Shown: positions 1 to 64,000 of the stretch, piece by piece
Layout: each line of letters begins with the position of its first letter
Position numbering within the stretch: position 1 is the first letter of the stretch
Source: Pontibacter anaerobius
Lineage (GTDB): Bacteria > Bacteroidota > Bacteroidia > Cytophagales > Hymenobacteraceae
Direction: 5' to 3'
DNA length: 64,000 bases
Assembly: GCF_026241195.1 (NCBI RefSeq)
Contig: NZ_JAPFQO010000001.1
Span: forward strand, 682,001 to 746,000
Translations under genes and position numbers: made by a program
The notes under the pieces: model-generated
Seen by the model: only the letters and a program-made list of their open reading frames with translations
Databases searched by the model: none
What the model was told of the DNA's origin: nothing

Positions 1-631
1 CGTCGAACTCAGCGCTGTTATTGTCGGTGATCAGGTTTTTGCTGCGGTGAGAGTTTACCCAGCTGGCAAAGCGGTTCATGCCGTCCGGGTTAATAGACGG
101 ATCTAAAAGTATAATCGTCTCCTCCAGCAGCTTCTCTATCTCCGGCCCCTGTGCTGCTGCCAGGTGGTACACCGCCAGTAAAGAGGCGTTGCTGCCGCTC
201 GGCTCATTGCCATGCACGCTGTAGCCCATCCACACCACGGCCGGCATATCCTTGAGATTCAGTTTTCCAGACTCGGCAGGGTTTGTAAGCTGCACGTGCT
301 GCTTCTTTAGCTGCTCAATGTTCTGGTGGTTTTTAGGAGAAGTGATAGTGAGCAGGTACAAAGGGCGGTTCTCATGGGTGCGGCCATATTCTGTTAGGCT
401 AATACGGTCGGAGAGGCTGGCCATCTCGCGCATAAACATAACCAGTTGATCGTGACTGGCGTGCCACTCCCCTACGTTGTAGCCCAATATGTCTTTAGGT
501 GTTGGTATATTGCTATTGTAGGACGCCTCAGCCGGCAGGTAGTAGGAGAGCGGTGTCTCGATTTTTTGCGCCACTGCTACGGGGCCAAGGCCCAGCATAG
601 CCGCTACAGCAAGTACGCGTAGGTTTTTCAT
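1..631 (-). CDS. M14-family zinc carboxypeptidase, N-terminal part (runs off window)
   Basis: Reading leftward from an ATG at 629-631, the frame stays open for 210 codons to the window edge, so the C-terminal part is missing. The protein starts with a signal peptide (about residues 1-21, ending VAVAQ), so it should be exported. Around residues 136-141 it has HGNEPSG after MGYSV, the HxxE zinc-ligand motif of M14 metallocarboxypeptidases, followed by a conserved NPDGMNRF segment. The expected role is removal of C-terminal residues from peptides outside the cytoplasm; the substrate is unknown. It is transcribed away from the T9SS adhesin gene, with a long AT-rich spacer between them. The catalytic glutamate and third zinc ligand lie outside the window. 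Confidence 0.85.
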   Translation of the reverse strand, partial: MKNLRVLAVAAMLGLGPVAVAQKIETPLSYYLPAEASYNSNIPTPKDILGYNVGEWHASHDQLVMFMREMASLSDRISLTEYGRTHENRPLYLLTITSPKNHQNIEQLKKQHVQLTNPAESGKLNLKDMPAVVWMGYSVHGNEPSGSNASLLAVYHLAAAQGPEIEKLLEETIILLDPSINPDGMNRFASWVNSHRSKNLITDNNSAEFD

Positions 632-1522
632 GAGTAAAGGTGAAGAATAGGTTAGATGTTTGGTTGTACCTGCAATTTCCTGTTTTGCCGAGGCTTTTGC
701 AAGTATAAAATACCATGAAACAGTACAGGGGCTATCAGTTTAATAAGACCGCAAACAGTACAAGCTTTTCTGGAGTCGCACCCAGCTATTTGTTCGGGGT
801 AAGTTGTTGATTTTCAATTATAATTGAATGTTTGGTGAGTCTGTTAGCCATGCTTATACTTTTTTTACCCTTTTCTACAGTAGCTACACTTCTAAATTGT
901 TAACACTCACCAAGTATAAATCAGGAGCTGATTTACGCTAAAAGTTGAATAGTTTATTGCCCCTGCTTGCTGAAGCCCAAAAATATGAGTTGTAACGCTT
1001 GATGTTTTAGTGCAATTATAATCTGTGCGAATAATTGAATATGCTGCTTTAGTGTGCAAAATGCATTATATAGTTAAAAAGCAATGTGTTAGAGGCTGCT
1101 AAAGCCTGTGCAATTTTAAAACTTTATATATAATTTATGTAATAAATATTAGGTTTTAGGTGTAACAAAATATAGTTATCAAGGTATAAGTTCTTTAAAT
1201 AGTAAAATAAACTATAGAAATAGAACACTTATGACTATAGATTCAGCTTTTCATAGTAGGCGTGGTGCTCCATGAGGCTTAGCTAGTATGAAGTAGCCAC
1301 AGGACAATTCTTTTAACGCGCTCCTACAGCCTTACGATACCGGCTAATGTTAATTAGCCCATCTGCAATATGGTTTTAGCTTTAAAATGCAGCTAATAAA
1401 CCTATTGCCCAGCCATGTTTTGCCCTACTGTAAAGTAACCAGTCTTTCGATCCACCTGACCTAGTTAATCACCCAAGGCCAAAGCTACACAGCCTTAAAC
1501 CCAAACCTTATCCCCTAATTTT
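632..1522. other. Long AT-rich intergenic region between divergent genes
   Basis: About 890 bases without a convincing gene, separating the leftward carboxypeptidase from the rightward giant adhesin. It is clearly more AT-rich than the flanking genes. It must hold the promoters for both genes, but I could not fix a full TTG-N19-TAnnTTTG match. It contains a 16-bp perfect palindrome (813-828) and three copies of the AAGTATA/TATACTT word, near 698, 853 and 914. The last 80 bases before the adhesin ATG are rich in A and C with no Shine-Dalgarno sequence, as usual for Bacteroidota leaders. Confidence 0.6.
813..828. promoter_or_regulatory. 16-bp perfect AT-rich palindrome
   Basis: TTCAATTATAATTGAA reads identically on both strands and lies about 180 bp upstream of the carboxypeptidase start and 695 bp upstream of the adhesin. 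The dyad could be a dimeric regulator site. No function is shown by the sequence, and AT-rich spacers produce such palindromes by chance fairly often. Confidence 0.3.
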
Positions 1523-4500
1523 ATGAAACAAAGTTTTACCCAATTGATTGCGCAGGCAGTACAGGCGCGGCGCGTTCTCATTTCAACCCTTGCAGTAGTA
1601 GCTGTGCTGGCGGCTGCTGTTTATGTTTATGCCGCTGTCGGAGTGACAGTTAATGGAGGTGCTGTTCCAACTTACTTTAGTGTTTCAGCAGATAATGCTG
1701 CTAATTCTAAGTTTCCAGTAAATGGGGTTTTTACTCCATTAGGAGACATTGTAATTCTGGAAGGTGCCGATGATGACTTCAATTTGAGTGGGAGTCTTAC
1801 TCTAACAGCTCCAACTGGTTGGGTATTCAAGCAATCAGGTGTGAATGGAACAGTTGTTAACGGTGTTAGTACAGGTAATGCGAATATTAATGTTGCAATC
1901 AACAATTCTAATATTGTCTATACATCGACAAGTATAACGATTCCGTTTACAGTCGATAAAATAAATCATCGAGATAAGGTTACAATAACTGGAGTTGAGG
2001 TTCAGGCAACTAATGGAGCTAGTCTCCCCGGTTCAGGCACTGTCGTGCTATCAGCTACAGTATCCGGAGGTACTAGTTCTGTCGTTGGATTGCCAAAGGA
2101 CATTGCTAGTCTTTCGCAAACCTATGGTGCAGCTAGAACTATAGCTTTCAGGCAGCAGCCATCTTTAGTAAATGTTGGTGCAGCAATCTCGCCTGCGCCT
2201 AGTGTAGCTGTGGTAGATCAGTTTGGCAACACTGTAACTAATGCCACAGGCTCAGTAGGAGTTGCGCTTTCTGGTACACCGACCTCTGCCCTTATTTCTC
2301 CAGCTTCCGGCGCTACAGCCTCTCTGGTAAACGGAGTGGCTATATTTAACAATATCAGAATTGATGAGGGTGGTAACTTCCAATTGCTTGCTACATATTC
2401 TGTTAATCAGACCATGCAAGCATCAAGTAACGCATTTGTTGTAAACAATTTGCTGCCTACTGTTTCCAGTGCCCTGCCATGTATATCGGTAGGTAGTGGC
2501 ATTAGTCAAATCACGGTGACAGGTACAAACTTTGTCCGCGGCTCAGTAGTAAGAATCGATGGAGCAGACAGACCTACTACTTTCGTCAACTCAACATCGC
2601 TTACAGCTAATTTGCAGGCATCTGATGTCAGCACTGCCCAAACGTTAAGCGTTACCGTGTTCAACCCAACCCCAGCTGGCGGCACCTCCAATGCCGAAGA
2701 CTTTGTCATCCATCCGGTAATTGCAGCAGGAGACATAGCAGGTGAAACAGAGGTTTGTGAGGGTGCGCAAGGCATTACTTACTCCGTGGCAGCAGGTGCA
2801 GCGGCATATAACTGGACGGTAGGCCCTGGGGCAACTATCGAATCCGGAGGGACTACGAACGAGATTACCGTTAGATTTGGTAATACGGCCTCTACCGTAA
2901 ATATTTCGGTTGAGGCTGTAAATGCCTGCGGTGTAGCTGGCCCACCATCCGATATTGATGTAACTGTAACCCCATATCCTACTGGCATCACTGCTGGCCC
3001 TGCAGAGGGAGTACAATTCTGTACAGGCACCTCGGCCACGCTCGGTTCCGGTGATCCGGCTGTTCCGGGTTATACATACCAGTGGTCTCCGGTAGAAGGC
3101 TTGTCTGACCCTAATGATCCGAACCCAACCATAACGCTTACAAACAGCACACAAACTGCAAGATTTGAAACCTACACACTCACAGTTACAAACGGAAACG
3201 CAGCATGTGCAGTATCAGATCAGGTACTTGTAACAGTATATCCTGAGCTGATTATTGAGGCTGATGACGTAGAGCCGGTTTGTATCGGAAATCAGATAGA
3301 GTTAAGGGTTACAGGAGCTGCCAGCTATACGTATGCCTGGACAGGTCCTGACGGCTTTACCTCCTCCGTGCAGAACCCTGTAATTGCAGATGCTACCGAA
3401 GCGAATGAAGGTACCTATACTGTAGTAGTTACCAACCAGCAAGGTTGCGAGGCTACAGCAGACGTTGAGGTTACCATAGCACCATTGCCAACAGCTAATG
3501 CAGGAGCTGATCAGAGCCTGTGTTCTCAGGGGGCTTCTACTTCGTTTTCAGTAACCGGTACCCCATCTGCCGGAGCGGCTGGTACCTGGAGTGTGATAAG
3601 CGGTACGGCTACTATCGTTTCTCCAACTTCGCTTACAACCCAGGTAAATGTATCCAGCGCCAATGCAACACTACGATTTACCGCAGAGACCCCTGCAGGA
3701 TGCCAGGCATCTGATGATGTGGTGCTGACCGTGGATCCGCTGCCAACTGTTACGCTGGCGCCTCTTAGTGCTATATGCGAGAGCGATGCCCCAATCACAC
3801 TAACAGGTGGCTTGCCAGCAGGTGGTACTTACTCTGGCCCAGGTGTAACAAACGGTGTGTTTGATCCTGTGGCTGCTGGTGGTGATGGTACTTACACTAT
3901 TACCTATACTTATTCTGATGGCAACGATTGTGAGAGTACAGCTACAAGAACTATAACTGTTAAGCCGCAGCCGGTGGTGTCAGTAACGCCAGATACAGAA
4001 ATATGCTTCGGCGAAAGTGTGGAGCTGACTGCTAATGGGGCTACCACTTACCGTTGGGAGCCAGCAGCAGGGCTCAGCGCTACCACAGGTGCATCTGTAA
4101 TTGCTAACCCAACTACCACAACCACCTACACTGTTTATGGCACAACCAATGGCTGTGAGTCGGTGGCGCAAACTGTTACCGTTACTGTTAACCCGCTTCC
4201 GAATGTGGCCATTACCCCTACAGGCCCGACTGAGTTCTGCGATGGCAACTATGTGGATCTCGTGGCCGAGAATAAAACAGGCTATACATATGAGTGGTTT
4301 GATGCCAGCGCCGGTACTCCTGTAGGGTCAGCCAGCACTTACCGCGCAGAAGATTCTGGTAGCTACTATGTTACCATTACCACAGATAAAGGCTGTGCCC
4401 TAACATCAGAGCCTGTTTCTGTTATTGTGGCAAAACTGCCAAACGAGGCTACTATCACAGCAGGTACTACGACTTTCTGCCAGGGAGGCAGCGTGCAAAT

Positions 4501-7500
4501 CAGCGCTAACTCTGCCCCTTCAGGCCAAACCTATGAGTATGTGTGGGAGTCTAGCTCCAATAATGTTGATTTCACGCCTATTGCTGGAGTGCCTGTAACA
4601 GCTGATAGTTACCTCGCTGAAACTTCCGGTTACTATCGTGTGAAGGTAAGCGATGTTTCAGAAGGAACTGTAAGCGATTGCTTTAAAACATCTCAGTCTA
4701 TTCAGGTAACTGTGCTGCCTCAGCCAACAGCAGATATAACCTCAAGTGCCGAAACCCAGTGCCGTGCTGCAAGTGGTGCCACAACCTTTACGGTAACTGG
4801 TACTTTCTCGGGAGGTACAGCTGTCTGGACATCGAGCAACAGCAACTTCTCGATTGGCGACAGAAACGATGTTCCAAACCCATCAACCGGGGTAACAACC
4901 TCTACTGTTACAGTGAGTGTACCTGCTTCTGCTGTAACAAGCGTCATCAGTTCTAACATTACGCTCAGAGCTACTAACGCAGCTGCATCCTGTGACCCTG
5001 CAAGTGATCAGGTTACGCTGACAGTGCAACCGCTGATCGCGGGCAACACCATTACAGGTACTAATGCCTATTGCCAGGGGGCTGTTGCCACAGCGTTAAG
5101 CTCCGGCACACTCAGCGGAGGAAACGGAAGTTATACTTATACATGGGAGCAGAGTGCCAATAACTCCACTTGGGGATCGGCAGCCGGTACTAATAACCAG
5201 GCTAGCTACAAGCCAACCACGGCAACCGGCGGCACCATGTACTACAGACGCACCGTTACCTCGGGAGAGTGCGAAAGCATCAGTGCTGCGTTTGCTGTAA
5301 CGGTAACACCAAGCATCACCACAAACAACATTGCGGGTACACAAAACTACTGTGAAGATGAACCAGCTACAGCGCTAGGTGGTGCAGTGGCTGGTGGCAC
5401 GGGCAGTTATACTTATCAGTGGCAGAGCAGTTCAAGTGCAGGCGGTACTTTCAGTAATATTCCGAGTGCAACTGCTGCTACTTACACACCACCTACAGCA
5501 ACTGGAGGCACTGTATACTACAGACGCCTGGTTACTTCCGGTGAATGCCAGGGTAATATTAGCAATGTGATTGGCGTAACCGTAACGCCTGCTATTACTA
5601 CAAACAGCATTTCCGGAACCACCACTTACTGCCAGGGCGCCACGGCCTCCTCACTAGGTGGTACAGTAACAGGTGGCATATCAGCGAAGACGTATCGTTG
5701 GGAGCAGAGCCCGAATGGCACAGGCTCCTGGACTATTGCTGCGGGTACAAGTAACCTGATCAGCTATACACCATCCACAGCAACTGTGGGCACAATGCAC
5801 TATCGCCGTGTAGTTACCTCCCAGAACTGCTCCGATATAAGTAACATGGTGGCTGTTACGGTTAATGCTCCAATAGCAGGGAACCAAATCTCCGGCGACC
5901 AGACTGTTTGCTCCGGTGGGGCTAAAGCAGCCTTAGGACAGGCAAGCGGCACCAGCCTGAGCGGCGGCAGCACGCCGTATGGCTACCAGTGGCAGAGCAG
6001 CAGCAGCGCTACAGGCACGTTTACTAATATTGGAGGGGCCACTTCGGCGAGCTATACACCACCAACTACAACTGTTTCTACTATCACAACTACTTATTAC
6101 AGACGCGTTGTTGATGGCGGACAGTGCGCAAGTATAAGCGCGCCTGTGGCGGTGACTGTAACCCCGGTGATTACTAGCAATACCATAACCGGTGCCCAGA
6201 CCATTTGTGCACAAGGCACGCCAACACAGCTTACCGGCAGTACGCCGACCGGTGGCACAGGCTCTTATACTTACCAGTGGCAGCAGAGCACTAACAACTC
6301 AACATGGGTAAATGCTACCGGGCCAAACTCAAGCACTGGAGTAAACTACCAGCCGGGGGCCTTAACAACCACTACATATTTTAGAAGAGTGGTAAGCTCA
6401 GGTACTTGTAATGATCTTCCATCTGCATCCGTAAAAGTTACTGTTAACCCTCTGCCAACTCCTGGCTTTACAGGAGTAACTGATGGGCAGATCATCTACA
6501 CAGGGGGAGGTAACATAACACTGGCAGGCTCGCCAGGCGGGGGTACTTTCTCCGGCTCTGGTGTAAGTGGTAATACGTTCAACCCATGTACTGCAGGCGC
6601 AGGACAGAAAACAATCACCTACACCGTTACAAACGGCAATGGCTGTACTAACTCCGTATCTAAAACGGTAACGGTGCGCGAGTCGCAGTATAGGGTGGTT
6701 GTAATTTCTAATCCTAAGCCGTTCTGCCAGGGCGATAATGTGGACCATGAAGCGTGGGTGGTTCGTGATGCTCAGTCTATCATTTACCCATACCTGACCA
6801 ATGCGAACGGTGACCCTGTAGATGAAAGCGGCAGGTTGATTGGTACAACGGAGTTACCTGTATCTAACCCAGCCTATCCTTTCCCTGCAGGTACTTCGGA
6901 TATCGTTAAGCAGTTTGCTTTCCGCTACTTTAACCCGATTATCACTTTAGGTGCAAATGGAGAGAGGATAACCAGCGGCCTTACTTACCAGTGGACAAAG
7001 AACCAGCAAAATGAAATTGGTAAAAACCAAATTACTTTCAGTAATGCCGGTTTGTCTTCCCTGGATTACTATGCTGTGAAAGTAAGCTCCGGCACAAGCT
7101 CTTGCGGGCCTAACCTCAATAACACATTGTCTAGCAGAACTTATACATCGCAGCTGTATAATTATGACATGACCTTAGCGGCAAGTAAAAACCCGATCTG
7201 CCCTGGCGAGTCGGTTACATTTACAGCCACACTTAACTCAGCTTTCCCTTTCTGGAACTCTATTAACCTGGTGCTGCAGTGGCAAGTGAACGGTGTAACA
7301 CAGTATACTTCAAGCTATGGTACCGGAAACGCTGCTGCGCTGCAGTGGACTACAACTGGTCCGGCTGGCGGGTTTAAGCAGGGAGATGTGGTAGCTATTA
7401 GGTTTACTTCAGATGTAGACGGAGGAAGCTTGGCGGCAGGTAGTAAGTGCGCGAGCGGTACAAATTCCGCAGTCGTAACCATGAACGTGAATGTTGTGCC

Positions 7501-9235
7501 TGCCATTACAGGTACTACCGTGAACGCGGCTTGTGTGGGCAGTGTAGCAACACTCTCTGTAAATGCAACAGGTACGGGGCTTGCCTACCAGTGGTACAAG
7601 CGTCCTGGTAACTCTTCTACAGCCGGAACTGCTTTAAGCAACGGTGGTAGAATATCCGGAGCAACCTCAGCTAACCTAAGCATAGCTAACACAACAGCGA
7701 CAGATGCAGGTTTGTACTACGTGGAAGTGAGCGGGGCATGTCCGCCAATGGTTGCTTCGCAAGACTTGCAGCTAAACATCACACCTGTGCCACTAGCGTA
7801 CAATGTAACTGCACCAAACGGAACCGCTTATTGCGCAGGTGGGTCAGGAACAGTGATAGGTATGTCTAACTCTCAGGCGGGGGTTACCTACAGCCTCTAT
7901 AGAAGCGGAAGTAGTACGGCACTTATAAGTATAAACAGAACTGCCTCAGGAGCATTCAACTTCCCAAATAGCTACACTGCGGGTACCTACTCTGTAGTGG
8001 CTACGCCAACCGGAACTCAGCCAGCCGTGGCAAGCTGTCCGCAGAACATGCTAAATACAGTGACCATAACTACTAACCCGCTACCGGCTGCTATTACAGC
8101 TACAGGTGGCAGCTACTGTAGCCCTACGGTTGAGTTCCCAAACTCGGGCGCATTGGTAACATTGGCCGGTACGCAGTCTGGTGTATCATACCAGCTCATC
8201 AACGCATCCAACCAGCCAGTTGGTAGTGCTGCTAATGGTAATGGTGGGCAAATTGATCTTGGGCCTGTTGTTGCCGGTACATACAACATCCGGGCGACCA
8301 ACACTACTACAGGCTGTACCAACACTGTAGGGCAGGCGACTGTAACCATGACAGAGCGTGTAGAACCACTCGGCGATATCATCATTACAAATGAAAGTGG
8401 TGAGGTGATTACCGAACAGCAACTCGAGACAGGGCAGTATGCGAGATTTACAGCCAGCACCACCTTTGGCGATGATAACACCGCTGAGACTTATACTTGG
8501 TACATTGGGGATGGCATAGAAGCTAACTGGCAGGTAGTGCCTGGAGTTGAAGGGCCAGTTTTAACGATCGATTCCGTACCAGGCGGTGATTTTGCAGTAC
8601 GAGTGGAAGTGACAGCAGACCCAAGTGCTTGTTATACAGATTACCTGGGTATTTATAGTACAACACCAGTAGTTCCGCTACCAGTAGAGATCATCTACTT
8701 CAACGCGGCCAAGCAGGGCAATAACGTGCTGCTGGAGTGGGCCACTGCCTCTGAGCAGAACAACACCGGCTTTGAGGTGCAGGTGTCGCAGGACGGCTTT
8801 AACTTCAGGAAGCTGGACTTTGTGCCGACCAAGAACGGTAACACCGTGCTGAAACAAGTATACCAGTACACAGACAAGGAGAACGGTAAGCGTGGTACAC
8901 GTTATTACCGCCTGAAGCAGATAGATGAAGATGGCAAGTTCGAGTACTTCACTACCAAGGCGGTAACCTTTACGGAGGTGGCCAGCAAGGTAAAAGCCTT
9001 CCCGAACCCGTTCTCTACTAACCTGACGCTGGATGTTGCAGCTGAGAACAGTGGAGAGGTGCATATAAGTATGGCCAACGCCATTGGTCGCCAGATAATG
9101 GAGCGCACTGTTAAGGTGGAAGAAGGCTTCAACACCATTTACCTCAACATGAATGGTGACCTGCCGCACGGTGTTTACTTCATCCGGGTTTACCTGGATG
9201 GTAAGATGCATCAACTAAAGCTGCTGAAAGAGTAA
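1523..9235 (+). CDS. Giant T9SS-secreted multidomain surface protein (Ig-like/PKD-like repeats)
   Basis: A 2570-aa secreted protein. Residues about 15-40 form a hydrophobic export segment after a basic N-terminus. Order: an N-terminal unique region (about 40-190); a filamin/invasin-like stretch (to about 300); an IPT/TIG-like domain (about 306-395, with ITVTGTNF); many PKD/Ig-like modules rich in Thr/Ser with paired cysteines; five tandem modules of about 90 aa (about 1170-1645) each with a (C)..YxYxW..YYRR..C pattern; further Ig-like modules; a module starting LPVEIIYFNA (about 2390); and a T9SS type A sorting domain (KAFPNPF onward, with GVYFIRV near the end). The likely role is a long cell-surface adhesin or gliding/biofilm protein anchored through T9SS. 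The ligand is unknown. The first 500 bases are AT-richer than the 3' module. The ATG at 1523 is followed at once by the export signal. Confidence 0.85.
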   Translation: MKQSFTQLIAQAVQARRVLISTLAVVAVLAAAVYVYAAVGVTVNGGAVPTYFSVSADNAANSKFPVNGVFTPLGDIVILEGADDDFNLSGSLTLTAPTGWVFKQSGVNGTVVNGVSTGNANINVAINNSNIVYTSTSITIPFTVDKINHRDKVTITGVEVQATNGASLPGSGTVVLSATVSGGTSSVVGLPKDIASLSQTYGAARTIAFRQQPSLVNVGAAISPAPSVAVVDQFGNTVTNATGSVGVALSGTPTSALISPASGATASLVNGVAIFNNIRIDEGGNFQLLATYSVNQTMQASSNAFVVNNLLPTVSSALPCISVGSGISQITVTGTNFVRGSVVRIDGADRPTTFVNSTSLTANLQASDVSTAQTLSVTVFNPTPAGGTSNAEDFVIHPVIAAGDIAGETEVCEGAQGITYSVAAGAAAYNWTVGPGATIESGGTTNEITVRFGNTASTVNISVEAVNACGVAGPPSDIDVTVTPYPTGITAGPAEGVQFCTGTSATLGSGDPAVPGYTYQWSPVEGLSDPNDPNPTITLTNSTQTARFETYTLTVTNGNAACAVSDQVLVTVYPELIIEADDVEPVCIGNQIELRVTGAASYTYAWTGPDGFTSSVQNPVIADATEANEGTYTVVVTNQQGCEATADVEVTIAPLPTANAGADQSLCSQGASTSFSVTGTPSAGAAGTWSVISGTATIVSPTSLTTQVNVSSANATLRFTAETPAGCQASDDVVLTVDPLPTVTLAPLSAICESDAPITLTGGLPAGGTYSGPGVTNGVFDPVAAGGDGTYTITYTYSDGNDCESTATRTITVKPQPVVSVTPDTEICFGESVELTANGATTYRWEPAAGLSATTGASVIANPTTTTTYTVYGTTNGCESVAQTVTVTVNPLPNVAITPTGPTEFCDGNYVDLVAENKTGYTYEWFDASAGTPVGSASTYRAEDSGSYYVTITTDKGCALTSEPVSVIVAKLPNEATITAGTTTFCQGGSVQISANSAPSGQTYEYVWESSSNNVDFTPIAGVPVTADSYLAETSGYYRVKVSDVSEGTVSDCFKTSQSIQVTVLPQPTADITSSAETQCRAASGATTFTVTGTFSGGTAVWTSSNSNFSIGDRNDVPNPSTGVTTSTVTVSVPASAVTSVISSNITLRATNAAASCDPASDQVTLTVQPLIAGNTITGTNAYCQGAVATALSSGTLSGGNGSYTYTWEQSANNSTWGSAAGTNNQASYKPTTATGGTMYYRRTVTSGECESISAAFAVTVTPSITTNNIAGTQNYCEDEPATALGGAVAGGTGSYTYQWQSSSSAGGTFSNIPSATAATYTPPTATGGTVYYRRLVTSGECQGNISNVIGVTVTPAITTNSISGTTTYCQGATASSLGGTVTGGISAKTYRWEQSPNGTGSWTIAAGTSNLISYTPSTATVGTMHYRRVVTSQNCSDISNMVAVTVNAPIAGNQISGDQTVCSGGAKAALGQASGTSLSGGSTPYGYQWQSSSSATGTFTNIGGATSASYTPPTTTVSTITTTYYRRVVDGGQCASISAPVAVTVTPVITSNTITGAQTICAQGTPTQLTGSTPTGGTGSYTYQWQQSTNNSTWVNATGPNSSTGVNYQPGALTTTTYFRRVVSSGTCNDLPSASVKVTVNPLPTPGFTGVTDGQIIYTGGGNITLAGSPGGGTFSGSGVSGNTFNPCTAGAGQKTITYTVTNGNGCTNSVSKTVTVRESQYRVVVISNPKPFCQGDNVDHEAWVVRDAQSIIYPYLTNANGDPVDESGRLIGTTELPVSNPAYPFPAGTSDIVKQFAFRYFNPIITLGANGERITSGLTYQWTKNQQNEIGKNQITFSNAGLSSLDYYAVKVSSGTSSCGPNLNNTLSSRTYTSQLYNYDMTLAASKNPICPGESVTFTATLNSAFPFWNSINLVLQWQVNGVTQYTSSYGTGNAAALQWTTTGPAGGFKQGDVVAIRFTSDVDGGSLAAGSKCASGTNSAVVTMNVNVVPAITGTTVNAACVGSVATLSVNATGTGLAYQWYKRPGNSSTAGTALSNGGRISGATSANLSIANTTATDAGLYYVEVSGACPPMVASQDLQLNITPVPLAYNVTAPNGTAYCAGGSGTVIGMSNSQAGVTYSLYRSGSSTALISINRTASGAFNFPNSYTAGTYSVVATPTGTQPAVASCPQNMLNTVTITTNPLPAAITATGGSYCSPTVEFPNSGALVTLAGTQSGVSYQLINASNQPVGSAANGNGGQIDLGPVVAGTYNIRATNTTTGCTNTVGQATVTMTERVEPLGDIIITNESGEVITEQQLETGQYARFTASTTFGDDNTAETYTWYIGDGIEANWQVVPGVEGPVLTIDSVPGGDFAVRVEVTADPSACYTDYLGIYSTTPVVPLPVEIIYFNAAKQGNNVLLEWATASEQNNTGFEVQVSQDGFNFRKLDFVPTKNGNTVLKQVYQYTDKENGKRGTRYYRLKQIDEDGKFEYFTTKAVTFTEVASKVKAFPNPFSTNLTLDVAAENSGEVHISMANAIGRQIMERTVKVEEGFNTIYLNMNGDLPHGVYFIRVYLDGKMHQLKLLKE
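5040..6460 (+). repeat. Five tandem ~90-residue Ig-like modules inside the adhesin gene
   Basis: In frame, five successive units of about 88-98 codons share the order I(T/S/A)G-x4-C, GG(T/N)GSYTYxW, a Ser/Gly/Asn-rich loop, a Y-x-P segment, YYRR(V/L)V, C, and VTVTP. Each holds two cysteines that could form an intradomain disulfide. The units have diverged (perhaps 40-60% identical by eye), so this is an old expansion rather than a recent array, although nucleotide stretches such as those coding for GSYTYQW remain similar. Confidence 0.8.
8681..9235 (+). repeat. Duplicated T9SS C-terminal module, copy 1
   Basis: The 3' end of the adhesin gene, from codons for PVEIIYFNA to the stop, matches the 3' end of the 660-aa gene (11219-11775). 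The first ~290 bp are close to 90% identical at nucleotide level, with about 40 bp unbroken at the start. The downstream ~60 bp also match, including a GGGTTTAAAG stretch and a terminator hairpin on the same AGCCGGG core. The sorting domain itself (after about 8990) is much less alike. Confidence 0.8.
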
Positions 9236-9260
9236 CTGAATTTAATAGGGTTTAAAGCTG

Positions 9261-9289
9261 AAAGAGCCGGGTATTTTACCCGGCTCTTT
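9261..9289 (+). terminator. Rho-independent terminator after adhesin gene
   Basis: A perfect 13-bp stem (9261-9273 with 9277-9289) with a 3-base loop and a T-run, starting 25 bases after the adhesin stop. Its core (AGAGCCGGG) is shared with the terminator after the next gene. Confidence 0.9.
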
Positions 9290-9792
9290 TGCATTTATTT
9301 TAAAATTTTTTGATGCAATTTAACATAGGCTGTTGATTTGTGTAAGTATAGGTATATTTTATATAAAGTATATTGATTTTAGCTTTAAAAGTATGGAATA
9401 ATTACATTGTTTATTTATGAAGCTTTATTTGGGTTTAGGTAAAATATAGTGCAATTATTGATTTGTATAATTAAAAATTTCCCCTCCTCTATATATATCC
9501 TATCACTTTTTTGCTTTATACTTGTCTTGTCTAATAGACTATTTCTGTAAATAATAGGTAAAATTTTTAGGTAGACAGGAGCTACCAGCAGTAGCAAACT
9601 GGTGCAACAAAGAAGTGTGGAATCCTAACCCAAGGTTCTCCGGCCAGGTAGCTTCTAAGTATGGTGATATCCTGATTTAAAATAGCACGCCCAAAAGCGT
9701 GGGTGGGACCCTATTGCCTTAAATGTACAGATGTATAGTGGGCAGTTAATAACCGAACCAAATACAACCAAAACCCTTTAAACCCCTTTTTT
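9290..9792. other. AT-rich spacer upstream of second T9SS gene
   Basis: About 500 bases with no supported gene. Up to about 9600 it is very AT-rich, with a few AAGTATA/TATACTT words. Near 9685-9715 there is a short CACGC/GCGTG dyad followed by GGGACCCTATTGCCTT, which resembles GGGACCCAATGCCTT in the inverted-repeat element at 11851. It may be a decayed fragment of that repeat. The last 50 bases form an A/C-rich leader ending in a T-run directly before the ATG, with no Shine-Dalgarno sequence. Confidence 0.5.
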
Positions 9793-11775
9793 ATGAAACG
9801 AACCTTTACTCATTCTGCCTGCTTGTTCTGGGCTTTGCTGCTGTTTGCTGTTTTCAGCGGTAGTTCTGCGGTTGCGCAGACAGAGGTTGCTAAAATAGAC
9901 TTTAGTACTGCATCTGCTTCTCAATTTAGCTTTATAGGGAAAGGTGATAATACCAAAGTATTTAATACTGCAGATGATAATGGAAATATGGCAGCTTATA
10001 TTGAGGCTGACCCGAATAACAATGCTAAATATGATGGAATAATTAAACTAACAACTCCCATTGTATTTGAAAAAGGATATCTTTATACTATAACCTTAAA
10101 AGCAAGGGGAGCTGCAAGAGTTGCGAATGAAACTGCCGCCTCACAAGCCACTATAACCTTCCTTACAAGTTCAGAGGATTTTACTGCACTTCCCGCTATA
10201 AGAAATGAGCATGCGAATATATCTGTAACAGCAAATACTTATCCTTCCAATCCTTTTTCAGCGACTTTCAAGGGTAGTATAATGACTTCTGCTTCACAAA
10301 GCTTATTTGTAGGTTTTAGGTTGCACGCTCCAACAGCTAACAAATCTTACATGTATGTTGATGATATAATTATCACTAGAACGGCATGTAATGTAAGCTC
10401 AATTGCTCTGCCTACAGTTACTATGTCTGCACCAGCATGTAGCCCAAGCGCAGTAACTATGACAGCTTCAGGTGGTCCAAGTAACGGCACTTACCGCTGG
10501 TACACATCCTCTACTACCCAAACTATAACGGTAGTAGGTGCAACATATACAACTCCAACACTTGATGTAAATACTAAATACTATGTGTCTGCAGTTACAG
10601 CAGAAGGCTGTGAAAGTAACAGAAGAGAAGTAACAGCAGCAGTACTACCTACACCATCGGCGAATATGACAGTTATTGGTCCCGTTTCATACTGTCCTTC
10701 AACTACACAGACACGCACAGAACTATCGGTTCCAACAGGAACAGGTTATAGTTACCAGTGGTACAATGGTGACCAAGCTCTTTCCGGAGAAACAAGATTT
10801 AACTTTATTCCTGTGGCCACTGGGAACTATAAGGTAATTGTTAAAAATAGCAACAACTGTACTGCAACGTCAAACTCAATTTATATTGAGGTGCAGGAAG
10901 AGTTAACCTCAAATGGTTTTATAGACTTAATGAGTCCTAGTGTAGAAAAGAATAAGCAGGTAACTTATCGTGTAACTTCCGATATCCAAGATAGAGGTCA
11001 TGCTTATGGAATTTCTTGGTTTAGAATTTCAGAAAGTGGAGAGGCTACTGCACTTGGTAGTGGAACCACATTTACTGTCGGCGCGGAAACTTATAATGAG
11101 GTAACGTTTACTGCTCCAGAAGATAAATTTACTCTGAGATGCGAAATTACTCCTAGCCAAGGCCTGTGCTATAGACCAGCAACTTTAAGAATTTCTTCCG
11201 AAACTTTCACCCCCCTCCCAGTAGAGATCATCTACTTCAACGCGGCCAAGCAGGGCAACAACGTGCTGCTGGAGTGGGCCACAGCCTCTGAGCGAGACAA
11301 CACGGGCTTCGAGGTGCAGGTGTCGCAGGACGGCTTCAACTTCAGAAAGCTGGACTTCGTGCCGACCAAGAATGGCAACACTGTGCTGAAGCAGGTTTAT
11401 ACTTATAAAGACACTGAAAACGGTAAGTATGGCACCCGCTATTACCGCCTGAAGCAGATAGATATGGATGGTAAATTCGAGTACTTCACTACCAAGGCGG
11501 TAAGCTTCGGTGAAGTGAGCAGCTATAGCCTGAAGGCTTTCCCGAACCCGTTTGAGAGCGAGGTGAGCTTGGAACTAAATGCAGACCAAGCCGGTAAACT
11601 GAACGTGCAGGTGCTGGATGCCATGGGCAGATCAGTGCTGACAGAGCAGTTCACTGTAAGCAAAGGTCGTTCTACTGAGAAAATAGTTTTATGGCAATCA
11701 CTGCCAAAAGGTATCTATTTCGTACGCACCGAAATGAATGGCATCGCCAACAATTTCAAGCTTTTGAAGAAATAG
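9793..11775 (+). CDS. T9SS-secreted protein with N-terminal carbohydrate-binding-like domain
   Basis: A 660-aa secreted protein. The signal peptide spans about residues 1-29 (ending AVAQ). Residues about 30-200 look like a jelly-roll/carbohydrate-binding fold (many beta-strand segments, ending YVDDIIITRT). Two Ig-like modules follow (about 205-370), then a further beta domain, the LPVEIIYFNA module (from about 475) and a type A sorting domain (KAFPNPFES to the C-terminus, with GIYFVRT). It should be secreted through T9SS and anchored or released at the cell surface. The passenger half is AT-rich while the last 550 bases are GC-richer, as if the passenger had been joined to a stock C-terminal module. 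Carbohydrate binding is inferred from overall pattern only. Confidence 0.8.
   Translation: MKRTFTHSACLFWALLLFAVFSGSSAVAQTEVAKIDFSTASASQFSFIGKGDNTKVFNTADDNGNMAAYIEADPNNNAKYDGIIKLTTPIVFEKGYLYTITLKARGAARVANETAASQATITFLTSSEDFTALPAIRNEHANISVTANTYPSNPFSATFKGSIMTSASQSLFVGFRLHAPTANKSYMYVDDIIITRTACNVSSIALPTVTMSAPACSPSAVTMTASGGPSNGTYRWYTSSTTQTITVVGATYTTPTLDVNTKYYVSAVTAEGCESNRREVTAAVLPTPSANMTVIGPVSYCPSTTQTRTELSVPTGTGYSYQWYNGDQALSGETRFNFIPVATGNYKVIVKNSNNCTATSNSIYIEVQEELTSNGFIDLMSPSVEKNKQVTYRVTSDIQDRGHAYGISWFRISESGEATALGSGTTFTVGAETYNEVTFTAPEDKFTLRCEITPSQGLCYRPATLRISSETFTPLPVEIIYFNAAKQGNNVLLEWATASERDNTGFEVQVSQDGFNFRKLDFVPTKNGNTVLKQVYTYKDTENGKYGTRYYRLKQIDMDGKFEYFTTKAVSFGEVSSYSLKAFPNPFESEVSLELNADQAGKLNVQVLDAMGRSVLTEQFTVSKGRSTEKIVLWQSLPKGIYFVRTEMNGIANNFKLLKK
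11219..11775 (+). repeat. Duplicated T9SS C-terminal module, copy 2
   Basis: Partner of 8681-9235. The first ~290 bp are nearly the same DNA and most differences are at third codon positions. The similarity begins abruptly at the codons for PVEIIYFNA, and the sequence upstream is unrelated. Confidence 0.8.
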
Positions 11776-11794
11776 AGTAATAGGGTTTAAAGAA

Positions 11795-11823
11795 AAAGAG
11801 CCGGGTATCTTGCCCGGCTTTTT
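11795..11823 (+). terminator. Rho-independent terminator after 660-aa T9SS gene
   Basis: An 11-bp stem (11795-11805 with 11813-11823, including one G-U pair) with an AGCCGGG/CCCGGCT core and a following T-run, 20 bases after the stop. It is the sister of the hairpin at 9261-9289. Confidence 0.85.
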
Positions 11824-11850
11824 GCATTTATAGAAGTAGGTGAAAATGTT

Positions 11851-12073
11851 TGTAGGGACATGTCGGGACCCAATGCCTTCAACTTAAGGGTTTTGGTTAA
11901 TAAGTTGTTGCTGTTTCGGATATGTTTGTCCAGAACATTAGTTGCTGAGGACATCCTTGTACGCGTTTAAGGTTACAGGGACAAGGATGTCCGTTGGCAT
12001 TGACTTCCAGATTGAGATGTCTGGAAGAGCTTTTTTCTTAAGGTAACGGCATTGGGCGCGACCTGTCCCTACA
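11851..12073. mobile_element. MITE-like or REP-type inverted-repeat element (223 bp)
   Basis: The two ends are imperfect inverted repeats of about 37 bases (11851-11888 and 12037-12073), each beginning TGTAGGGACA and containing CCAATGCC and CTTAAG, roughly 80% alike. Inside are two more hairpins: a perfect 12-bp stem (11949-11960 with 11981-11992) and an 8-bp stem followed by six T (12004-12036). There is no coding capacity. It sits between the convergent T9SS and CocE genes. No clear target-site duplication was found, so 'MITE' is an inference; a folded intergenic repeat is the alternative. Confidence 0.5.
12004..12036 (+). terminator. Hairpin plus T-run inside the inverted-repeat element
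   Basis: CTTCCAGA (12004-12011) pairs with TCTGGAAG (12020-12027) across an 8-base loop and is followed by AGC and six T. It has the form of a rho-independent terminator and could back up the terminator at 11795. Confidence 0.5.
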
Positions 12074-12107
12074 ACGGGTAAATCAGCAACTTATACTTTA
12101 AAACAAA

Positions 12108-12142
12108 ATGAGCCCGCTGCATCCGAAATGCTGCGGGCTCAT
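12108..12142 (-). terminator. Terminator after CocE-type hydrolase gene
   Basis: A 14-bp stem with one mismatch (12108-12121 with 12129-12142), 25 bases beyond the hydrolase stop. On the minus strand it is followed by a T-rich run (TTTTGTTTT). Confidence 0.8.
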
Positions 12143-12166
12143 ACTTTATACTTCCACAAGTATACT

Positions 12167-14056
12167 TTACAATACTTTAACTTTTAGGCTAGTGGGGTGC
12201 TGCGGCGAGTGGTATACTTTGTGCGTGGCCTTGATGAAGTCATCCTCATCGGCCTCAAAAATGTTGTCCACGTACTTTTGCGGGTTGCGGTCTACGAGCG
12301 GGAACCAGGTGCTTTGGATCTGCACCATCACGCGGTGGCCTTTCTTAAATGTATACAGCACGTCCTGCAGCTCCACGTTTACCGGCGTTACCTGGTTTGG
12401 CGTAAATGCCTCCGGCTTCTCAAAGCTGTTACGGAAACGGCCGCGGAACACCTCGCTGCGCACCATGGCCTGGTATCCACCCATCTTCTTACCGGGCTGA
12501 TGAGGGTTGGCCTGCGCCGTGTCGGGATACACGTCAACCAGTTTTACTACCCAGTCGGCATCGGAGCCGGTGGTGGCAACTTTTAGCTGGGCCAGAATCT
12601 CGCCTGCCAATGTCAGGTCCTCCGTCAGTACGTCCGTCTGGAAGGTAAGCACGTCGGGGCGGCGACTGGCAAAGCGCTGGTCATCGGTCATATACTCGCG
12701 CGTCATGCCGGTGGCAACTGCTTCTGTAAAAGGTACTGGCTTGGCCGGGTCGGAGATGTACTCACTGGCTTCTGCCGCGCCTGCCTTAGGAGCCTCAAAG
12801 CTCAGTTTGCCATCTTCGTGGAAGTATAAGGTGCGCTCCTGCGCCTGCTTCGGCGGCCATACTTCAAACTCGCGCCATTTGTTGTTGCCGCCTTCAAACA
12901 TAATAGCCTCCGGCAGTTTTACCGGCTGCTTAGCATCGTTTTTCAGGTAGTGGTTAAAGAACTTTGCCTCTACCTCCTGCTGGTACCAGGGCGAGTTTTT
13001 CTGCCCAAAGTATACATTACCCAGGCTGGTGCCGTCGGTGCGGGCCCAGCCGCCGTGTACCCAAGGGCCCATCACGATCATGTTCGTCAGTTTTGGGTTG
13101 TTCTTTTCGATAGTCTGGTAAATCTTCAACGGGCCGTACAGGTCCTCGGCATCGTACCAGCCGCCCACCGTCATCACGGCCGGGCCTTTGATGTTTTTAA
13201 GATGTGGCAGCAGGTTGCGGGCTTGCCAGAATTCATCATAGTTCGGGTGTTCCACCATATCGTTCCAGAAGGCCACGTTGCCTTTCAAGTACTTTTCGTT
13301 AGCGTTTTTGAGCGGACCCATCCGCATGAAGAACTCATAGCCGTCCGGGGTGCCGTGGTCGAAGCGCGGGTTGCGCTGCGTAGTAGGCTCGGGGCGCGGC
13401 AGGCCGAAGCTGGCCAGGAAGTTAAAAGCGTGCGGCAGGAAGAAAGCCCCGTTATGGTGGAAATCATCCCAGAACCAATCGGCAATCGGGGCCTGCGGCG
13501 ACACAGCTTTCAGGGCAGGGTGATTGCTCATGAGCCCGGCGGCGGCGTAGAAGCCCGGGTAGGAGATGCCCCACTGGCCTACGCGGCCATTGTCGTTATC
13601 CAGCTTTTTCACCAGCCAGTCCACGGTGTCGTAGGTGTCGGTGCTCTCGTCCACATCCTTTTTGCCTTTCTTTTTGGCCAAATGCGGCGTCATGTTCACA
13701 AACTCACCATCCGACATGTAGGTGCCGCGCACATCCTGGTACACAAAAATATAGCCTTCGCGTAGCAGGGTAGGGCTAGGGCCGAGGCTGGTCTTGTAAC
13801 CTTCTCCGTAAGGCCCCACCGAGTAAGGCGTGCGGTTCATCAGGATCGGGTATTTCTTGCCTTTCTCCTTTGGCGAGTACACCACCGTAAACAGCTTTTT
13901 TCCGTCGCGCATCGGTATCTGGTACTCTGCCTTCTCATAGTTCTGCCGGATATAAAGCGAGTCTTCGTTTACCTGCTGCGCCATACTTTGGAAGGCGCAG
14001 AGGCAGAGTGCCAGCAGCAGCATAACTGGCCGGAGCAGCTCTTTTGTTTTGGTCAT
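12167..14056 (-). CDS. CocE/NonD-family alpha/beta hydrolase (X-Pro dipeptidyl-peptidase-like)
   Basis: 629 aa with an export signal (about 1-26, ending SMAQ), so probably periplasmic. The N-terminal alpha/beta-hydrolase domain carries GISYPG (nucleophile Ser near residue 165), a candidate acid in GGWYDAEDL (about 300) and a candidate histidine in GPWVHGGW (about 333). A jelly-roll C-terminal domain of the X-Pro peptidase type follows (about 385-629, with HQPGKKMGGY and QIQSTWFP). Family members hydrolyse acyl or peptide bonds, as in cocaine esterase, glutaryl-7-ACA acylase and X-Pro dipeptidyl peptidase. The actual substrate cannot be told from sequence. It is a single gene with its own terminator, divergent from the dehydrogenase at 14283. 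Confidence 0.88.
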   Translation of the reverse strand: MTKTKELLRPVMLLLALCLCAFQSMAQQVNEDSLYIRQNYEKAEYQIPMRDGKKLFTVVYSPKEKGKKYPILMNRTPYSVGPYGEGYKTSLGPSPTLLREGYIFVYQDVRGTYMSDGEFVNMTPHLAKKKGKKDVDESTDTYDTVDWLVKKLDNDNGRVGQWGISYPGFYAAAGLMSNHPALKAVSPQAPIADWFWDDFHHNGAFFLPHAFNFLASFGLPRPEPTTQRNPRFDHGTPDGYEFFMRMGPLKNANEKYLKGNVAFWNDMVEHPNYDEFWQARNLLPHLKNIKGPAVMTVGGWYDAEDLYGPLKIYQTIEKNNPKLTNMIVMGPWVHGGWARTDGTSLGNVYFGQKNSPWYQQEVEAKFFNHYLKNDAKQPVKLPEAIMFEGGNNKWREFEVWPPKQAQERTLYFHEDGKLSFEAPKAGAAEASEYISDPAKPVPFTEAVATGMTREYMTDDQRFASRRPDVLTFQTDVLTEDLTLAGEILAQLKVATTGSDADWVVKLVDVYPDTAQANPHQPGKKMGGYQAMVRSEVFRGRFRNSFEKPEAFTPNQVTPVNVELQDVLYTFKKGHRVMVQIQSTWFPLVDRNPQKYVDNIFEADEDDFIKATHKVYHSPQHPTSLKVKVL

Positions 14057-14282
14057 AGGTTTGGTTTAGAAGTGATGGTTTAAGGTCTAAACCCTGAAGG
14101 TAAGCAATCTGTACTTTAAATGGTACGGTTCAGGGCATCAAGTGCAGGAGGAAGTATAAACTTAGGGGTATTTAGTACGATGTGTATGCTTTAGGTGTGT
14201 TTTGCTGCTTATACAAGTATAAAATCAACAGCACACGTTCCGGGTCGTACGCACAAGAACTCATATCAACAACACCAGTACT

Positions 14283-15227
14283 ATGAAAGCAATATTTTAC
14301 GAGAAGTATGGCGACGCCGGTGTGCTGCAGTACGGCGAGCAGCCAAAGCCGGAGCCGGGAGATAACCAACTGCTGGTGCGGGTGCATGCCTCCAGCGTTA
14401 ACCCAGTAGACTGGAAGATCCGCTCTGGCAAGCTGCTCCCTGTGTCGGGTCTCAGTTTTCCGAAGATTCCAGGACGCGATATAGCCGGAGAGGTAGCAGC
14501 GGTGGGAGCTAACGTAACAGCGTTTAATACCGGCGACAAGGTGTATGGCATGACGGACGGGATAGGAGGGGCCAATGCGGAGTTTGCGCTCATCACAGCA
14601 GACACCGCCGCGCTGATGCCCTCTAACCTCACCTATGCCCATGCTGCAGCCGTGCCGCTTGCCGCGCTCACAGCCCTGCAGGGAGTGCGGGACAAAGGGG
14701 AGCTGGAGCAGGGCGAGAAGGTGCTAGTAAACGGTGCCTCCAGCGGTGTGGGCTCTTTTGCCGTGCAGATTGCCAAAGCACTGGGCGCTGGGGAGGTAAC
14801 AGGCGTCTGCAGTTCCAACCACATGGAACTGGTGAAAAGTCTGGGGGCAGACCAAGTGATAGACTACACCAGGGAGGATTTCACAGCAGCAAGGGATCGG
14901 TACGACCTTATCTTTGATGCGGTGGCCAAAAGCTCATACCTAGAGAGTAAAGGAAGCCTGCGCCACCATGGCCGCTACGTCACCACCGTACCCGATCCAA
15001 AGGACATAGTATTTGGCTTCGCGCTTTCCGTGTTCTCAGATAAGAAACTCAAAGCCATGTTTACCCATGATAGGATCCGGGATCTTGAGCTTATCACCTC
15101 CTGGATAAAGGCCGGTAAAGTCAAGCCTGTCATCGACAGAGAATATCCCCTGCAAGAGGCAGCCGAAGCACACCGCTACAGTGAGCAGGGGCATGCTGCC
15201 GGAAAAATCATACTTTTAGTAGAATAG
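14283..15227 (+). CDS. NADP-dependent alcohol dehydrogenase / quinone-oxidoreductase-like (MDR superfamily)
   Basis: A 314-aa medium-chain reductase. The N-terminal GroES-like half contains ASSVNPVDWKIRSG and PGRDIAGEVAAVG. The Rossmann half has NGASSGVGSFAVQIAK (about residue 151) with SSN after the second strand, compatible with NADPH use, and LGADQVIDY. The catalytic zinc ligands of true alcohol dehydrogenases are absent, so this is the zinc-free quinone oxidoreductase/enoyl reductase type. It probably reduces a quinone or an enone/aldehyde in the cytoplasm. It is monocistronic, convergent with the DsbA-like gene and divergent from the CocE gene. Confidence 0.85.
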   Translation: MKAIFYEKYGDAGVLQYGEQPKPEPGDNQLLVRVHASSVNPVDWKIRSGKLLPVSGLSFPKIPGRDIAGEVAAVGANVTAFNTGDKVYGMTDGIGGANAEFALITADTAALMPSNLTYAHAAAVPLAALTALQGVRDKGELEQGEKVLVNGASSGVGSFAVQIAKALGAGEVTGVCSSNHMELVKSLGADQVIDYTREDFTAARDRYDLIFDAVAKSSYLESKGSLRHHGRYVTTVPDPKDIVFGFALSVFSDKKLKAMFTHDRIRDLELITSWIKAGKVKPVIDREYPLQEAAEAHRYSEQGHAAGKIILLVE

Positions 15228-15257
15228 GATTTGGAACACTATAATGCTCAGGCTCTT

Positions 15258-15875
15258 TTAGCCGATCTCCTGTTCTATCAGCCGGCGCAGGTCGTCTTGA
15301 CGCAGCAGGCCCCGCACTATTTTGTTACCGATGATGAAGGTAGGAACAGCCGATATGTCTACTTCCTCATAGGCATGCTTCAACTCTTTTAGGTGAGCTG
15401 CCTTATACTTGTTCTTCTCCAGCGCCTCCCGGTACTCCTGCTTATCCAGCCCCACCTCTCCGGCTAATTTCACGAGCACCTCTATGTCGCCAATATCCTG
15501 CTCCTCCTGAAAAAAGGCCGTGAACATGCGGTGCGTGTATGCCTCGCCCAAGCCATACTCTTTAGCATACTGGTACCCCTCAAAAGCCTTGTGCGTGTAC
15601 GGCTGCGGCGAAACTTTTGGCAACACGATCGGCACCTGCAGTTGCTCTCCCATCGGGTAAACCGAGTTTTTCCAGGTGGTTTGGAGGTACTCTTCTTCTG
15701 GTTTCAGCGTGGGCGTGGGGTAGGGGCGCAGCTCAAAAGGCATCCACTCTACCTGCACTTTGTCTTCCAGTCCTTTCAGTGCCCGCTCCAGCACCACCTC
15801 CCCAAAAAAGCAGTAGGGGCAAACATAGTCGGAGTATACCTGTATCTGTAACATTGATTTTATTTGCTGTTGCAT
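15258..15875 (-). CDS. FrnE-like DsbA-family thiol oxidoreductase
   Basis: Cytoplasmic DSBA-fold protein with CPYC about 20 residues in (after QVYSDYV), a central helical insert, and the cis-proline segment AVPTFIIGN near the C-terminus, all typical of the FrnE/2-hydroxychromene isomerase-like branch. It probably acts in thiol-disulfide exchange or oxidative-stress defence. The longest frame begins at 15959, only 6 bases from the divergent hydrolase ATG, leaving no room for promoters. I prefer the ATG at 15875 or the one at 15854 (directly before LQIQVYSDYV), which fit the usual family start. There is no signal peptide with either start. Confidence 0.82.
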   Translation of the reverse strand: MQQQIKSMLQIQVYSDYVCPYCFFGEVVLERALKGLEDKVQVEWMPFELRPYPTPTLKPEEEYLQTTWKNSVYPMGEQLQVPIVLPKVSPQPYTHKAFEGYQYAKEYGLGEAYTHRMFTAFFQEEQDIGDIEVLVKLAGEVGLDKQEYREALEKNKYKAAHLKELKHAYEEVDISAVPTFIIGNKIVRGLLRQDDLRRLIEQEIG

Positions 15876-15965
15876 GTTTTCATACAGTTGCGCCACCACT
15901 TTTGTTTTCAACGCTAGCAGAGTAAGCAATTTTTTATAGATTGTAGAAGGAAACAACATAGACCT

Positions 15966-17153
15966 ATGCTAAAACATACTTACCTGGCGCTGGTGCTTGC
16001 CCTGGGCTTTTCGTCCTGTCAGCCGCAGCCGCAACAAAGCACTACTGCCACTGCAGAAGCGCAGCAAACCCGATCGACTTACTATTACCCTGGCGAAGGA
16101 GATGACTGGGAGCGCCGCACCCCCGAAGATCTAGGCATGGACCCTGCTTTGCTGCAGGAGGCTGTGGAGTGGGCCAAGCTGCAGGAGACAACCCAGATCG
16201 AGAAAGACTTCTCAACGCAGAAAGAGATATTCGGCGAGCCGCTTGGGCCTTTGCCAGCCAGCAGGGCCAATACCAATGGCATTATACTTAAGGATGGTTA
16301 CATTGTGGCAGAGTGGGGCGATACCAAAGCCGCGGACCCGACCTATAGTGTTGCCAAAAGCTTTTTATCTACCATTCTCGGCCTTACGCTGGATAAAGGC
16401 ATGCTCCAAAGTATAAACGACCCTGTGGCAAAGTATGTGCAGGATGGAGGCTACGACTCAGAGCATAACAGAAAAATTGCCTGGGAGCACCACGCCCGCC
16501 AGACCAGCGAGTGGCAGGGCGAGATGTGGGGCAAGAAAGATGACTTTATCGGCAAAGAAGCCTTTGGACGTGGAGAGCGCAAGCCACGCGAGATTCAGGA
16601 GCCAGGTACTTTCTACGAGTACAACGACACCCGAATTAACCGCTTTGCTTTATCGCTGCTGCGCCTGTGGGAGAAGCCATTGCCGGAGGTGCTGGAAGAC
16701 GAGATTATGGACCCGATGGATGCCTCCGAAACCTTGCGATGGGTGCCCTACAGAAATTCTACAGTAGAGATAAACGGGAAGCAGATGCCATCGGTAAGCG
16801 GCGGTACCCGCTGGGGTGGCGGCCTCTGGATCAGTGCCCGCGACGAAGCCCGTTTCGGCTACCTGTTTCTGCGCCATGGCCGTTGGGAAGATAAACAGCT
16901 GATATCTGAAAAATGGGTTAAAGAAGCTACTACATCCCGTGGCCCGGTTGGTCCTGACTATGGTTACTTGTGGTGGCTGAACACCGAAGGCAAAGCCTGG
17001 CCTGATGCCCCCACCACCAGCTACGCAGCCTTGGGCGCAGGCCAGAACACCGTTTGGGTAGACCCAGAGCACGACATCGTGATCGTATGGCGCTGGCATG
17101 ATGGCAAGCAGAATGAGCTGTTTAAGCGCGTGCTGGCGGCGCTGAGGGAGTAG
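15966..17153 (+). CDS. Serine hydrolase lipoprotein, beta-lactamase (class C-like) fold
   Basis: 395 aa. A lipoprotein signal (LGFSSC) puts the acylated Cys at about residue 18. The penicillin-binding/beta-lactamase fold shows SVAK (catalytic Ser and Lys, about residue 128), YND (about 217) in the place of YxN, and a C-terminal HDG in place of KTG. Relatives include EstB-type esterases and 6-aminohexanoate-dimer hydrolase-like proteins, so an esterase or peptidase role is as likely as beta-lactam hydrolysis. It starts from an ATG 90 bases from the preferred start of the divergent DsbA-like gene, and the spacer should hold both promoters. Confidence 0.85.
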   Translation: MLKHTYLALVLALGFSSCQPQPQQSTTATAEAQQTRSTYYYPGEGDDWERRTPEDLGMDPALLQEAVEWAKLQETTQIEKDFSTQKEIFGEPLGPLPASRANTNGIILKDGYIVAEWGDTKAADPTYSVAKSFLSTILGLTLDKGMLQSINDPVAKYVQDGGYDSEHNRKIAWEHHARQTSEWQGEMWGKKDDFIGKEAFGRGERKPREIQEPGTFYEYNDTRINRFALSLLRLWEKPLPEVLEDEIMDPMDASETLRWVPYRNSTVEINGKQMPSVSGGTRWGGGLWISARDEARFGYLFLRHGRWEDKQLISEKWVKEATTSRGPVGPDYGYLWWLNTEGKAWPDAPTTSYAALGAGQNTVWVDPEHDIVIVWRWHDGKQNELFKRVLAALRE

Positions 17154-17173
17154 TGGCTGATTGTAGCAACCAA

Positions 17174-17225
17174 GGCGCGCGCGTCCACGCTCGTGACCGG
17201 CTATAGCGGGGCCTCTGGCCCCGTT
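17174..17225 (+). repeat. REP-like palindromic repeat, left copy flanking RAYT
   Basis: About 52 bases, nearly the reverse complement of 17803-17853. It contains a GGGGCC-TCT-GGCCCC hairpin (6-bp stem) and a CGTCCACG/CGTGAC region. Together with the right copy it brackets the broken transposase gene, the normal arrangement of REP sequences around their RAYT. Confidence 0.8.
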
Positions 17226-17231
17226 ACTAGT

Positions 17232-17762
17232 TCAAATCTCAGCTAATATCACCAAACCATCCGGATTAGCACTACTAAAAGTATAGTAAGTAGCCTCAGT
17301 CACCAGGCCAGCAACCACAGGATTCTGTTCTATATAGTTTAACTTTTGATCGAACAGCTTTGCATCAGTCAGGTCAATGGGATGATTGTGCTGTTGCCAG
17401 AATTTAAACTCTTTGTTATGCATCGTATGCTGCCTGAAAAACCGAAATAAGTATAACAGTCAATCTTTTCTACTTTCAGTTGGATTGCTTTCAATAAGGG
17501 AGATAATTCGCTTGGCAGTATAGCTTTTGAAATCACGAAGTATGTCACTTAGATTGCCATTCTCCGCCGAACAAATCATATGCAGATGGCTTGGCATGAT
17601 GCAATAGTTGTATAATTTAAGTCCTTTATGTTCAATACAGTAGTTTAAGTTTGCAATTACTTCATCAGCATATTCTCTTCTTGTAAATACATCAATCCAG
17701 CCTACTACTGTTAGTGTGATAAAGAAGGTGCCTTCAGGGTGTATTTTATACTTTTCAGACAT
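17232..17762 (-). pseudogene. REP-associated tyrosine transposase (RAYT, Y1_Tnp family) interrupted by one in-frame TGA
   Basis: Read from an ATG at 17762, the protein has the RAYT pattern: FFITLTVVGWIDVFTR near the start, then MPSHLHMI (HxH metal site, about residues 53-60), FKSYTAK, and NPTESRKD followed by TGA at 17460-17462. The same frame continues without further stops for 75 codons (LLYLFRFF..., FWQQHNHPI, LNYIEQNPVVAGL) to a TGA at 17232-17234. Family members commonly read ESR(R/K)(E/D)W here, so the stop most simply reflects TGG to TGA, one base. Read through, the product would be 176 residues. The stop removes the candidate catalytic tyrosine helix, so the encoded fragment should be inactive. 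The gene is AT-richer than its neighbours and lies between two REP-like copies. Confidence 0.85.
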
Positions 17763-17802
17763 GCAGGTTAGTACGTGGAATTTAGCACAAAGTATAAAAG
17801 CA

Positions 17803-17853
17803 AAAGGGGCCAGAGGCCCCGCTATAGTACGTCACGAGCGTGGACGCTCGCGC
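17803..17853 (+). repeat. REP-like palindromic repeat, right copy flanking RAYT
   Basis: Inverted partner of 17174-17225, about 90% alike. It contains two hairpins: GGGGCC-AGA-GGCCCC (17806-17820) and CGAGCG-TGGA-CGCTCG (17835-17850). It lies 40 bases upstream of the transposase start. Confidence 0.8.
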
Positions 17854-17864
17854 CATGTAAAACA

Positions 17865-17896
17865 AAAACGGCTGCCCCAACAGGAGCAGCCGTTTT
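17865..17896 (-). terminator. Terminator after propeller-amidohydrolase gene
   Basis: An 11-bp stem (17865-17875 with 17886-17896) followed on the minus strand by TTTTTGTTTT, 20 bases beyond the stop of the 1100-aa gene. Confidence 0.85.
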
Positions 17897-17917
17897 ATAC
17901 TTTATGCTAATAATTTC

Positions 17918-20900
17918 TTAGTGTCGGCAAGTGCAGTGCTCACCGGCGATACCCTCAAAACGGGTGTCGGTGCCTTCGTGCCAATCAAAGGCAGTAGCTG
18001 TACGGCTGTTTTCCCACCAGAACTTGCCAGGTTGTTTGTTGTAGTTACCTGTTTCAACCATGGTTGCGGCATCGTACAGGCGGCCGTTCACCATCGTATA
18101 CTTCACGTGCTCGGTGTTTTGGATGTTCTCCAGCGGGTTCTGGTCCAGTACGATTAAATCAGCTAGTTTGCCAGTTTCCAGGGAGCCGATCTCATTACCC
18201 ATGCCCAGATACTCAGCACCGTTTAATGTAGCGGCGCGAAGTGCCTCCAGGTTTGTCATGCCGCCTTGCTGCAGCATCCATAGTTCCCAATGTGCACCTA
18301 AGCCTTGTAACTGACCGTGAGCGCCTAAGTTTACTTTTACACCGGCATCAGTTAGTTGCTTACAAGCTTCTGATGTCAGGATGTGGCCATGCTTATACTC
18401 TTCGTCTGGTACTAAAGTCACGCGGCGTGAACGGCCATCAATGATAGAACGTGGCGTGAATTTAAGCAGGCGTTCTTTATCCCAGGCGTTGGTTTTCTGG
18501 TACCAGTAGTACTCACCGGAGTTACCGCCATAGTTCACGATCAGGGTAGGGGTATAGCCAGTTTCAGATGCCTTCCATACTTCTACTACATCTTTGTAAA
18601 GCGGTGCAACAGGTATGTTGTGCTCAATGCCTGAGTGGCCATCCAGGATCATGCTCATGTTATGGAAGAACGTAGAACCACCTTCCGGTACCACGGTCAT
18701 GTCCAGTTCGCGGGCAGCCTGAATGATCTGCTGGCGCTGCTCACGGCGCGGCTGGTTATAGCTCTTCACCGAGAATCCACCAATTGCCTTCAAACGGCGC
18801 AGGTGCGAACGGGCATCGTCAATGCCATTTACAACAGCTTTGAAGTTGCCATCGGCACCGTAAAGGATAGTACCTGTAGAGAAAATACGCGGACCAACCA
18901 TGTTACCGGCCTTCACGGCCTCAGACTGGCTGAACACCATCTCGGTAGTGGAAGACGGGTCGTGGGTAGTGGTTACACCATAAGCCAGGTTAGCATAGTA
19001 TGACCATTGCTTCTGCGGGCTCATACCTAATCGGAAAGTACCTAAGTGTGCATGCACATCCACTATACCCGGCATAATCGTTTTACCGGCAGCGTCAATT
19101 ACTTTGGCATCCTTCGGTACGGTTACGTTTTTGCCAACGGCTACAATTCTGTTACCGTCTACTACAATCGTTCCGCCTTCAATTACTTCATCGCCTTTCA
19201 TGGTAATGATGCGCGCGTTCGTGAATGCCACTTTACCTTCCGGCGTATCTGTATTCAGCACTAGGCCGATCTTAGTACCCGTTGTGTCGATGGCAGGCAG
19301 TTTATCCGGAGCGCCTTCTACGAATGTGAAGCGGTCTTTCAGGTCGTTGGAGAAATACTCATCGCCCAGTACCCAGTTTACTTTTTTGCTGTCGCCTGAC
19401 CAATGCACACTTGTACCGGCATCGCGGGTGAAGCGGGCAACCGGAACTGCCTTTGTCTCTGCGCTTAGTTCCAGACCAGAACCATTGGCTGTGAACGGAG
19501 CCACATAGCCATTAAACAACTCTACGAAAGCAATCCACTTGTTATCAGGGCTTGGGTAGAACTGCTCCGTATACTTAGAAGTATAATGCGTCTGCTCTTC
19601 TTTCCCTTTCAGGTCTACGCTTTTGAAAGCATACTTATCGCCGGTACGGGCCGTGAAGAAAATGCGGTCAGAAGCAGCATTGAAAAGTGGGGAAGAACCA
19701 TTTTTCTGTACAAAAGTCGGCTTACCGCCATCAGCACTCATGTAGTATATACCGCGATCATTACCATGCGCATATCCCATGTGATTGTTGCCGCCTTCCT
19801 TGTTGTAAACAATAAGCTTCCCGTTTGGCGAGAACACCGGGTTTGAATAGAAACCTTTCTCAGAAGTAAGCTTCGTTGGTTTTGCGTTCTTTTTGCGGAT
19901 GTCCAGCTTCATAATGTTGCTGTAGCTGTCATCGTTCCAGGTAGCATAAACGATATACTTGCCATCAGGAGAGAACGCAGGGTAGAACTCGAAGTCCTGG
20001 CTGTTGGTGATGCGCTCCGGCTTACCGTTCGGCAGTTCTTTCTTGTAGATATGGCCGGCAGCGTTAAATACCAGTAGCTTTCCATCCGGAGAAGTCAAGG
20101 CATGGCGAATAGCTTTCGCTTCGAACTGCTTTGGAGATACACCACCGTTCTTGCTGAAATCGTGGCGCACGGCATCAGCAATGTAATGCGTGGCAGTAGC
20201 CTCGAAAGGTATGTTGGTTACTTTCTGCGTGGCTACATCTACTTTATTGATCTTGCCATTCGCCCAGTACACGATGCTTTTGTTGTCTGGTGTCCAAGAG
20301 AAAGATGGGTATACACCGAAGATAGCCCAGGCTTCCTGCTGGTCTTTGCTCAGGTTGTCTGTGATCGGCCATTGCTCGCCGGTTTTCAGGTCCTGTACGA
20401 AAAGCACCGACTTGGTACGCACTCTACGCACAAAAGCAATGTGCTTGCCATCTCTAGAGATGGTTGGGCGCACAGAGCCACCGTTACCAGTCACAATGTT
20501 TTCAATCTCACCTGTGTTGCGGTCTACTCTGCGGATCACATAGATCTGGCCGTTCGGGTCTTTGTTGTACTCAAAGGTAGAGCCGCCGCTCATGTCTTCG
20601 GAGTAGTATACATACTTTCCGTCCGGTGATACAAATGGCTCACCAGCGTCCTGCTGGTCGTTTTTACGCTTGGTCAGCTGCACGCCAGCACCGCCTGATC
20701 TGTGGTACATCCACATCTCACCGGCACCCAACGAGCGGGTGTTGGTAAAGTGCTTGCGCGCGATCAGGTACTGGCCATCCGGCGTCCAGACAGCGTTGTT
20801 CAGTAGTCGGAAATTCTCGGTAGTAATTTGCTTGGCATCAGAGCCATCGCGTTTCATGATCCAGATGTTGTCGCCGCCGCCTGCATCCGAAGTGAACGAG

Positions 20901-21220
20901 ATAAACTGGCCATCAGGGCTGAAACGTGGCTGCACTTCGTAAGGTCGACCCGTGCGAAGTAGCTTAGCCTTGCCACCTGTGGCAGGCAGGATGTAGATAT
21001 CGCCGAGCAGATCGAATACGATCTCTTTGCCATCCGGACTTACGTCCAGGCTCATCCAGGTGCCTTCGTCGGTGGTGAGGGAGACCTCTTTCTGTGGGCC
21101 GTGTTCGGCATCAACCTGCCATTTGGTGTCTTCTTTCTTTTTGTCCTGAGCATGTGCCGCGCCGAAAGGGAGAGCAAGCGCCGCAGCCAGTACCACACTC
21201 AGATAGGTACGTTTCGTCAT
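17918..21220 (-). CDS. Secreted TolB-like beta-propeller fused to amidohydrolase
   Basis: 1100 aa with a signal peptide (about 1-24, ending AHAQ). Residues about 50-650 hold repeated PD40/WD40-like blades (SPDGKEIVF, SPDGQFISF, SPDGKYVYYS and so on), forming one or two beta-propellers as in TolB or prolyl oligopeptidases. Residues about 670-1075 form an amidohydrolase domain with IMPGIVDVHAHLG (HxH metal ligands about 722-724), a downstream His in HSGIEHN (about 860), LGAHGQ, and the closing GSLETGKLADLIVLD. It is probably a periplasmic hydrolase of cyclic amides or peptides, but no substrate can be assigned. It is transcribed alone, with a terminator at 17865. Confidence 0.88.
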   Translation of the reverse strand: MTKRTYLSVVLAAALALPFGAAHAQDKKKEDTKWQVDAEHGPQKEVSLTTDEGTWMSLDVSPDGKEIVFDLLGDIYILPATGGKAKLLRTGRPYEVQPRFSPDGQFISFTSDAGGGDNIWIMKRDGSDAKQITTENFRLLNNAVWTPDGQYLIARKHFTNTRSLGAGEMWMYHRSGGAGVQLTKRKNDQQDAGEPFVSPDGKYVYYSEDMSGGSTFEYNKDPNGQIYVIRRVDRNTGEIENIVTGNGGSVRPTISRDGKHIAFVRRVRTKSVLFVQDLKTGEQWPITDNLSKDQQEAWAIFGVYPSFSWTPDNKSIVYWANGKINKVDVATQKVTNIPFEATATHYIADAVRHDFSKNGGVSPKQFEAKAIRHALTSPDGKLLVFNAAGHIYKKELPNGKPERITNSQDFEFYPAFSPDGKYIVYATWNDDSYSNIMKLDIRKKNAKPTKLTSEKGFYSNPVFSPNGKLIVYNKEGGNNHMGYAHGNDRGIYYMSADGGKPTFVQKNGSSPLFNAASDRIFFTARTGDKYAFKSVDLKGKEEQTHYTSKYTEQFYPSPDNKWIAFVELFNGYVAPFTANGSGLELSAETKAVPVARFTRDAGTSVHWSGDSKKVNWVLGDEYFSNDLKDRFTFVEGAPDKLPAIDTTGTKIGLVLNTDTPEGKVAFTNARIITMKGDEVIEGGTIVVDGNRIVAVGKNVTVPKDAKVIDAAGKTIMPGIVDVHAHLGTFRLGMSPQKQWSYYANLAYGVTTTHDPSSTTEMVFSQSEAVKAGNMVGPRIFSTGTILYGADGNFKAVVNGIDDARSHLRRLKAIGGFSVKSYNQPRREQRQQIIQAARELDMTVVPEGGSTFFHNMSMILDGHSGIEHNIPVAPLYKDVVEVWKASETGYTPTLIVNYGGNSGEYYWYQKTNAWDKERLLKFTPRSIIDGRSRRVTLVPDEEYKHGHILTSEACKQLTDAGVKVNLGAHGQLQGLGAHWELWMLQQGGMTNLEALRAATLNGAEYLGMGNEIGSLETGKLADLIVLDQNPLENIQNTEHVKYTMVNGRLYDAATMVETGNYNKQPGKFWWENSRTATAFDWHEGTDTRFEGIAGEHCTCRH

Positions 21221-21468
21221 CAGTAGATTGGAGATTAGTTGGTTTGAGCCCCTAATTTACACATTTGCCCGCACAGACAAAAGCTCCTTAGACGAAGTAA
21301 CAACAGATATAGATAAGTAGGGGAGGACACAGGACAAAGCGCCTTTTTGAGTCAATTTCCTGAACCCAAGTTTTACAGATCGGCAGGTTTATACTTTAAA
21401 AGGTGGGCAGCCAGAGCTTAAAGTATGCGCTGGCTGCCCCCAAAGTATGAAATCAGTGAAAGCAAAGC
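21221..21468. other. Intergenic region with terminator of YyaL-like gene
   Basis: About 250 bases between two minus-strand genes. It holds the hairpin at 21405-21439, AAGTATA/TATACTT words, and presumably the amidohydrolase promoter. A weak TTTTG-N18-TAAATTAG match (minus strand, about 21250-21285) departs from the consensus. Confidence 0.4.
21405..21439 (-). terminator. Terminator after YyaL-like gene
   Basis: A perfect 10-bp GC-rich stem (21405-21414 with 21430-21439) followed by ACCTTTT on the minus strand. The T-run is short, so termination strength is uncertain. Confidence 0.65.
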
Positions 21469-23535
21469 CTACAACGAAGGAAACTTAGGCTGTTGCTCCG
21501 CACCCTTCAGTTGTTTCAGCGCCTCGGCGGCAGTATGTACCGGCATCTGACATGTTTTGTTATAGCACACATACACGGTGGTTTTGCCATTGATCGCCAC
21601 TCTATCCTCCAGTAGCGGAATTTTCGTGCCTGTTGCATCTGTGGCACCGAGCAAGATGGTGTTTGGGATAAAAAAGGAGGTGAGCTCGGCACGCATCTCC
21701 GGTGCCTCCGGACCTACGATGGCGATCTCGGCCGTAGGCGTAAGCTTGTGGAAGTATAAAGACGCCCAATTACCCAGGTGCGACGGCTCCTTCAGCAGCA
21801 GGTCTTTTACCCGCGCCAGCATCTCGTCAGAAAGGGAGGAGTATCGTTCGTCATCAAAGTATAAACCTAGGAAGTGCAGGTTGGTGGCCATCACAGAGTT
21901 GGAGGAGGGGATGACGTTGTCGAAGATTTCCTTTTTACGGGCAATGAGCTGCTCTGCATTTTTATCGGTGAAGAAGAATAGGCTCTCTTTTTCGTCAAAG
22001 AAGTTCTCCAAAGTATAATCCGTTAACCGTTTCGCCTCCAGCAGCCACTGCTCATCAAACGTTACCTCGTACAGGCGTATCAGCGCACGGACCAGTAGGG
22101 CATAATCGTCCAGGAAGCCATCTATGGTAGTGTTGCCTTCTTTATAGTTATGATAGAGTTTGTCCTCTTTTTTCAGGTGTTTAAGTAGAAACTGGGCGTT
22201 CTTCAGGGCCAGCTCCAGAAAATGCTTGTTGCCGAAAGTATAATAGGCATCGGCAAGGCCTTTCAGCATCAGTGCGTTCCAGGAGGTCAGGATCTTGTCA
22301 TCCAGCCCCGGGCGAATGCGGTTGGCGCGTACTTCCATCAGCTTCTGTTTCCAGGTCTGCACCATCTCCTCTAGCACGTCCATCTCCAGCTCGTTCTCAC
22401 TGGCAAACTTTTCGTCAGAGATGCGGCGGTGCAGGATGTTTCGGCCATGCTCAAAGTTGCCGGAGGCGGTGGCGTGGTAATACTTGGAGAAAATCGGTTC
22501 CTCAGCGCCTAAGATATCATGCAGCTCATCCTTCGTGAAAGTATAAAAACGGCCTTCCTCGCCCTCACTGTCAGCGTCCAGGGAAGAGTAAAAACCACCT
22601 TCCTGGCTCATGAGCTCCCGCTCCACAAAAGCGATTGTCTCATACACCACATCATGGTACAGCGATTCGTGCGTAGCCTGGTAAGCTTCGGCGTAAAGGC
22701 TCACGAGCTGGCCGTTGTCGTAGAGCATCTTCTCGAAGTGCGGCACCAGCCACTCGGCATCCACGGAGTAACGGGCAAAGCCACCGCCAATCTGGTCGTA
22801 TATACCGCCGTAGGCCATTTCCCGGAGTGTCAGGTGCAGGTGGTTCAGGATGGTCTGGTCGCTGGTGTGGTGGTGGTAGCGTAGCAGGAAGAGGTAGTTG
22901 GCGGGCATCGGGAACTTTGGAGCTCCTCCCAAACCGCCCGTTCTTTTGTCGAACTGCGTGCTTAGGTTGTGGCCGATCAGCTTAAAGTCCTCCTCGCGCA
23001 CATGGTAGTTCTGCTGCTCCAGGCCATACTTCTCCAACTCGTTGCGGTTTAGGTGCCGCACAAACTGCTCCGCCGATTCATTTAACTCATCCCGGTTCTT
23101 TTTATACGCTTCAGCGATGTTAGTAAGCAGGGTCTTCCACTGCTTTGGCGGAAAGTAGGTGCCGCCGTAAAACGGCTTGGCCTCGGAGTTGAGGAACACG
23201 TTCAGCGGCCATCCACCCTGCAAACCCATGGCATGAAGGGCATCCATGTATACAGCATCCACATCAGGGCGCTCCTCGCGGTCCACTTTTATACATACAA
23301 AGTGTTTGTTCATTACCTCGGCTATGCCTTTTTGCTCAAACGACTGATGCTCCATTACGTGGCACCAGTGGCAGGCGGCGTAGCCAATGCTCACAAGTAT
23401 GGGTTTGCCTTCCTGCTTCGCTTTCTGTAGTGCTTCCTCGCCCCAGGGGTACCAGTCCACCGGGTTATAAGCGTGCTGCAGCAGGTAAGGGCTGCTTTCC
23501 TGTAGAAGTCGGTTGGGTTTCTTGTCTCCTGCCAT
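21469..23535 (-). CDS. Thioredoxin-domain protein DUF255 (YyaL / SPATA20 family)
   Basis: 688 aa. The N-terminal thioredoxin-like domain begins [21 protein letters not shown] and carries CHWCHVM (CxxC about residues 57-60), the hallmark of this family. The rest is an (alpha/alpha)6 barrel like N-acylglucosamine 2-epimerases, with [25 protein letters not shown] and [12 protein letters not shown]. The family is universal but biochemically poorly defined; a redox role is inferred from the CxxC. There is no signal peptide. A cluster of four AAGTATA-type words lies in the 100 bases upstream of the start. Confidence 0.9.
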
Positions 23536-23725
23536 AGCTCTAAACGGTTAGCGAAAAGACCCAGCAGTTCTATACTTCATCCAGCAAAGTATAGATCATA
23601 CTTTAAGGAACCATGCCAAAGTATAACTGGAGGCTGGCCACGTATAAACTGCTGTGTCTTTTGTCTGTTTGTGTGATTCAGTTCTACGCACAAGGCAGGC
23701 AAAAGTGTTCTTTGGGCTGGTATGG

Positions 23726-24706
23726 CTAAGGTAACAGCTGATTTTGCAGGGCTTCGGTTTCGCTGCTTACATCAATATTGTACTGCTGCTCCATGGCTTG
23801 CAGCTGTTGCAGGGTGTTTCGCAGAAACTTCTGGTGTGCCTCGGTGTGTGGGTGGAACGGCCTGTGGGACACAGCCCGTTGTATTTTCTCCCACTTGCCT
23901 ATAAATTGCCGGAAGTCCGCAGTATAGTATGCCTCTACAAACTTCTGCCAGATATACGCTTCGGCCAGCGGCGTAGGGTGCAGCATGTCCTCTTTATAGT
24001 AACGGTAGTCGCGCAGGTCATCCATCATGATCTCGTAAGCAGGGAAGTATAAAACCTGTGGATGGGCTACCTGCAACTGATGGCACAGCAAACGCAGGCT
24101 GGCCTTGCTCACGCTGTTCATCTCGATCGACTCTTTAATGTGCCGCACCGGGCTAACCGTCAGTAGTATTTTCAGGGATGGGTTTACCTGCTTAAGTTGC
24201 GTCAGCATCTGCTCAAATGCGGCTGACATTTCCTCCATCGTGAGCAGCACGCGCTTAAAATTAGCGGCAGGTAGCTTATGGCAGTTGGCCACTACCTTGC
24301 CGCTGTCCTGTAAACGGTAGGCTATGGCCGTGCCCAGTGTCACGATCAGGAGTGAAGCGTTCTTTAACTGCTCTCCTGTTTGGTGCAAACGCTGCTGTAT
24401 ACTTTGCAGGAGCTCCTCTTTGCTCGTGCTGGAGAGGGAGGAGTGGAGGTCGTAAGCGTACCAAATGCCATTATGCTGCACCAGGTGCTCCTCAAAAGTA
24501 TAAGGCCGGCCAGCGGCAGCCTGCAGCAGCATGCTTACAGAGATGGGGTTGAAGATCGTGCCGAAGGGGTTCACCTGTACATCCACCTTGTGCTGCTGTA
24601 GCTTGCTGCCGATAACATCTGCAAAGCAGGAGCCAATGGTCAGCACCTTGTGCTGCAGGGTAAGGTCAAGGCCAGAGCGGGGTACCTGTACTTCAGTCCG
24701 GAACAT
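23726..24706 (-). CDS. GSCFA-domain protein
   Basis: 326 aa. GSCFAD near residues 27-32 is the namesake motif of the GSCFA family (PF08885), a branch related to SGNH/GDSL hydrolases, with the serine in block I. TLGTA (about 120) and the late DMLHPTPLAEAYIW segment supply further conserved blocks, the DxxH being the likely catalytic Asp/His pair. The substrate is unknown; an esterase or acyltransferase role on surface glycans is a guess from the superfamily. It lies downstream of the ribosomal operon terminator and on the same strand. Confidence 0.85.
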   Translation of the reverse strand: MFRTEVQVPRSGLDLTLQHKVLTIGSCFADVIGSKLQQHKVDVQVNPFGTIFNPISVSMLLQAAAGRPYTFEEHLVQHNGIWYAYDLHSSLSSTSKEELLQSIQQRLHQTGEQLKNASLLIVTLGTAIAYRLQDSGKVVANCHKLPAANFKRVLLTMEEMSAAFEQMLTQLKQVNPSLKILLTVSPVRHIKESIEMNSVSKASLRLLCHQLQVAHPQVLYFPAYEIMMDDLRDYRYYKEDMLHPTPLAEAYIWQKFVEAYYTADFRQFIGKWEKIQRAVSHRPFHPHTEAHQKFLRNTLQQLQAMEQQYNIDVSSETEALQNQLLP

Positions 24707-24755
24707 AGCGCGGTAGAGTTTAGCTAGGAGGATATACGTGCAATATGGCGAAAAA

Positions 24756-24786
24756 AAAGCGTCCTGCCGGTAAGGCAGGACGCTTT
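24756..24786 (-). terminator. Terminator of the rpsF-rpsR-rplI operon
   Basis: A perfect 13-bp stem (24756-24768 with 24774-24786), 5-base loop, and an 8-base T-run on the minus strand, 24 bases after the rplI stop. Confidence 0.92.
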
Positions 24787-24809
24787 AGTAGTAGTCTTTT
24801 CGGATATGC

Positions 24810-25253
24810 TTATTCAGCAACTACCTTGAAGTTAACCTGGTGCTTCACTTCTTTGTGCAGGTTCAGTGTAGCAGTGTAATCACCGGCTGTTTTCACGTCC
24901 TGGTCAAAAGAAATACGCTTACGGTCTACATCAAATCCTTTCGCCTTCAGGGCCTCAGAAAGTTGGTTAGTAGTTACAGAACCGAAGATCTTACCAGTCT
25001 CACCCACTTTAGCAGGAAGCTCAAGCGTGATGTCACCAATGCTGTTAGCCAGCTCCTGTGCATCGTTCTGGATCTTCTCAGCCTTGTGTGCAGCCTGACG
25101 GATGTTTTCAGCTACAACTTTTCTGCTTGATTTGTCAGCAATAACTGCCAGACCCTGTGGGATCAGGTAGTTACGGCCGTAACCTGGCTTTACTTCAACA
25201 ATATCGTTCTTGTAGCCGAGGCCTTTAACGTCGTCTTTAAGTATTACTTCCAT
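24810..25253 (-). CDS. rplI: 50S ribosomal protein bL9
   Basis: 147 aa, full length. The N-terminal rRNA-binding domain has the conserved DVKGLGYKNDIVEVKPGYGRN pattern and YLIPQGLA; a long connecting helix and the C-terminal domain follow (GKIFGSVT, KHQVNFKVVAE). It is the third gene of the rpsF-rpsR-rplI operon, 12 bases after rpsR. The start is fixed by a very strong Shine-Dalgarno sequence (TAAGGAGGT, 7 bases from the ATG), unusual in this phylum. Confidence 0.97.
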   Translation of the reverse strand: MEVILKDDVKGLGYKNDIVEVKPGYGRNYLIPQGLAVIADKSSRKVVAENIRQAAHKAEKIQNDAQELANSIGDITLELPAKVGETGKIFGSVTTNQLSEALKAKGFDVDRKRISFDQDVKTAGDYTATLNLHKEVKHQVNFKVVAE

Positions 25254-25259
25254 CGTTCG

Positions 25260-25268
25260 ACCTCCTTA
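25260..25268 (-). promoter_or_regulatory. Strong Shine-Dalgarno sequence before rplI
   Basis: TAAGGAGGT on the minus strand ends 6 bases before the rplI ATG and is complementary to the canonical 16S 3' end. Most genes in the window have no such site. Confidence 0.85.
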
Positions 25269-25517
25269 TTTTAAAGAATCCGTTACATAAGGTAAAATGG
25301 CAAGGTGTCTTGCACGGGCAACAGCCTGAGACACTTTGCGCTGGAACTTCAGGCTTGTGCCAGTAAGTCTTCTAGGAAGGATCTTACCCTGCTCGTTCAC
25401 GAACTTCAGCAGGAAGTTACCATCTTTATAGTCGATATACTTGATACCGCTCTTCTTGAAACGGCAGTATTTCTGACGGTTTTCTTGTTTGTGTACTCTT
25501 TCGTTAACTAAGCTCAT
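25266..25517 (-). CDS. rpsR: 30S ribosomal protein bS18
   Basis: 83 aa. Typical bS18: [16 protein letters not shown], the [18 protein letters not shown] core, and [20 protein letters not shown]. It binds bS6 on the 30S platform. The ATG overlaps the rpsF stop (TAATG), so the two genes are translationally coupled. GAGGAGG lies 10 bases upstream, inside the end of rpsF. Structures of Flavobacterium ribosomes place bS18, with bS6 and bS21, at the pocket holding the 16S 3' tail, which makes an SD before this gene a candidate regulatory signal. Confidence 0.97.
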
Positions 25518-25885
25518 TATCCTTTAACCTCCTCTTTTTTAGCTTGTGATTTGAACTCGCCGTTTCTTCTGCGCTCGTTGTAAGCCACAGCGTGCTTGTC
25601 AAGGGCAGTTGTTAAGAAACGAACTACTTTTTCATCACGGCGATAGGTCAGCTCCAGAGCGTCAACTACGTTAGTAGGCGCTTTGAATTCGATCAGGTGA
25701 TAGAAACCTGTAGACTTCTTTTGGATTGGATAAGCCAGTTTGCGAAGACCCCAGTTCTCTTCATGAATAATGTCGGCGCCATTTTCCTTTAGCACCTCTC
25801 TGAACTTCTCGACCGTTTCCTGCATCTGCACCTCGTTCAACAGAGGCGTCAGGATGAAGACAGTTTCGTAATTTCTCAATTCCAT
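25517..25885 (-). CDS. rpsF: 30S ribosomal protein bS6
   Basis: 122 aa. It starts with [14 protein letters not shown], contains [23 protein letters not shown], and ends with a basic tail. It is the first gene of the operon and the partner of bS18 on the platform. Unlike rpsR and rplI it has no SD; the leader before the ATG is A/T-rich. A good sigma-AB-type promoter lies 32 bases upstream. Confidence 0.97.
25528..25534 (-). promoter_or_regulatory. Shine-Dalgarno-like sequence before rpsR
   Basis: GAGGAGG on the minus strand, inside the last codons of rpsF and 10 bases before the rpsR ATG. A second AAGGA lies too close to the start to act as a normal SD. Confidence 0.7.
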
Positions 25886-25916
25886 CGGTTCGATTTATGG
25901 TTATAATTTTAGCCTG

Positions 25917-25947
25917 CAAAGGTAAGGCGCTTATTTATAAATAGCAA
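25917..25947 (-). promoter_or_regulatory. Bacteroidota-type promoter for rpsF operon
   Basis: Minus strand: TTG (25947-25945), 20-base spacer, TACCTTTG (25924-25917). This matches the TTG / TAnnTTTG pattern of the primary sigma factor in Bacteroidota and predicts a leader of about 25 bases. Confidence 0.8.
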
Positions 25948-26412
25948 TAGAGGAGGAGATAATTAAGCGAAAGCCAATGCTGCTTGTGTGAGTAACAGGT
26001 ATGACGGAGGTATGGCTACACCTTATTATATATAGGTGTGAAAAATCTTGGTAGAGCTTCTGCAAAAACAAATAGGAGAAGATCCTGAAAGTAAATAATA
26101 GGACAATTTATACTTTGGTAAGTGCAAATTAAACAAACATAAAATTGGATTGTAACGTTTGGTGTTAAAGATGGAAATTGTATCATTATTTATATATAGC
26201 TTAAAAGGTGGTAGAAGCGATGTTATTTAGAATCGATTTAAATAAAATCGCTTAAATTGCATTAGAAATGGGTTTTTGGTAGCAGGTAGCTGTGTAAAGA
26301 GGTGGTGGTGCAGCTGAGGCCAAATAATAAACTTATTCTGTTTGAATAATGGAATTCGCATAGTAGATTTGTGCCCGTAAAGTAAATTCACCATATCATA
26401 TACTAAACACAA
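25948..26412. other. Divergent AT-rich spacer between rpsF and the respiratory operon
   Basis: About 465 bases without a gene, ending at the actA start. It contains the actA promoter at 26341-26371 and AT-rich sequence of no recognised content. TATACTT words occur near 26109 and, just inside actA, near 26440. Confidence 0.6.
26341..26371 (+). promoter_or_regulatory. Bacteroidota-type promoter for the ACIII/cox operon
   Basis: TTTG (26341-26344), 19-base spacer, TAGATTTG (26364-26371), 41 bases before the actA ATG. It matches the TTTG / TAnnTTTG consensus and is the only good promoter I see before the 16-kb operon. Confidence 0.8.
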
Positions 26413-27738
26413 GTGATCTTGGCTATGATTAGCTGTATACTTAAAACTCAAGCAAAAATTTTGTACACCTTCCTGCTAGCCTTAGTGGTTTCGTTCGGTG
26501 CGTACGCACAAGCCACAGAGCAAGCACAGGTAGCCCAAAAAGGTGTAGAGCCAGGCGCTACCGAGGGTGCAACAGCGTCTTCTGGAGACCCGGCAGTGAT
26601 TTCAGCGGGAGAGGCACTTTTCAAGAACAACTGTGCTGTTTGCCACTCTGCTGGAAGCGACGTGATTGTTGGTCCTGGTCTTCAGGGTGTAACAGATAAA
26701 CGCAGCGAATCATGGCTGATCAGCTGGATCAAAAACTCACAGGCGCTCATTCAGTCAGGCGATGCGGATGCAATAGCTGTTTACAATGAGTACAACAAGC
26801 AGGCGATGCCTTCTTTCGCCTTCTCTGATGATGAGGTGAAGTCTATACTAGCTTACATTGAGTCTGGTCAGGGAGTGGCTACTGCGCCGGCAGCCGGAGT
26901 ACCGGGTGCTACTGCAGGCGAGAATGTAGGTACAGAGGCGATCGGTGCTGCCGGTGCTATCGGCGGTTACCTGGATATCGTGCTGGTCGTGTTAATCATC
27001 GTGCTGATTGTGCTGGTGGTTACGCTGTTGCTGATCACGTCGCTGCTTAAGAACTACCTGAACAAGAACCGTACGCTGAATGAGTATGACGCAGAGGTTG
27101 TTAACCAGCATTTTGACTTCTCTAAGATCTATAGATCTAAGGCTGTTCGTACGCTGGTTGTGCTCATCTTTGTGGTGGTGCTGCTAGACCTGTCTCTGGA
27201 TAAAGTAATGGGTATCGGTATACAGGAAGGATATCAGCCTAAGCAGCCGATTGCTTTCTCGCACAAGCTGCACGCAGGAGAGCACCAGATCAACTGTAAC
27301 TACTGCCATACTACTGTGTATGAAAGCAGAAGCGCGAGCATTCCTTCTGCTAACATCTGTATGAACTGCCACAGTCAGATTAAGACGGAATCAGCTGAGA
27401 TTCAGAAGATATACAAAGCCATCGAACGTAACGAGCCAATTCAGTGGGTGCGTATCCATAACCTGCCTGATCTGGCTTACTTTAACCACTCGCAGCATAC
27501 CCAGGTGGGTGGTGTAGAGTGCCAGACCTGCCACGGCCCAATCGAAGAAATGGATGTGGTTTACCAGTATTCTCCACTTACCATGGGCTGGTGTATCGAC
27601 TGTCACCGCGAGACGCCGCTGAACACAGAGGGCAATGGTTATTACGATAAGCTGGTGGAACTGCACGAGTCATCATCTAAAGGTGCTTTCACGGTGTCTT
27701 CAAACGGTGGTACGGAGTGCTCTAAGTGTCACTACTAA
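26413..27738 (+). CDS. actA: Alternative complex III subunit ActA with an extra N-terminal cytochrome c domain
   Basis: 441 aa. After a signal sequence (about 1-34, ending AYAQ) comes a monoheme cytochrome c domain with CAVCH (about residue 74). A transmembrane helix follows (about 185-213), then a second (about 243-260), and the pentaheme ActA part with CNYCH (294), CMNCH (315), CQTCH (370), CIDCH (394) and CSKCH (435). The five C-terminal hemes carry electrons away from quinol in the quinol:cytochrome c oxidoreductase. The sixth, on the N-terminal domain, could act as a tethered carrier toward the oxidase (inference). First gene of the operon, 45 bases before actB. Confidence 0.9.
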   Translation: MILAMISCILKTQAKILYTFLLALVVSFGAYAQATEQAQVAQKGVEPGATEGATASSGDPAVISAGEALFKNNCAVCHSAGSDVIVGPGLQGVTDKRSESWLISWIKNSQALIQSGDADAIAVYNEYNKQAMPSFAFSDDEVKSILAYIESGQGVATAPAAGVPGATAGENVGTEAIGAAGAIGGYLDIVLVVLIIVLIVLVVTLLLITSLLKNYLNKNRTLNEYDAEVVNQHFDFSKIYRSKAVRTLVVLIFVVVLLDLSLDKVMGIGIQEGYQPKQPIAFSHKLHAGEHQINCNYCHTTVYESRSASIPSANICMNCHSQIKTESAEIQKIYKAIERNEPIQWVRIHNLPDLAYFNHSQHTQVGGVECQTCHGPIEEMDVVYQYSPLTMGWCIDCHRETPLNTEGNGYYDKLVELHESSSKGAFTVSSNGGTECSKCHY

Positions 27739-27782
27739 TCAATCTCTATTTCAATTAAGTATTCGAGTTTTCTAGATATAAT

Positions 27783-30773
27783 ATGCAAGACAGAATAAAA
27801 TACTGGAAAGGAATTGAGGAGCTGGAAAATGCTCCGGAATTCGAGAAGCATGCTCATAATGAGTTTCCAGAATTCCTGCCGGTTAACGAAGTCGAAGGGG
27901 GTGAGTCGTCTGCAAACGGTAAAACACGCCGTCGCGACTTCCTGAAGCTTTTAGGATTTAGTATGGCTGCCGTATCACTGGCTTCTTGCGAGGCTCCGGT
28001 GCGCAAGGCTATTCCATATCTGAACAAGCCGGTAGATGTGGAGCCAGGTGTAGCAAACTGGTATGCCTCTACATTTTACCTGAATGGAGATTACAACAGC
28101 ATCCTTGTAAAGACCCGTGAAGGAAGACCAATTAAAATAGAGCCAAACCCAAGCTCTGGCCTTACACCGCTTGGTACAAGCCCGAAAGCGCAGGGGGCAC
28201 TGCTTGGCCTCTATGACACCAACCGCCTGCGTTACCCGCTGATTGCCGGTAAAGAGGCGAAGTGGGAAGATGTTGATAAGCAAATCAAGTCCCGTCTTGC
28301 CAACGTGAGCGGCAAAGTGGCTTTCGTTTCTTCAACAATCATTAGCCCATCTACTAAGAAATTGATTGATGAGTTCGGAGCCCGCTTCAGCAACTTCGAG
28401 CACGTAACGTATGATGCCAACTCCGCTTCCGGTCTGCTTCAGGCCAACGGCGGCGTTATACCTGGCTATGACTTCAGCAAGGCAAACATCATTGTAAGCA
28501 TCAATGCAGACTTCCTGGGAACATGGGTAGCCCCGGTTCCTTTTGCGAAGCAATATATACAAACAAGAAAAGTAGACGCGGACAACCCATCTATGTCCCG
28601 TCATTACCAGTTCGAGACGGCCTTGTCACTGACTGGCTCCAACGCAGACGTTCGCGTTCCGATCAAGCCTTCTGACGAGGCTGCTGTAGTTACTGCGCTT
28701 TACAACGCCATCACAGGTCAGGGCGCTGCTTCAGGATCTGCTGCTGACGCGAAAGTGCTGGCGGCGGCTGTTAAAGACCTGAAGGCAAACCAGGGCAAAG
28801 CCCTTGTGGTGTCTGGTTCTAATGATCCGGGTGTTCAGGCGATGGTAAAGGCTATCAACAGTGCCTTAGGTGCTGATGGGGCTACGATCGATACAGCTGC
28901 TCCATACTATGTGAAGCAGGGTAACGATGCGGCTATGATCCGCCTGATAGATGAAATGAACGCTGGTTCTGTAGGAGCCGTGTTCTTCTACAACGCTAAC
29001 CCGGTATACAACCACCCGCTTTCCGCGAAAGTGGTATCCGGTCTGAACAAGGTAGGCCTGAAAGTATCTTTTGCCGATAGAGTAGAGGAAACAGCCAAGT
29101 TTGCTGACTTCGTAACGCCAGACCACCATTACCTGGAGTCTTGGAACGACTTTGAGCCGAAAAAAGGCTTCCTGAGCCTTTCTCAGCCAGCTATCAGCCC
29201 AATCTTTACTACCCGCCAGATGCAGGACAGCCTGTTGGTGTGGAGCGATAGCAAAACAGATTTCTACGAGTACATCCGCAGCAACTGGAGATCAGTAGCG
29301 AGTGGAGACTTCAATAAGTTCTGGGAAAAAGCAGTACATGATGGTGTTCTAGAGAACGGCTCAAGCTTACTAAAGGTAACCACCACAACAGCTTCTGCCT
29401 CTACTTCTGTTAAAAAGATACAACCAGCCGCAATCGAGGCTGTACTGTATGAAAAAGTAAGCATCGGTGCAGGTGAGTTTATTAACAACCCTTGGCTGCA
29501 GGAGCTTCCTGACCCGGTTTCTAAAGCGACATGGGGTAACTATGTAGCGATGCCTCGTCTGATGGCAGAGGAGATGCAGGTGGTGCAGGGAGACGTGCTG
29601 AAGGTAACGTTTGCTAACAATGAGAGCATCGAACTTCCTGCGCTGATCCAGCCAGGCCAGGCAAACGGCACTGTGGCTATTGCCATGGGCTATGGCCGTG
29701 ACCTGGAGGCAATGCCTGTAGCAAAAGGCTCGGGCGCTAACGCCTTCCCTATTGCAACGGTTGCTGATAACACCGTATTGTATACTAGCGGTGTTAAGCT
29801 GGAAAAAACAAATGCCACTTCTCCAATCGCACAGACACAGACGCACCATACGATTATGGACCGTATTGTAGTGCAGGAGAGCACACTGGCTAAGTATAAA
29901 GAGGATCCAAAAGGTGTAACGGAGTACATCCGTCTTGCCACACACGAAGGACCTGCTAAACCAGCCACTATCTCCCTTTGGGATGATTACGAGTACAAGA
30001 ACCACCATTGGGGTATGGTTATCGACCTGAACTCCTGTATCGGTTGTGGATCTTGCACCATGAGCTGTAATGTGGAGAACAACATTCCGGTTGTAGGTAA
30101 AGCGGAGGTTCTGAACCGTCGTGAAATGCACTGGATGCGTATTGACAGATACTACAGCGCAAAAGAGCACGAGGAGAAGGATTATGCAGAGATGGAGCAT
30201 CCAGCGGATAACCCATCTGTAATTTTCCAGCCAATGCTTTGCCAGCACTGTAACCACGCCCCTTGTGAGACTGTTTGTCCGGTTGCAGCAACAATGCACA
30301 GTTCAGAGGGTATCAACCAAATGGTTTACAACCGCTGTGTTGGTACACGTTACTGCGCAAACAACTGCCCTTATAAAGTACGCCGTTTCAACTGGTTCGC
30401 ATACGCCAACAACGAGAAGTTTGGCTTCAATGAGCCAATGAACACAGACCTTGGCAAAATGGTACTGAACCCGGATGTAACCGTTCGTGGCAGAGGTGTG
30501 ATGGAGAAATGCTCCTTCTGCGTACAGCGTGTGCAGCTAGGTAAGCTGGAGGCGAAACGCGAGAACAGAAGACCGAAGGATGGTGAGATCGTTACAGCTT
30601 GTGCACAGTCTTGCCCTACAGAGGCTATTGTGTTCGGCGATATGAAAGATCCGGAGAGCCGTATTTCGAAGGTACTTGCCCGTCAGCAGGGAGAGCGCGC
30701 ATTCCACGTTCTGGAAGAGCTTAACACCCAGCCAAACGTGACGTACCTGACTAAAATTAGAAACTTAGCTTAA
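27783..30773 (+). CDS. actB: Alternative complex III iron-sulfur subunit ActB
   Basis: 996 aa. A Tat-like motif [11 protein letters not shown] lies at about residues 48-58, internal as usual for ActB. A molybdopterin-oxidoreductase-like domain follows (to about 700), with no obvious cofactor-binding signature, as is normal in ActB. A C-terminal ferredoxin-like domain carries four Cys clusters: CIGCGSC (about 752), CQHCNHAPC (about 820), [11 protein letters not shown] (about 850) and CSFC...CAQSC (about 910-940). It holds the Fe-S chain on the periplasmic side of ACIII. It shows the B1+B2 fusion found in Bacteroidota. Confidence 0.92.
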
Positions 30774-30793
30774 CATTTAATACTGAGAGCAAT

Positions 30794-32224
30794 ATGCAGC
30801 ATGTATCTCCGATAAGAGAGCCTCTTGTAACGGGGGGGAAAACATACCACGACATCACCGAAGATGTCTGCAGACAAGTGGAGGCCAAGCCCAACGCACG
30901 TTGGGCCGCTGCCCTTGCCGTTGCACTGGTAGGCTTAGCTATATTTATCTACTCTGTATACCGCACGCTTTGGTATGGTATAGGGGAGTGGGGCCTTAAC
31001 AAAACAGTAGGTTGGGCATGGGACATCACCAACTTCGTGTGGTGGGTAGGTATCGGTCACGCTGGTACGCTGATCTCCGCCATCCTCCTGCTGTTCCGTC
31101 AGAAGTGGAGAACTTCGATTAACCGCGCAGCAGAGGCGATGACGATCTTCGCCGTGATTTGCGCCGCGATGTTCCCGGTTCTGCACATGGGCCGTCCGTG
31201 GCTGGCTTACTGGGTACTTCCGTTGCCAAACACATTCGGTTCGCTTTGGGTTAACTTTAACTCGCCGCTTCTTTGGGATGTATTTGCGATCTCAACTTAC
31301 TTCTCGGTATCACTGGTTTTCTGGTACATCGGTCTTATTCCTGACTTTGCTACCATCCGTGACCGCGCGACAGGACCAATTGCAAGAAGAGCTTACGCTT
31401 TCCTTTCATTCGGTTGGACTGGTTCCGCTAAAGCATGGTCTCGTTACGAGACAGTTTCCCTTATACTTGCCGGTTTAGCAACACCACTGGTACTTTCGGT
31501 TCACACGATCGTATCCATGGACTTTGCAACGTCCGTGATCCCGGGCTGGCACACAACCATTTTCCCTCCATACTTCGTGGCAGGTGCGATCTTCTCAGGT
31601 TTCGCAATGGTACTTACCCTGATGATCATCACCAGAAAAGTATTCTTCCTGGAGAACTACATCACACTGGAGCACGTGGAGTCGATGAACAAGGTAATCA
31701 TCCTGACGGGTTCGATTGTAGGTATTGCCTATACTACAGAGTTCTTCATCGCCTGGTACTCAGGAGTAGAGTATGAGCAGTACGCATTCATTAACCGTGC
31801 TTTCGGTCCTTACTGGTGGGCTTACTGGTCGATGATGACTTGTAACGTGATTACGCCACAGCTTTTCTGGTTCAGAAAAATCAGAAGAAGCTTAACAGCC
31901 ACATTCATCATCTCCATCTTCGTGAACATTGGTATGTGGTTCGAGCGTTTCGTTATTATCGTAACCTCCCTACACAGAGACTTCCTGCCTTCTTCCTGGG
32001 CAATGTTCTCGCCAACCATCATCGACATTGGTGTATACGTTGGTACCATCGGACTTTTCTTTACACTGTTCCTGCTGTTTGCGAAGTTTTTCCCAGTAGT
32101 GAACATGGCCGAGGTGAAGGCTATCCTGAAGTCCTCTTCAGAAGTGAAACACCACCATGGCGCAGCTGCAACTATGCATGCTACTGACAAGGATTTGAAC
32201 TCTAATACACATCGCAATGAATAA
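30794..32224 (+). CDS. actC: Alternative complex III quinol-binding membrane subunit ActC (NrfD-like)
   Basis: 476 aa, about ten transmembrane helices of the NrfD/PsrC type. Conserved segments include [20 protein letters not shown] and [13 protein letters not shown], as in NrfD-family proteins. ActC is the quinol-oxidising membrane subunit. The C-terminal tail is soluble and His-rich. The last 8 bases overlap the actD start, implying translational coupling. Confidence 0.92.
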
Positions 32225-32741
32225 GAAGTTTGTTCTAGGTATTTATGATGATGAAGATGTGCTGTTAACAGCCATCGAGAATATCCGCGCAGCCGGAACT
32301 AAGATTTATGACGTGTTTTCTCCTTATCCTGTACACGGCATCGATGATGTGTTAGGTATCAAGCGATCAAGACTCCCGATTGTAGCTTTCTTTGGAGGTT
32401 TATTCGGTATGTCGTTCGCGTTGTGGATGCAGATCTGGATGATGGGCTTCGACTGGCCGATGATTATCGGTGGTAAGCCACACATCGCACTTCCGTCATT
32501 CATCCCGGTAACTTTCGAGTTGACCGTACTTGTTAGTGCATTCAGCATGGTAATCACCTTCTTCATCGTTTCGAAGTTGAAGCCGTCACTGAAAGTGAAT
32601 GTGTTTGATAAGCGCTCTACAGACGACAAATTTGTGATGGCAATAGAAGTAAAGGACGGCGTAACCAACATGACTGCCCTAAACGACCTGCTGCGCTCTA
32701 ACGGTGCTATAGAAGTTAATGAGAAGGAGGTAGTAAAATAA
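32217..32741 (+). CDS. actD: Alternative complex III subunit ActD (DUF3341)
   Basis: 174 aa. A short cytoplasmic N-terminus ([20 protein letters not shown]) and two transmembrane helices in the middle, the DUF3341 layout. [17 protein letters not shown] is characteristic. It is a structural subunit packed against ActC/ActF. The start overlaps actC by 8 bases and the stop overlaps actE by 1 base. Confidence 0.92.
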
Positions 32742-33430
32742 TGAAAAGACTTATAAACACAGGCTTTAAGGCCTCAGCTATACTTTTCTCTGCTGCAATT
32801 CTCATTTCCTGCAGCAATGAGCAAGACCCAGGGCTGGAGTATGCTCCGGACATGTACCATTCTGTTCCGCTGGATCCTTATTCACAGATCAAGGAAAATA
32901 AATTTAACCCGGCCGGAATGAACATGCGCGAACCTGCTAAAGGTACGGTAGCGCGTGGCAAGGAAGGGTATAACTTATACTTGTCTGAAGATAACGCTGA
33001 AGCGGCAGGTGCGGAGTTGAAGAACCCGCTAGCTAGAACCACAGAAAACCTGGAAGAAGGTAAAGTGCTGTATAGCCGCTTCTGTGCACCTTGCCATGGT
33101 GCAGAAGGTGACGGGCAGGGGCTGGTTGGACAAAAATTCAAAGGTGTTCCTTCTTACACAGCAGGACGCGTAGCGGAGTTGCCAGGCGGCCACATTTTCC
33201 ATGTGATAACCTATGGTAGAGGCCGAATGATGCCGCACGGCTCACAGGTTGACCCAACTGAACGATGGAAGATAGTGATGTACGTACAGCAGCTCCAGAA
33301 AGGGGAGACTGGCACAGCCGTGTCTGCCGGTTCAGAGGCTGCGAATGAAGCTGGCGGAGAGTCTGTAACAGACAATCCGGTAACTGGAACTCCAGAGGGT
33401 ACACCTAACAAGGAAACTCCTAAAAACTAA
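32741..33430 (+). CDS. actE: Alternative complex III monoheme cytochrome c lipoprotein ActE
   Basis: 229 aa. The lipoprotein signal ends LISC (lipidated Cys about residue 24). The c-type heme site CAPCH is at about residue 118, with an axial Met candidate in GRGRMMPHGS (about 162). The C-terminus is a low-complexity Gly/Glu/Thr/Pro tail. It carries electrons at the periplasmic face of ACIII. The ATG overlaps the actD stop (TAATGA). Confidence 0.92.
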   Translation: MKRLINTGFKASAILFSAAILISCSNEQDPGLEYAPDMYHSVPLDPYSQIKENKFNPAGMNMREPAKGTVARGKEGYNLYLSEDNAEAAGAELKNPLARTTENLEEGKVLYSRFCAPCHGAEGDGQGLVGQKFKGVPSYTAGRVAELPGGHIFHVITYGRGRMMPHGSQVDPTERWKIVMYVQQLQKGETGTAVSAGSEAANEAGGESVTDNPVTGTPEGTPNKETPKN

Positions 33431-33455
33431 GTCTAAGGCATAATAAATAAGGGTA

Positions 33456-34730
33456 ATGACAGAAGAAAGACTCATCATTTCCAGAAAAACGAACAACAAG
33501 TTTTTCTTAATGATAGCTGTAGGTGTAGTTCTACTTATAGCAGGTATCATTTTTATGGCCGCAGGCGGGGGAGCAGAGCATCATGCAGAAGGTGGCCACG
33601 GTGAGGCCGCTGCTGCAGGTCATGAAGCTGCTTCATGGACAAAGCGTTTGTTCGTGAACCTATGGCTTAACAACGTATACTTTACAGGTATAGCTCTGAT
33701 CGGTACGTTTTTCGTAGCCGTTCAGTACGTAGCCTACGCGGGCTGGTCAGTATTGATCAAGAGAATTCCTATGGCTCTGAACTACTACCTGCCAGTTGGC
33801 GGTGTGGTAATGCTGCTGGTATTCCTTTTCGGAGGCCATGACATTTTCCACTGGACCCATGAATATCTTTATGATGTAAATCATCCTGAGTACGACCCGA
33901 TCATTGCGGGTAAATCCGGATACCTGAACTTCTGGTTCTTCGTGATCCGTATGATCATCTACTTCGCTTTATGGATTGGTTTCTCCATGTGGTTGAGAAA
34001 AGAGTCTATGAACGAGGACTTGAACGGTGGTACTAATTACTATCACAAGAGCATCCGTATTTCAGCAATCTTCCTTGTGATTTTTGGTATCACTTCCTCT
34101 ACTTCAGCTTGGGACTGGGTACTGTCCATCGACACGCACTGGTTCTCTACCATGTTCGGTTGGTATGTATTCGCTAGCTGGTGGGTATCTGGCCTTGCCG
34201 CTATCACACTTACTGTCATCATCCTGAAGCAGAATGGCTACCTGAAAATGGTAAACTCAAACCACCTGCATGATTTAGGTAAGTTTGTGTTTGCGTTCTC
34301 TATTTTCTGGACCTATATCTGGTTCTCGCAGTTCCTTCTGTACTGGTATGCTAACATCCCAGAAGAATCAATCTATTTTATTGAGCGCCTTGGCGGTAAT
34401 GAAGGCCACTTCGCCTGGATTTTCTTTATGAACCTGGTAGTAAACTTTGTGTTACCATTCCTTGTTCTGATGACAAGAGATGCGAAGCGTCAGATGATCA
34501 TGCTGAAGATCGTAACAATCGCGATCCTGATCGGTCACTGGTTTGACTTCTACCTGATGATGATGCCAGGAACGCTGCGTACAGATGCTGGTTTAGGATT
34601 CATTGAAATTGGCACGGCTCTTATTTTCCTGGGTGTGTTCCTGCTAACCTTTACTAAAGGATTGACAAAAACTTCCCTGGTGCCAGTGAACCACCCGTTC
34701 CTGGAGGAGAGTGTTCACCATCATGTTTAG
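33456..34730 (+). CDS. actF: Alternative complex III membrane subunit ActF
   Basis: 424 aa, about ten transmembrane helices. It is an NrfD/ActC relative but belongs to the ActF branch (WDWVLSIDTHWFSTMFGWYVFASWW-type segment, with pieces also seen in DUF-annotated quinol:cytochrome c oxidoreductase subunits). It has a His-rich extracytoplasmic loop after the first helix (about residues 36-50). ActF is thought to be structural and possibly proton-conducting, without its own quinol site. Confidence 0.9.
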   Translation: MTEERLIISRKTNNKFFLMIAVGVVLLIAGIIFMAAGGGAEHHAEGGHGEAAAAGHEAASWTKRLFVNLWLNNVYFTGIALIGTFFVAVQYVAYAGWSVLIKRIPMALNYYLPVGGVVMLLVFLFGGHDIFHWTHEYLYDVNHPEYDPIIAGKSGYLNFWFFVIRMIIYFALWIGFSMWLRKESMNEDLNGGTNYYHKSIRISAIFLVIFGITSSTSAWDWVLSIDTHWFSTMFGWYVFASWWVSGLAAITLTVIILKQNGYLKMVNSNHLHDLGKFVFAFSIFWTYIWFSQFLLYWYANIPEESIYFIERLGGNEGHFAWIFFMNLVVNFVLPFLVLMTRDAKRQMIMLKIVTIAILIGHWFDFYLMMMPGTLRTDAGLGFIEIGTALIFLGVFLLTFTKGLTKTSLVPVNHPFLEESVHHHV

Positions 34731-34754
34731 AGACTTTACTAAAAGCGTTATATA

Positions 34755-35825
34755 ATGATTACGATCGCCATTGGTTTATCCATACTTCTATTACTGGTTA
34801 TCCTGTTCCTGCTTTTCAGGATCGGAACGCTTACGTCTATCTTCCGAGGTTCTTCGGAGCGTGCAGCCGGTACAACTAAAATAAGCAACCGTGTTAACGG
34901 TACGCTGCTTCTTCTTTTCCTGGTAGTAGGAGGAGCGGCATTTGCCTGGTCATTTGCTGATGCCTGGGACGACATGAACCAGCCGTTGGGCTCGCTACAC
35001 GGTGAGTGGACAGATAACCTGTTCTGGACTACTATGGTCATCATCGGTATTGTGTTTGTCATTACGCAGGTCTTGCTGTTCTTTTACTCTTACAAGTACC
35101 AGCACAAAGACGACAAGCGTGCCTACTACTACCCACACAACAACAAACTGGAGATTATCTGGACGATGATCCCTGCTGTTGTAATGGCTGTGTTAGTATT
35201 CGGTGGCTGGAAGACCTGGACTAAGATCACGAGCGCTGCCCCTGAGGATGCTGTTGTGATCGAGGTAATGGGCAAGCAATTTAATTGGATGGTGCGTTAC
35301 CCAGGTGCAGATGGTAAACTGGGTGTAGCCAAGCATACCCTGATTGATGCCACTAACGAAATGGGTGTTGACTTCAGCGACCCACAGGCGCAGGATGACT
35401 TCATGCCACGTGAAATTCACGTTCCGAAAGGAAAGCCGGTGCTGTTAAAGATCCGCTCCAGAGATGTAATCCACAGTGTTTTCATGCCGCACTTCCGTTT
35501 AAAGATGGATGCTGTACCAGGTATGCCGACAAAATTTTGGTTCGTGCCGACAAAGACCACGAACGAAATGGCCAACGAAACTGGCAACCCGGACTTCAAG
35601 TATGAGCTAGCTTGTACAGAAATTTGCGGACGCGGTCACTTTGCCATGCGTTTCATTGTGGTGGTAGATGAGCCAGAGGAGTATGAAGCATGGTTGGCAG
35701 AACAGACTCCGTTTGTAGAGCAGAACCCTCAAGTACTGGCTAAATTTCAGACTGAATCATCTGAAGTACTTGTAGCGGACGCACATTCGGGGGAGAAGGC
35801 TGAAGAAGTTAAAACTGAGTTATAG
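34755..35825 (+). CDS. coxB: Cytochrome c oxidase subunit II (CuA)
   Basis: 356 aa. Three hydrophobic segments near the N-terminus (about 1-20, 51-75, 95-120 plus an edge helix), then a cupredoxin domain with HSVFMPHFRLKMDAVPG and the CuA-binding CTEICGRGHFAM (about residue 287). No CxxCH follows, so this is the aa3 type and not caa3. Electrons must come from a separate or ACIII-attached c heme. It lies directly downstream of actF, in line with an ACIII-oxidase supercomplex. Confidence 0.95.
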   Translation: MITIAIGLSILLLLVILFLLFRIGTLTSIFRGSSERAAGTTKISNRVNGTLLLLFLVVGGAAFAWSFADAWDDMNQPLGSLHGEWTDNLFWTTMVIIGIVFVITQVLLFFYSYKYQHKDDKRAYYYPHNNKLEIIWTMIPAVVMAVLVFGGWKTWTKITSAAPEDAVVIEVMGKQFNWMVRYPGADGKLGVAKHTLIDATNEMGVDFSDPQAQDDFMPREIHVPKGKPVLLKIRSRDVIHSVFMPHFRLKMDAVPGMPTKFWFVPTKTTNEMANETGNPDFKYELACTEICGRGHFAMRFIVVVDEPEEYEAWLAEQTPFVEQNPQVLAKFQTESSEVLVADAHSGEKAEEVKTEL

Positions 35826-35839
35826 CATTTAAATTACTA

Positions 35840-37672
35840 ATGACTATGTCTAGTACAGATATTTCGATTAACAGGGATGTACATCACGCTCATGAGGAGC
35901 ACGATCATCATCACGATCAGAATTTTTTTGAGAAGTATGTTTTCAGCCTCGACCATAAAGTAATTGCAAAGCAGTTCCTTTTCATGGGTATTTTCTGGGC
36001 GTTTGTAGGTGGCTTTTTGTCTGTCCTGTTCCGTCTGCAGCTTGGTTGGCCTGAGGCAACATTCTCTTTCTTGGAGCCAATCCTGGGAGGATGGGTTGAA
36101 AACGGTAAGCTGAACCCGGAGTTCTACCTGGCCCTGGTAACGATGCATGGTACCATCATGGTATTCTTCGTTCTTACAGCTGGTCTGAGCGGTACGTTCA
36201 GTAACTTCCTTATTCCGCTGCAGGTTGGTGCCAGAGATATGGCTTCAGGCTTCATGAACATGCTTTCCTTCTGGATTTTCTTTATTTCCAGCGTTATCAT
36301 GTTCTTCTCATTGTTCCTGGAAACAGGGCCTGCTGCTGGTGGATGGACTGTTTACCCTCCACTAAGCGCCCTCCCGGAAGCAATCCAAGGTTCAGGTGAC
36401 GGTATGACGATGTGGTTGATCTCCATGGCGTTGTTCATCGTGTCGCAGCTCCTTGGTGGCGTAAACTACATTTCTACTGTAATAAACCTGCGTACTAAGG
36501 GTATGTCAATGACAAAACTGCCATTGACAATCTGGGCCTTCTTATTGACTGCCATTCTTGGTCTGTTGGCTTTCCCGGTTCTGTTCTCTGCAGCTCTTCT
36601 GCTGATTTTTGACCGTAGCTTCGGTACTAGCTTCTTCCTGTCTGACATCTACATCGCGGGACAGGCCCTGACAAACACTGGCGGTAGCGCGATTCTTTTC
36701 CAGCACCTTTTCTGGTTCCTGGGTCACCCGGAAGTATACATCGTGATTATGCCGGCAATGGGTCTGGTTTCGGAAGTAATTGCTACTAACTCACGTAAGC
36801 CTATCTTCGGCTACCGTGCCATGATCGGTTCACTATTCGGTATCTCGGTTCTGTCTTTCGTAGTATGGGCGCACCACATGTTCGTTACGGGTATGAACCC
36901 GTTCCTGGGCTCCGTGTTCATGTTCCTGACGTTGATCATTGCGGTTCCATCTGCGGTGAAGGTGTTTAACTGGCTTGCTACGCTTTGGAGAGGTAACATC
37001 CGCTTCACGGCTGCCATGATGTTTGCCATTGGTTTCGTATCCCTGTTTATCTCTGGTGGTTTAACAGGTATTATACTTGGTAACTCGGCGTTGGACATTC
37101 AGCTGCACGATACATACTTTGTTGTGGCGCACTTCCACCTTGTAATGGGTGCAGCTGCTTTCTTCGGTATGTTCTGCGGTGTGTACCACTGGTTCCCTAA
37201 GATGTTTGGCCGCATGATGGACGAGAAGCTTGGCTTCGTACACTTCTGGTTTACATTTATCTCTGTATACCTGGTGTTCATGCCAATGCACTATATCGGT
37301 ATTGCAGGTTTCCCTAGAAGATACTACAACTGGACCGGTTTTGAGGCGTTCAACATCTTCACCGATATGAACACTTTCATCAGTATTGCTGCTATCTTAG
37401 GCTTTACTGCTCAGTTTATCTTCCTGTTTAACTTCATCTACAGCATTTTCCGTGGAAGAAGAGCAACAGAGAACCCATGGCACTCAAACACACTAGAGTG
37501 GACTACACCAGTACTTCCTGGGCATGGTAACTGGCCAGGTGAGATACCAACTGTTTACAGATGGCCATATGACTACAGCAAGCCTGGCTCTGCTGAAGAT
37601 TACATTCCACAAACAGTACCTTTCTCACAAACGCAGTCTTCAAACCTGCCGAACGAGAAAGACTTTGAATAA
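35840..37672 (+). CDS. coxA: Cytochrome c oxidase subunit I (heme-copper)
   Basis: 610 aa, twelve transmembrane helices. Active-site residues are visible: HPEVYI (CuB His and cross-linked Tyr, about residue 296), WAHHMFVTG (two CuB His, about 344) and HDTYFVVAHFHLVMG (heme a3 and heme a His, about 423-437). An N-terminal His-rich cytoplasmic stretch (about 13-27) is distinctive. It reduces O2 to water and pumps protons. The second ATG at 35846 is an equally good start. Confidence 0.96.
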   Translation: MTMSSTDISINRDVHHAHEEHDHHHDQNFFEKYVFSLDHKVIAKQFLFMGIFWAFVGGFLSVLFRLQLGWPEATFSFLEPILGGWVENGKLNPEFYLALVTMHGTIMVFFVLTAGLSGTFSNFLIPLQVGARDMASGFMNMLSFWIFFISSVIMFFSLFLETGPAAGGWTVYPPLSALPEAIQGSGDGMTMWLISMALFIVSQLLGGVNYISTVINLRTKGMSMTKLPLTIWAFLLTAILGLLAFPVLFSAALLLIFDRSFGTSFFLSDIYIAGQALTNTGGSAILFQHLFWFLGHPEVYIVIMPAMGLVSEVIATNSRKPIFGYRAMIGSLFGISVLSFVVWAHHMFVTGMNPFLGSVFMFLTLIIAVPSAVKVFNWLATLWRGNIRFTAAMMFAIGFVSLFISGGLTGIILGNSALDIQLHDTYFVVAHFHLVMGAAAFFGMFCGVYHWFPKMFGRMMDEKLGFVHFWFTFISVYLVFMPMHYIGIAGFPRRYYNWTGFEAFNIFTDMNTFISIAAILGFTAQFIFLFNFIYSIFRGRRATENPWHSNTLEWTTPVLPGHGNWPGEIPTVYRWPYDYSKPGSAEDYIPQTVPFSQTQSSNLPNEKDFE

Positions 37673-37675
37673 AGT

Positions 37676-38758
37676 TTGTTAATGGCTATCAAATCTTTTC
37701 AGTATAAAAGATTTAGAAATATAGGAGTAGTAACAGTGTTTGCTGTTTACTTCCTGATATTAGTCGGAGGAATCGTCAGGAGCACAGGTTCAGGAATGGG
37801 GTGCCCAGACTGGCCAAAGTGTTTCGGCAGTTGGGTTCCTCCGACAGATGTCAACCAACTTCCGGAGGATTACCTAGAGGTATACAAACAGAAGCGTATA
37901 GAAAAGAACCAGAAGCTTGCAGGCTTTCTGGACAAGCTGGGATTTGAAGAAGTGTCAGCTGCTATTTTCTCTCATCCAAGCCAGTATATAGAAACGGAGT
38001 TTAACGTTACTAAAACCTGGATTGAGTATGTTAACCGGCTTGTAGGTGTATTGATTGGTATATTTATTTTCCTGACGGTAGTGTATGCAGTGCCTTATCT
38101 GAAGGAGGATAAAACAGTTTTTTACCTTGCTTTAGGTAGCTTTCTGCTGGTTGGGTTCCAGGGGTGGTTAGGCTCTATTGTGGTCTCTACTAATTTACTC
38201 CCTGTAACGATAACCATACATATGGCATTGGCACTAGTAATTGTAGCAATGCTACAGTATGCAGTGGCACGTGCTAATCAAAATAAGATCACACCTGAAA
38301 ACAGCTTCTCCTCAAAACTCAACTTGCTTTTGTGGGCCCTGTCTTTGTTAACTTTCGGGCAGATACTGTTAGGAACACAGGTGCGGGAGGAAGTAGATAT
38401 CATCTCTTTCTCCATGGGAGGCGCAGAAAGAGAGAATTGGGTTGATAATTTAGGGGCGAGCTTTTACATCCATAGATCGTTTTCTATACTTTTGCTGGCC
38501 TTGCACATTTATGTGGCCCTTCTGCTTTATAAGTTACGGAAAAGGCAATTAACAGTACTGACAAACGTAATGATGGTGCTGGTTGCGGCAGAGATAGTGA
38601 TCGGGATTGTGATGGCTTATTTTGCCATACCTCCGGTATTACAACCGCTGCACCTTACAATTGCTGCGTTGTTATTTGGGGTACAGTTTCAGCTGTTGAT
38701 CGTTTATTATTATGCCTCTCGCAAGGCACATTTACCGCAAGTAGTAGTTCATAACTAA
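37676..38758 (+). CDS. ctaA: Heme A synthase (COX15/CtaA)
   Basis: 360 aa, about eight helices. The first loop carries GGIVRSTGSGMGCPDWPKCFGSW, with the paired Cys of COX15-type enzymes. ETEFNVTKTWIEYVNRLVG and late conserved His residues provide heme ligands. It oxidises the heme O methyl group to the heme A formyl for subunit I. It starts 4 bases after coxA (ATG at 37676, or 37682 as MAIKSF) and overlaps ctaB by one base. Confidence 0.93.
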   Translation: MLMAIKSFQYKRFRNIGVVTVFAVYFLILVGGIVRSTGSGMGCPDWPKCFGSWVPPTDVNQLPEDYLEVYKQKRIEKNQKLAGFLDKLGFEEVSAAIFSHPSQYIETEFNVTKTWIEYVNRLVGVLIGIFIFLTVVYAVPYLKEDKTVFYLALGSFLLVGFQGWLGSIVVSTNLLPVTITIHMALALVIVAMLQYAVARANQNKITPENSFSSKLNLLLWALSLLTFGQILLGTQVREEVDIISFSMGGAERENWVDNLGASFYIHRSFSILLLALHIYVALLLYKLRKRQLTVLTNVMMVLVAAEIVIGIVMAYFAIPPVLQPLHLTIAALLFGVQFQLLIVYYYASRKAHLPQVVVHN

Positions 38759-39654
38759 TGTACACAGGAAATTCTGAGACACTACTGCACGTTTCTACCA
38801 TGGCTAATAAGGTAACAGCATATTTTCAGCTATTAAAGTTTCGCTTAAGTTTAACTGTTGCTTTTTCTAGTGCTATTGGCTTTATACTTGGTTACCCAAA
38901 CGCCAGGTGGTATGATATTGCCATGGTGATGCTGGGCGGCATGATGGTTACAGGTGCTGCCAATATCATTAACCAGATACTTGAGAAGGATCTGGACAAG
39001 CATATGAAACGGACCGCCAAGCGGCCGCTTCCTACAGGAAGGGTAACTGTAACAGAGGCTGCTGTTTATTGTGTGTTTCTTGCTGTAGCAGGCACCGCTC
39101 TGCTTAGTTTATACTTTAACCCCCTTGCAGCCGCACTTTCGCTTTTATCGCTGGTGCTTTATGGGTTCATATATACGCCTCTGAAACGCATTAGCCCGAT
39201 CTGTGTATTTGTGGGAGCCATTCCAGGAGCAATGCCTCCGTTGATTGGCTGGGTAGCCGCAACCGGCGCTATCGAAATAGAGGCAATTATCCTGTTCGGC
39301 ATTCAGTTTTTCTGGCAGTTCCCGCATTTCTGGGCTATCGCCTGGGTACTGGATGATGACTATAAGAAAGCTGGCTTTAAAATGTTGCCTATGTCTGGGG
39401 GAAAGAACCTGAAGACGGCCATCCAGATTATGAGCTATACGCTGGTGCTTATTCCGATGAGCCTGCTGCCGCTCCAATTCGGTATGACAGGAGTTACTTC
39501 GGCCATGATTGCCGTTGTTTGTGGTGTGTTGTTTCTGGCCCAGACGTTTTACCTGATGCGCACCTGCTCCAAAAAGGCTGCCATGAGTATCATGTTTGGC
39601 TCATTTTTATATCTGCCGATTGTGCAGATAGCCTTTGTGTTAGATAAAATTTAG
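38758..39654 (+). CDS. ctaB: Protoheme IX farnesyltransferase (heme O synthase)
   Basis: 298 aa UbiA-family prenyltransferase. The prenyl-diphosphate motif lies in INQILEKDLDKHMKRT (about residue 75) followed by RPLPTG. The second conserved block, YTPLKRISPICVFVGAIPGA, and FWQFPHFWAIAW fit COX10/CtaB. It makes heme O, the substrate of ctaA. The first ATG overlaps the ctaA stop; an internal ATG at 38800 (MANKVTAYFQLLKFRLS) matches the usual family start and may be the true one. Confidence 0.94.
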   Translation: MYTGNSETLLHVSTMANKVTAYFQLLKFRLSLTVAFSSAIGFILGYPNARWYDIAMVMLGGMMVTGAANIINQILEKDLDKHMKRTAKRPLPTGRVTVTEAAVYCVFLAVAGTALLSLYFNPLAAALSLLSLVLYGFIYTPLKRISPICVFVGAIPGAMPPLIGWVAATGAIEIEAIILFGIQFFWQFPHFWAIAWVLDDDYKKAGFKMLPMSGGKNLKTAIQIMSYTLVLIPMSLLPLQFGMTGVTSAMIAVVCGVLFLAQTFYLMRTCSKKAAMSIMFGSFLYLPIVQIAFVLDKI

Positions 39655-39662
39655 GAGTAGCC

Positions 39663-40247
39663 ATGGCTAATTTTCCAATAGAAGAACAAAGTAGCCGCAG
39701 CGGGGTACACCCTTTAAAGTTTTCGTTGTGGTTGATTATTATTAGTATTATTATGATGTTTGCAGCTTTTACGAGCGCGTACATCGTAAGAAGGGAAGAA
39801 GGAAACTGGCTTGAATTTGATCTGCCGAACATTCTTCTTATTAACACAGTGATCATAGCGTTTAGCTCCGTATCGATGCAGCTGGCCTACAACTCGGCTA
39901 AGCAGAACAGCCTTGGCAGACTGAAGTTGATGCTGATGGTGACCTTAGGCCTGGGTATAGCTTTCTTGATAGGGCAGTGGTACGGATGGGCTGACCTTGT
40001 GCAGAACAATATATACTTTGGAGGTACAGGAAGTAACCCTTCCGGCTCTTTTCTGTATGTTCTTACAGGGGTACATGGTTTTCACCTGATTACAGGATTA
40101 GTCTTTGTGCTGATGGTTCTGCTTAGCAGCCTGAAATATAAAGTTCATTCTAAAAACATGCTCCGGATACAATTGTGCACAGTGTACTGGCACTTTTTAG
40201 GCGGACTTTGGCTATATTTGTACATATTCTTAAGAATAAATCACTAA
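39663..40247 (+). CDS. ctaE: Cytochrome c oxidase subunit III, first copy
   Basis: 194 aa, five transmembrane helices. Short subunit III type with GVHGFHLITGL and TVYWHFLGGLWLYLYIFL near the end. It binds subunit I and helps proton supply. TAGGAG, 6 bases before the ATG and overlapping the ctaB stop, may aid initiation. It is followed by a second, longer subunit III gene, a common pairing in Bacteroidota. Confidence 0.9.
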   Translation: MANFPIEEQSSRSGVHPLKFSLWLIIISIIMMFAAFTSAYIVRREEGNWLEFDLPNILLINTVIIAFSSVSMQLAYNSAKQNSLGRLKLMLMVTLGLGIAFLIGQWYGWADLVQNNIYFGGTGSNPSGSFLYVLTGVHGFHLITGLVFVLMVLLSSLKYKVHSKNMLRIQLCTVYWHFLGGLWLYLYIFLRINH

Positions 40248-40270
40248 ACACGTTTTTCATTATATAAACT

Positions 40271-41017
40271 ATGTCTACTTCAACTACGCTGGAAGCACCT
40301 AATTCAGGTACATGGGACGGTGGTAACGAGCCAATGAAAGCGAGCTATGGTAAACTCATGATGTGGTTTTTCCTGCTCTCTGATGCGTTTACTTTTGGTG
40401 CCTTTCTTATTGTTTACGGTCTAGCGCGCCATGCCCACATGCCTTACACAGGGGAACCTGAGGCGTTTACCTTCTCTACAGAATGGTGGCCTATTCCTGA
40501 AAAAGTATTTAATGCCTTCCCAGGGTTTCATGGGGTAGATTTGCCGCTTGCGTTTGTGGCCCTTATGACGATGATCCTGATTCTTAGCTCAGTTACCATG
40601 GTACTGGCAGTAGAGGCGGGGCACCGTATGGACAAAAACGATGTTCAGAAGTGGCTGTTGTGGACAATCCTTTTCGGAGCAACTTTCCTTGGTTGCCAGG
40701 CTTGGGAGTGGGCGCACTTTATCACTGGTACTGACGAAGGTATGCTGCTTGCAGACGGCACAAGAGTATTTGGTGCAAACCTTACAGTAAACCAGTATGG
40801 CCCGCCATTGTTCGCGGACCTGTTCTTCTTCATCACAGGTTTCCATGGTACGCACGTATTCACCGGTTGGATCTTGTTGCTTATCGCCTTCATCAGCACC
40901 GTGAACGGAGTTTACCAGAAGCGTGGTCATTACGAGATGGTTGAGAAGATTGGCCTGTACTGGCACTTTGTAGACCTTGTGTGGGTATTCGTGTTCACCT
41001 TCTTCTATCTGATCTAA
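40271..41017 (+). CDS. Cytochrome c oxidase subunit III, second copy
   Basis: 248 aa, five to six helices. WFFLLSDAFTFGAFLIVYGLA, FFITGFHGTHVFTGWILL and GLYWHFVDLVWVFVFTFFYL are subunit III signatures. It is longer than the first copy because of an extra loop (about residues 60-90). Both copies may be present in one oxidase, or one may serve as an alternative subunit. Confidence 0.9.
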   Translation: MSTSTTLEAPNSGTWDGGNEPMKASYGKLMMWFFLLSDAFTFGAFLIVYGLARHAHMPYTGEPEAFTFSTEWWPIPEKVFNAFPGFHGVDLPLAFVALMTMILILSSVTMVLAVEAGHRMDKNDVQKWLLWTILFGATFLGCQAWEWAHFITGTDEGMLLADGTRVFGANLTVNQYGPPLFADLFFFITGFHGTHVFTGWILLLIAFISTVNGVYQKRGHYEMVEKIGLYWHFVDLVWVFVFTFFYLI

Positions 41018-41036
41018 TTTAAAAACAGCAATACAT

Positions 41037-41068
41037 AGCTGCACCGGCTGCCAACAGACGGTGCAGCT
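41037..41068 (+). other. Intercistronic hairpin between subunit III and subunit IV genes
   Basis: AGCTGCACCG (41037-41046) pairs perfectly with CGGTGCAGCT (41059-41068) across a 12-base loop. There is no T-run after it, so it is probably an mRNA processing/stability element or translational control site rather than a terminator. It ends 22 bases before the subunit IV ATG. Confidence 0.65.
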
Positions 41069-41090
41069 ATCAAAAACATATCACTGGATT

Positions 41091-41432
41091 ATGGCACATC
41101 ATACAGAGAACGATTTTCATCAAACAGGCGAGATTCCAAAACCGCAGACAAAAGCCATTTGGAAAACGTTTGGTATACTTGTAGCGCTTACAGCACTGGA
41201 GTTCCTTATCGCTTTCACCATGGATGCAGGTACGGCTCGTAACGCCATCTTCATCATCCTGACACTCTTTAAGGCATTCTACATTGTGGCTGAGTTCATG
41301 CACTTAAAGCACGAAACAAAGTCTTTGATCTGGTCTATCATTATTCCGCTGGCACTGGTTGTGTGGCTAATGGTAGCCTTGTTGGCAGAAGGTAGCTATT
41401 ATTACGAGTCAATCACTAACTACTTCAAATAA
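41091..41432 (+). CDS. Cytochrome c oxidase subunit IV family protein
   Basis: 113 aa, three transmembrane helices. The pattern IWKTFGILVALTALEF, then FIILTLFKAFYIVAEFMHLKHE, belongs to the bacterial subunit IV (COX4_pro_2-like) family. It is an accessory oxidase subunit for assembly or stability. I chose the ATG at 41091 (MAHHTENDFHQ). A GTG at 41061 would add ten residues but lies inside the hairpin stem. Confidence 0.88.
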   Translation: MAHHTENDFHQTGEIPKPQTKAIWKTFGILVALTALEFLIAFTMDAGTARNAIFIILTLFKAFYIVAEFMHLKHETKSLIWSIIIPLALVVWLMVALLAEGSYYYESITNYFK

Positions 41433-41472
41433 GCTTACTTTCTTGATAAATAAGCTTACTTTCTTGATGAAA
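41430..41472 (+). repeat. 21-bp tandem duplication at the subunit IV / SCO junction
   Basis: TAAGCTTACTTTCTTGAT occurs at 41430-41447 and again at 41451-41468. The first copy supplies the subunit IV stop codon. The second is followed by G instead of A, which makes the ATG of the SCO gene. Confidence 0.85.
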
Positions 41473-42129
41473 CCTATAAAGGCACTAATATTAGGACTCC
41501 TACTATTAGTGCCTATTCTTATTTTTATCTTTATCAGTGTCTTCGGCACGCACCATTTCTCGCTTAAAACATACTATCCTAAGTTAGATGATGCAGGCCG
41601 GGTAGTGTACAATGCTGCCGGCGATACGGTTTTTCAACAACTGCCATACTTTAAACTAAACTCGCATACTGGCGCAAGTGTAACATCAGAAGCCCTGAGC
41701 GAAGGGCTTTACGTGGCAAGCTTTTTTAACCTGCCCTGTGCAGATTCTTGCCAGAAAGTGTTCTCCCAGCTAGTGCGGGTACAGGAGGTGTTCGCGAACA
41801 ATCCACAGGTAAAGATTGTTTCGGTAGAAGTAAGTCCTGCTGCCGATAGTACTTCTACTTTAGATGCTCTTGCAAAAGAGTATCAAATTAGGGAGGGCAA
41901 ATGGTACCTGCTTACAGGAGATAAAGAGCCTATCCAGACCTTAGTTAAGGAGGGCTTTCAGGAGCCTGTTAGACAGGAAGACGGAGACCTGCGACCAAGT
42001 CAACGCCTGGTTCTGGTGGATAAAGAAAAAAAGATTCGAGGGGTTTACGAGGGCGCGGACCCGGAGGATGTAGACCGGCTTATACTTGAAATTAACGTGT
42101 TACTGGATGAATACAGTAAAAGAAAATAA
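41467..42129 (+). CDS. SCO1/SenC-family copper chaperone for oxidase
   Basis: 220 aa, one N-terminal membrane anchor (about 1-25), then a thioredoxin-like domain. The copper site CxxxC is seen in NLPCADSCQKV, with a downstream region corresponding to the conserved His less clear (no obvious DHS..H match), so the third copper ligand is uncertain. It probably delivers copper to CuA of subunit II or acts as a thiol reductase for it. The start is the ATG at 41467; an upstream TTG frame exists. It overlaps the next gene by about 23 bases. Confidence 0.85.
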   Translation: MKPIKALILGLLLLVPILIFIFISVFGTHHFSLKTYYPKLDDAGRVVYNAAGDTVFQQLPYFKLNSHTGASVTSEALSEGLYVASFFNLPCADSCQKVFSQLVRVQEVFANNPQVKIVSVEVSPAADSTSTLDALAKEYQIREGKWYLLTGDKEPIQTLVKEGFQEPVRQEDGDLRPSQRLVLVDKEKKIRGVYEGADPEDVDRLILEINVLLDEYSKRK

Positions 42130-42661
42130 CCTGACGAGCAAGAAAGACCGCAGGTTCCTTACCCTTATTGCGGTACTCTCGGTTGCGATTCCGGTAGTGG
42201 TAGCAGTTCTTTTTTTTATGCCCAAGTCAGGTACTCCTGGCGTTGATGTGTCGTACTTGCCGGGTTTTCATGCCATTCTAAATTCTTTAACTGCCATAGC
42301 GCTTATTGTAGGCTACATTAATGTAAAGCGAGGTAACACCAAGGCTCACAGATCGGCCATGTTGGTGGCTTTTGGCTTGTCAGCCATTTTCCTGGTATCG
42401 TATGTGACCTACCACTTTCTGGGCCAGCGCACCGTGTATGGAGGAGTGGGGCTTCTGAAGTACATCTACTATTTTATCCTGCTCACGCATATTGTGTTGG
42501 CTGTGGTAATTGTGCCTTTGGTGCTTTTGTCGGTTTACTTTGGTATTACGAATCAACTGAGCCGTCACCGCCGTATTTCTAAGTGGACGTTCCCAACCTG
42601 GCTTTATGTGGCGGTTACAGGGGTTTTAGTATACTTAATGATATCGCCGTATTACACATAG
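42107..42661 (+). CDS. DUF420 membrane protein, oxidase-associated
   Basis: 184 aa from the ATG at 42107, with five helices. DVSYLPGFHAILNSLTAIALIVGY, NTKAHRSAMLVAF and YVTYHFLGQRT carry the conserved His residues of DUF420 (PF04238), whose members sit in cytochrome oxidase clusters and are proposed assembly factors. A longer frame begins at 42086, but the family start favours 42107. It overlaps the SCO gene, so is likely translationally coupled. Confidence 0.85.
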   Translation: MNTVKENNLTSKKDRRFLTLIAVLSVAIPVVVAVLFFMPKSGTPGVDVSYLPGFHAILNSLTAIALIVGYINVKRGNTKAHRSAMLVAFGLSAIFLVSYVTYHFLGQRTVYGGVGLLKYIYYFILLTHIVLAVVIVPLVLLSVYFGITNQLSRHRRISKWTFPTWLYVAVTGVLVYLMISPYYT

Positions 42662-42690
42662 AATAACCTTTTATTTTAGCAAAAGGAGTG

Positions 42691-42957
42691 ATGAGACAGA
42701 AATTAAGCAAAATAGGATCGGCCGTAGTGCTTGCGTTTATACTTATGTTTGGCTCAACAGATGCCTATAGCCAGTGTGCTATGTGCCGTGCTACTGTAGA
42801 GTCTAACGTGGGTACAGGCAGCGATGCTTCTGACAACGAGGTGGGCAGCGGCTTGAACATGGGTATCCTTTACCTGATGGTTGTACCCTACATTTTGATA
42901 GGAACCGTAGGGTTTTTATGGTACAAAAACAGCCGCAAAAACGCGCCAAAAGCTTAA
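42691..42957 (+). CDS. Small CxxC membrane protein at the end of the cox operon
   Basis: 88 aa. Signal peptide (about 1-25, ending AYSQ), then CAMCRATVES just after the likely cleavage site, a short loop, one C-terminal transmembrane helix (about 53-75) and a basic tail. The product is unnamed, but the CAMC motif and the place in a cox operon suggest a periplasmic thiol or copper-handling assembly role (inference). GGAG lies 3-8 bases before the ATG at 42691. Confidence 0.75.
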   Translation: MRQKLSKIGSAVVLAFILMFGSTDAYSQCAMCRATVESNVGTGSDASDNEVGSGLNMGILYLMVVPYILIGTVGFLWYKNSRKNAPKA

Positions 42958-42990
42958 GAGGCTTATATCCAATACTTACAATACCACTAG

Positions 42991-43028
42991 AAAGCCTTGC
43001 AGGTAATACGCGTTACCTGCAAGGCTTT
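42991..43028 (+). terminator. Terminator of the ACIII/cox operon
   Basis: A perfect 16-bp stem (42991-43006 with 43013-43028) with a 6-base loop, followed by TT after an in-stem T-run, 33 bases after the last gene. One of the strongest hairpins in the window. Confidence 0.93.
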
Positions 43029-43172
43029 TTCTGTTAAATCAGATTCTTAATCAGTAATTCCTAGTCGCTGTCGTAAGAAGCTGCTTTAAAAAGCACGAAA
43101 CCTTAGCACGATTCTTGAGACTCTAGCGCTTATCCTGCGTTTTGCTTACATTCGTAGATAAACTGCCTTATT

Positions 43173-46100
43173 TTGAACAGGAAGATCACCCCGCTTATTT
43201 TACTTTTTGCCTCCCTGCTGTGCTTTATGACCATGGCAGCGATGCACTATAATGTCCTTTCTTCCGAGGGCACCCGGCATGATCATCAAAAAGAGGCAGC
43301 TCAAATAACAGAGCGTGTTCACCATTGCATAGATAAGGCGCACAAGCAGATAGAAAGCCTGGCTTCCCGTTTAAGCGATAATACTGTTTCCTTTTCTACA
43401 CTTCTGGAGCATGCTGAGTATCCTGTTTTTATTTACAGGGCTGGTAATCTTGTCTTTTGGTCGAACCACACGATTGCGCCGGAGCCGGATATGCCGAAGG
43501 AGATGAGCGGCACCTTTGCGATCGAGAATGAGTACGGCCGCTTTGTAGTGGTGCGTCAGGAGGTAAGGAGGTACACGGTGGATGTATACATACCGCTGCA
43601 GGTCGACTACCGCATAAAAAATGCCTACCTCAGTCCAAAACTGGATGAGGAAGTGTTTCAGCAGGCAAATCTCCAGCTTATACTTAACCCTGAGGCTTTG
43701 TTACCCCAGGTGCACACGCGCGATGGGCAATTTCTGTTCGCGCTTAATTTTGAGGAAACCCACAAAACGGCGGATTATGTTAGGCTGCAGTTTGTCTTAT
43801 TTATACTTGGGCTGCTGTTGTATATACTCTTTGCTGTGGCTGTAACCCAATATTACGTCGGGAAGCAGGCGTATGGCAAAGGTATTTTAACGCTCCTGCT
43901 GTTGCTTGGGGCCATGCGCGTGGCATTGCTGCTCCTGAACCTGCCGTTTACCATTACCGATGTTGAGCTTTTTGATCCGAAGTTGTATGCCGCGTCCTTC
44001 TGGTCGCCGTCTGCCGGAGACCTGTTGCTGAATGTGCTGCTGCTTGCCACTGTGGCCGGTGCTGGCATATACCTTTTCCGGAAGAACAGGATAGCCACAC
44101 GGGTGCTGAACCTGTCGCAGGAAAGGGGGCGCTTTGTGCTGGTGGGAGGTATACTTATCTTCTTTTTCTTGCTGCTGCTGCTTTTCAAGTTCTACTACAG
44201 CATTTTCTACAACACTCCCCTGGTGCTGGATGTGTCGCAATCGTTAAGCTTTACCAAGTATAAGGTTGTGCTGTATAGCGTGATGCTCGTGCATACGGTG
44301 GCCCTGTGCATGTTCACCTACATACTGGCTACGGTCGTGTCGATGCTGGTGCGTAAGGAAAGCAGGCTCTGGCCCTATAAAATGCTGCTGGGCACCGCTG
44401 CAGTGCTGCTGCTGTTTACCGCTGTTTTTGCTGCCGAGCTTTTTGTCACTGCCTTTCTTGGTATAGTTTTCTGGGCCATTATTATACTTGCGGCGCAGCA
44501 CCAGCATGCGGTGAGCCTGGCTTATCGCACCTATCTGCTCTTTTTCCTGGTGGTAATCGTTAGTGCCTTGACCGGCGCTTTGGCACAATACGCACATTAC
44601 CATAACGTGCTGAAGACCTATAAGCAGAACCTCGCCTTTAACATACTACAGGATAATGACGTGCTGGGCGAATACCAACTCAACCAGGTGGCAGGAGAGA
44701 TAGCCGCAGACGAGTTGATACAGATGAAGATGATGGGGCCATACGTGGATGCCTCCTTTATCAAACGTAAAATTACCCGGCAATACCTCAGCGACTACTT
44801 TGATAAGTATGAGATAACCGTGATGCTATTTGACGGGCAAGGCAGAACACTGGAAAGCGCCGACTCTACAGTTGCCACGCTGCAGGAACTCCGGCAACTG
44901 TATGATCAACCCCAGACCAGAACAGAGCACAAGGAGCTTTTCCTGCTGAAGGACCCGACCCGCTATAATGCCCGCACTTACCTGAAGCTGATACAGGTGC
45001 CGATCAGTAGCGTGCACAAAGGCACTATTGCACTGCAGCTTACGCTTAAGAAACTGCTGCCAAACAGCGTGGTGCCCGAGCTGCTGGTAGACCAGAAGTA
45101 TAACCAGCCGTTTGGGCAGGACAGGCTGAGCTATGCCATTTACGCCGGCAATAAGCTGCGTTACAGCGAAGGAGAGTATGATTATGCTACAAACTTTAAC
45201 CGGGAACTGTTAAACAAAAGTGATCTTTTCAGGCAAGGGCTTCCGCAGGATGATTATCATCATTACGGTGTGAGGAATAACAACGGCCAAACTCTGATCA
45301 TCACCACAGACAAGTATGGCGGGCGAGAGGTGCTGTCTAATTTCTCTTTCCTGTTCCTGGTGTTTATCGCTGGCTTGCTTTGCTGCGGGCTTCTGTACCT
45401 CATGCTGCAGCGCCATAGGCTGCGCGAGTTCAGCCCTAACTTTAGTACCAAAATACAGCTGTTTCTGAATTTCGGTATCCTACTGCCCATGTTGTTGGTA
45501 AGTATAGCCACGGCAGGTTTGGTTACGGCCTCCTATAAAAAGGACCTGATGATGATGTATGAGCAGCGGGGCGAGGCCATACAGGAGCATCTGTCGCAGC
45601 AACTGAGTAGAAGGTTGCTGCAGCGGCAGCGGCTACTACAGCGAAGTATAACGGAGATTGCCGCCATTGCCGAGGCGGATGTGAATATTTACGACCGCAA
45701 TGGAAAGCTGCTTGTTACAAGCCAGCCGCTTATTTTTGAAACAGGGCTGCTGTCTAAGTTGGTAAACCCGGAGGCTTTTGCGGCCATTGCAGAGCGGCAG
45801 GCCCTACGGGTGTTGCTGCAGGAGCAGGCAGGCAACCTCAGCTTTAACTCCATTTACCTGCCGCTCCGCGACGAGGACCATCCGGCTGAACTGGCAGGCT
45901 TCATCGGCATCCCCTTTTTTGACTCTGAGAGGGAGCTGGACATGAAATTGATAGAGCTGGTGACAACCACCATGAATATTTTCTCGGTGATGTTCATCAC
46001 GTTTATGGTGCTGACCTTCTTTGCCTCCCGTGCCCTCACTGTGCCGCTACGTATGCTGGCCGATAAACTGAAGCGTACTTCCCTGACGGGTAAAAACGAG

Positions 46101-46883
46101 ATGCTGGCTTATGAGGGAGCCGATGAGATTGGCATGCTGGTAAACGAGTATAACCGGATGTTGCTGACGCTGGAACAGAACAAGCAGGAACTGGCGATGC
46201 AGGAGAAGGAGGCCGCCTGGCGAGAAATGGCCAGGCAGGTGGCGCACGAGATCAAGAACCCGCTGACGCCGATGAAGCTTTCGCTGCAGTACCTGCAGAA
46301 GGCCATTGCCGAGAAACGCCCGAACACCGAACAGCTTATTGAGAAGATCTCGCATACGCTTATCACACAGATCAACATCCTGAACGACATCGCGTCCTCC
46401 TTCTCCAGCTTTACGGCCATGCCGGAGCCGAAGGCCGAGCCGATGGATGTTACCGCTGCCCTGCACAAAGCCGCCGACCTGCACAACGATCCGGCCACGG
46501 CCATACTTACCAAGCATATTCCGGTGGGTAATGTAATCGTGAAAGCAGATGAGAGCCTGATGGTGCGTACTTTCAATAACCTGCTGCTGAACGCCATACA
46601 GGCCGTGCCGACAAGCCGCAGGCCACATATAGAGGTGCGGTTGGAACTGCAAGATAACCGGCATGTGTTGATTTCGATCAGAGACAATGGCAGCGGTATT
46701 CCGAAAGAGATTCAGGGCAAGGTGTTTATTCCGAACTTCAGTACAAAGTATACTGGGTCGGGTATAGGGCTTGCCGTGGCCAAACGCGGGATTGAAAACG
46801 CCGGCGGAAAGATCTGGTTCCAGACCAAAGAGGGACAAGGCACGACCTTCTTTATACAGTTACCGCTGGCGGATGAGCAGTAG
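43173..46883 (+). CDS. Large multi-pass membrane sensor histidine kinase (NtrY-like output)
   Basis: 1236 aa. One N-terminal helix (about 7-25) and an extracytoplasmic domain (to about 205) are followed by about eight helices (about 206-480), a second extracytoplasmic domain (about 490-720), more helices, a further sensor region and a last helix (about 930-950). A HAMP linker follows (RALTVPLRMLADKLKRTSL), then HisKA with WREMARQVAHEIKNPLTPMK (H-box), and HATPase_c with NNLLLNAIQAV, DNGSGIP and GSGIGLAVAKRG. It should sense envelope signals and phosphorylate a response regulator, none of which is adjacent. The start is a TTG at 43173; no better ATG precedes the first helix. It overlaps the next gene by 11 bases. 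Confidence 0.88.
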   Translation: MNRKITPLILLFASLLCFMTMAAMHYNVLSSEGTRHDHQKEAAQITERVHHCIDKAHKQIESLASRLSDNTVSFSTLLEHAEYPVFIYRAGNLVFWSNHTIAPEPDMPKEMSGTFAIENEYGRFVVVRQEVRRYTVDVYIPLQVDYRIKNAYLSPKLDEEVFQQANLQLILNPEALLPQVHTRDGQFLFALNFEETHKTADYVRLQFVLFILGLLLYILFAVAVTQYYVGKQAYGKGILTLLLLLGAMRVALLLLNLPFTITDVELFDPKLYAASFWSPSAGDLLLNVLLLATVAGAGIYLFRKNRIATRVLNLSQERGRFVLVGGILIFFFLLLLLFKFYYSIFYNTPLVLDVSQSLSFTKYKVVLYSVMLVHTVALCMFTYILATVVSMLVRKESRLWPYKMLLGTAAVLLLFTAVFAAELFVTAFLGIVFWAIIILAAQHQHAVSLAYRTYLLFFLVVIVSALTGALAQYAHYHNVLKTYKQNLAFNILQDNDVLGEYQLNQVAGEIAADELIQMKMMGPYVDASFIKRKITRQYLSDYFDKYEITVMLFDGQGRTLESADSTVATLQELRQLYDQPQTRTEHKELFLLKDPTRYNARTYLKLIQVPISSVHKGTIALQLTLKKLLPNSVVPELLVDQKYNQPFGQDRLSYAIYAGNKLRYSEGEYDYATNFNRELLNKSDLFRQGLPQDDYHHYGVRNNNGQTLIITTDKYGGREVLSNFSFLFLVFIAGLLCCGLLYLMLQRHRLREFSPNFSTKIQLFLNFGILLPMLLVSIATAGLVTASYKKDLMMMYEQRGEAIQEHLSQQLSRRLLQRQRLLQRSITEIAAIAEADVNIYDRNGKLLVTSQPLIFETGLLSKLVNPEAFAAIAERQALRVLLQEQAGNLSFNSIYLPLRDEDHPAELAGFIGIPFFDSERELDMKLIELVTTTMNIFSVMFITFMVLTFFASRALTVPLRMLADKLKRTSLTGKNEMLAYEGADEIGMLVNEYNRMLLTLEQNKQELAMQEKEAAWREMARQVAHEIKNPLTPMKLSLQYLQKAIAEKRPNTEQLIEKISHTLITQINILNDIASSFSSFTAMPEPKAEPMDVTAALHKAADLHNDPATAILTKHIPVGNVIVKADESLMVRTFNNLLLNAIQAVPTSRRPHIEVRLELQDNRHVLISIRDNGSGIPKEIQGKVFIPNFSTKYTGSGIGLAVAKRGIENAGGKIWFQTKEGQGTTFFIQLPLADEQ

Positions 46884-49800
46884 AGGCCTGGGCATACTGT
46901 TGCTGCTGTGGCTGCTGAGCCTGCCGCTGCTCGCCCAGGTGCCGCTTAATAACAGGCGCTGCAAGTGGATATCAGTTACCGATATGCCGCAGCAGCTCGA
47001 CACACTCACGCTGCTGCCCAGCTCCATCACGCTGCAGCACCCCAAAAAAGAGCAGTTCAGCTACAACTACAACTATACTTCCAACGAGTTCCAGCTTACC
47101 CGTTTTCCGGCCCCTGACTCTGTGGCGCTCGATACGCTGGGCACGATGCAGGCCCTGCCAGACTCGGTGTTAATATGCTTTAGGGTAATGCCGATGAACC
47201 TGACAAGGCCTGCCTTCAAACGCGATGTTGCCAAGTTAGACCTTTACTCCAACCGGGATAAATTTTACCAGGAGGACATCAGCACCAAAGAGGAAATTTT
47301 CCGTACGCCCGGGCTGAACAAGACAGGTAGCATATCACGGGGAGTGTCGTTTGGCAACACGCAGAATGTTTTCGTTAACTCTGCCCTTAACTTACAGTTG
47401 GACGGTAAGTTGACTGACGACATAAGTATAACGGCTGCTATCACCGACCAAAATATCCCGTTTCAGCCGGAGGGCAACACGCAGCAGCTTCAGGAGTTCG
47501 ACAAAGTATACATAACGCTACAGCACAGGCTGTGGCAACTCACAGCGGGTGATGTGGTACTTAAAAGCAGGCCTTCATACTTCATGCAGTTTTACAAGAA
47601 CGTGCAGGGCGGTGCTTTTAGCTATGTGACGGGCAAAGACAAAGAGCGGCAGGGTGTTACGACGGTGGCAGCATCGGTGTCGAAAGGTAAGTTCGCCTCG
47701 CAAACCATCACACCGCATGAGGGCGTGCTGGGGCCGTATCGCCTGCGCGGCCCGAATAATGAGCTGTTCATCATCGTGCTGGCCAATTCAGAGCGCGTGT
47801 TCCTGGATGGGGTACTGCTGCAGCGGGGGTATGACTATGACTATGTGATAGACTACAACCAGGCTGAAATCACTTTCACCACGCGGCATGTCATTACCAA
47901 GAACTCAAGATTGCGGGTAGATTTTGAGTATTCGGATCAGAACTATAGCCGGGGCATTTACCACCTGAACCACTACCAGAACCTGGGCAAGCTGAAAGTA
48001 TACGGCAACTACTACAACGAAAGCGATAACCCGAACAGCCTTCTCAACCTGAACCTGAGCTCAGAGCAGAAACGCCTGCTGGCAAGTATAGGCGACAGCC
48101 TGAACCAAGCAATTTCCTCCGGCGCCGACAGTGTGGCCTATGATCCGGGACAGGTACTTTATGCCCGCCGCGACACCTCCTACAATAACGGGCAGAGCCT
48201 GGATCGCATCTATGTATACTCCACTAACCCCGACTCGGCACACTACAGCGTGAGCTTTACCAATGTTGGCCCTGGCAACGGCGACTATGTGGTTGTAAAC
48301 GGAGCCGTGAACGGACGCGCCTACCGATGGGTGGCTCCGGTAAACGGCAGGAGGCAGGGCAGCTATGCACCGTTACGGGTGCTGCCAACTCCCCGAAAAA
48401 AGCAGCTGGTTAACTTTGGAGGTACCTATGAACTACAACAGGGCATCAGCATTTTTGCCGAAGGGGCCGCTTCCCAATACGACCTCAACCGCTTTTCGGA
48501 CCTGGATGCCGGGGATGATAACGGCAAGGGCCTGCGGGTAGGCTATGTGGTGCAGGATAAGCCAGTGGCCTTTCTGGGCAAGTATAAACTGAACAGCACC
48601 CTGAACTATGAGTATACCGACGAGTTTTTTGAACCGATAGACCGGTACCGTCCCATCGAGTTTGACCGCGACTGGAGTTTGACGAACACTAAAAAGGCGG
48701 AAGATCATATTTTTAACTTCTCGGTAGGAGCTGCGCAGGATGCGGCTAATCTGTTTAACTACCGCATCAGCCGCAGGAGCCGCGAAGAGCAACTGGATGG
48801 CGTGCAGCACCACCTGGATGTGATGAAGAAACTGGGTAAGCTGGAACTGCGCAACCGGTTCTTCCTGCTCAACAGTACAGAGGCGCTGCGCGAGTCGCAG
48901 TGGTATCGCGGCGATATGAACGTGGAGTATAAACTAGGAAACATATCTCCCGGCTATACTTACAGCTTCGACAAAAACCGCCTCACGGCCCTTAACACTG
49001 ATTCTGTGGTGGGATCGGCGCAGTACTTTGAGCAGCACCAGTTTTACCTCGAAAGCGGCGACACCACTAAAACCAAGTATAGAATAGATTACAGCCACCG
49101 CAGAGACAGGTTCCCGACGGGTAACGGCACCATGGGTAACCTGGAGGTGGGGCAGACATATAATGCCATGCTGCAAACTAAAATAAGCCAGGAGCAGACA
49201 TTGGCAGTGCAGGCCACATACCGCAAACTGGATGTGCAGAAGGATAAGGACGAGGAAACCATACAGTCGCGGGTGGATTGGAACGGCAGTTTTGTGGATG
49301 GGACTTTCCGCTCGGAGCTAAGTTATGCCACCGGCACTGGCCGGGAGCTGAAGCGTGTCTATGTTTTCCAGGAGACGCTGCCGGGGCAGGGCACGCACTA
49401 CCTTCGCGATGGCGGCGACCCCAACAACCTGAACGATTACCTGGAGGCGCAGACGGTGGACCAACGCCGCTATTTTAAAATATACCTGCCTACCGATGAG
49501 TACGTAAATGCCTACACCAACACCTTTACCTACCGCCTGACCACTGTTACCCCGCGCAGCTGGCGCAACGAGCCGGGTATAAAGGCCACGCTTTCCAACT
49601 TCTCGATGCTCAGTTTTGTGAGTATCAACAAAAAAACAACCGACAATAACCTGGAGCAGCGGTTCAACCCATTTAGTGAGGACGTGGAGGATGCTTTTTT
49701 GATCTCGTTGATAAAGCAGCTGCGCCACACGATATACTTTAACCGCAGCAGCCCCAAGTATGGAATGGAGTACACCGTGCAGCAAAACGAGCAGAAGCAG

Positions 49801-50361
49801 CTGCTGCAAAACGGTACCGAAACCCGAAATATACTTAGCCATGTGCTGATAGGTCGCCTGAACCTGAACGAGGTGCTGAGCTCGCAGCTGAGTCTGGGCT
49901 ATAACGTGCGCGAGAACCAATCTAACTTCCTAAGCTCTAAGAATTTTAAGATACAGTCGCGGGAGCTGTCGCCGGAGCTTGCTTACCAGCCCAACACCAG
50001 GCTGCGCTTTACCGGCAAGTACCAGTTATCGCTGAAGCAGGATGTGTTGCAGGTAACGGAGGTGGAACAGGAGGGAACCTTCCATGAGTTGGGGCTGGAG
50101 ACGAAGCTGAGCCAGGTGGGCAAGCGCACCATCACAGGTAACATCAAATATGTGAACATTGATTTTGATGGGGACGAAGCCTCGTATGTAGGCTATGAAA
50201 TTCTGAACGCCCTGCGCCCCGGCAACAACATGACTTGGTCGCTGGTGATGCAGCAGCGCCTGAGCAATGGCCTCAATATCTCCCTGAACTATGATGGTAG
50301 AAAAGCCAACGGGGTAGGAGCGGTGCATACCGGGCGCACGCAGGTGTCGGTTTTGTTTTAG
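46873..50361 (+). CDS. Large outer-membrane beta-barrel-like protein of unknown function
   Basis: 1162 aa from the ATG at 46873, with a signal peptide (about 1-23, ending LLAQ). It is rich in alternating aromatic/polar beta-strands, for example ALNLQLDGKLTDDISITAAI, YHLNHYQNLGKLKVYGNYYNE and many late strands, and it ends with VSVLF, a C-terminal Phe as in outer-membrane barrels. The segment PGLNKTGSISRGVSFGNTQN and IPFQPEGNTQQLQEFDKVY recur, from memory, in unnamed Bacteroidota envelope proteins. I do not recognise a named family. The start lies inside the kinase gene, so the pair is co-transcribed and probably coupled. Function is open; the kinase may monitor it or its assembly. Confidence 0.75.
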   Translation: MSSRGLGILLLLWLLSLPLLAQVPLNNRRCKWISVTDMPQQLDTLTLLPSSITLQHPKKEQFSYNYNYTSNEFQLTRFPAPDSVALDTLGTMQALPDSVLICFRVMPMNLTRPAFKRDVAKLDLYSNRDKFYQEDISTKEEIFRTPGLNKTGSISRGVSFGNTQNVFVNSALNLQLDGKLTDDISITAAITDQNIPFQPEGNTQQLQEFDKVYITLQHRLWQLTAGDVVLKSRPSYFMQFYKNVQGGAFSYVTGKDKERQGVTTVAASVSKGKFASQTITPHEGVLGPYRLRGPNNELFIIVLANSERVFLDGVLLQRGYDYDYVIDYNQAEITFTTRHVITKNSRLRVDFEYSDQNYSRGIYHLNHYQNLGKLKVYGNYYNESDNPNSLLNLNLSSEQKRLLASIGDSLNQAISSGADSVAYDPGQVLYARRDTSYNNGQSLDRIYVYSTNPDSAHYSVSFTNVGPGNGDYVVVNGAVNGRAYRWVAPVNGRRQGSYAPLRVLPTPRKKQLVNFGGTYELQQGISIFAEGAASQYDLNRFSDLDAGDDNGKGLRVGYVVQDKPVAFLGKYKLNSTLNYEYTDEFFEPIDRYRPIEFDRDWSLTNTKKAEDHIFNFSVGAAQDAANLFNYRISRRSREEQLDGVQHHLDVMKKLGKLELRNRFFLLNSTEALRESQWYRGDMNVEYKLGNISPGYTYSFDKNRLTALNTDSVVGSAQYFEQHQFYLESGDTTKTKYRIDYSHRRDRFPTGNGTMGNLEVGQTYNAMLQTKISQEQTLAVQATYRKLDVQKDKDEETIQSRVDWNGSFVDGTFRSELSYATGTGRELKRVYVFQETLPGQGTHYLRDGGDPNNLNDYLEAQTVDQRRYFKIYLPTDEYVNAYTNTFTYRLTTVTPRSWRNEPGIKATLSNFSMLSFVSINKKTTDNNLEQRFNPFSEDVEDAFLISLIKQLRHTIYFNRSSPKYGMEYTVQQNEQKQLLQNGTETRNILSHVLIGRLNLNEVLSSQLSLGYNVRENQSNFLSSKNFKIQSRELSPELAYQPNTRLRFTGKYQLSLKQDVLQVTEVEQEGTFHELGLETKLSQVGKRTITGNIKYVNIDFDGDEASYVGYEILNALRPGNNMTWSLVMQQRLSNGLNISLNYDGRKANGVGAVHTGRTQVSVLF

Positions 50362-50501
50362 CAAAACTTCAGAATTTTTATGCAGTGTACACTACTGACT
50401 TTTATACTAAATCTATAAATTTAAATAAGTACAAACAAAGTTAAATAAACACAATTATTTTGCTGTCGTATACCATTTGTGTTCTTTATTTGAGGTAACG
50501 T

Positions 50502-51827
50502 ATGGCAACAGTAGCAGCTAAGCCTGTACAGGCAAGCGAAAGGCTTCAGGTAATCGATGTACTTCGTGGTTTTGCTCTGATAGGAATGATCGTTGTTCAT
50601 TTCTACTATGAAAGCAACTATAGCGTAGCCGGGATTAACGGAGTTGTTTCAAAGGGTATCGAATTGTTTGTTGATAGCCGCTTCTACACATTGTTTGCCA
50701 TTTTGTTTGGTGTCGGGTTTGCTCTTCAACTCAAAAAATCTGGTAACACAGAGCGTTCATTCGTGTCGCGCTATTTGCGGCGCTTGCTTATACTTTTTGC
50801 CTTCGGGATAATTATAGAGATAGCTGTTGGCTACAATATACTTGTAAGGTATGCTTTATGTGGCGTTCCCTTGCTGCTAATTATGAAGTGGCCAACCAAG
50901 GCAGTAATAGCTCTTGCTTTAGTGTGTGCCATGATTGTTCCTGTTTACAAAACTACGCTTGGCACTGTGAATTCTATAGTGAGCGGGCAGGAAAGCGCTA
51001 AACTATATAATGACCAGCAAAGGGGTAAGATGCAGAATTTCTGGAAAGAAAATCATGTAAGAATAGCTCAGGCCAGCAGTACTACCAGCTACACTACTGC
51101 AATGTCCATACGAACAGAAAGTTTTATAAAGTTCTTTTCTGACCGGGAAAGGCTGCTGCTTGATTATACATGGACTTTCTCGCTGTTCCTAATTGGGTTA
51201 TTGAGTGTGCGGGCAGGTGTTTTTGAGCACATCAGGCAAAGGCGGAAACTAATAACTGGGTTTATGGTTTTCGGCTTGCTAAGTTGGATGGTGGCTACTT
51301 GGCTTCTTCCTTTTCTCGAACCATCCACAGAATACCAGTATCCTAATGTCTCGTATCCAACCGAACTGCTCATAAGTTACCTAAACTATGGGTTTATGTT
51401 CTTCCGGATGGAGTGGCTGACGTTTGCCTATGCGGGAGTTATCCTGATGTTATCTATGCGCCCCAATTTGTTCAAAAGGCTAATTTACTTTAGTTGGGCA
51501 GGACGAATGGCGCTAACGAACTACATCATTCAGGTTGCTTTAGTTAGCCTTCTGTTTAATAATTATGCATTTGGGTTTGCTGATATTGAGCCGGTATTTG
51601 CTCTAGTCTATGCTTTGCTGCTGTTTACCGGCATGGTGATTTTTAGTCGCTGGTGGCTTTCCCGCTATCGTTTTGGCCCGGTTGAATGGCTATGGCGATC
51701 TGCCACTTACTTAAGATTGCAGCCTTTGCAAAACGACGCTACCCGTGTCTCAGACCATGTTGACATACTACCGGAACCCATAGAAATAGCTCCTGTGGCA
51801 TCAGGCAAGGCTAGTACTACAAAGTAA
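50502..51827 (+). CDS. DUF418 membrane protein (YeiB family)
   Basis: 441 aa, about ten helices. RLQVIDVLRGFALIGMIVVHF at the N-terminus and the C-terminal DUF418 block (FKRLIYFSWAGRMALTNYI, then FSRWWLSRYRFGPVEWLWRS) are diagnostic. The family is related to heparan-alpha-glucosaminide acetyltransferase-like membrane proteins, and transport or acyl transfer is suspected but unproven. It is a single gene with an AT-rich 140-base leader region. Confidence 0.88.
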   Translation: MATVAAKPVQASERLQVIDVLRGFALIGMIVVHFYYESNYSVAGINGVVSKGIELFVDSRFYTLFAILFGVGFALQLKKSGNTERSFVSRYLRRLLILFAFGIIIEIAVGYNILVRYALCGVPLLLIMKWPTKAVIALALVCAMIVPVYKTTLGTVNSIVSGQESAKLYNDQQRGKMQNFWKENHVRIAQASSTTSYTTAMSIRTESFIKFFSDRERLLLDYTWTFSLFLIGLLSVRAGVFEHIRQRRKLITGFMVFGLLSWMVATWLLPFLEPSTEYQYPNVSYPTELLISYLNYGFMFFRMEWLTFAYAGVILMLSMRPNLFKRLIYFSWAGRMALTNYIIQVALVSLLFNNYAFGFADIEPVFALVYALLLFTGMVIFSRWWLSRYRFGPVEWLWRSATYLRLQPLQNDATRVSDHVDILPEPIEIAPVASGKASTTK

Positions 51828-51983
51828 GGTGTCTGTTTGCTCAGTTTGAGCTTACCTAATCTCAGTGGCGTTTCATGCTGATTATGGCGCGGGAGGTTCG
51901 CTACGTAGCAGTAAAGACGCTCACAGGTCTTTGAAACACTGCGAGGTCTCTTGTGCATTAATCCCTTTAATCCCGGATTAGGT

Positions 51984-52442
51984 CTATGGATTCTCTTTTG
52001 ATATTTTATTGTGCGTCTCCAGGTACACCGGCAGCGCGGCAGAACCATACCACGGGTAAAGCTCCACGTCAAAGATCTTAGCCTTTACGGCCGGGTCGGT
52101 CTCAACGAGTTTCTGGGCTTCTTCCACAGTTTTGGCATCAAGTATAAAAATGCCACGGTAGTTCTTGTCGTTTTTGCCAAGCGGGCCGGCCACAATTAAT
52201 TTTCCTTCTTTGGCCAGCCTGCCGATGTTCTCTATGTGGCCCCGGAAATATTCATTCAGCTTTTCCTTGTCGGTGGTGGTGTTGGAGCCGGTTTTAAGGA
52301 TAACCAGCATATAAGACTTCATGCCGTAGTCATCGGCGCCCAGCGAGTAGGCCAGGGTTTTGTTGTAGTGCGGGTTTTGTATTTGGGCCTGGGCGGCAAT
52401 GCCTAAGCAGCAAAGTATGGCGAGGGAGAAAAGGTGTTTCAT
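51984..52442 (-). CDS. Exported YCII-domain protein
   Basis: 152 aa from the ATG at 52442 (a TTG two codons earlier is possible). Signal peptide about 1-20 (ending AQAQ), then a YciI-like ferredoxin fold: YMLVILKTGSN, HIENIGRLAKEGKLIVAGPLG, GIFILDAKTVEEAQKLVETDPAV, FDVELYPWYG. YciI proteins have a His/Asp pair and are usually small cytoplasmic enzymes, so the signal peptide is notable though common in Bacteroidota. Function unknown. Confidence 0.85.
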   Translation of the reverse strand: MKHLFSLAILCCLGIAAQAQIQNPHYNKTLAYSLGADDYGMKSYMLVILKTGSNTTTDKEKLNEYFRGHIENIGRLAKEGKLIVAGPLGKNDKNYRGIFILDAKTVEEAQKLVETDPAVKAKIFDVELYPWYGSAALPVYLETHNKISKENP

Positions 52443-52451
52443 AAGCAAAAA

Positions 52452-53006
52452 TTAGCCAGCGTTTTGGTAAGCAGTTCTGATCCAGGCAATAACCTCTGGT
52501 GTGATCTGATCTTGTGTGGTAAGTATGATTTTATGCGAGCACATGGCGTTGGCTTTATCAATCGCTTCAAGTATACCTTGTGCTTCCTGGTTTTTCAGGT
52601 TCAGGCCAACCTCAAAGCGGGTTTTGGTGGCCGGCTGAAGGATGGCGAACTGCTTTTTGCGGCGCAGGCTCACGTAAGCGTTTTTCGGCGCGAGCTCCAC
52701 GTCATCCCCGAATTTCTGAATCTCCGCCAGCAGGGTATCGTAAAGCGGCTTAAAGTGCTCTTTCCCTTGATACTGTTTCTCTACCAACCCATCCTTGTTC
52801 TCTACGGATCCGGCGTCCGAACCTTTTGACTTGTGCGCCACAAGGTTGGCAAAGCCATGTGTAAAGCCATGCTCCTCCTTCAGGAACTTGATGATTTCGC
52901 CGTGCTTCGCAAAATTCTTTGCCCGCACCAGTTCTACCCACTGCTCCAGTGTTTTTCCTGTGTTCTTGTGCAGGTTATCGATCATGGTTTTCTCTGCCTG
53001 GTCCAT
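52452..53006 (-). CDS. DUF4287/DUF5655-like protein
   Basis: 184 aa, no signal peptide. The N-terminal about 65 residues (KNTGKTLEQWVELVRAKNFAKHGEIIKFLKEEHGFTHGFANLVAHK) match the DUF4287 helical domain. The rest (HFKPLYDTLLAEIQKFGDDVELAPKNAYVSLRRKKQFAILQPATKTRFEVGLNL) resembles DUF5655, a predicted transport-like or nucleic-acid-associated small domain. Function unknown. A perfect 14-bp palindrome (ATACTTTAAAGTAT) lies 8 bases upstream of the start. Confidence 0.85.
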   Translation of the reverse strand: MDQAEKTMIDNLHKNTGKTLEQWVELVRAKNFAKHGEIIKFLKEEHGFTHGFANLVAHKSKGSDAGSVENKDGLVEKQYQGKEHFKPLYDTLLAEIQKFGDDVELAPKNAYVSLRRKKQFAILQPATKTRFEVGLNLKNQEAQGILEAIDKANAMCSHKIILTTQDQITPEVIAWIRTAYQNAG

Positions 53007-53013
53007 CTGTTTT

Positions 53014-53027
53014 ATACTTTAAAGTAT
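53014..53027. promoter_or_regulatory. 14-bp palindrome made of two abutting TACTTT/AAAGTA words
   Basis: ATACTTTAAAGTAT is a perfect dyad 8 bases upstream of the DUF4287 gene start. It combines both orientations of the over-represented AAGTATA-type word. It could be an operator, but the word is common throughout the window. Confidence 0.3.
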
Positions 53028-53137
53028 GAACGCATTAAGTTACGGCATATAAACAAAAGCGCAAGTATAGGCAGCTACACTTGCGCTTTACATTTTCAGG
53101 ATATCACATTAAGCAATGGAATTCCTTTACTATCTGT

Positions 53138-54103
53138 CTAGTAATACTTCCCCTCCATCAGGTAATTCTGCACGTAATCCTTCACGCCTTCCTCCAAAGT
53201 ATAAAAAGGCTTTTCGTAGCCGATGGAGCGCAGCTTGCTCATGTTGGCCTCCGTGAAGTACTGGTAGTTGTCGCGCAGGTTCTCCGGGGTATCCATGAAG
53301 TCGATGTTCGGCTCCACGCCCATAGCCTTGAAAGTGTTCAGCGCCAATGCCATAAAGGTGCGGGCCTCGCCAGAACCGAGGTTGTAAATGCCAGAGTTCT
53401 TGCGGTGGTGCATCAGGAACATGCACACGTCCACCACGTCCTTCACGTACACAAAGTCGCGCATCTGCTCGCCGTCGGCATAGTTTGGGTTATGCGAGCG
53501 GAACAGCTTCATGCTGCCTTTCTCCTTTATCTGGTTGTAGGCATGGAAAATAACGGAGGCCATCTTGCCCTTGTGGTACTCGTTTGGTCCGTACACGTTA
53601 AAAAACTTCAGGCCGGCCCAGAAGAAAGGCTTGGCCGTTTGCTGCAGCGCCCAGATATCGAAATCGTTCTTGGAGTCTCCGTAAGGGTTCAGGGGCTTCA
53701 GGAGCGGGATTGTTTCCTCGTTGTCATCGTAGCCTAGGGTGCCGGAGCCGTAAGTGGCCGCCGAGGAGGCGTACACCAGCGGAATCTGGTACTCGGCGCA
53801 GGCATTCCACATCTTCTTGGAGTAGTTCAGGTTCAGCAGGTCGAACACGTCCTTGTTAAACTCGGTGGTGTCGGTGCGGGCGCCCAGGTGAAAGATGAAC
53901 TCCACCTCCTCGTAATGCTCGTCGAGCCACTCGAAGAAGTTCTCGCGGTCCACGTACTCCTTTATCTTCTTGCCCTTCAGGTTATCTTCTTTTTTGGCAA
54001 CGGAGAAGTTGTCCACCACTACGATATCGTTGAAATTGTCCTGGTTCAGCCTGCTGACGAGGCAGCTGGCGATAAAACCGGCGGCACCTGTTACTACTAT
54101 CAT
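53138..54103 (-). CDS. hldD: ADP-L-glycero-D-manno-heptose 6-epimerase
   Basis: 321 aa short-chain dehydrogenase/epimerase. TGAAGFIAS at the N-terminus is the NAD(P)-binding loop (Ala where Gly is usual after FI). VVDNFSVAKKEDNLKGKKIKEYVDRENF is typical of HldD/RfaD. FHLGARTDTTE, SSAATYG and NPYGDSKNDFD (YxxxK-type site) follow. It makes the L,D-heptose donor for lipopolysaccharide core. It is divergent from the ABC-transporter pair. Confidence 0.92.
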   Translation of the reverse strand: MIVVTGAAGFIASCLVSRLNQDNFNDIVVVDNFSVAKKEDNLKGKKIKEYVDRENFFEWLDEHYEEVEFIFHLGARTDTTEFNKDVFDLLNLNYSKKMWNACAEYQIPLVYASSAATYGSGTLGYDDNEETIPLLKPLNPYGDSKNDFDIWALQQTAKPFFWAGLKFFNVYGPNEYHKGKMASVIFHAYNQIKEKGSMKLFRSHNPNYADGEQMRDFVYVKDVVDVCMFLMHHRKNSGIYNLGSGEARTFMALALNTFKAMGVEPNIDFMDTPENLRDNYQYFTEANMSKLRSIGYEKPFYTLEEGVKDYVQNYLMEGKYY

Positions 54104-54188
54104 GTTTCTTTGTTAAGCCTGTATCTAAAATTGCGTTAAATTTACAAAAATAAACCGAGCCGCCTGCCCCGCGCACGGCAACTATACT

Positions 54189-55079
54189 TTGAGACAAGCG
54201 AGATTTATACTTCATACTGTACTTTGCCTGCTGCTGTTCTCCTGTAGCCAGCCGGAGAAGAAGGCGCAGCAAGCGCTGGTGCTGCACGATGACCTGGGCC
54301 GCGAGTTGGTGCTTCAGAAAAAGCCCGAGCGTGTGTTTGCTTTTGCCTCTTCCATGACGGAGATGCTCTACGCCGTACTCGACACCAGCACCATCATCGC
54401 CCGTAACCCCACCGATGATTTCCCGGAAGCCGTGTACCGGAAGCCCGTGGTAAGCAACTACCCTGTGGATTACGAACAGGTGCTGGCCCTGAAGCCGGAC
54501 CTGATTTTTACCATAGAGGGCATCACCCCGTTGGAGGTGGCCGAGCGGCTGGAGCAACTGGGTGTGCCGGTATACTACCAGAAGTACAGGACGGTGGAGG
54601 ATATTTTCACCGGTCTGGAGGACATTGGCCGAATTATGGGCCGTGAGCAACAGGCAAAGCAGCTGATGGATTCGCTGCGGCAGGAGGTAGCGCAGTTAAT
54701 GCAGAAGCATCAACAGGAGAAAAGCCCGCAGCAGGTGCTGGCCATCACCTGGCAAGACCCGATCTACGTGTACGGGCAGAACACCATCCTATCAGACAAA
54801 CTACGGATACTTGGCGCCCAAAATGCCGTGCAGGAGGTTTTCGACCAGCCCTACCCGGCCCTTACGCGGGAGTATATCCTGAAACTGAACCCGGATGTGT
54901 TGCTGGGCGGCACCAGGGAGGAGCTGGATAAAACCTTTTTCAGTCAGTACCCGGAGCTGCGCCGGATCAAGGCCTACCAAAATAACCGGATCTATAAACC
55001 AGATGATAACCTGATGTCGCGGCCGGGGCCGCGCGTGGTGGAGTCGCTGCGGGAGCTGGAGGGTTTCCTGTACCCATGA
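54189..55079 (+). CDS. ABC transporter substrate-binding lipoprotein (BtuF/FecB type)
   Basis: 296 aa. The lipoprotein signal (LLLFSC) gives a lipidated Cys at about residue 19. The periplasmic-binding-protein fold has an N lobe (RVFAFASSMTEMLYAVLD), a long backbone helix and a C lobe (ITWQDPIYVYGQNTILSDKLRILGAQN, NPDVLLGG). It resembles cobalamin/siderophore/heme-binding proteins; the ligand cannot be assigned. It starts with a TTG (54189) and shares four bases (ATGA) with the permease gene. Confidence 0.88.
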   Translation: MRQARFILHTVLCLLLFSCSQPEKKAQQALVLHDDLGRELVLQKKPERVFAFASSMTEMLYAVLDTSTIIARNPTDDFPEAVYRKPVVSNYPVDYEQVLALKPDLIFTIEGITPLEVAERLEQLGVPVYYQKYRTVEDIFTGLEDIGRIMGREQQAKQLMDSLRQEVAQLMQKHQQEKSPQQVLAITWQDPIYVYGQNTILSDKLRILGAQNAVQEVFDQPYPALTREYILKLNPDVLLGGTREELDKTFFSQYPELRRIKAYQNNRIYKPDDNLMSRPGPRVVESLRELEGFLYP

Positions 55080-56086
55080 TGCGGCGCAGTTTATACTTTA
55101 TACTTGCCCTGCTGCTGATTCTGGTAGTCATGGCGGTGGGGCTGCGCGTTGGCTCTTTTGATACCGACCTTCCCAAAATATTTGAGGCCCTTTTTAGCTA
55201 TAACCAGGCTGATACCACGCACTTCGCCATACTTCACCTGCGGCTGCCGCGACTTATACTTGCCCTGGCGGTAGGAGCCTCACTGGCTTTCTGCGGCTAC
55301 CTGATGCAGGCGATGGTGAACAACGGGCTGGCCGATCCATACTTGCTGGGCACGGCTTCGGGTGCTTCGCTGGGTGCCGTGATTGTTTTCTTCGGATTTG
55401 TGCCGATGACCGTGGCCGGTTTATACTTGCCGCCGGTGTTTGCCCTGGCCGGCGCTTTTGCCGTTACGCTGGTGGTAGTGATGCTTGGCTACCGCAAGCG
55501 GCAGATCATCCCGGCCCAGTTGCTGCTGGCGGGTATTGCGCTCAGCTCGCTAGTCACGGCCATCGTCGGGCTGCTCACGTTCCTGTCAGATTCTGAGGGC
55601 AAGCTGAAATCTGTGATTTTCTGGTCGATGGGAAGCTTTGAGCGGGCCAGCTGGGACATGGTGCCATACCCTGCGGCGGCCCTGCTATTGGCCCTGCTGT
55701 TATTTGCCTTCTATCAAAAGCAGCTCAACATCCTGTTGCTGGGCGAGGACAGGGCCCAGGCACTGGGCATACAGGTGGCCCAAACCAGGTGGGTTATACT
55801 TGCCACCGTGTCTATCGTGACGGGTTTTGCCGTGGCCACCTCGGGGCCAATCGGATTTGTCGGTCTGATCATTCCGCACGTAACCCGCGGGCTGCTGGGC
55901 GCAACGGGCCGTGGCAACCTGCTGCTGTGCGCTTTTATCGGCGGGTTGTTCATGTTGCTCTGCGATCTGCTGTCCCGCATAATTTATCCGCCCGCCGGAC
56001 TGCCAATCGGAATTATTACATCGTTCTTTGGTGTTCCTTTCTTTGTATATTTGCTGTTCAAAAAGAATTACAATTTTAGAGGATAA
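55076..56086 (+). CDS. FecCD-family ABC permease (iron/cobalamin type)
   Basis: 336 aa, about ten helices. Conserved LRLPRLILALAVGASLAFCGYLMQ, NGLADPYLLGTASGASLGAV, GSFERASW and the late ATSGPIGFVGLIIPHVTR block identify the BtuC/FecCD/FhuB family. It should pass the substrate delivered by the upstream lipoprotein. No ATPase gene follows, so the motor must be encoded elsewhere. The queD-like gene starts immediately after the stop. Confidence 0.9.
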   Translation: MMRRSLYFILALLLILVVMAVGLRVGSFDTDLPKIFEALFSYNQADTTHFAILHLRLPRLILALAVGASLAFCGYLMQAMVNNGLADPYLLGTASGASLGAVIVFFGFVPMTVAGLYLPPVFALAGAFAVTLVVVMLGYRKRQIIPAQLLLAGIALSSLVTAIVGLLTFLSDSEGKLKSVIFWSMGSFERASWDMVPYPAAALLLALLLFAFYQKQLNILLLGEDRAQALGIQVAQTRWVILATVSIVTGFAVATSGPIGFVGLIIPHVTRGLLGATGRGNLLLCAFIGGLFMLLCDLLSRIIYPPAGLPIGIITSFFGVPFFVYLLFKKNYNFRG

Positions 56087-56509
56087 ATGATTTACGTTAG
56101 CAGGTTAGAGCACTTCAACGCAGCTCACAAGTTATTCAACCCGAACTGGTCGATGGCCAAGAATAAGGAGGTTTTCGGGCCATGCGCCAACACTAACTGG
56201 CATGGGCACAACTATGAGCTGATCGTGACGGTAAAGGGCAAGCCCGACCCGGACACGGGCTTTGTGATCGACCTGAAAAAACTCAGCACGCTCATCCGCA
56301 CACACATCATCGATAAGGTAGACCACAAGAACCTGAACCTGGATGTGGCCTTTATGGAGGATAAACTGGCCAGCACCGAGAACCTGGTGGTGGAGTTCTG
56401 GAAAATCCTCGAGCCGCGCGTGAAAGAAATATCAAATAACATCGCTACCCTGCACAGCCTGAAGCTTTACGAAACCCCACGCAACTACGTGGAGTATTTT
56501 GGAGAATAA
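56087..56509 (+). CDS. queD: 6-pyruvoyl-tetrahydropterin synthase / QueD family
   Basis: 140 aa. The fold markers are EHFNAAHKL (zinc His), GPCANTNWHGHNYEL (catalytic Cys plus zinc HGH) and VIDLKKL. VDHKNLNLD and LKLYETPRNYVEY (late Glu) complete it. It makes 6-carboxy-tetrahydropterin for queuosine/7-deazaguanine biosynthesis, or is a PTPS-like enzyme; the longer length (140) leans to the latter subgroup. Its ATG directly follows the permease stop codon. Confidence 0.88.
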   Translation: MIYVSRLEHFNAAHKLFNPNWSMAKNKEVFGPCANTNWHGHNYELIVTVKGKPDPDTGFVIDLKKLSTLIRTHIIDKVDHKNLNLDVAFMEDKLASTENLVVEFWKILEPRVKEISNNIATLHSLKLYETPRNYVEYFGE

Positions 56510-56578
56510 TTTAGTAAGCGGCTTATACTTTACATCCGCTATACTTATTTTACCAGCTCCAAAAGAAACCCTTACCCC

Positions 56579-57700
56579 ATGAAATATTACATTATAGCCG
56601 GGGAACGCTCCGGCGACCTGCACGCCTCCAACCTCATCAAACAGCTCCGCCAACAAGACCCGGAGGCGCAGATCAGGGGCTGGGGCGGTGATATGATGCA
56701 GGCTGCCGGCATGGACCTGGTGCGCCATTACCAGGAGATGGCCTTTATGGGCTTTGCCGAGGTGTTCAAGAGCCTGCGCAAGATCCTGGGTTTCCTGGGC
56801 GAGGCGAAGGCGGATATTAAAAGATATCAGCCTGATGTGGTGATCCTGGTAGACTATGCCGGCTTTAACATGCGCATCGCCAGGTTTGCCAAAAAGCAGG
56901 GCATGAAGGTGTTCTACTACATCTCGCCCAAGATCTGGGCCTGGAACCAGGGGCGTGTGCACGGCATCAAAAAAGTGGTGGATCGCATGTTCGTGATCAT
57001 GCCCTTCGAGGAGGAATTCTACGGCCGCTTCGACTATAAGGTGGACTACGTGGGCAACCCTGTAAACGACTCCGTTTCGGACCATGTGCCTACCACGGAT
57101 TTTAGGGCTAAGAACAAGCTTTACAACAACAAGCCCATCATTGCCATACTTCCGGGCAGCCGCCGGCAGGAGATCGAGAACATGCTGCACGTGATGCTGA
57201 GCGTGTTGCCCAATTTCCGCGATCACCAGTTCGTGGTGGCGGGCGTGAGTAACTTTTCTAAAGAGTACTACGAGCAGTACAACAAAGACCCCAATATCAA
57301 GATCATCTACGACCAGACCTACGACTTGCTCTCACATGCCAAGGCGGCTTTGGTGACATCCGGCACCGCCACCCTGGAGACAGCCTTATTCGGTGTGCCG
57401 CAGGTAGTATGCTACAAAACCAGCCCTATTTCCTACACCATCGGGAAGATGGTGATCAAGGTGCCCTATATTTCGCTGGTGAACCTGATTGCCAATAAAC
57501 CCGTGGTGACAGAGCTGATCCAGGATGATTTTACGGCAAAGCAGATTGTGGCTGAATTGAAGCGGGTGTTGTTCGACAAACATTTTATGCAGAAGCAACA
57601 GGAAGGCTATGCGCTGGTACGCAAGAAGATCGGCGATTTCAGAACTGCAGAGCGTGCCGCCGAGCTGATGGTAAAATACCTGAAAGAGGAAAAAGCCTAG
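56579..57700 (+). CDS. lpxB: Lipid-A-disaccharide synthase
   Basis: 373 aa GT19 enzyme. It starts MKYYIIAGERSGDLHASNLI; conserved GWGGDMMQAAGMDL, FMGFAEVFKSLRKI, YYISPKIWAWNQGR, MPFEEEFYGRFDYKVDYVGNPV, ILPGSRRQEI and TSGTATLETALFGVPQVVCYK follow. It condenses UDP-2,3-diacylglucosamine with lipid X in lipid A synthesis at the inner membrane. The leader is A/C-rich with no SD, ending ACCCC directly before the ATG. Confidence 0.95.
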   Translation: MKYYIIAGERSGDLHASNLIKQLRQQDPEAQIRGWGGDMMQAAGMDLVRHYQEMAFMGFAEVFKSLRKILGFLGEAKADIKRYQPDVVILVDYAGFNMRIARFAKKQGMKVFYYISPKIWAWNQGRVHGIKKVVDRMFVIMPFEEEFYGRFDYKVDYVGNPVNDSVSDHVPTTDFRAKNKLYNNKPIIAILPGSRRQEIENMLHVMLSVLPNFRDHQFVVAGVSNFSKEYYEQYNKDPNIKIIYDQTYDLLSHAKAALVTSGTATLETALFGVPQVVCYKTSPISYTIGKMVIKVPYISLVNLIANKPVVTELIQDDFTAKQIVAELKRVLFDKHFMQKQQEGYALVRKKIGDFRTAERAAELMVKYLKEEKA

Positions 57701-57823
57701 AGCTCATTCTTAAAAATCCGCTTATCTGCCTTCGGTTTCTTTCCGTATAGAGGTATATTTTGCAAATCACTTTAACAAGTATAGGCAGGAAATATACTTT
57801 TATTACATTAAAGCTAAGAAACT

Positions 57824-57943
57824 ATGAAATCAATTTTTATTGCATTAGGGCTAACTGGCGTAGCTATATCTGTTTTAATTATCGGTGCGGCAACTGCTCC
57901 ATTTCTGAATGAAGCTGAACTTGAAGCACCGGGATTGCAGTAA
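57824..57943 (+). CDS. 39-residue predicted membrane peptide
   Basis: A short frame from ATG at 57824 to TAA at 57941-57943. The peptide has a basic start (MKSIFIALG), a hydrophobic stretch of about 22 residues (ALGLTGVAISVLIIGAATA) and an acidic tail (NEAELEAPGLQ). This is a single-pass or signal-anchor shape. It has an AT-rich leader and a strong terminator 32 bases after the stop, as a real small gene would have. No family recognised and function unknown. Confidence 0.55.
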   Translation: MKSIFIALGLTGVAISVLIIGAATAPFLNEAELEAPGLQ

Positions 57944-57974
57944 GGCATCGCAGCCAAACACATTTCCCAAAAAA

Positions 57975-58012
57975 CAAAGAGGGATGCCCCGTTTTCAGGG
58001 CATCCCTCTTTG
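57975..58012. terminator. Bidirectional terminator between small peptide gene and clpX
   Basis: A perfect 15-bp stem (57975-57989 with 57998-58012) with an 8-base loop. It lies between convergent units (39-aa peptide on plus, clpX on minus), with AAAACAAAGA on one side and CTTTGTTT on the other. Confidence 0.9.
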
Positions 58013-58034
58013 TTTATAAGTTGTGCAGTGTTGC

Positions 58035-59258
58035 TTAGGCTACTTTCAGCTGCTTCAGGCTTGATTTTTCAAACTTTTCGCGGGCATAGTCGCCGGTAAT
58101 CACCAGCTCTTTGGTGCCTTCCTCAGATGGCAGCTCAAACATGGCATCTGTCATGATACCCTCGCAAATAGAGCGCAGGCCACGGGCACCAAGTTTATAC
58201 TCTGCCGCCTTCTCGACAATGTATTCCAACGCACTCTCATCAAAAGAAAGATTGATGTTCTCCATCTCGAACAAGCGCTTGTACTGCTTTACGATAGAGT
58301 TCTTCGGCTCCAGCAAAATAAGGCGCAGCGTTTCTTTATCCAGCGGGTTCAGGTGCGTAGCAACTGGCAAACGGCCGATAAGTTCCGGTATCAGGCCGAA
58401 GTTCTTCAGGTCCTGGGCTGTCATGTATTTCAGGAAGTTCTCTTTTTCTTCCATCTCATCCATTTTAGACTTGGAGAAGCCGATAGGGCGGGTATTCAGT
58501 CTGTTCTTGATCAGCCTGTCAATGCCCACGAAAGCGCCACCACAAATAAACAGGATATTCTCGGTGTTCACCGTGATCATCTTCTGCTCCGGGTGCTTGC
58601 GGCCACCTTGCGGCGGTACGTTTACAGTGGTTCCCTCCAGTAACTTTAGCAGGGCCTGCTGCACACCTTCGCCACTCACGTCGCGTGTAATGGATGGGTT
58701 GTCGCTCTTACGGGCAATCTTGTCAATTTCGTCAATGTACACAATGCCGCGCTCGGCTGCCTCTACGTTATAGTCGGCGGCCTGCAGCAGGCGGGTAAGT
58801 ATACTTTCCACGTCTTCGCCTACATAACCGGCTTCAGTAAGCACCGTAGCGTCGGCAATACAGAAAGGCACCTGCAGGATACCGGCCATCATACGGGCAA
58901 GGTATGTTTTGCCCGTGCCGGTTTCACCCACCATAATGATGTTAGACTTCTCGATCACCACGTCATCTTCGGTAGGCTGCTGCATCAGGCGCTTGTAATG
59001 GTTATAAACCGCCACCGACATCACCTTCTTTGCCTCATCCTGACCTACTACAAACTGATCAAGGTAATTCTTCATCTCCTTCGGCTTCATCAGGTTGAAC
59101 TTCGGAGTACGGCTGCTAGCGCGAATCTTGTTCTCTTCGTTCAATATCTGCTGTGCCTGTCCGATACAACGGTCACAGATGTGCGCGTTGATGCCAGAGA
59201 TCATCACCGATACATCTTTCTTGTTTTTGCCGCAAAATGAGCAAGTAATTTCTGCCAT
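58035..59258 (-). CDS. clpX: ATP-dependent Clp protease ATP-binding subunit ClpX
   Basis: 407 aa. N-terminal zinc-binding domain [11 protein letters not shown]...CDRC (about 6-33), Walker A GETGTGKT (about 112-119), Walker [11 protein letters not shown] (about 173), the [14 protein letters not shown] region with the ClpP-binding IGF tripeptide in PIGFSK, sensor arginines, and the RGLRSICE C-terminal block. It unfolds proteins for ClpP. It has its own promoter and is separated from clpP by a terminator. Confidence 0.96.
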
Positions 59259-59309
59259 AAGAAACGATTGGTCCAGAGTATTTTACGCATCTTTTTAAAA
59301 CGCGTAAAG

Positions 59310-59338
59310 CAAAGGTACAAAATTGAAAACTTATACAA
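59310..59338 (-). promoter_or_regulatory. Bacteroidota-type promoter for clpX
   Basis: Minus strand: TTG (59338-59336), 18-base spacer, TACCTTTG (59317-59310), about 50 bases before the ATG. Confidence 0.7.
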
Positions 59339-59554
59339 GTAGAAAAATTTTGATGCAAATGCCTAAACTCTGTTAAAACATGAATATAAATTCTAAGATA
59401 AGTATTTTACTATTTTTGCTTAATACTTTGTAATACAGATAGTTATGTGCTGTTGCTATACACAACCGTATGTGGATAACTTTTTTGGCTAAACGCTGTT
59501 TCAGGTAGCTTTGCCAGGCTTTGCTGATCTTTTATTAGTGCAATATGTGCAAAA

Positions 59555-59589
59555 TAAAAACCCGTAACAGGTTATATTACGGGTTTTTA
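59555..59589 (-). terminator. Terminator after clpP
   Basis: A perfect 13-bp stem (59555-59567 with 59577-59589) with a run of T on the minus strand, 25 bases after the clpP stop. Confidence 0.85.
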
Positions 59590-59613
59590 TACTATATAAG
59601 TTATACTTTATAC

Positions 59614-60315
59614 TTAAGCAGTTTTACGGGTAAGTACCTCGTCTATCAGGCCATACTCTTTTGCTTCTTCAGCACGCATCCAGTAGTCGCGGTCTGAGTT
59701 GTCGTATACTTCCTGGTAAGACTTACCTGAATGATCAGCCAGGATCTCATAAAGTTCCTTCTTCAGCTTCAGGATCTCACGGGCAGTGATCTCGATATCA
59801 GAAGCCTGGCCTTGGGCGCCGCCCATTGGCTGGTGGATCATGATACGGGCGTGGGGCAGGGCAGAGCGCTTGTTCTTAGCGCCACCGGCCAGCAGCACGG
59901 CACCCATAGAGGCAGCCAGACCGGTACAGATCGTGGCCACATCAGGGCTCACATATTGCATGGTATCATAAATACCAAGGCCAGCATAAACTGAACCGCC
60001 CGGGCTGTTGATGTATAGCAGGATGTCCTTCTTCGCGTCGGCTGACTCCAGGAACAGCAGCTGCGCTGTAATAATGTTGGCGATAAAGTCATCAACCTGC
60101 GTACCCAGGAAAATGATACGGTCCATGATCAGGCGTGAAAATACGTCGATCTCACGGAAGTTAGTCGGGCGCTCCTCGATTACCGAGCGTGTCATACTTT
60201 CAATGGTGTGCATGGCACGGCCTTCCACATGGTTAATATATTGGTCTACGCCCAGGCCGCTCATGCCCTGGCCTTTTACAGCAAATTTGCGGAACTCGTC
60301 TTTGTTAAACATCAT
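59614..60315 (-). CDS. clpP: ATP-dependent Clp protease proteolytic subunit ClpP
   Basis: 233 aa serine protease. Catalytic triad: Ser in GLAASMGAV (about 132), His in RIMIHQP (about 158), Asp in DNSDRDYWM (about 208). [17 protein letters not shown] and [19 protein letters not shown] are conserved. A longer N-terminal extension (about 35 residues) than E. coli ClpP is common in the phylum. It is the partner of clpX; the order tig-clpP-clpX is ancestral. Confidence 0.96.
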
Positions 60316-60346
60316 CTTGTTTAGGTTTACGGTTTTCTCAAAAATA

Positions 60347-60377
60347 AAAAAGTCCTTCTAATTATGAAGGACTTTTT
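60347..60377 (-). terminator. Terminator after tig
   Basis: A perfect 12-bp stem (60347-60358 with 60366-60377) ending in a T-run on the minus strand, 27 bases after the tig stop. This implies that clpP has its own promoter or depends on read-through. Confidence 0.85.
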
Positions 60378-60403
60378 ATAAAGTTATGTATGTGCGCTGC
60401 TAG

Positions 60404-61726
60404 TTAGAGCGACATATTTCTGAAGTCCTCTGATGAGATAGTCTTCTCAACAACAGTCATCTTCTCTTTAAGTTTAGCGAGCACCTTCTCGGCCAGCAGT
60501 TGCTCGTACTCGTTAATGTAGTTACGGCCGTTGTCCTGCTGCAGATACTGCTGGGCATAGCTGTTCATGCTTTCCACCAGTTCTTCAGGTATCTCCGGCA
60601 TGTTGAACTGCGCCAGCATCTTCTCCTTAGTAGCTTCTACTACCTCGTCGTTCGATACTTTCAGCTCGTTCTCCTCAACCACCTTGTTCTTGATCATAGA
60701 CCACTTCAGCTCGCGTACATACTTATCGAAGTTCTCTTCGATCTGCTCTGTAGTAAGCTTGCCCTCGTTGGTTACCTGTATCCAGCGCTTGAAGAACTCT
60801 GTTGGCAGTTCTACCTCCACATTATCGATCAGGGTGTCCATGATATTGCGGTACAGCAGGTTGTCGGCCTCACGCTCATAGTTCTCCAGGATTGTCTCGC
60901 GGATCTTGGCGTCAAACTCTTCCTCTGTCTTTACTTCGTCTTTACCGAAAAGCTTGTCGAAAAGTTCTTGGTTCAGCTCAGCAGACTCCGTGCGGTTGAT
61001 CTTCTCCACGATGAACTCGAACTCACCGTTCAGGTCAGCCGCTACTTCTTTGCTCAGGCCGGTTACGTGGGCCAGGGCAGCGTTGTCATCACCAAAAGTC
61101 TTACGGATATCGAAGCGGATCACGTCGTCGGTCTTCACACCCACAAACTTGTCCTGGCCTTCTACCACGCGGCTGGTTGGGATCAATGTTTTAGACTGGA
61201 ACTCACCGTCCACCTGCTTCAGCTCGCCAGAGATAAAGTCGCCTTGCTCAGACGTCTCAGGGTTTACTGTTTTGCCAAACTGGCGCTTCAGGTTTTCGTA
61301 AGCCTCGTCAATTGTCTTCTGGTCCAGCTCAACTTTAACGCCCTCTACGCTTTTATCAAGCGGAAGGTTAAAGTCTGGCAGCAGGCCTACCTGGTAGGTA
61401 AACTCAAAGGTCTTCTGGTTGTCCCAGTCGATCTCCGGCTGGTCGTTCTCCGGAAGTGGCTCGCCCAGCAGCTTTACATCGTTCTCACGGATATACTTAG
61501 AGATTTCCTCCTGGAGCGTCTTGTTGATCGTCTCCACCAAGATGCTCTTGCCATACATTTTCTTTACAAGCCCTGCAGGCACTTTTCCAGGTCTGAAGCC
61601 TTTGATCTGGGCTTTCTTGCTGTATTCTTTTACCTGCTGGTCTACTTTCGGTGCGTAGTCCGCCTCTTCCAGTACCACCTTCAGTTGCGCATTGGTGCTG
61701 TCGGTTTGGTTTAATGTAATATTCAA
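60404..61726 (-). CDS. tig: Trigger factor chaperone
   Basis: 440 aa. The N-terminal ribosome-binding domain holds GFRPGKVPAGLVKKMYG (the ribosome-docking loop; Bacteroidota form). A divergent FKBP-like domain (about 150-240) and a helical C-terminal chaperone domain follow (FKRWIQVTNEGKLTTEQIEENFDKYVRELKW). It binds nascent chains at the ribosome exit. The family is divergent, but size and position next to clpP/clpX confirm the call. Confidence 0.93.
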   Translation of the reverse strand: MNITLNQTDSTNAQLKVVLEEADYAPKVDQQVKEYSKKAQIKGFRPGKVPAGLVKKMYGKSILVETINKTLQEEISKYIRENDVKLLGEPLPENDQPEIDWDNQKTFEFTYQVGLLPDFNLPLDKSVEGVKVELDQKTIDEAYENLKRQFGKTVNPETSEQGDFISGELKQVDGEFQSKTLIPTSRVVEGQDKFVGVKTDDVIRFDIRKTFGDDNAALAHVTGLSKEVAADLNGEFEFIVEKINRTESAELNQELFDKLFGKDEVKTEEEFDAKIRETILENYEREADNLLYRNIMDTLIDNVEVELPTEFFKRWIQVTNEGKLTTEQIEENFDKYVRELKWSMIKNKVVEENELKVSNDEVVEATKEKMLAQFNMPEIPEELVESMNSYAQQYLQQDNGRNYINEYEQLLAEKVLAKLKEKMTVVEKTISSEDFRNMSL

Positions 61727-61770
61727 GGCTTATAAAAATTTAAGATTTTAGAAATACCTACTAAAAACAA

Positions 61771-61797
61771 ACCCCCAACAAGTTTTGTTGAGGGTTC
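61771..61797 (-). terminator. Terminator after tRNA-Leu
   Basis: Minus strand: ACCCTCAACAA pairs with TTGTTGGGGGT (one G-U pair) around a 4-base loop, followed by TTGTTTTT. It separates tRNA-Leu from tig. Confidence 0.8.
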
Positions 61798-61807
61798 GTG
61801 TTGTGTG

Positions 61808-61889
61808 TGCGGATGGAGGGACTCGAACCCCCATGCCTCGCAGCGCTAGATCCTAAGTCTAGTGCGTCTACCAATTTCGCCACATCCGC
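61808..61889 (-). tRNA. tRNA-Leu (anticodon TAG)
   Basis: 82 bases with a 7-bp acceptor stem (GCGGATG/CATCCGC), discriminator A, a D-loop with GGTAGACGC, an anticodon stem CTAGA/TCTAG around loop CTTAGGA (anticodon TAG, reading CUA/CUN), a variable arm as in class II tRNAs, and a T-loop GGTTCGAGTCC. CCA is not encoded. It has its own promoter upstream and terminator downstream. Confidence 0.96.
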
Positions 61890-61912
61890 TTGATTGTGCT
61901 CGTTTAGTGATG

Positions 61913-61942
61913 CAAAGGTAAGCAACGATTTTTTAATTGCAA
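61913..61942 (-). promoter_or_regulatory. Bacteroidota-type promoter for tRNA-Leu
   Basis: Minus strand: TTG (61942-61940), exactly 19 bases, TACCTTTG (61920-61913), 24 bases before the mature tRNA 5' end. Confidence 0.85.
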
Positions 61943-62019
61943 TACGGCACCTTAAAATTTCTTAAATATTTTTCATCCTGCATATAGCCGGCCTCTCCGC
62001 CGGGATTAGGGGAGGGGTA

Positions 62020-62049
62020 TTGGTTGCATCTTATAATCAGTTATATTTG
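62020..62049 (+). promoter_or_regulatory. Bacteroidota-type promoter for the (p)ppGpp synthetase gene
   Basis: TTG (62020-62022), 19-base spacer, TATATTTG (62042-62049), about 65 bases before the ATG. Confidence 0.7.
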
Positions 62050-62113
62050 AAACTTATAAAGCCGTTAGCTTATTTATACTTATAGTGTGCGCCGCCAAAC
62101 CCGGCACCACACG

Positions 62114-64000
62114 ATGGCACAGTTGCATAACATGATTGATTTAGAAGCAGAACGCAAAGAGATACTCCGGCACTACAGAAGGTTGCTTCGGCACGCCAAG
62201 CCCTTTCTGAAGGATAACGACGCCAAAATCATCAAGAAGGCCTTCAACACCTCGCTGGAGGCGCACAAGGACATGCGCCGCAAATCCGGCGAGCCGTACA
62301 TCCTGCACCCGCTGGCCGTGGCCCAGATCGCGGTGGAGGAGATAGGGTTGGGCACTACTTCCATAGTAGCTGCCCTTTTGCACGACGTGGTGGAAGATAC
62401 TGACCTGGAGGTGGCCGATATTGAGCGTGAGTTCGGGCCGAGCGTGGCGCGAATCATCGAGGGGCTGACCAAGATCTCCGGCGTATTCGACTACGGTAGC
62501 TCGCAGCAGGCGGAGAACTTCCGTAAGATGCTACTTACCCTGAGCGACGACGTGCGCGTTATACTTGTAAAACTGGCCGACCGCCTGCACAACATGCGTA
62601 CGCTGGGCAGTATGCCGCGCCACAAGCAGCTCAAGATCGCTTCCGAAACGATGTACCTGTATGCCCCGCTGGCACACCGCCTGGGTTTATATGCAATTAA
62701 GTCGGAGCTGGAGGACCTATACTTAAAATATACCGACACCGAAACCTACAAGGACCTGTCGAGGAAAGTGCGCCAAACGCGTGCTGCCCGCAACAAGTTC
62801 ATCAAGGACTTTACCCATCCTATAGAGGATGAGCTGCGCAAGTATGGCTTTAAGTTCAACATCAAAGGCAGGCCGAAGTCGATCTACTCTATCCTTAAAA
62901 AGATAAAGAAGCAGAACATCACCTTTGATGAGATCTACGACCTGTTTGCCATCAGGATCATACTTGACGTGCCGCTGGAGAATGAGAAGGCCGCCTGCTG
63001 GCAGGTATACTCTATTATAACAGACTTCTACCAACCCAACCCCGATCGCCTGCGCGATTGGGTAAATACCCCGAAGGCCAACGGTTACGAATCGCTGCAC
63101 ACTACCGTGATGAGTAAATCGGGGCAGTGGGTGGAGGTGCAGATCCGGACCAAGCGAATGGACGAGATTGCCGAGCGCGGATACGCTGCCCACTGGAAGT
63201 ATAAAACAGAAGGCGCGGCCTCGGCAGAGTCGGGTCTGGAGCAGTGGATAAACAAGGTGCGCGACATGCTGGAGAACAACACAGCCAACGCACTCGAGTT
63301 TATGGACGAGTTCCGCAAGAACCTTTTTGTGGAGGAAGTGTTTGTGTTTACCCCGAAAGGCGAACTGATCATACTTCCTGACAAATCCACGGCCCTGGAT
63401 TTTGCCTTCGAGATTCACTCGCAGATAGGATTGCACTGCCTGGGGGCTAAGGTTAACCAGAAGCTGGTGCCGCTCAGCTACAAGCTGAAGAACGGCGACC
63501 AGGTGGAAATCCTGACCTCACAGAAGCAGAAGCCCAACGAGGAGTGGCTGCAGTATGTGGTTACCTCCAGGGCGCGTACACGCATTAAGGATGCCCTGCG
63601 CGAAGAGCGGAAGAACAAGGCCGAGCAGGGCAAGGCCATGTTGGATGCACGTATGGAGCATCTGGGCGTAGTCGATAACCAGCAGAATATGAATAAGCTA
63701 CAGGCCTTCTTTAACGTAGCTACGCTTCAGGACCTATACTATAGAATCGCCACCGGCCATATTGATATCAAGAACATTAAAGAAGTTATCTTTACCGCTG
63801 CCTCAGATAAGAGCACATCCATGCTGGACCCGAAAACCTTTGACAGGGAGGTGCAGAAGATCAGGGGCGTGAATTCTGATATGCTGGTGATAGGGGAGAC
63901 GACGGCAAACTGGGAGTATCGCATGTCCAAGTGCTGCAACCCGATTCCGGGCGATGACGTGTTCGGCTTCCAGACAGAAGATGACGGGATAGAGATACAC
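62114..64000 (+). CDS. rel: Bifunctional (p)ppGpp synthetase/hydrolase (RelA/SpoT homologue), truncated by window end
   Basis: The first 629 codons of a long RSH protein; the C-terminal end is outside the window. The HD hydrolase domain shows the metal residues in GEPYILHPLAVA and LLHDVVEDT, plus a following ADRLHNMRTL. The synthetase domain shows GRPKSIYSILKK, FDEIYDLFAIRI and ANGYESLHTTV. The TGS domain (VFVFTPKGELIILPDKSTALDFAFEIH) comes next, then a zinc-finger-type region starting at MSKCCNPIPGDD near the edge. Both active sites look intact, so it should make and degrade the stringent-response alarmone. Start at the ATG 62114; an ATG at 62132 is possible. Confidence 0.95.
   Translation, partial: MAQLHNMIDLEAERKEILRHYRRLLRHAKPFLKDNDAKIIKKAFNTSLEAHKDMRRKSGEPYILHPLAVAQIAVEEIGLGTTSIVAALLHDVVEDTDLEVADIEREFGPSVARIIEGLTKISGVFDYGSSQQAENFRKMLLTLSDDVRVILVKLADRLHNMRTLGSMPRHKQLKIASETMYLYAPLAHRLGLYAIKSELEDLYLKYTDTETYKDLSRKVRQTRAARNKFIKDFTHPIEDELRKYGFKFNIKGRPKSIYSILKKIKKQNITFDEIYDLFAIRIILDVPLENEKAACWQVYSIITDFYQPNPDRLRDWVNTPKANGYESLHTTVMSKSGQWVEVQIRTKRMDEIAERGYAAHWKYKTEGAASAESGLEQWINKVRDMLENNTANALEFMDEFRKNLFVEEVFVFTPKGELIILPDKSTALDFAFEIHSQIGLHCLGAKVNQKLVPLSYKLKNGDQVEILTSQKQKPNEEWLQYVVTSRARTRIKDALREERKNKAEQGKAMLDARMEHLGVVDNQQNMNKLQAFFNVATLQDLYYRIATGHIDIKNIKEVIFTAASDKSTSMLDPKTFDREVQKIRGVNSDMLVIGETTANWEYRMSKCCNPIPGDDVFGFQTEDDGIEIH

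Follow-up and report, generated by a model that had tools for sequence, protein, structure and literature searches.

Strong Shine-Dalgarno sequences before rpsR and rplI in Pontibacter anaerobius resemble hand-over sites from one gene to the adjoining one more than a bS18 feedback switch

Results

The rpsF-rpsR-rplI operon

The window analysed in this study is a 64,000-nucleotide stretch of the Pontibacter anaerobius genome (contig NZ_JAPFQO010000001.1, positions 682,001 to 746,000). The ribosomal protein genes rpsF, rpsR and rplI form an operon on its minus strand (Table 1). The GGAGG core of the rpsR Shine-Dalgarno (SD) sequence (25532–25528) lies 10 nt 5′ of the ATG, and that of the rplI SD (25265–25261) lies 7 nt 5′ of the ATG. 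Only one copy of the 16S rRNA tail was found in this genome; it is canonical and ends in GGATCACCTCCTTTCT. Duplex energies against this tail were calculated with ViennaRNA, and their scale differs from that of McNutt 2023; for rplI, the narrower window of the genome-wide sample described below gave −12.3 kcal/mol. The original prediction had placed GAGGAGG inside rpsF before rpsR and TAAGGAGGT just before the rplI ATG, with no SD at rpsF, and the calculated energies bear it out at all three genes.

The element TACCTTTG, located upstream of rpsF, is presumably a −7-like promoter element of the Bacteroidota type. Regulation through S6:S18 leader RNAs is known from other phyla. An Rfam search of positions 24700–26200 (E up to 1) returned two weak, unrelated matches, and Rfam may have no model of the S6:S18 leader.

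Table 1. Features of the window discussed in the text, with duplex energies against the canonical 16S tail (ViennaRNA)
Feature	Position	Strand	Basis	Duplex (kcal/mol)
rpsF (bS6), operon gene 1, without SD	25517..25885	-	NCBIfam S6	-0.8
rpsR (bS18), ATG overlapping rpsF stop (TAATG)	25266..25517	-	NCBIfam S18	
rplI (bL9), start 12 nt past rpsR stop	24810..25253	-	NCBIfam L9	
rpsR SD GAGGAGG, within rpsF	25528..25534	-	duplex; genus-conserved	-13.5
rplI SD TAAGGAGGT, includes rpsR stop codon TAA	25260..25268	-	duplex	-13.2
TAATG stop-start overlap, rpsF/rpsR	25515..25519	-	sequence	
TACCTTTG element, 31 nt 5′ of rpsF ATG	25917..25924	-	sequence; motif presumed	
Terminator-like hairpin 3′ of rplI	24756..24786	-	sequence	
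actD (alternative complex III)	32217..32741	+	Pfam PF11821	
actE, cytochrome c subunit, ATG overlapping actD stop	32741..33430	+	Pfam cytochrome c; name presumed	
actE SD AAGGAGGT, GGAGG core within actD	32726..32730	+	duplex	-14.0

SD sequences in an SD-depleted genome

We sampled 864 kb of the same genome, in which 659 genes were called blind to the SD; the calls include an SD-blind gap-filling pass, added because rpsR and actE were lacking from the initial set. Duplexes of −6 or stronger were found at 48 genes, against a mean of 83 in mock windows. The genome is therefore SD-depleted, which agrees with the original prediction that most other genes lack an SD. The rpsR and rplI SDs rank second and fifth in strength in this sample.

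The strongest SD (rank 1, also located in the window) precedes a gene that we take to be actE from the gene order. This SD and its TAATG overlap are kept in all 25 genomes of the genus. Within the last 60 codons of actD, 33 degenerate codons encode an invariant amino acid; only AAG GAG is fixed among them, and these codons form the SD. The actE SD was absent from all five genomes examined outside the genus. The trmD and recR genes of P. anaerobius also have SDs comparable in strength to those of rpsR and rplI. Within the genus, the trmD SD is present in 15 of 16 genomes in which the gene overlaps its upstream neighbour or follows it by 2 nt or less, and in none of the 8 with a gap of 11–17 nt. 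These 8 of 24 genus genomes form one clade and represent a single event on the tree. Outside the genus, the trmD SD was absent from all six genomes examined. A strong SD outside any junction was also observed, before a DUF2267 gene (L270:6809-7243, minus strand; AAAGGAGGTAGCTATG; −13.1) that has no same-strand gene before it.

Conservation and selection of the rpsR and rplI SDs

The original prediction called for a survey of conservation in related genera. Both SDs are kept in 25/25 genomes of the genus, P. anaerobius included, and the rpsF/rpsR gap is −1 in 24 of them and −4 in the other. Across 75 genera of the order Cytophagales, an SD of −9 or better was found at rpsR in 38, at rplI in 6 and at rpsF in none; this survey gave 79 genomes with an rpsR match, nine of which were left out.

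The end of bS6 is rich in Lys and Glu, and the rpsR SD could be a by-product of codons that read AGGAGG. GGAGG indeed occurs in a single frame (xxG GAG Gxx) in 31/31 occurrences. However, synonymous reshuffling of the rpsF end yields an SD in 9.8 ± 2.5 of 50 genera, against 33 observed, and the rplI SD is noncoding apart from the rpsR stop codon. The by-product explanation is thus barely credible. Codon usage within the genus gives a similar picture: among the 23 of 25 genomes whose rpsF genes are equally long, rpsF has 92 degenerate codons for invariant amino acids, of which 35 are represented by a single codon, and the SD-bearing codons 115–121 are all among the 35. Taken together, the two SDs are genuine and conserved, and they are under selection at the nucleotide level.

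Alternatively, the SD could be ancestral and persist through inertia or because it simply enhances de novo initiation, neither coupling nor feedback being involved. The presence of the SD changes at least 21 times on a tree of 96 rows, it is missing in 37/75 genera of the order, and three genera of the same family as P. anaerobius (L052, L055 and L063) lack it at both rpsR and rplI; these points would suit such a relic. However, it would have to be reconciled with the nucleotide-level selection seen in both order and genus, with the SD depletion of starts as a whole, and with work on Prevotella bryantii, in which adding or removing an SD did not appreciably change reporter yield (PMC3155529). 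We consider it improbable. The genomes of the three SD-less genera (G393, G070 and G310) have canonical 16S ends.

In Cytophagales, an rplI SD occurs only where rpsR has one (6/38 vs 0/37, p 0.025), and the corresponding pairs fall short of significance on the tree. The distribution in Bacteroidales is different. Twenty-nine of 31 genomes gave an rpsR match and 27 were analysed, since L360 is a fragment and L166 (Alistipes sp. dk3624), which has no rpsR SD, was examined apart. In the 27 genomes, the SD is present at rplI in 21 and at rpsR in 17, and 8 genomes have the rplI SD alone.

Gap length and junction position

The SDs follow the distance to the upstream stop codon. The rpsR SD is present in 54 of 83 cases with a gap of 17 nt or less and in 0 of 13 beyond, and the rplI SD in 26 of 41 with a gap of 11–25 nt and in 0 of 60 otherwise; the cut-offs were picked post hoc, and that for rpsR was 13 before two Bacteroidales with gaps of 14 and 17 led us to widen it to 17. 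The gap table leaves out five of the 75 Cytophagales genera with uncertain starts, none of which has the SD, and one of the 27 Bacteroidales genomes, which has no rpsF in reach. On the tree, about 2.3 pairs for and 0 against the gap effect were obtained for rpsR (5 supported independent pairs) and about 2.6 for and 0 against for rplI (7 supported independent pairs); neither is significant. In the order, 22 of 60 rpsR genes with a gap of 13 nt or less have no SD. Therefore, coupling, if any, can do without it.

We compared SDs of −11 or stronger at same-strand gaps of up to 30 nt (junctions) with those at all other starts. In P. anaerobius, 6/125 junctions have such an SD, against 3/496 other starts (p 0.003); with rpsR and rplI removed, the difference is 4/123 vs 3/496 (p 0.03). 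Genome G143 gave 4/78 vs 0/141 (p 0.015). No junction excess at this threshold was found in G138 (0/51 vs 0/219), though its rpsR has an SD, or in G070 (0/29 vs 1/219), a member of the same family as P. anaerobius whose rpsR has none. The four genomes pooled gave 10/283 vs 4/1075, and 8/281 vs 4/1075 without rpsR and rplI (p 0.0007). The latter excess is modest when mock windows of these genes serve as the reference (8/281 vs 9/843, p 0.046).

rpsU and the question of bS18 specificity

The original prediction proposed a feedback loop in which ribosomes lacking bS18 have a free anti-SD (ASD) and favour translation of rpsR. It was modelled on the SD-dependent autoregulation of rpsU in Flavobacterium, which published work confirms (PMC9976891). 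We found an rpsU match in 80 genomes and counted the 61 with both genes: 11 have an SD at both rpsR and rpsU, 28 at rpsR only, 6 at rpsU only and 16 at neither, so that the two SDs are independent. The rpsU SD of P. anaerobius is weak (−9.5), and the four genus genomes examined gave −9.5, −6.9, −6.6 and −2.6. In other genera, extended rpsU SDs reach −15 to −21, compared with −13.5 for rpsR (all ViennaRNA values, which differ in scale from those of McNutt). The bS21 of P. anaerobius has a Tyr at position 54, the residue said to stack on the 16S tail (PMC9976891).

In its broader form, the feedback explanation holds that 30S subunits without bS18 or bS21 have a free tail, favour rpsR through its SD and thereby replenish the missing protein. 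Such feedback has been proposed for rpsR and demonstrated for rpsU in F. johnsoniae, and reporters with AGGAGGU respond to the truncation or depletion of bS21 (PMC9976891). The rpsR SD is also the most widely kept of the operon in Cytophagales, the rplI SD occurs there only alongside it, and rpsR could substitute for rpsU in this genus, where the rpsU SD is weak. However, the regulation of rpsU needs an extended SD (PMC9976891). Specificity for bS18 is further in doubt because the rpsR and rpsU SDs are independent; because rpsF, whose product bS6 belongs to the same 16S-tail pocket, has no SD in 75 genera; because rplI, whose product is not named as a pocket member, has a comparable SD, as do the non-pocket genes actE, trmD and recR; because the SD accompanies short or overlapping gaps and is absent from long-gap rpsR; and because it is commoner at rplI than at rpsR in Bacteroidales. 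Thus, the SDs and their selection stand, as does the published feedback idea for rpsR, and the restriction of the loop to bS18 does not stand well. We regard feedback as the main role of these SDs as unlikely, if less so than their being ancestral relics.

Lineages with an altered anti-SD

We searched for covariation between the SD and the ASD. In Cytophagales, a 16S end was obtained from 60 of 390 genomes, and G365 (Fibrisoma; its rpsR has the same position as in the genome of the Fibrisoma limi locus) alone departed from CCUCC, with UCUCC in both copies. It was again the sole UCUCC case in its family, where 28 of 222 genomes yielded such an end. Scanning named genomes for the UCUCC core returned 33 stretches (L122–L154), many of them from Bacteroidota records, including Fibrisoma limi, five Brumimicrobium species, Alistipes sp. 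dk3624 and several MAGs. Two of the 33 came from Glaciecola amylolytica, which we take to lie outside the phylum Bacteroidota. The search for rpsR covered 30 of the 33 stretches, without the Glaciecola pair and the second Fibrisoma stretch. It corresponded to 29 genomes, 27 of which had an rpsR match and were all examined, with a weak second Fibrisoma match (L182) excluded.

In 25 of the 27, rpsR pairs more weakly than −6 with either tail, the exceptions being Fibrisoma and MAG 37-13; several of the rpsR starts in this set are uncertain, as their N-termini differ from the query. Two Fibrisoma genomes (G365 and G358, the latter without a 16S match) have GGAGAGG at rpsR, whereas the corresponding sequence in G335, from the same family, is GGGGAGG. 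This change at first looked compensatory, but GGAGAGG pairs equally with both ASDs (−8.0) and so speaks neither for nor against covariation. MAG 37-13 keeps AGGAGG at rpsR despite its UCUCC ASD, and Alistipes dk3624, with the same ASD, keeps GGAGG at rplI. With two lineages retaining the canonical motif and Fibrisoma neutral, SD–ASD covariation is not supported.

Discussion

According to McNutt 2023, citing Jha 2021 (PMC9976891), rpsR is often preceded by a strong SD in Bacteroidales, Cytophagales and Sphingobacteriales, and such SDs also occur at rplI and other ribosomal genes. Autoregulation by bS21 and/or bS18 was raised in the same paper. Therefore, the rpsR and rplI SDs and the idea of bS18 feedback are already published, and the present locus is a further case of that pattern. 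It shares both features of the published class, namely complementarity to the 16S tail and a canonical tail in an SD-poor genome.

At rpsR and rplI, the SDs resemble hand-over sites from one gene to the adjoining one more closely than they do a feedback switch dedicated to bS18. Both junctions combine a close stop and start with an SD near the end of the upstream gene (TAATG at rpsR and 12 nt at rplI), the arrangement of SD-assisted termination-reinitiation. We propose that the two SDs act as operon-junction signals that aid reinitiation by terminating ribosomes, an explanation that we hold to be about evenly poised between right and wrong. A ribosome terminating on rpsF would pause beside the rpsR start codon that overlaps the rpsF stop. 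The adjacent SD on its 5′ side would pair with the 16S tail of the paused ribosome and hold it, leading to reinitiation at rpsR, and the same hand-over would take place from rpsR to rplI. This would link the output of bS18 to that of bS6, which lies next to it in the ribosome. Masking of the tail on free subunits may explain why de novo starts avoid SDs. A ribosome that has already engaged the mRNA may be able to free the masked tail, as has been suggested for prfB of F. johnsoniae, where a pause is hypothesised to release the 16S tail from the platform (PMC8710568).

Coupling at junctions and feedback are mutually compatible. Release of the ASD through loss of bS21 or bS18 is a possible modifier of the junction SDs: such a loss may strengthen the junction effect, and translation of rpsR and rplI may well increase when pocket proteins are scarce. 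In published reporters, AGGAGGU gave a more than twofold rise when bS21 lost its C-terminus, and a response was also seen on depletion (PMC9976891).

A wider scheme can be drawn for Cytophagales and Bacteroidales, in which SD pairing is reserved for ribosomes on the mRNA, at close junctions and at the prfB pause, and free subunits start without it. The SDs of rpsR, rplI, actE and trmD would then form one junction class, with rpsU as a monocistronic exception. We offer this scheme tentatively and consider it somewhat doubtful. If true, it would contradict the position that SDs play no part in reinitiation in Bacteroidota. Such a position was taken by Huber 2019, who found SDs at about 10% of overlapping gene pairs in Bacteroidetes and, because the share was so low, concluded that they are unused for reinitiation (PMC6728339). 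The minority share of junctions with an SD in our genomes agrees with that figure, and our results suggest selection on some of these SDs. Among the open-access literature matches listed, as far as their available text extends, there was no report of Bacteroidota SDs that form a junction class.

The Bacteroidota retain an intact ASD that their own ribosomes hide, and the junction explanation bears on why they do so. If the remaining SDs are hand-over points, the phylum naturally separates the use of SDs in reinitiation from their use in de novo initiation.

Comparison with known systems

The closest known system is the strong rpsR/rplI SD class of Bacteroidia (Jha 2021, via PMC9976891), with which our locus shares the genes, the orders and the idea of bS18 autoregulation. 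What we add is the relation of these SDs to the length of the gap, to codon constraint and to the junctions of actE and trmD.

Released-ASD feedback was demonstrated for rpsU of F. johnsoniae, which likewise has an SD before the gene of a 16S-tail-pocket protein (PMC9976891). However, rpsU is transcribed alone and has an SD of 9–13 bp, whereas rpsR is internal to its operon, overlaps the preceding gene and has a shorter SD; the rpsU SD of P. anaerobius itself is weak. The extended SD required for rpsU regulation, below −13 in the authors' scale, also distinguishes its control from that of other SD genes (PMC9976891).

SD-assisted termination-reinitiation is the third comparison. Bacteroidetes were called non-users of this mechanism (Huber 2019, PMC6728339), whereas a minority of the junctions studied here have an SD.

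In P. anaerobius, a frameshift site, AGGAGGTACCTTTGAC, with a perfect SD-like AGGAGGT was found at L421 (G000:C1:483684-483699), in a gene that we take to be prfB from its two frames. The frameshifting of prfB in Bacteroidia has in common with the proposed junction mechanism an SD recognised by a ribosome that has already engaged the mRNA (PMC8710568). The outcome differs: prfB undergoes a frameshift, whereas reinitiation is proposed for the rpsR and rplI junctions.
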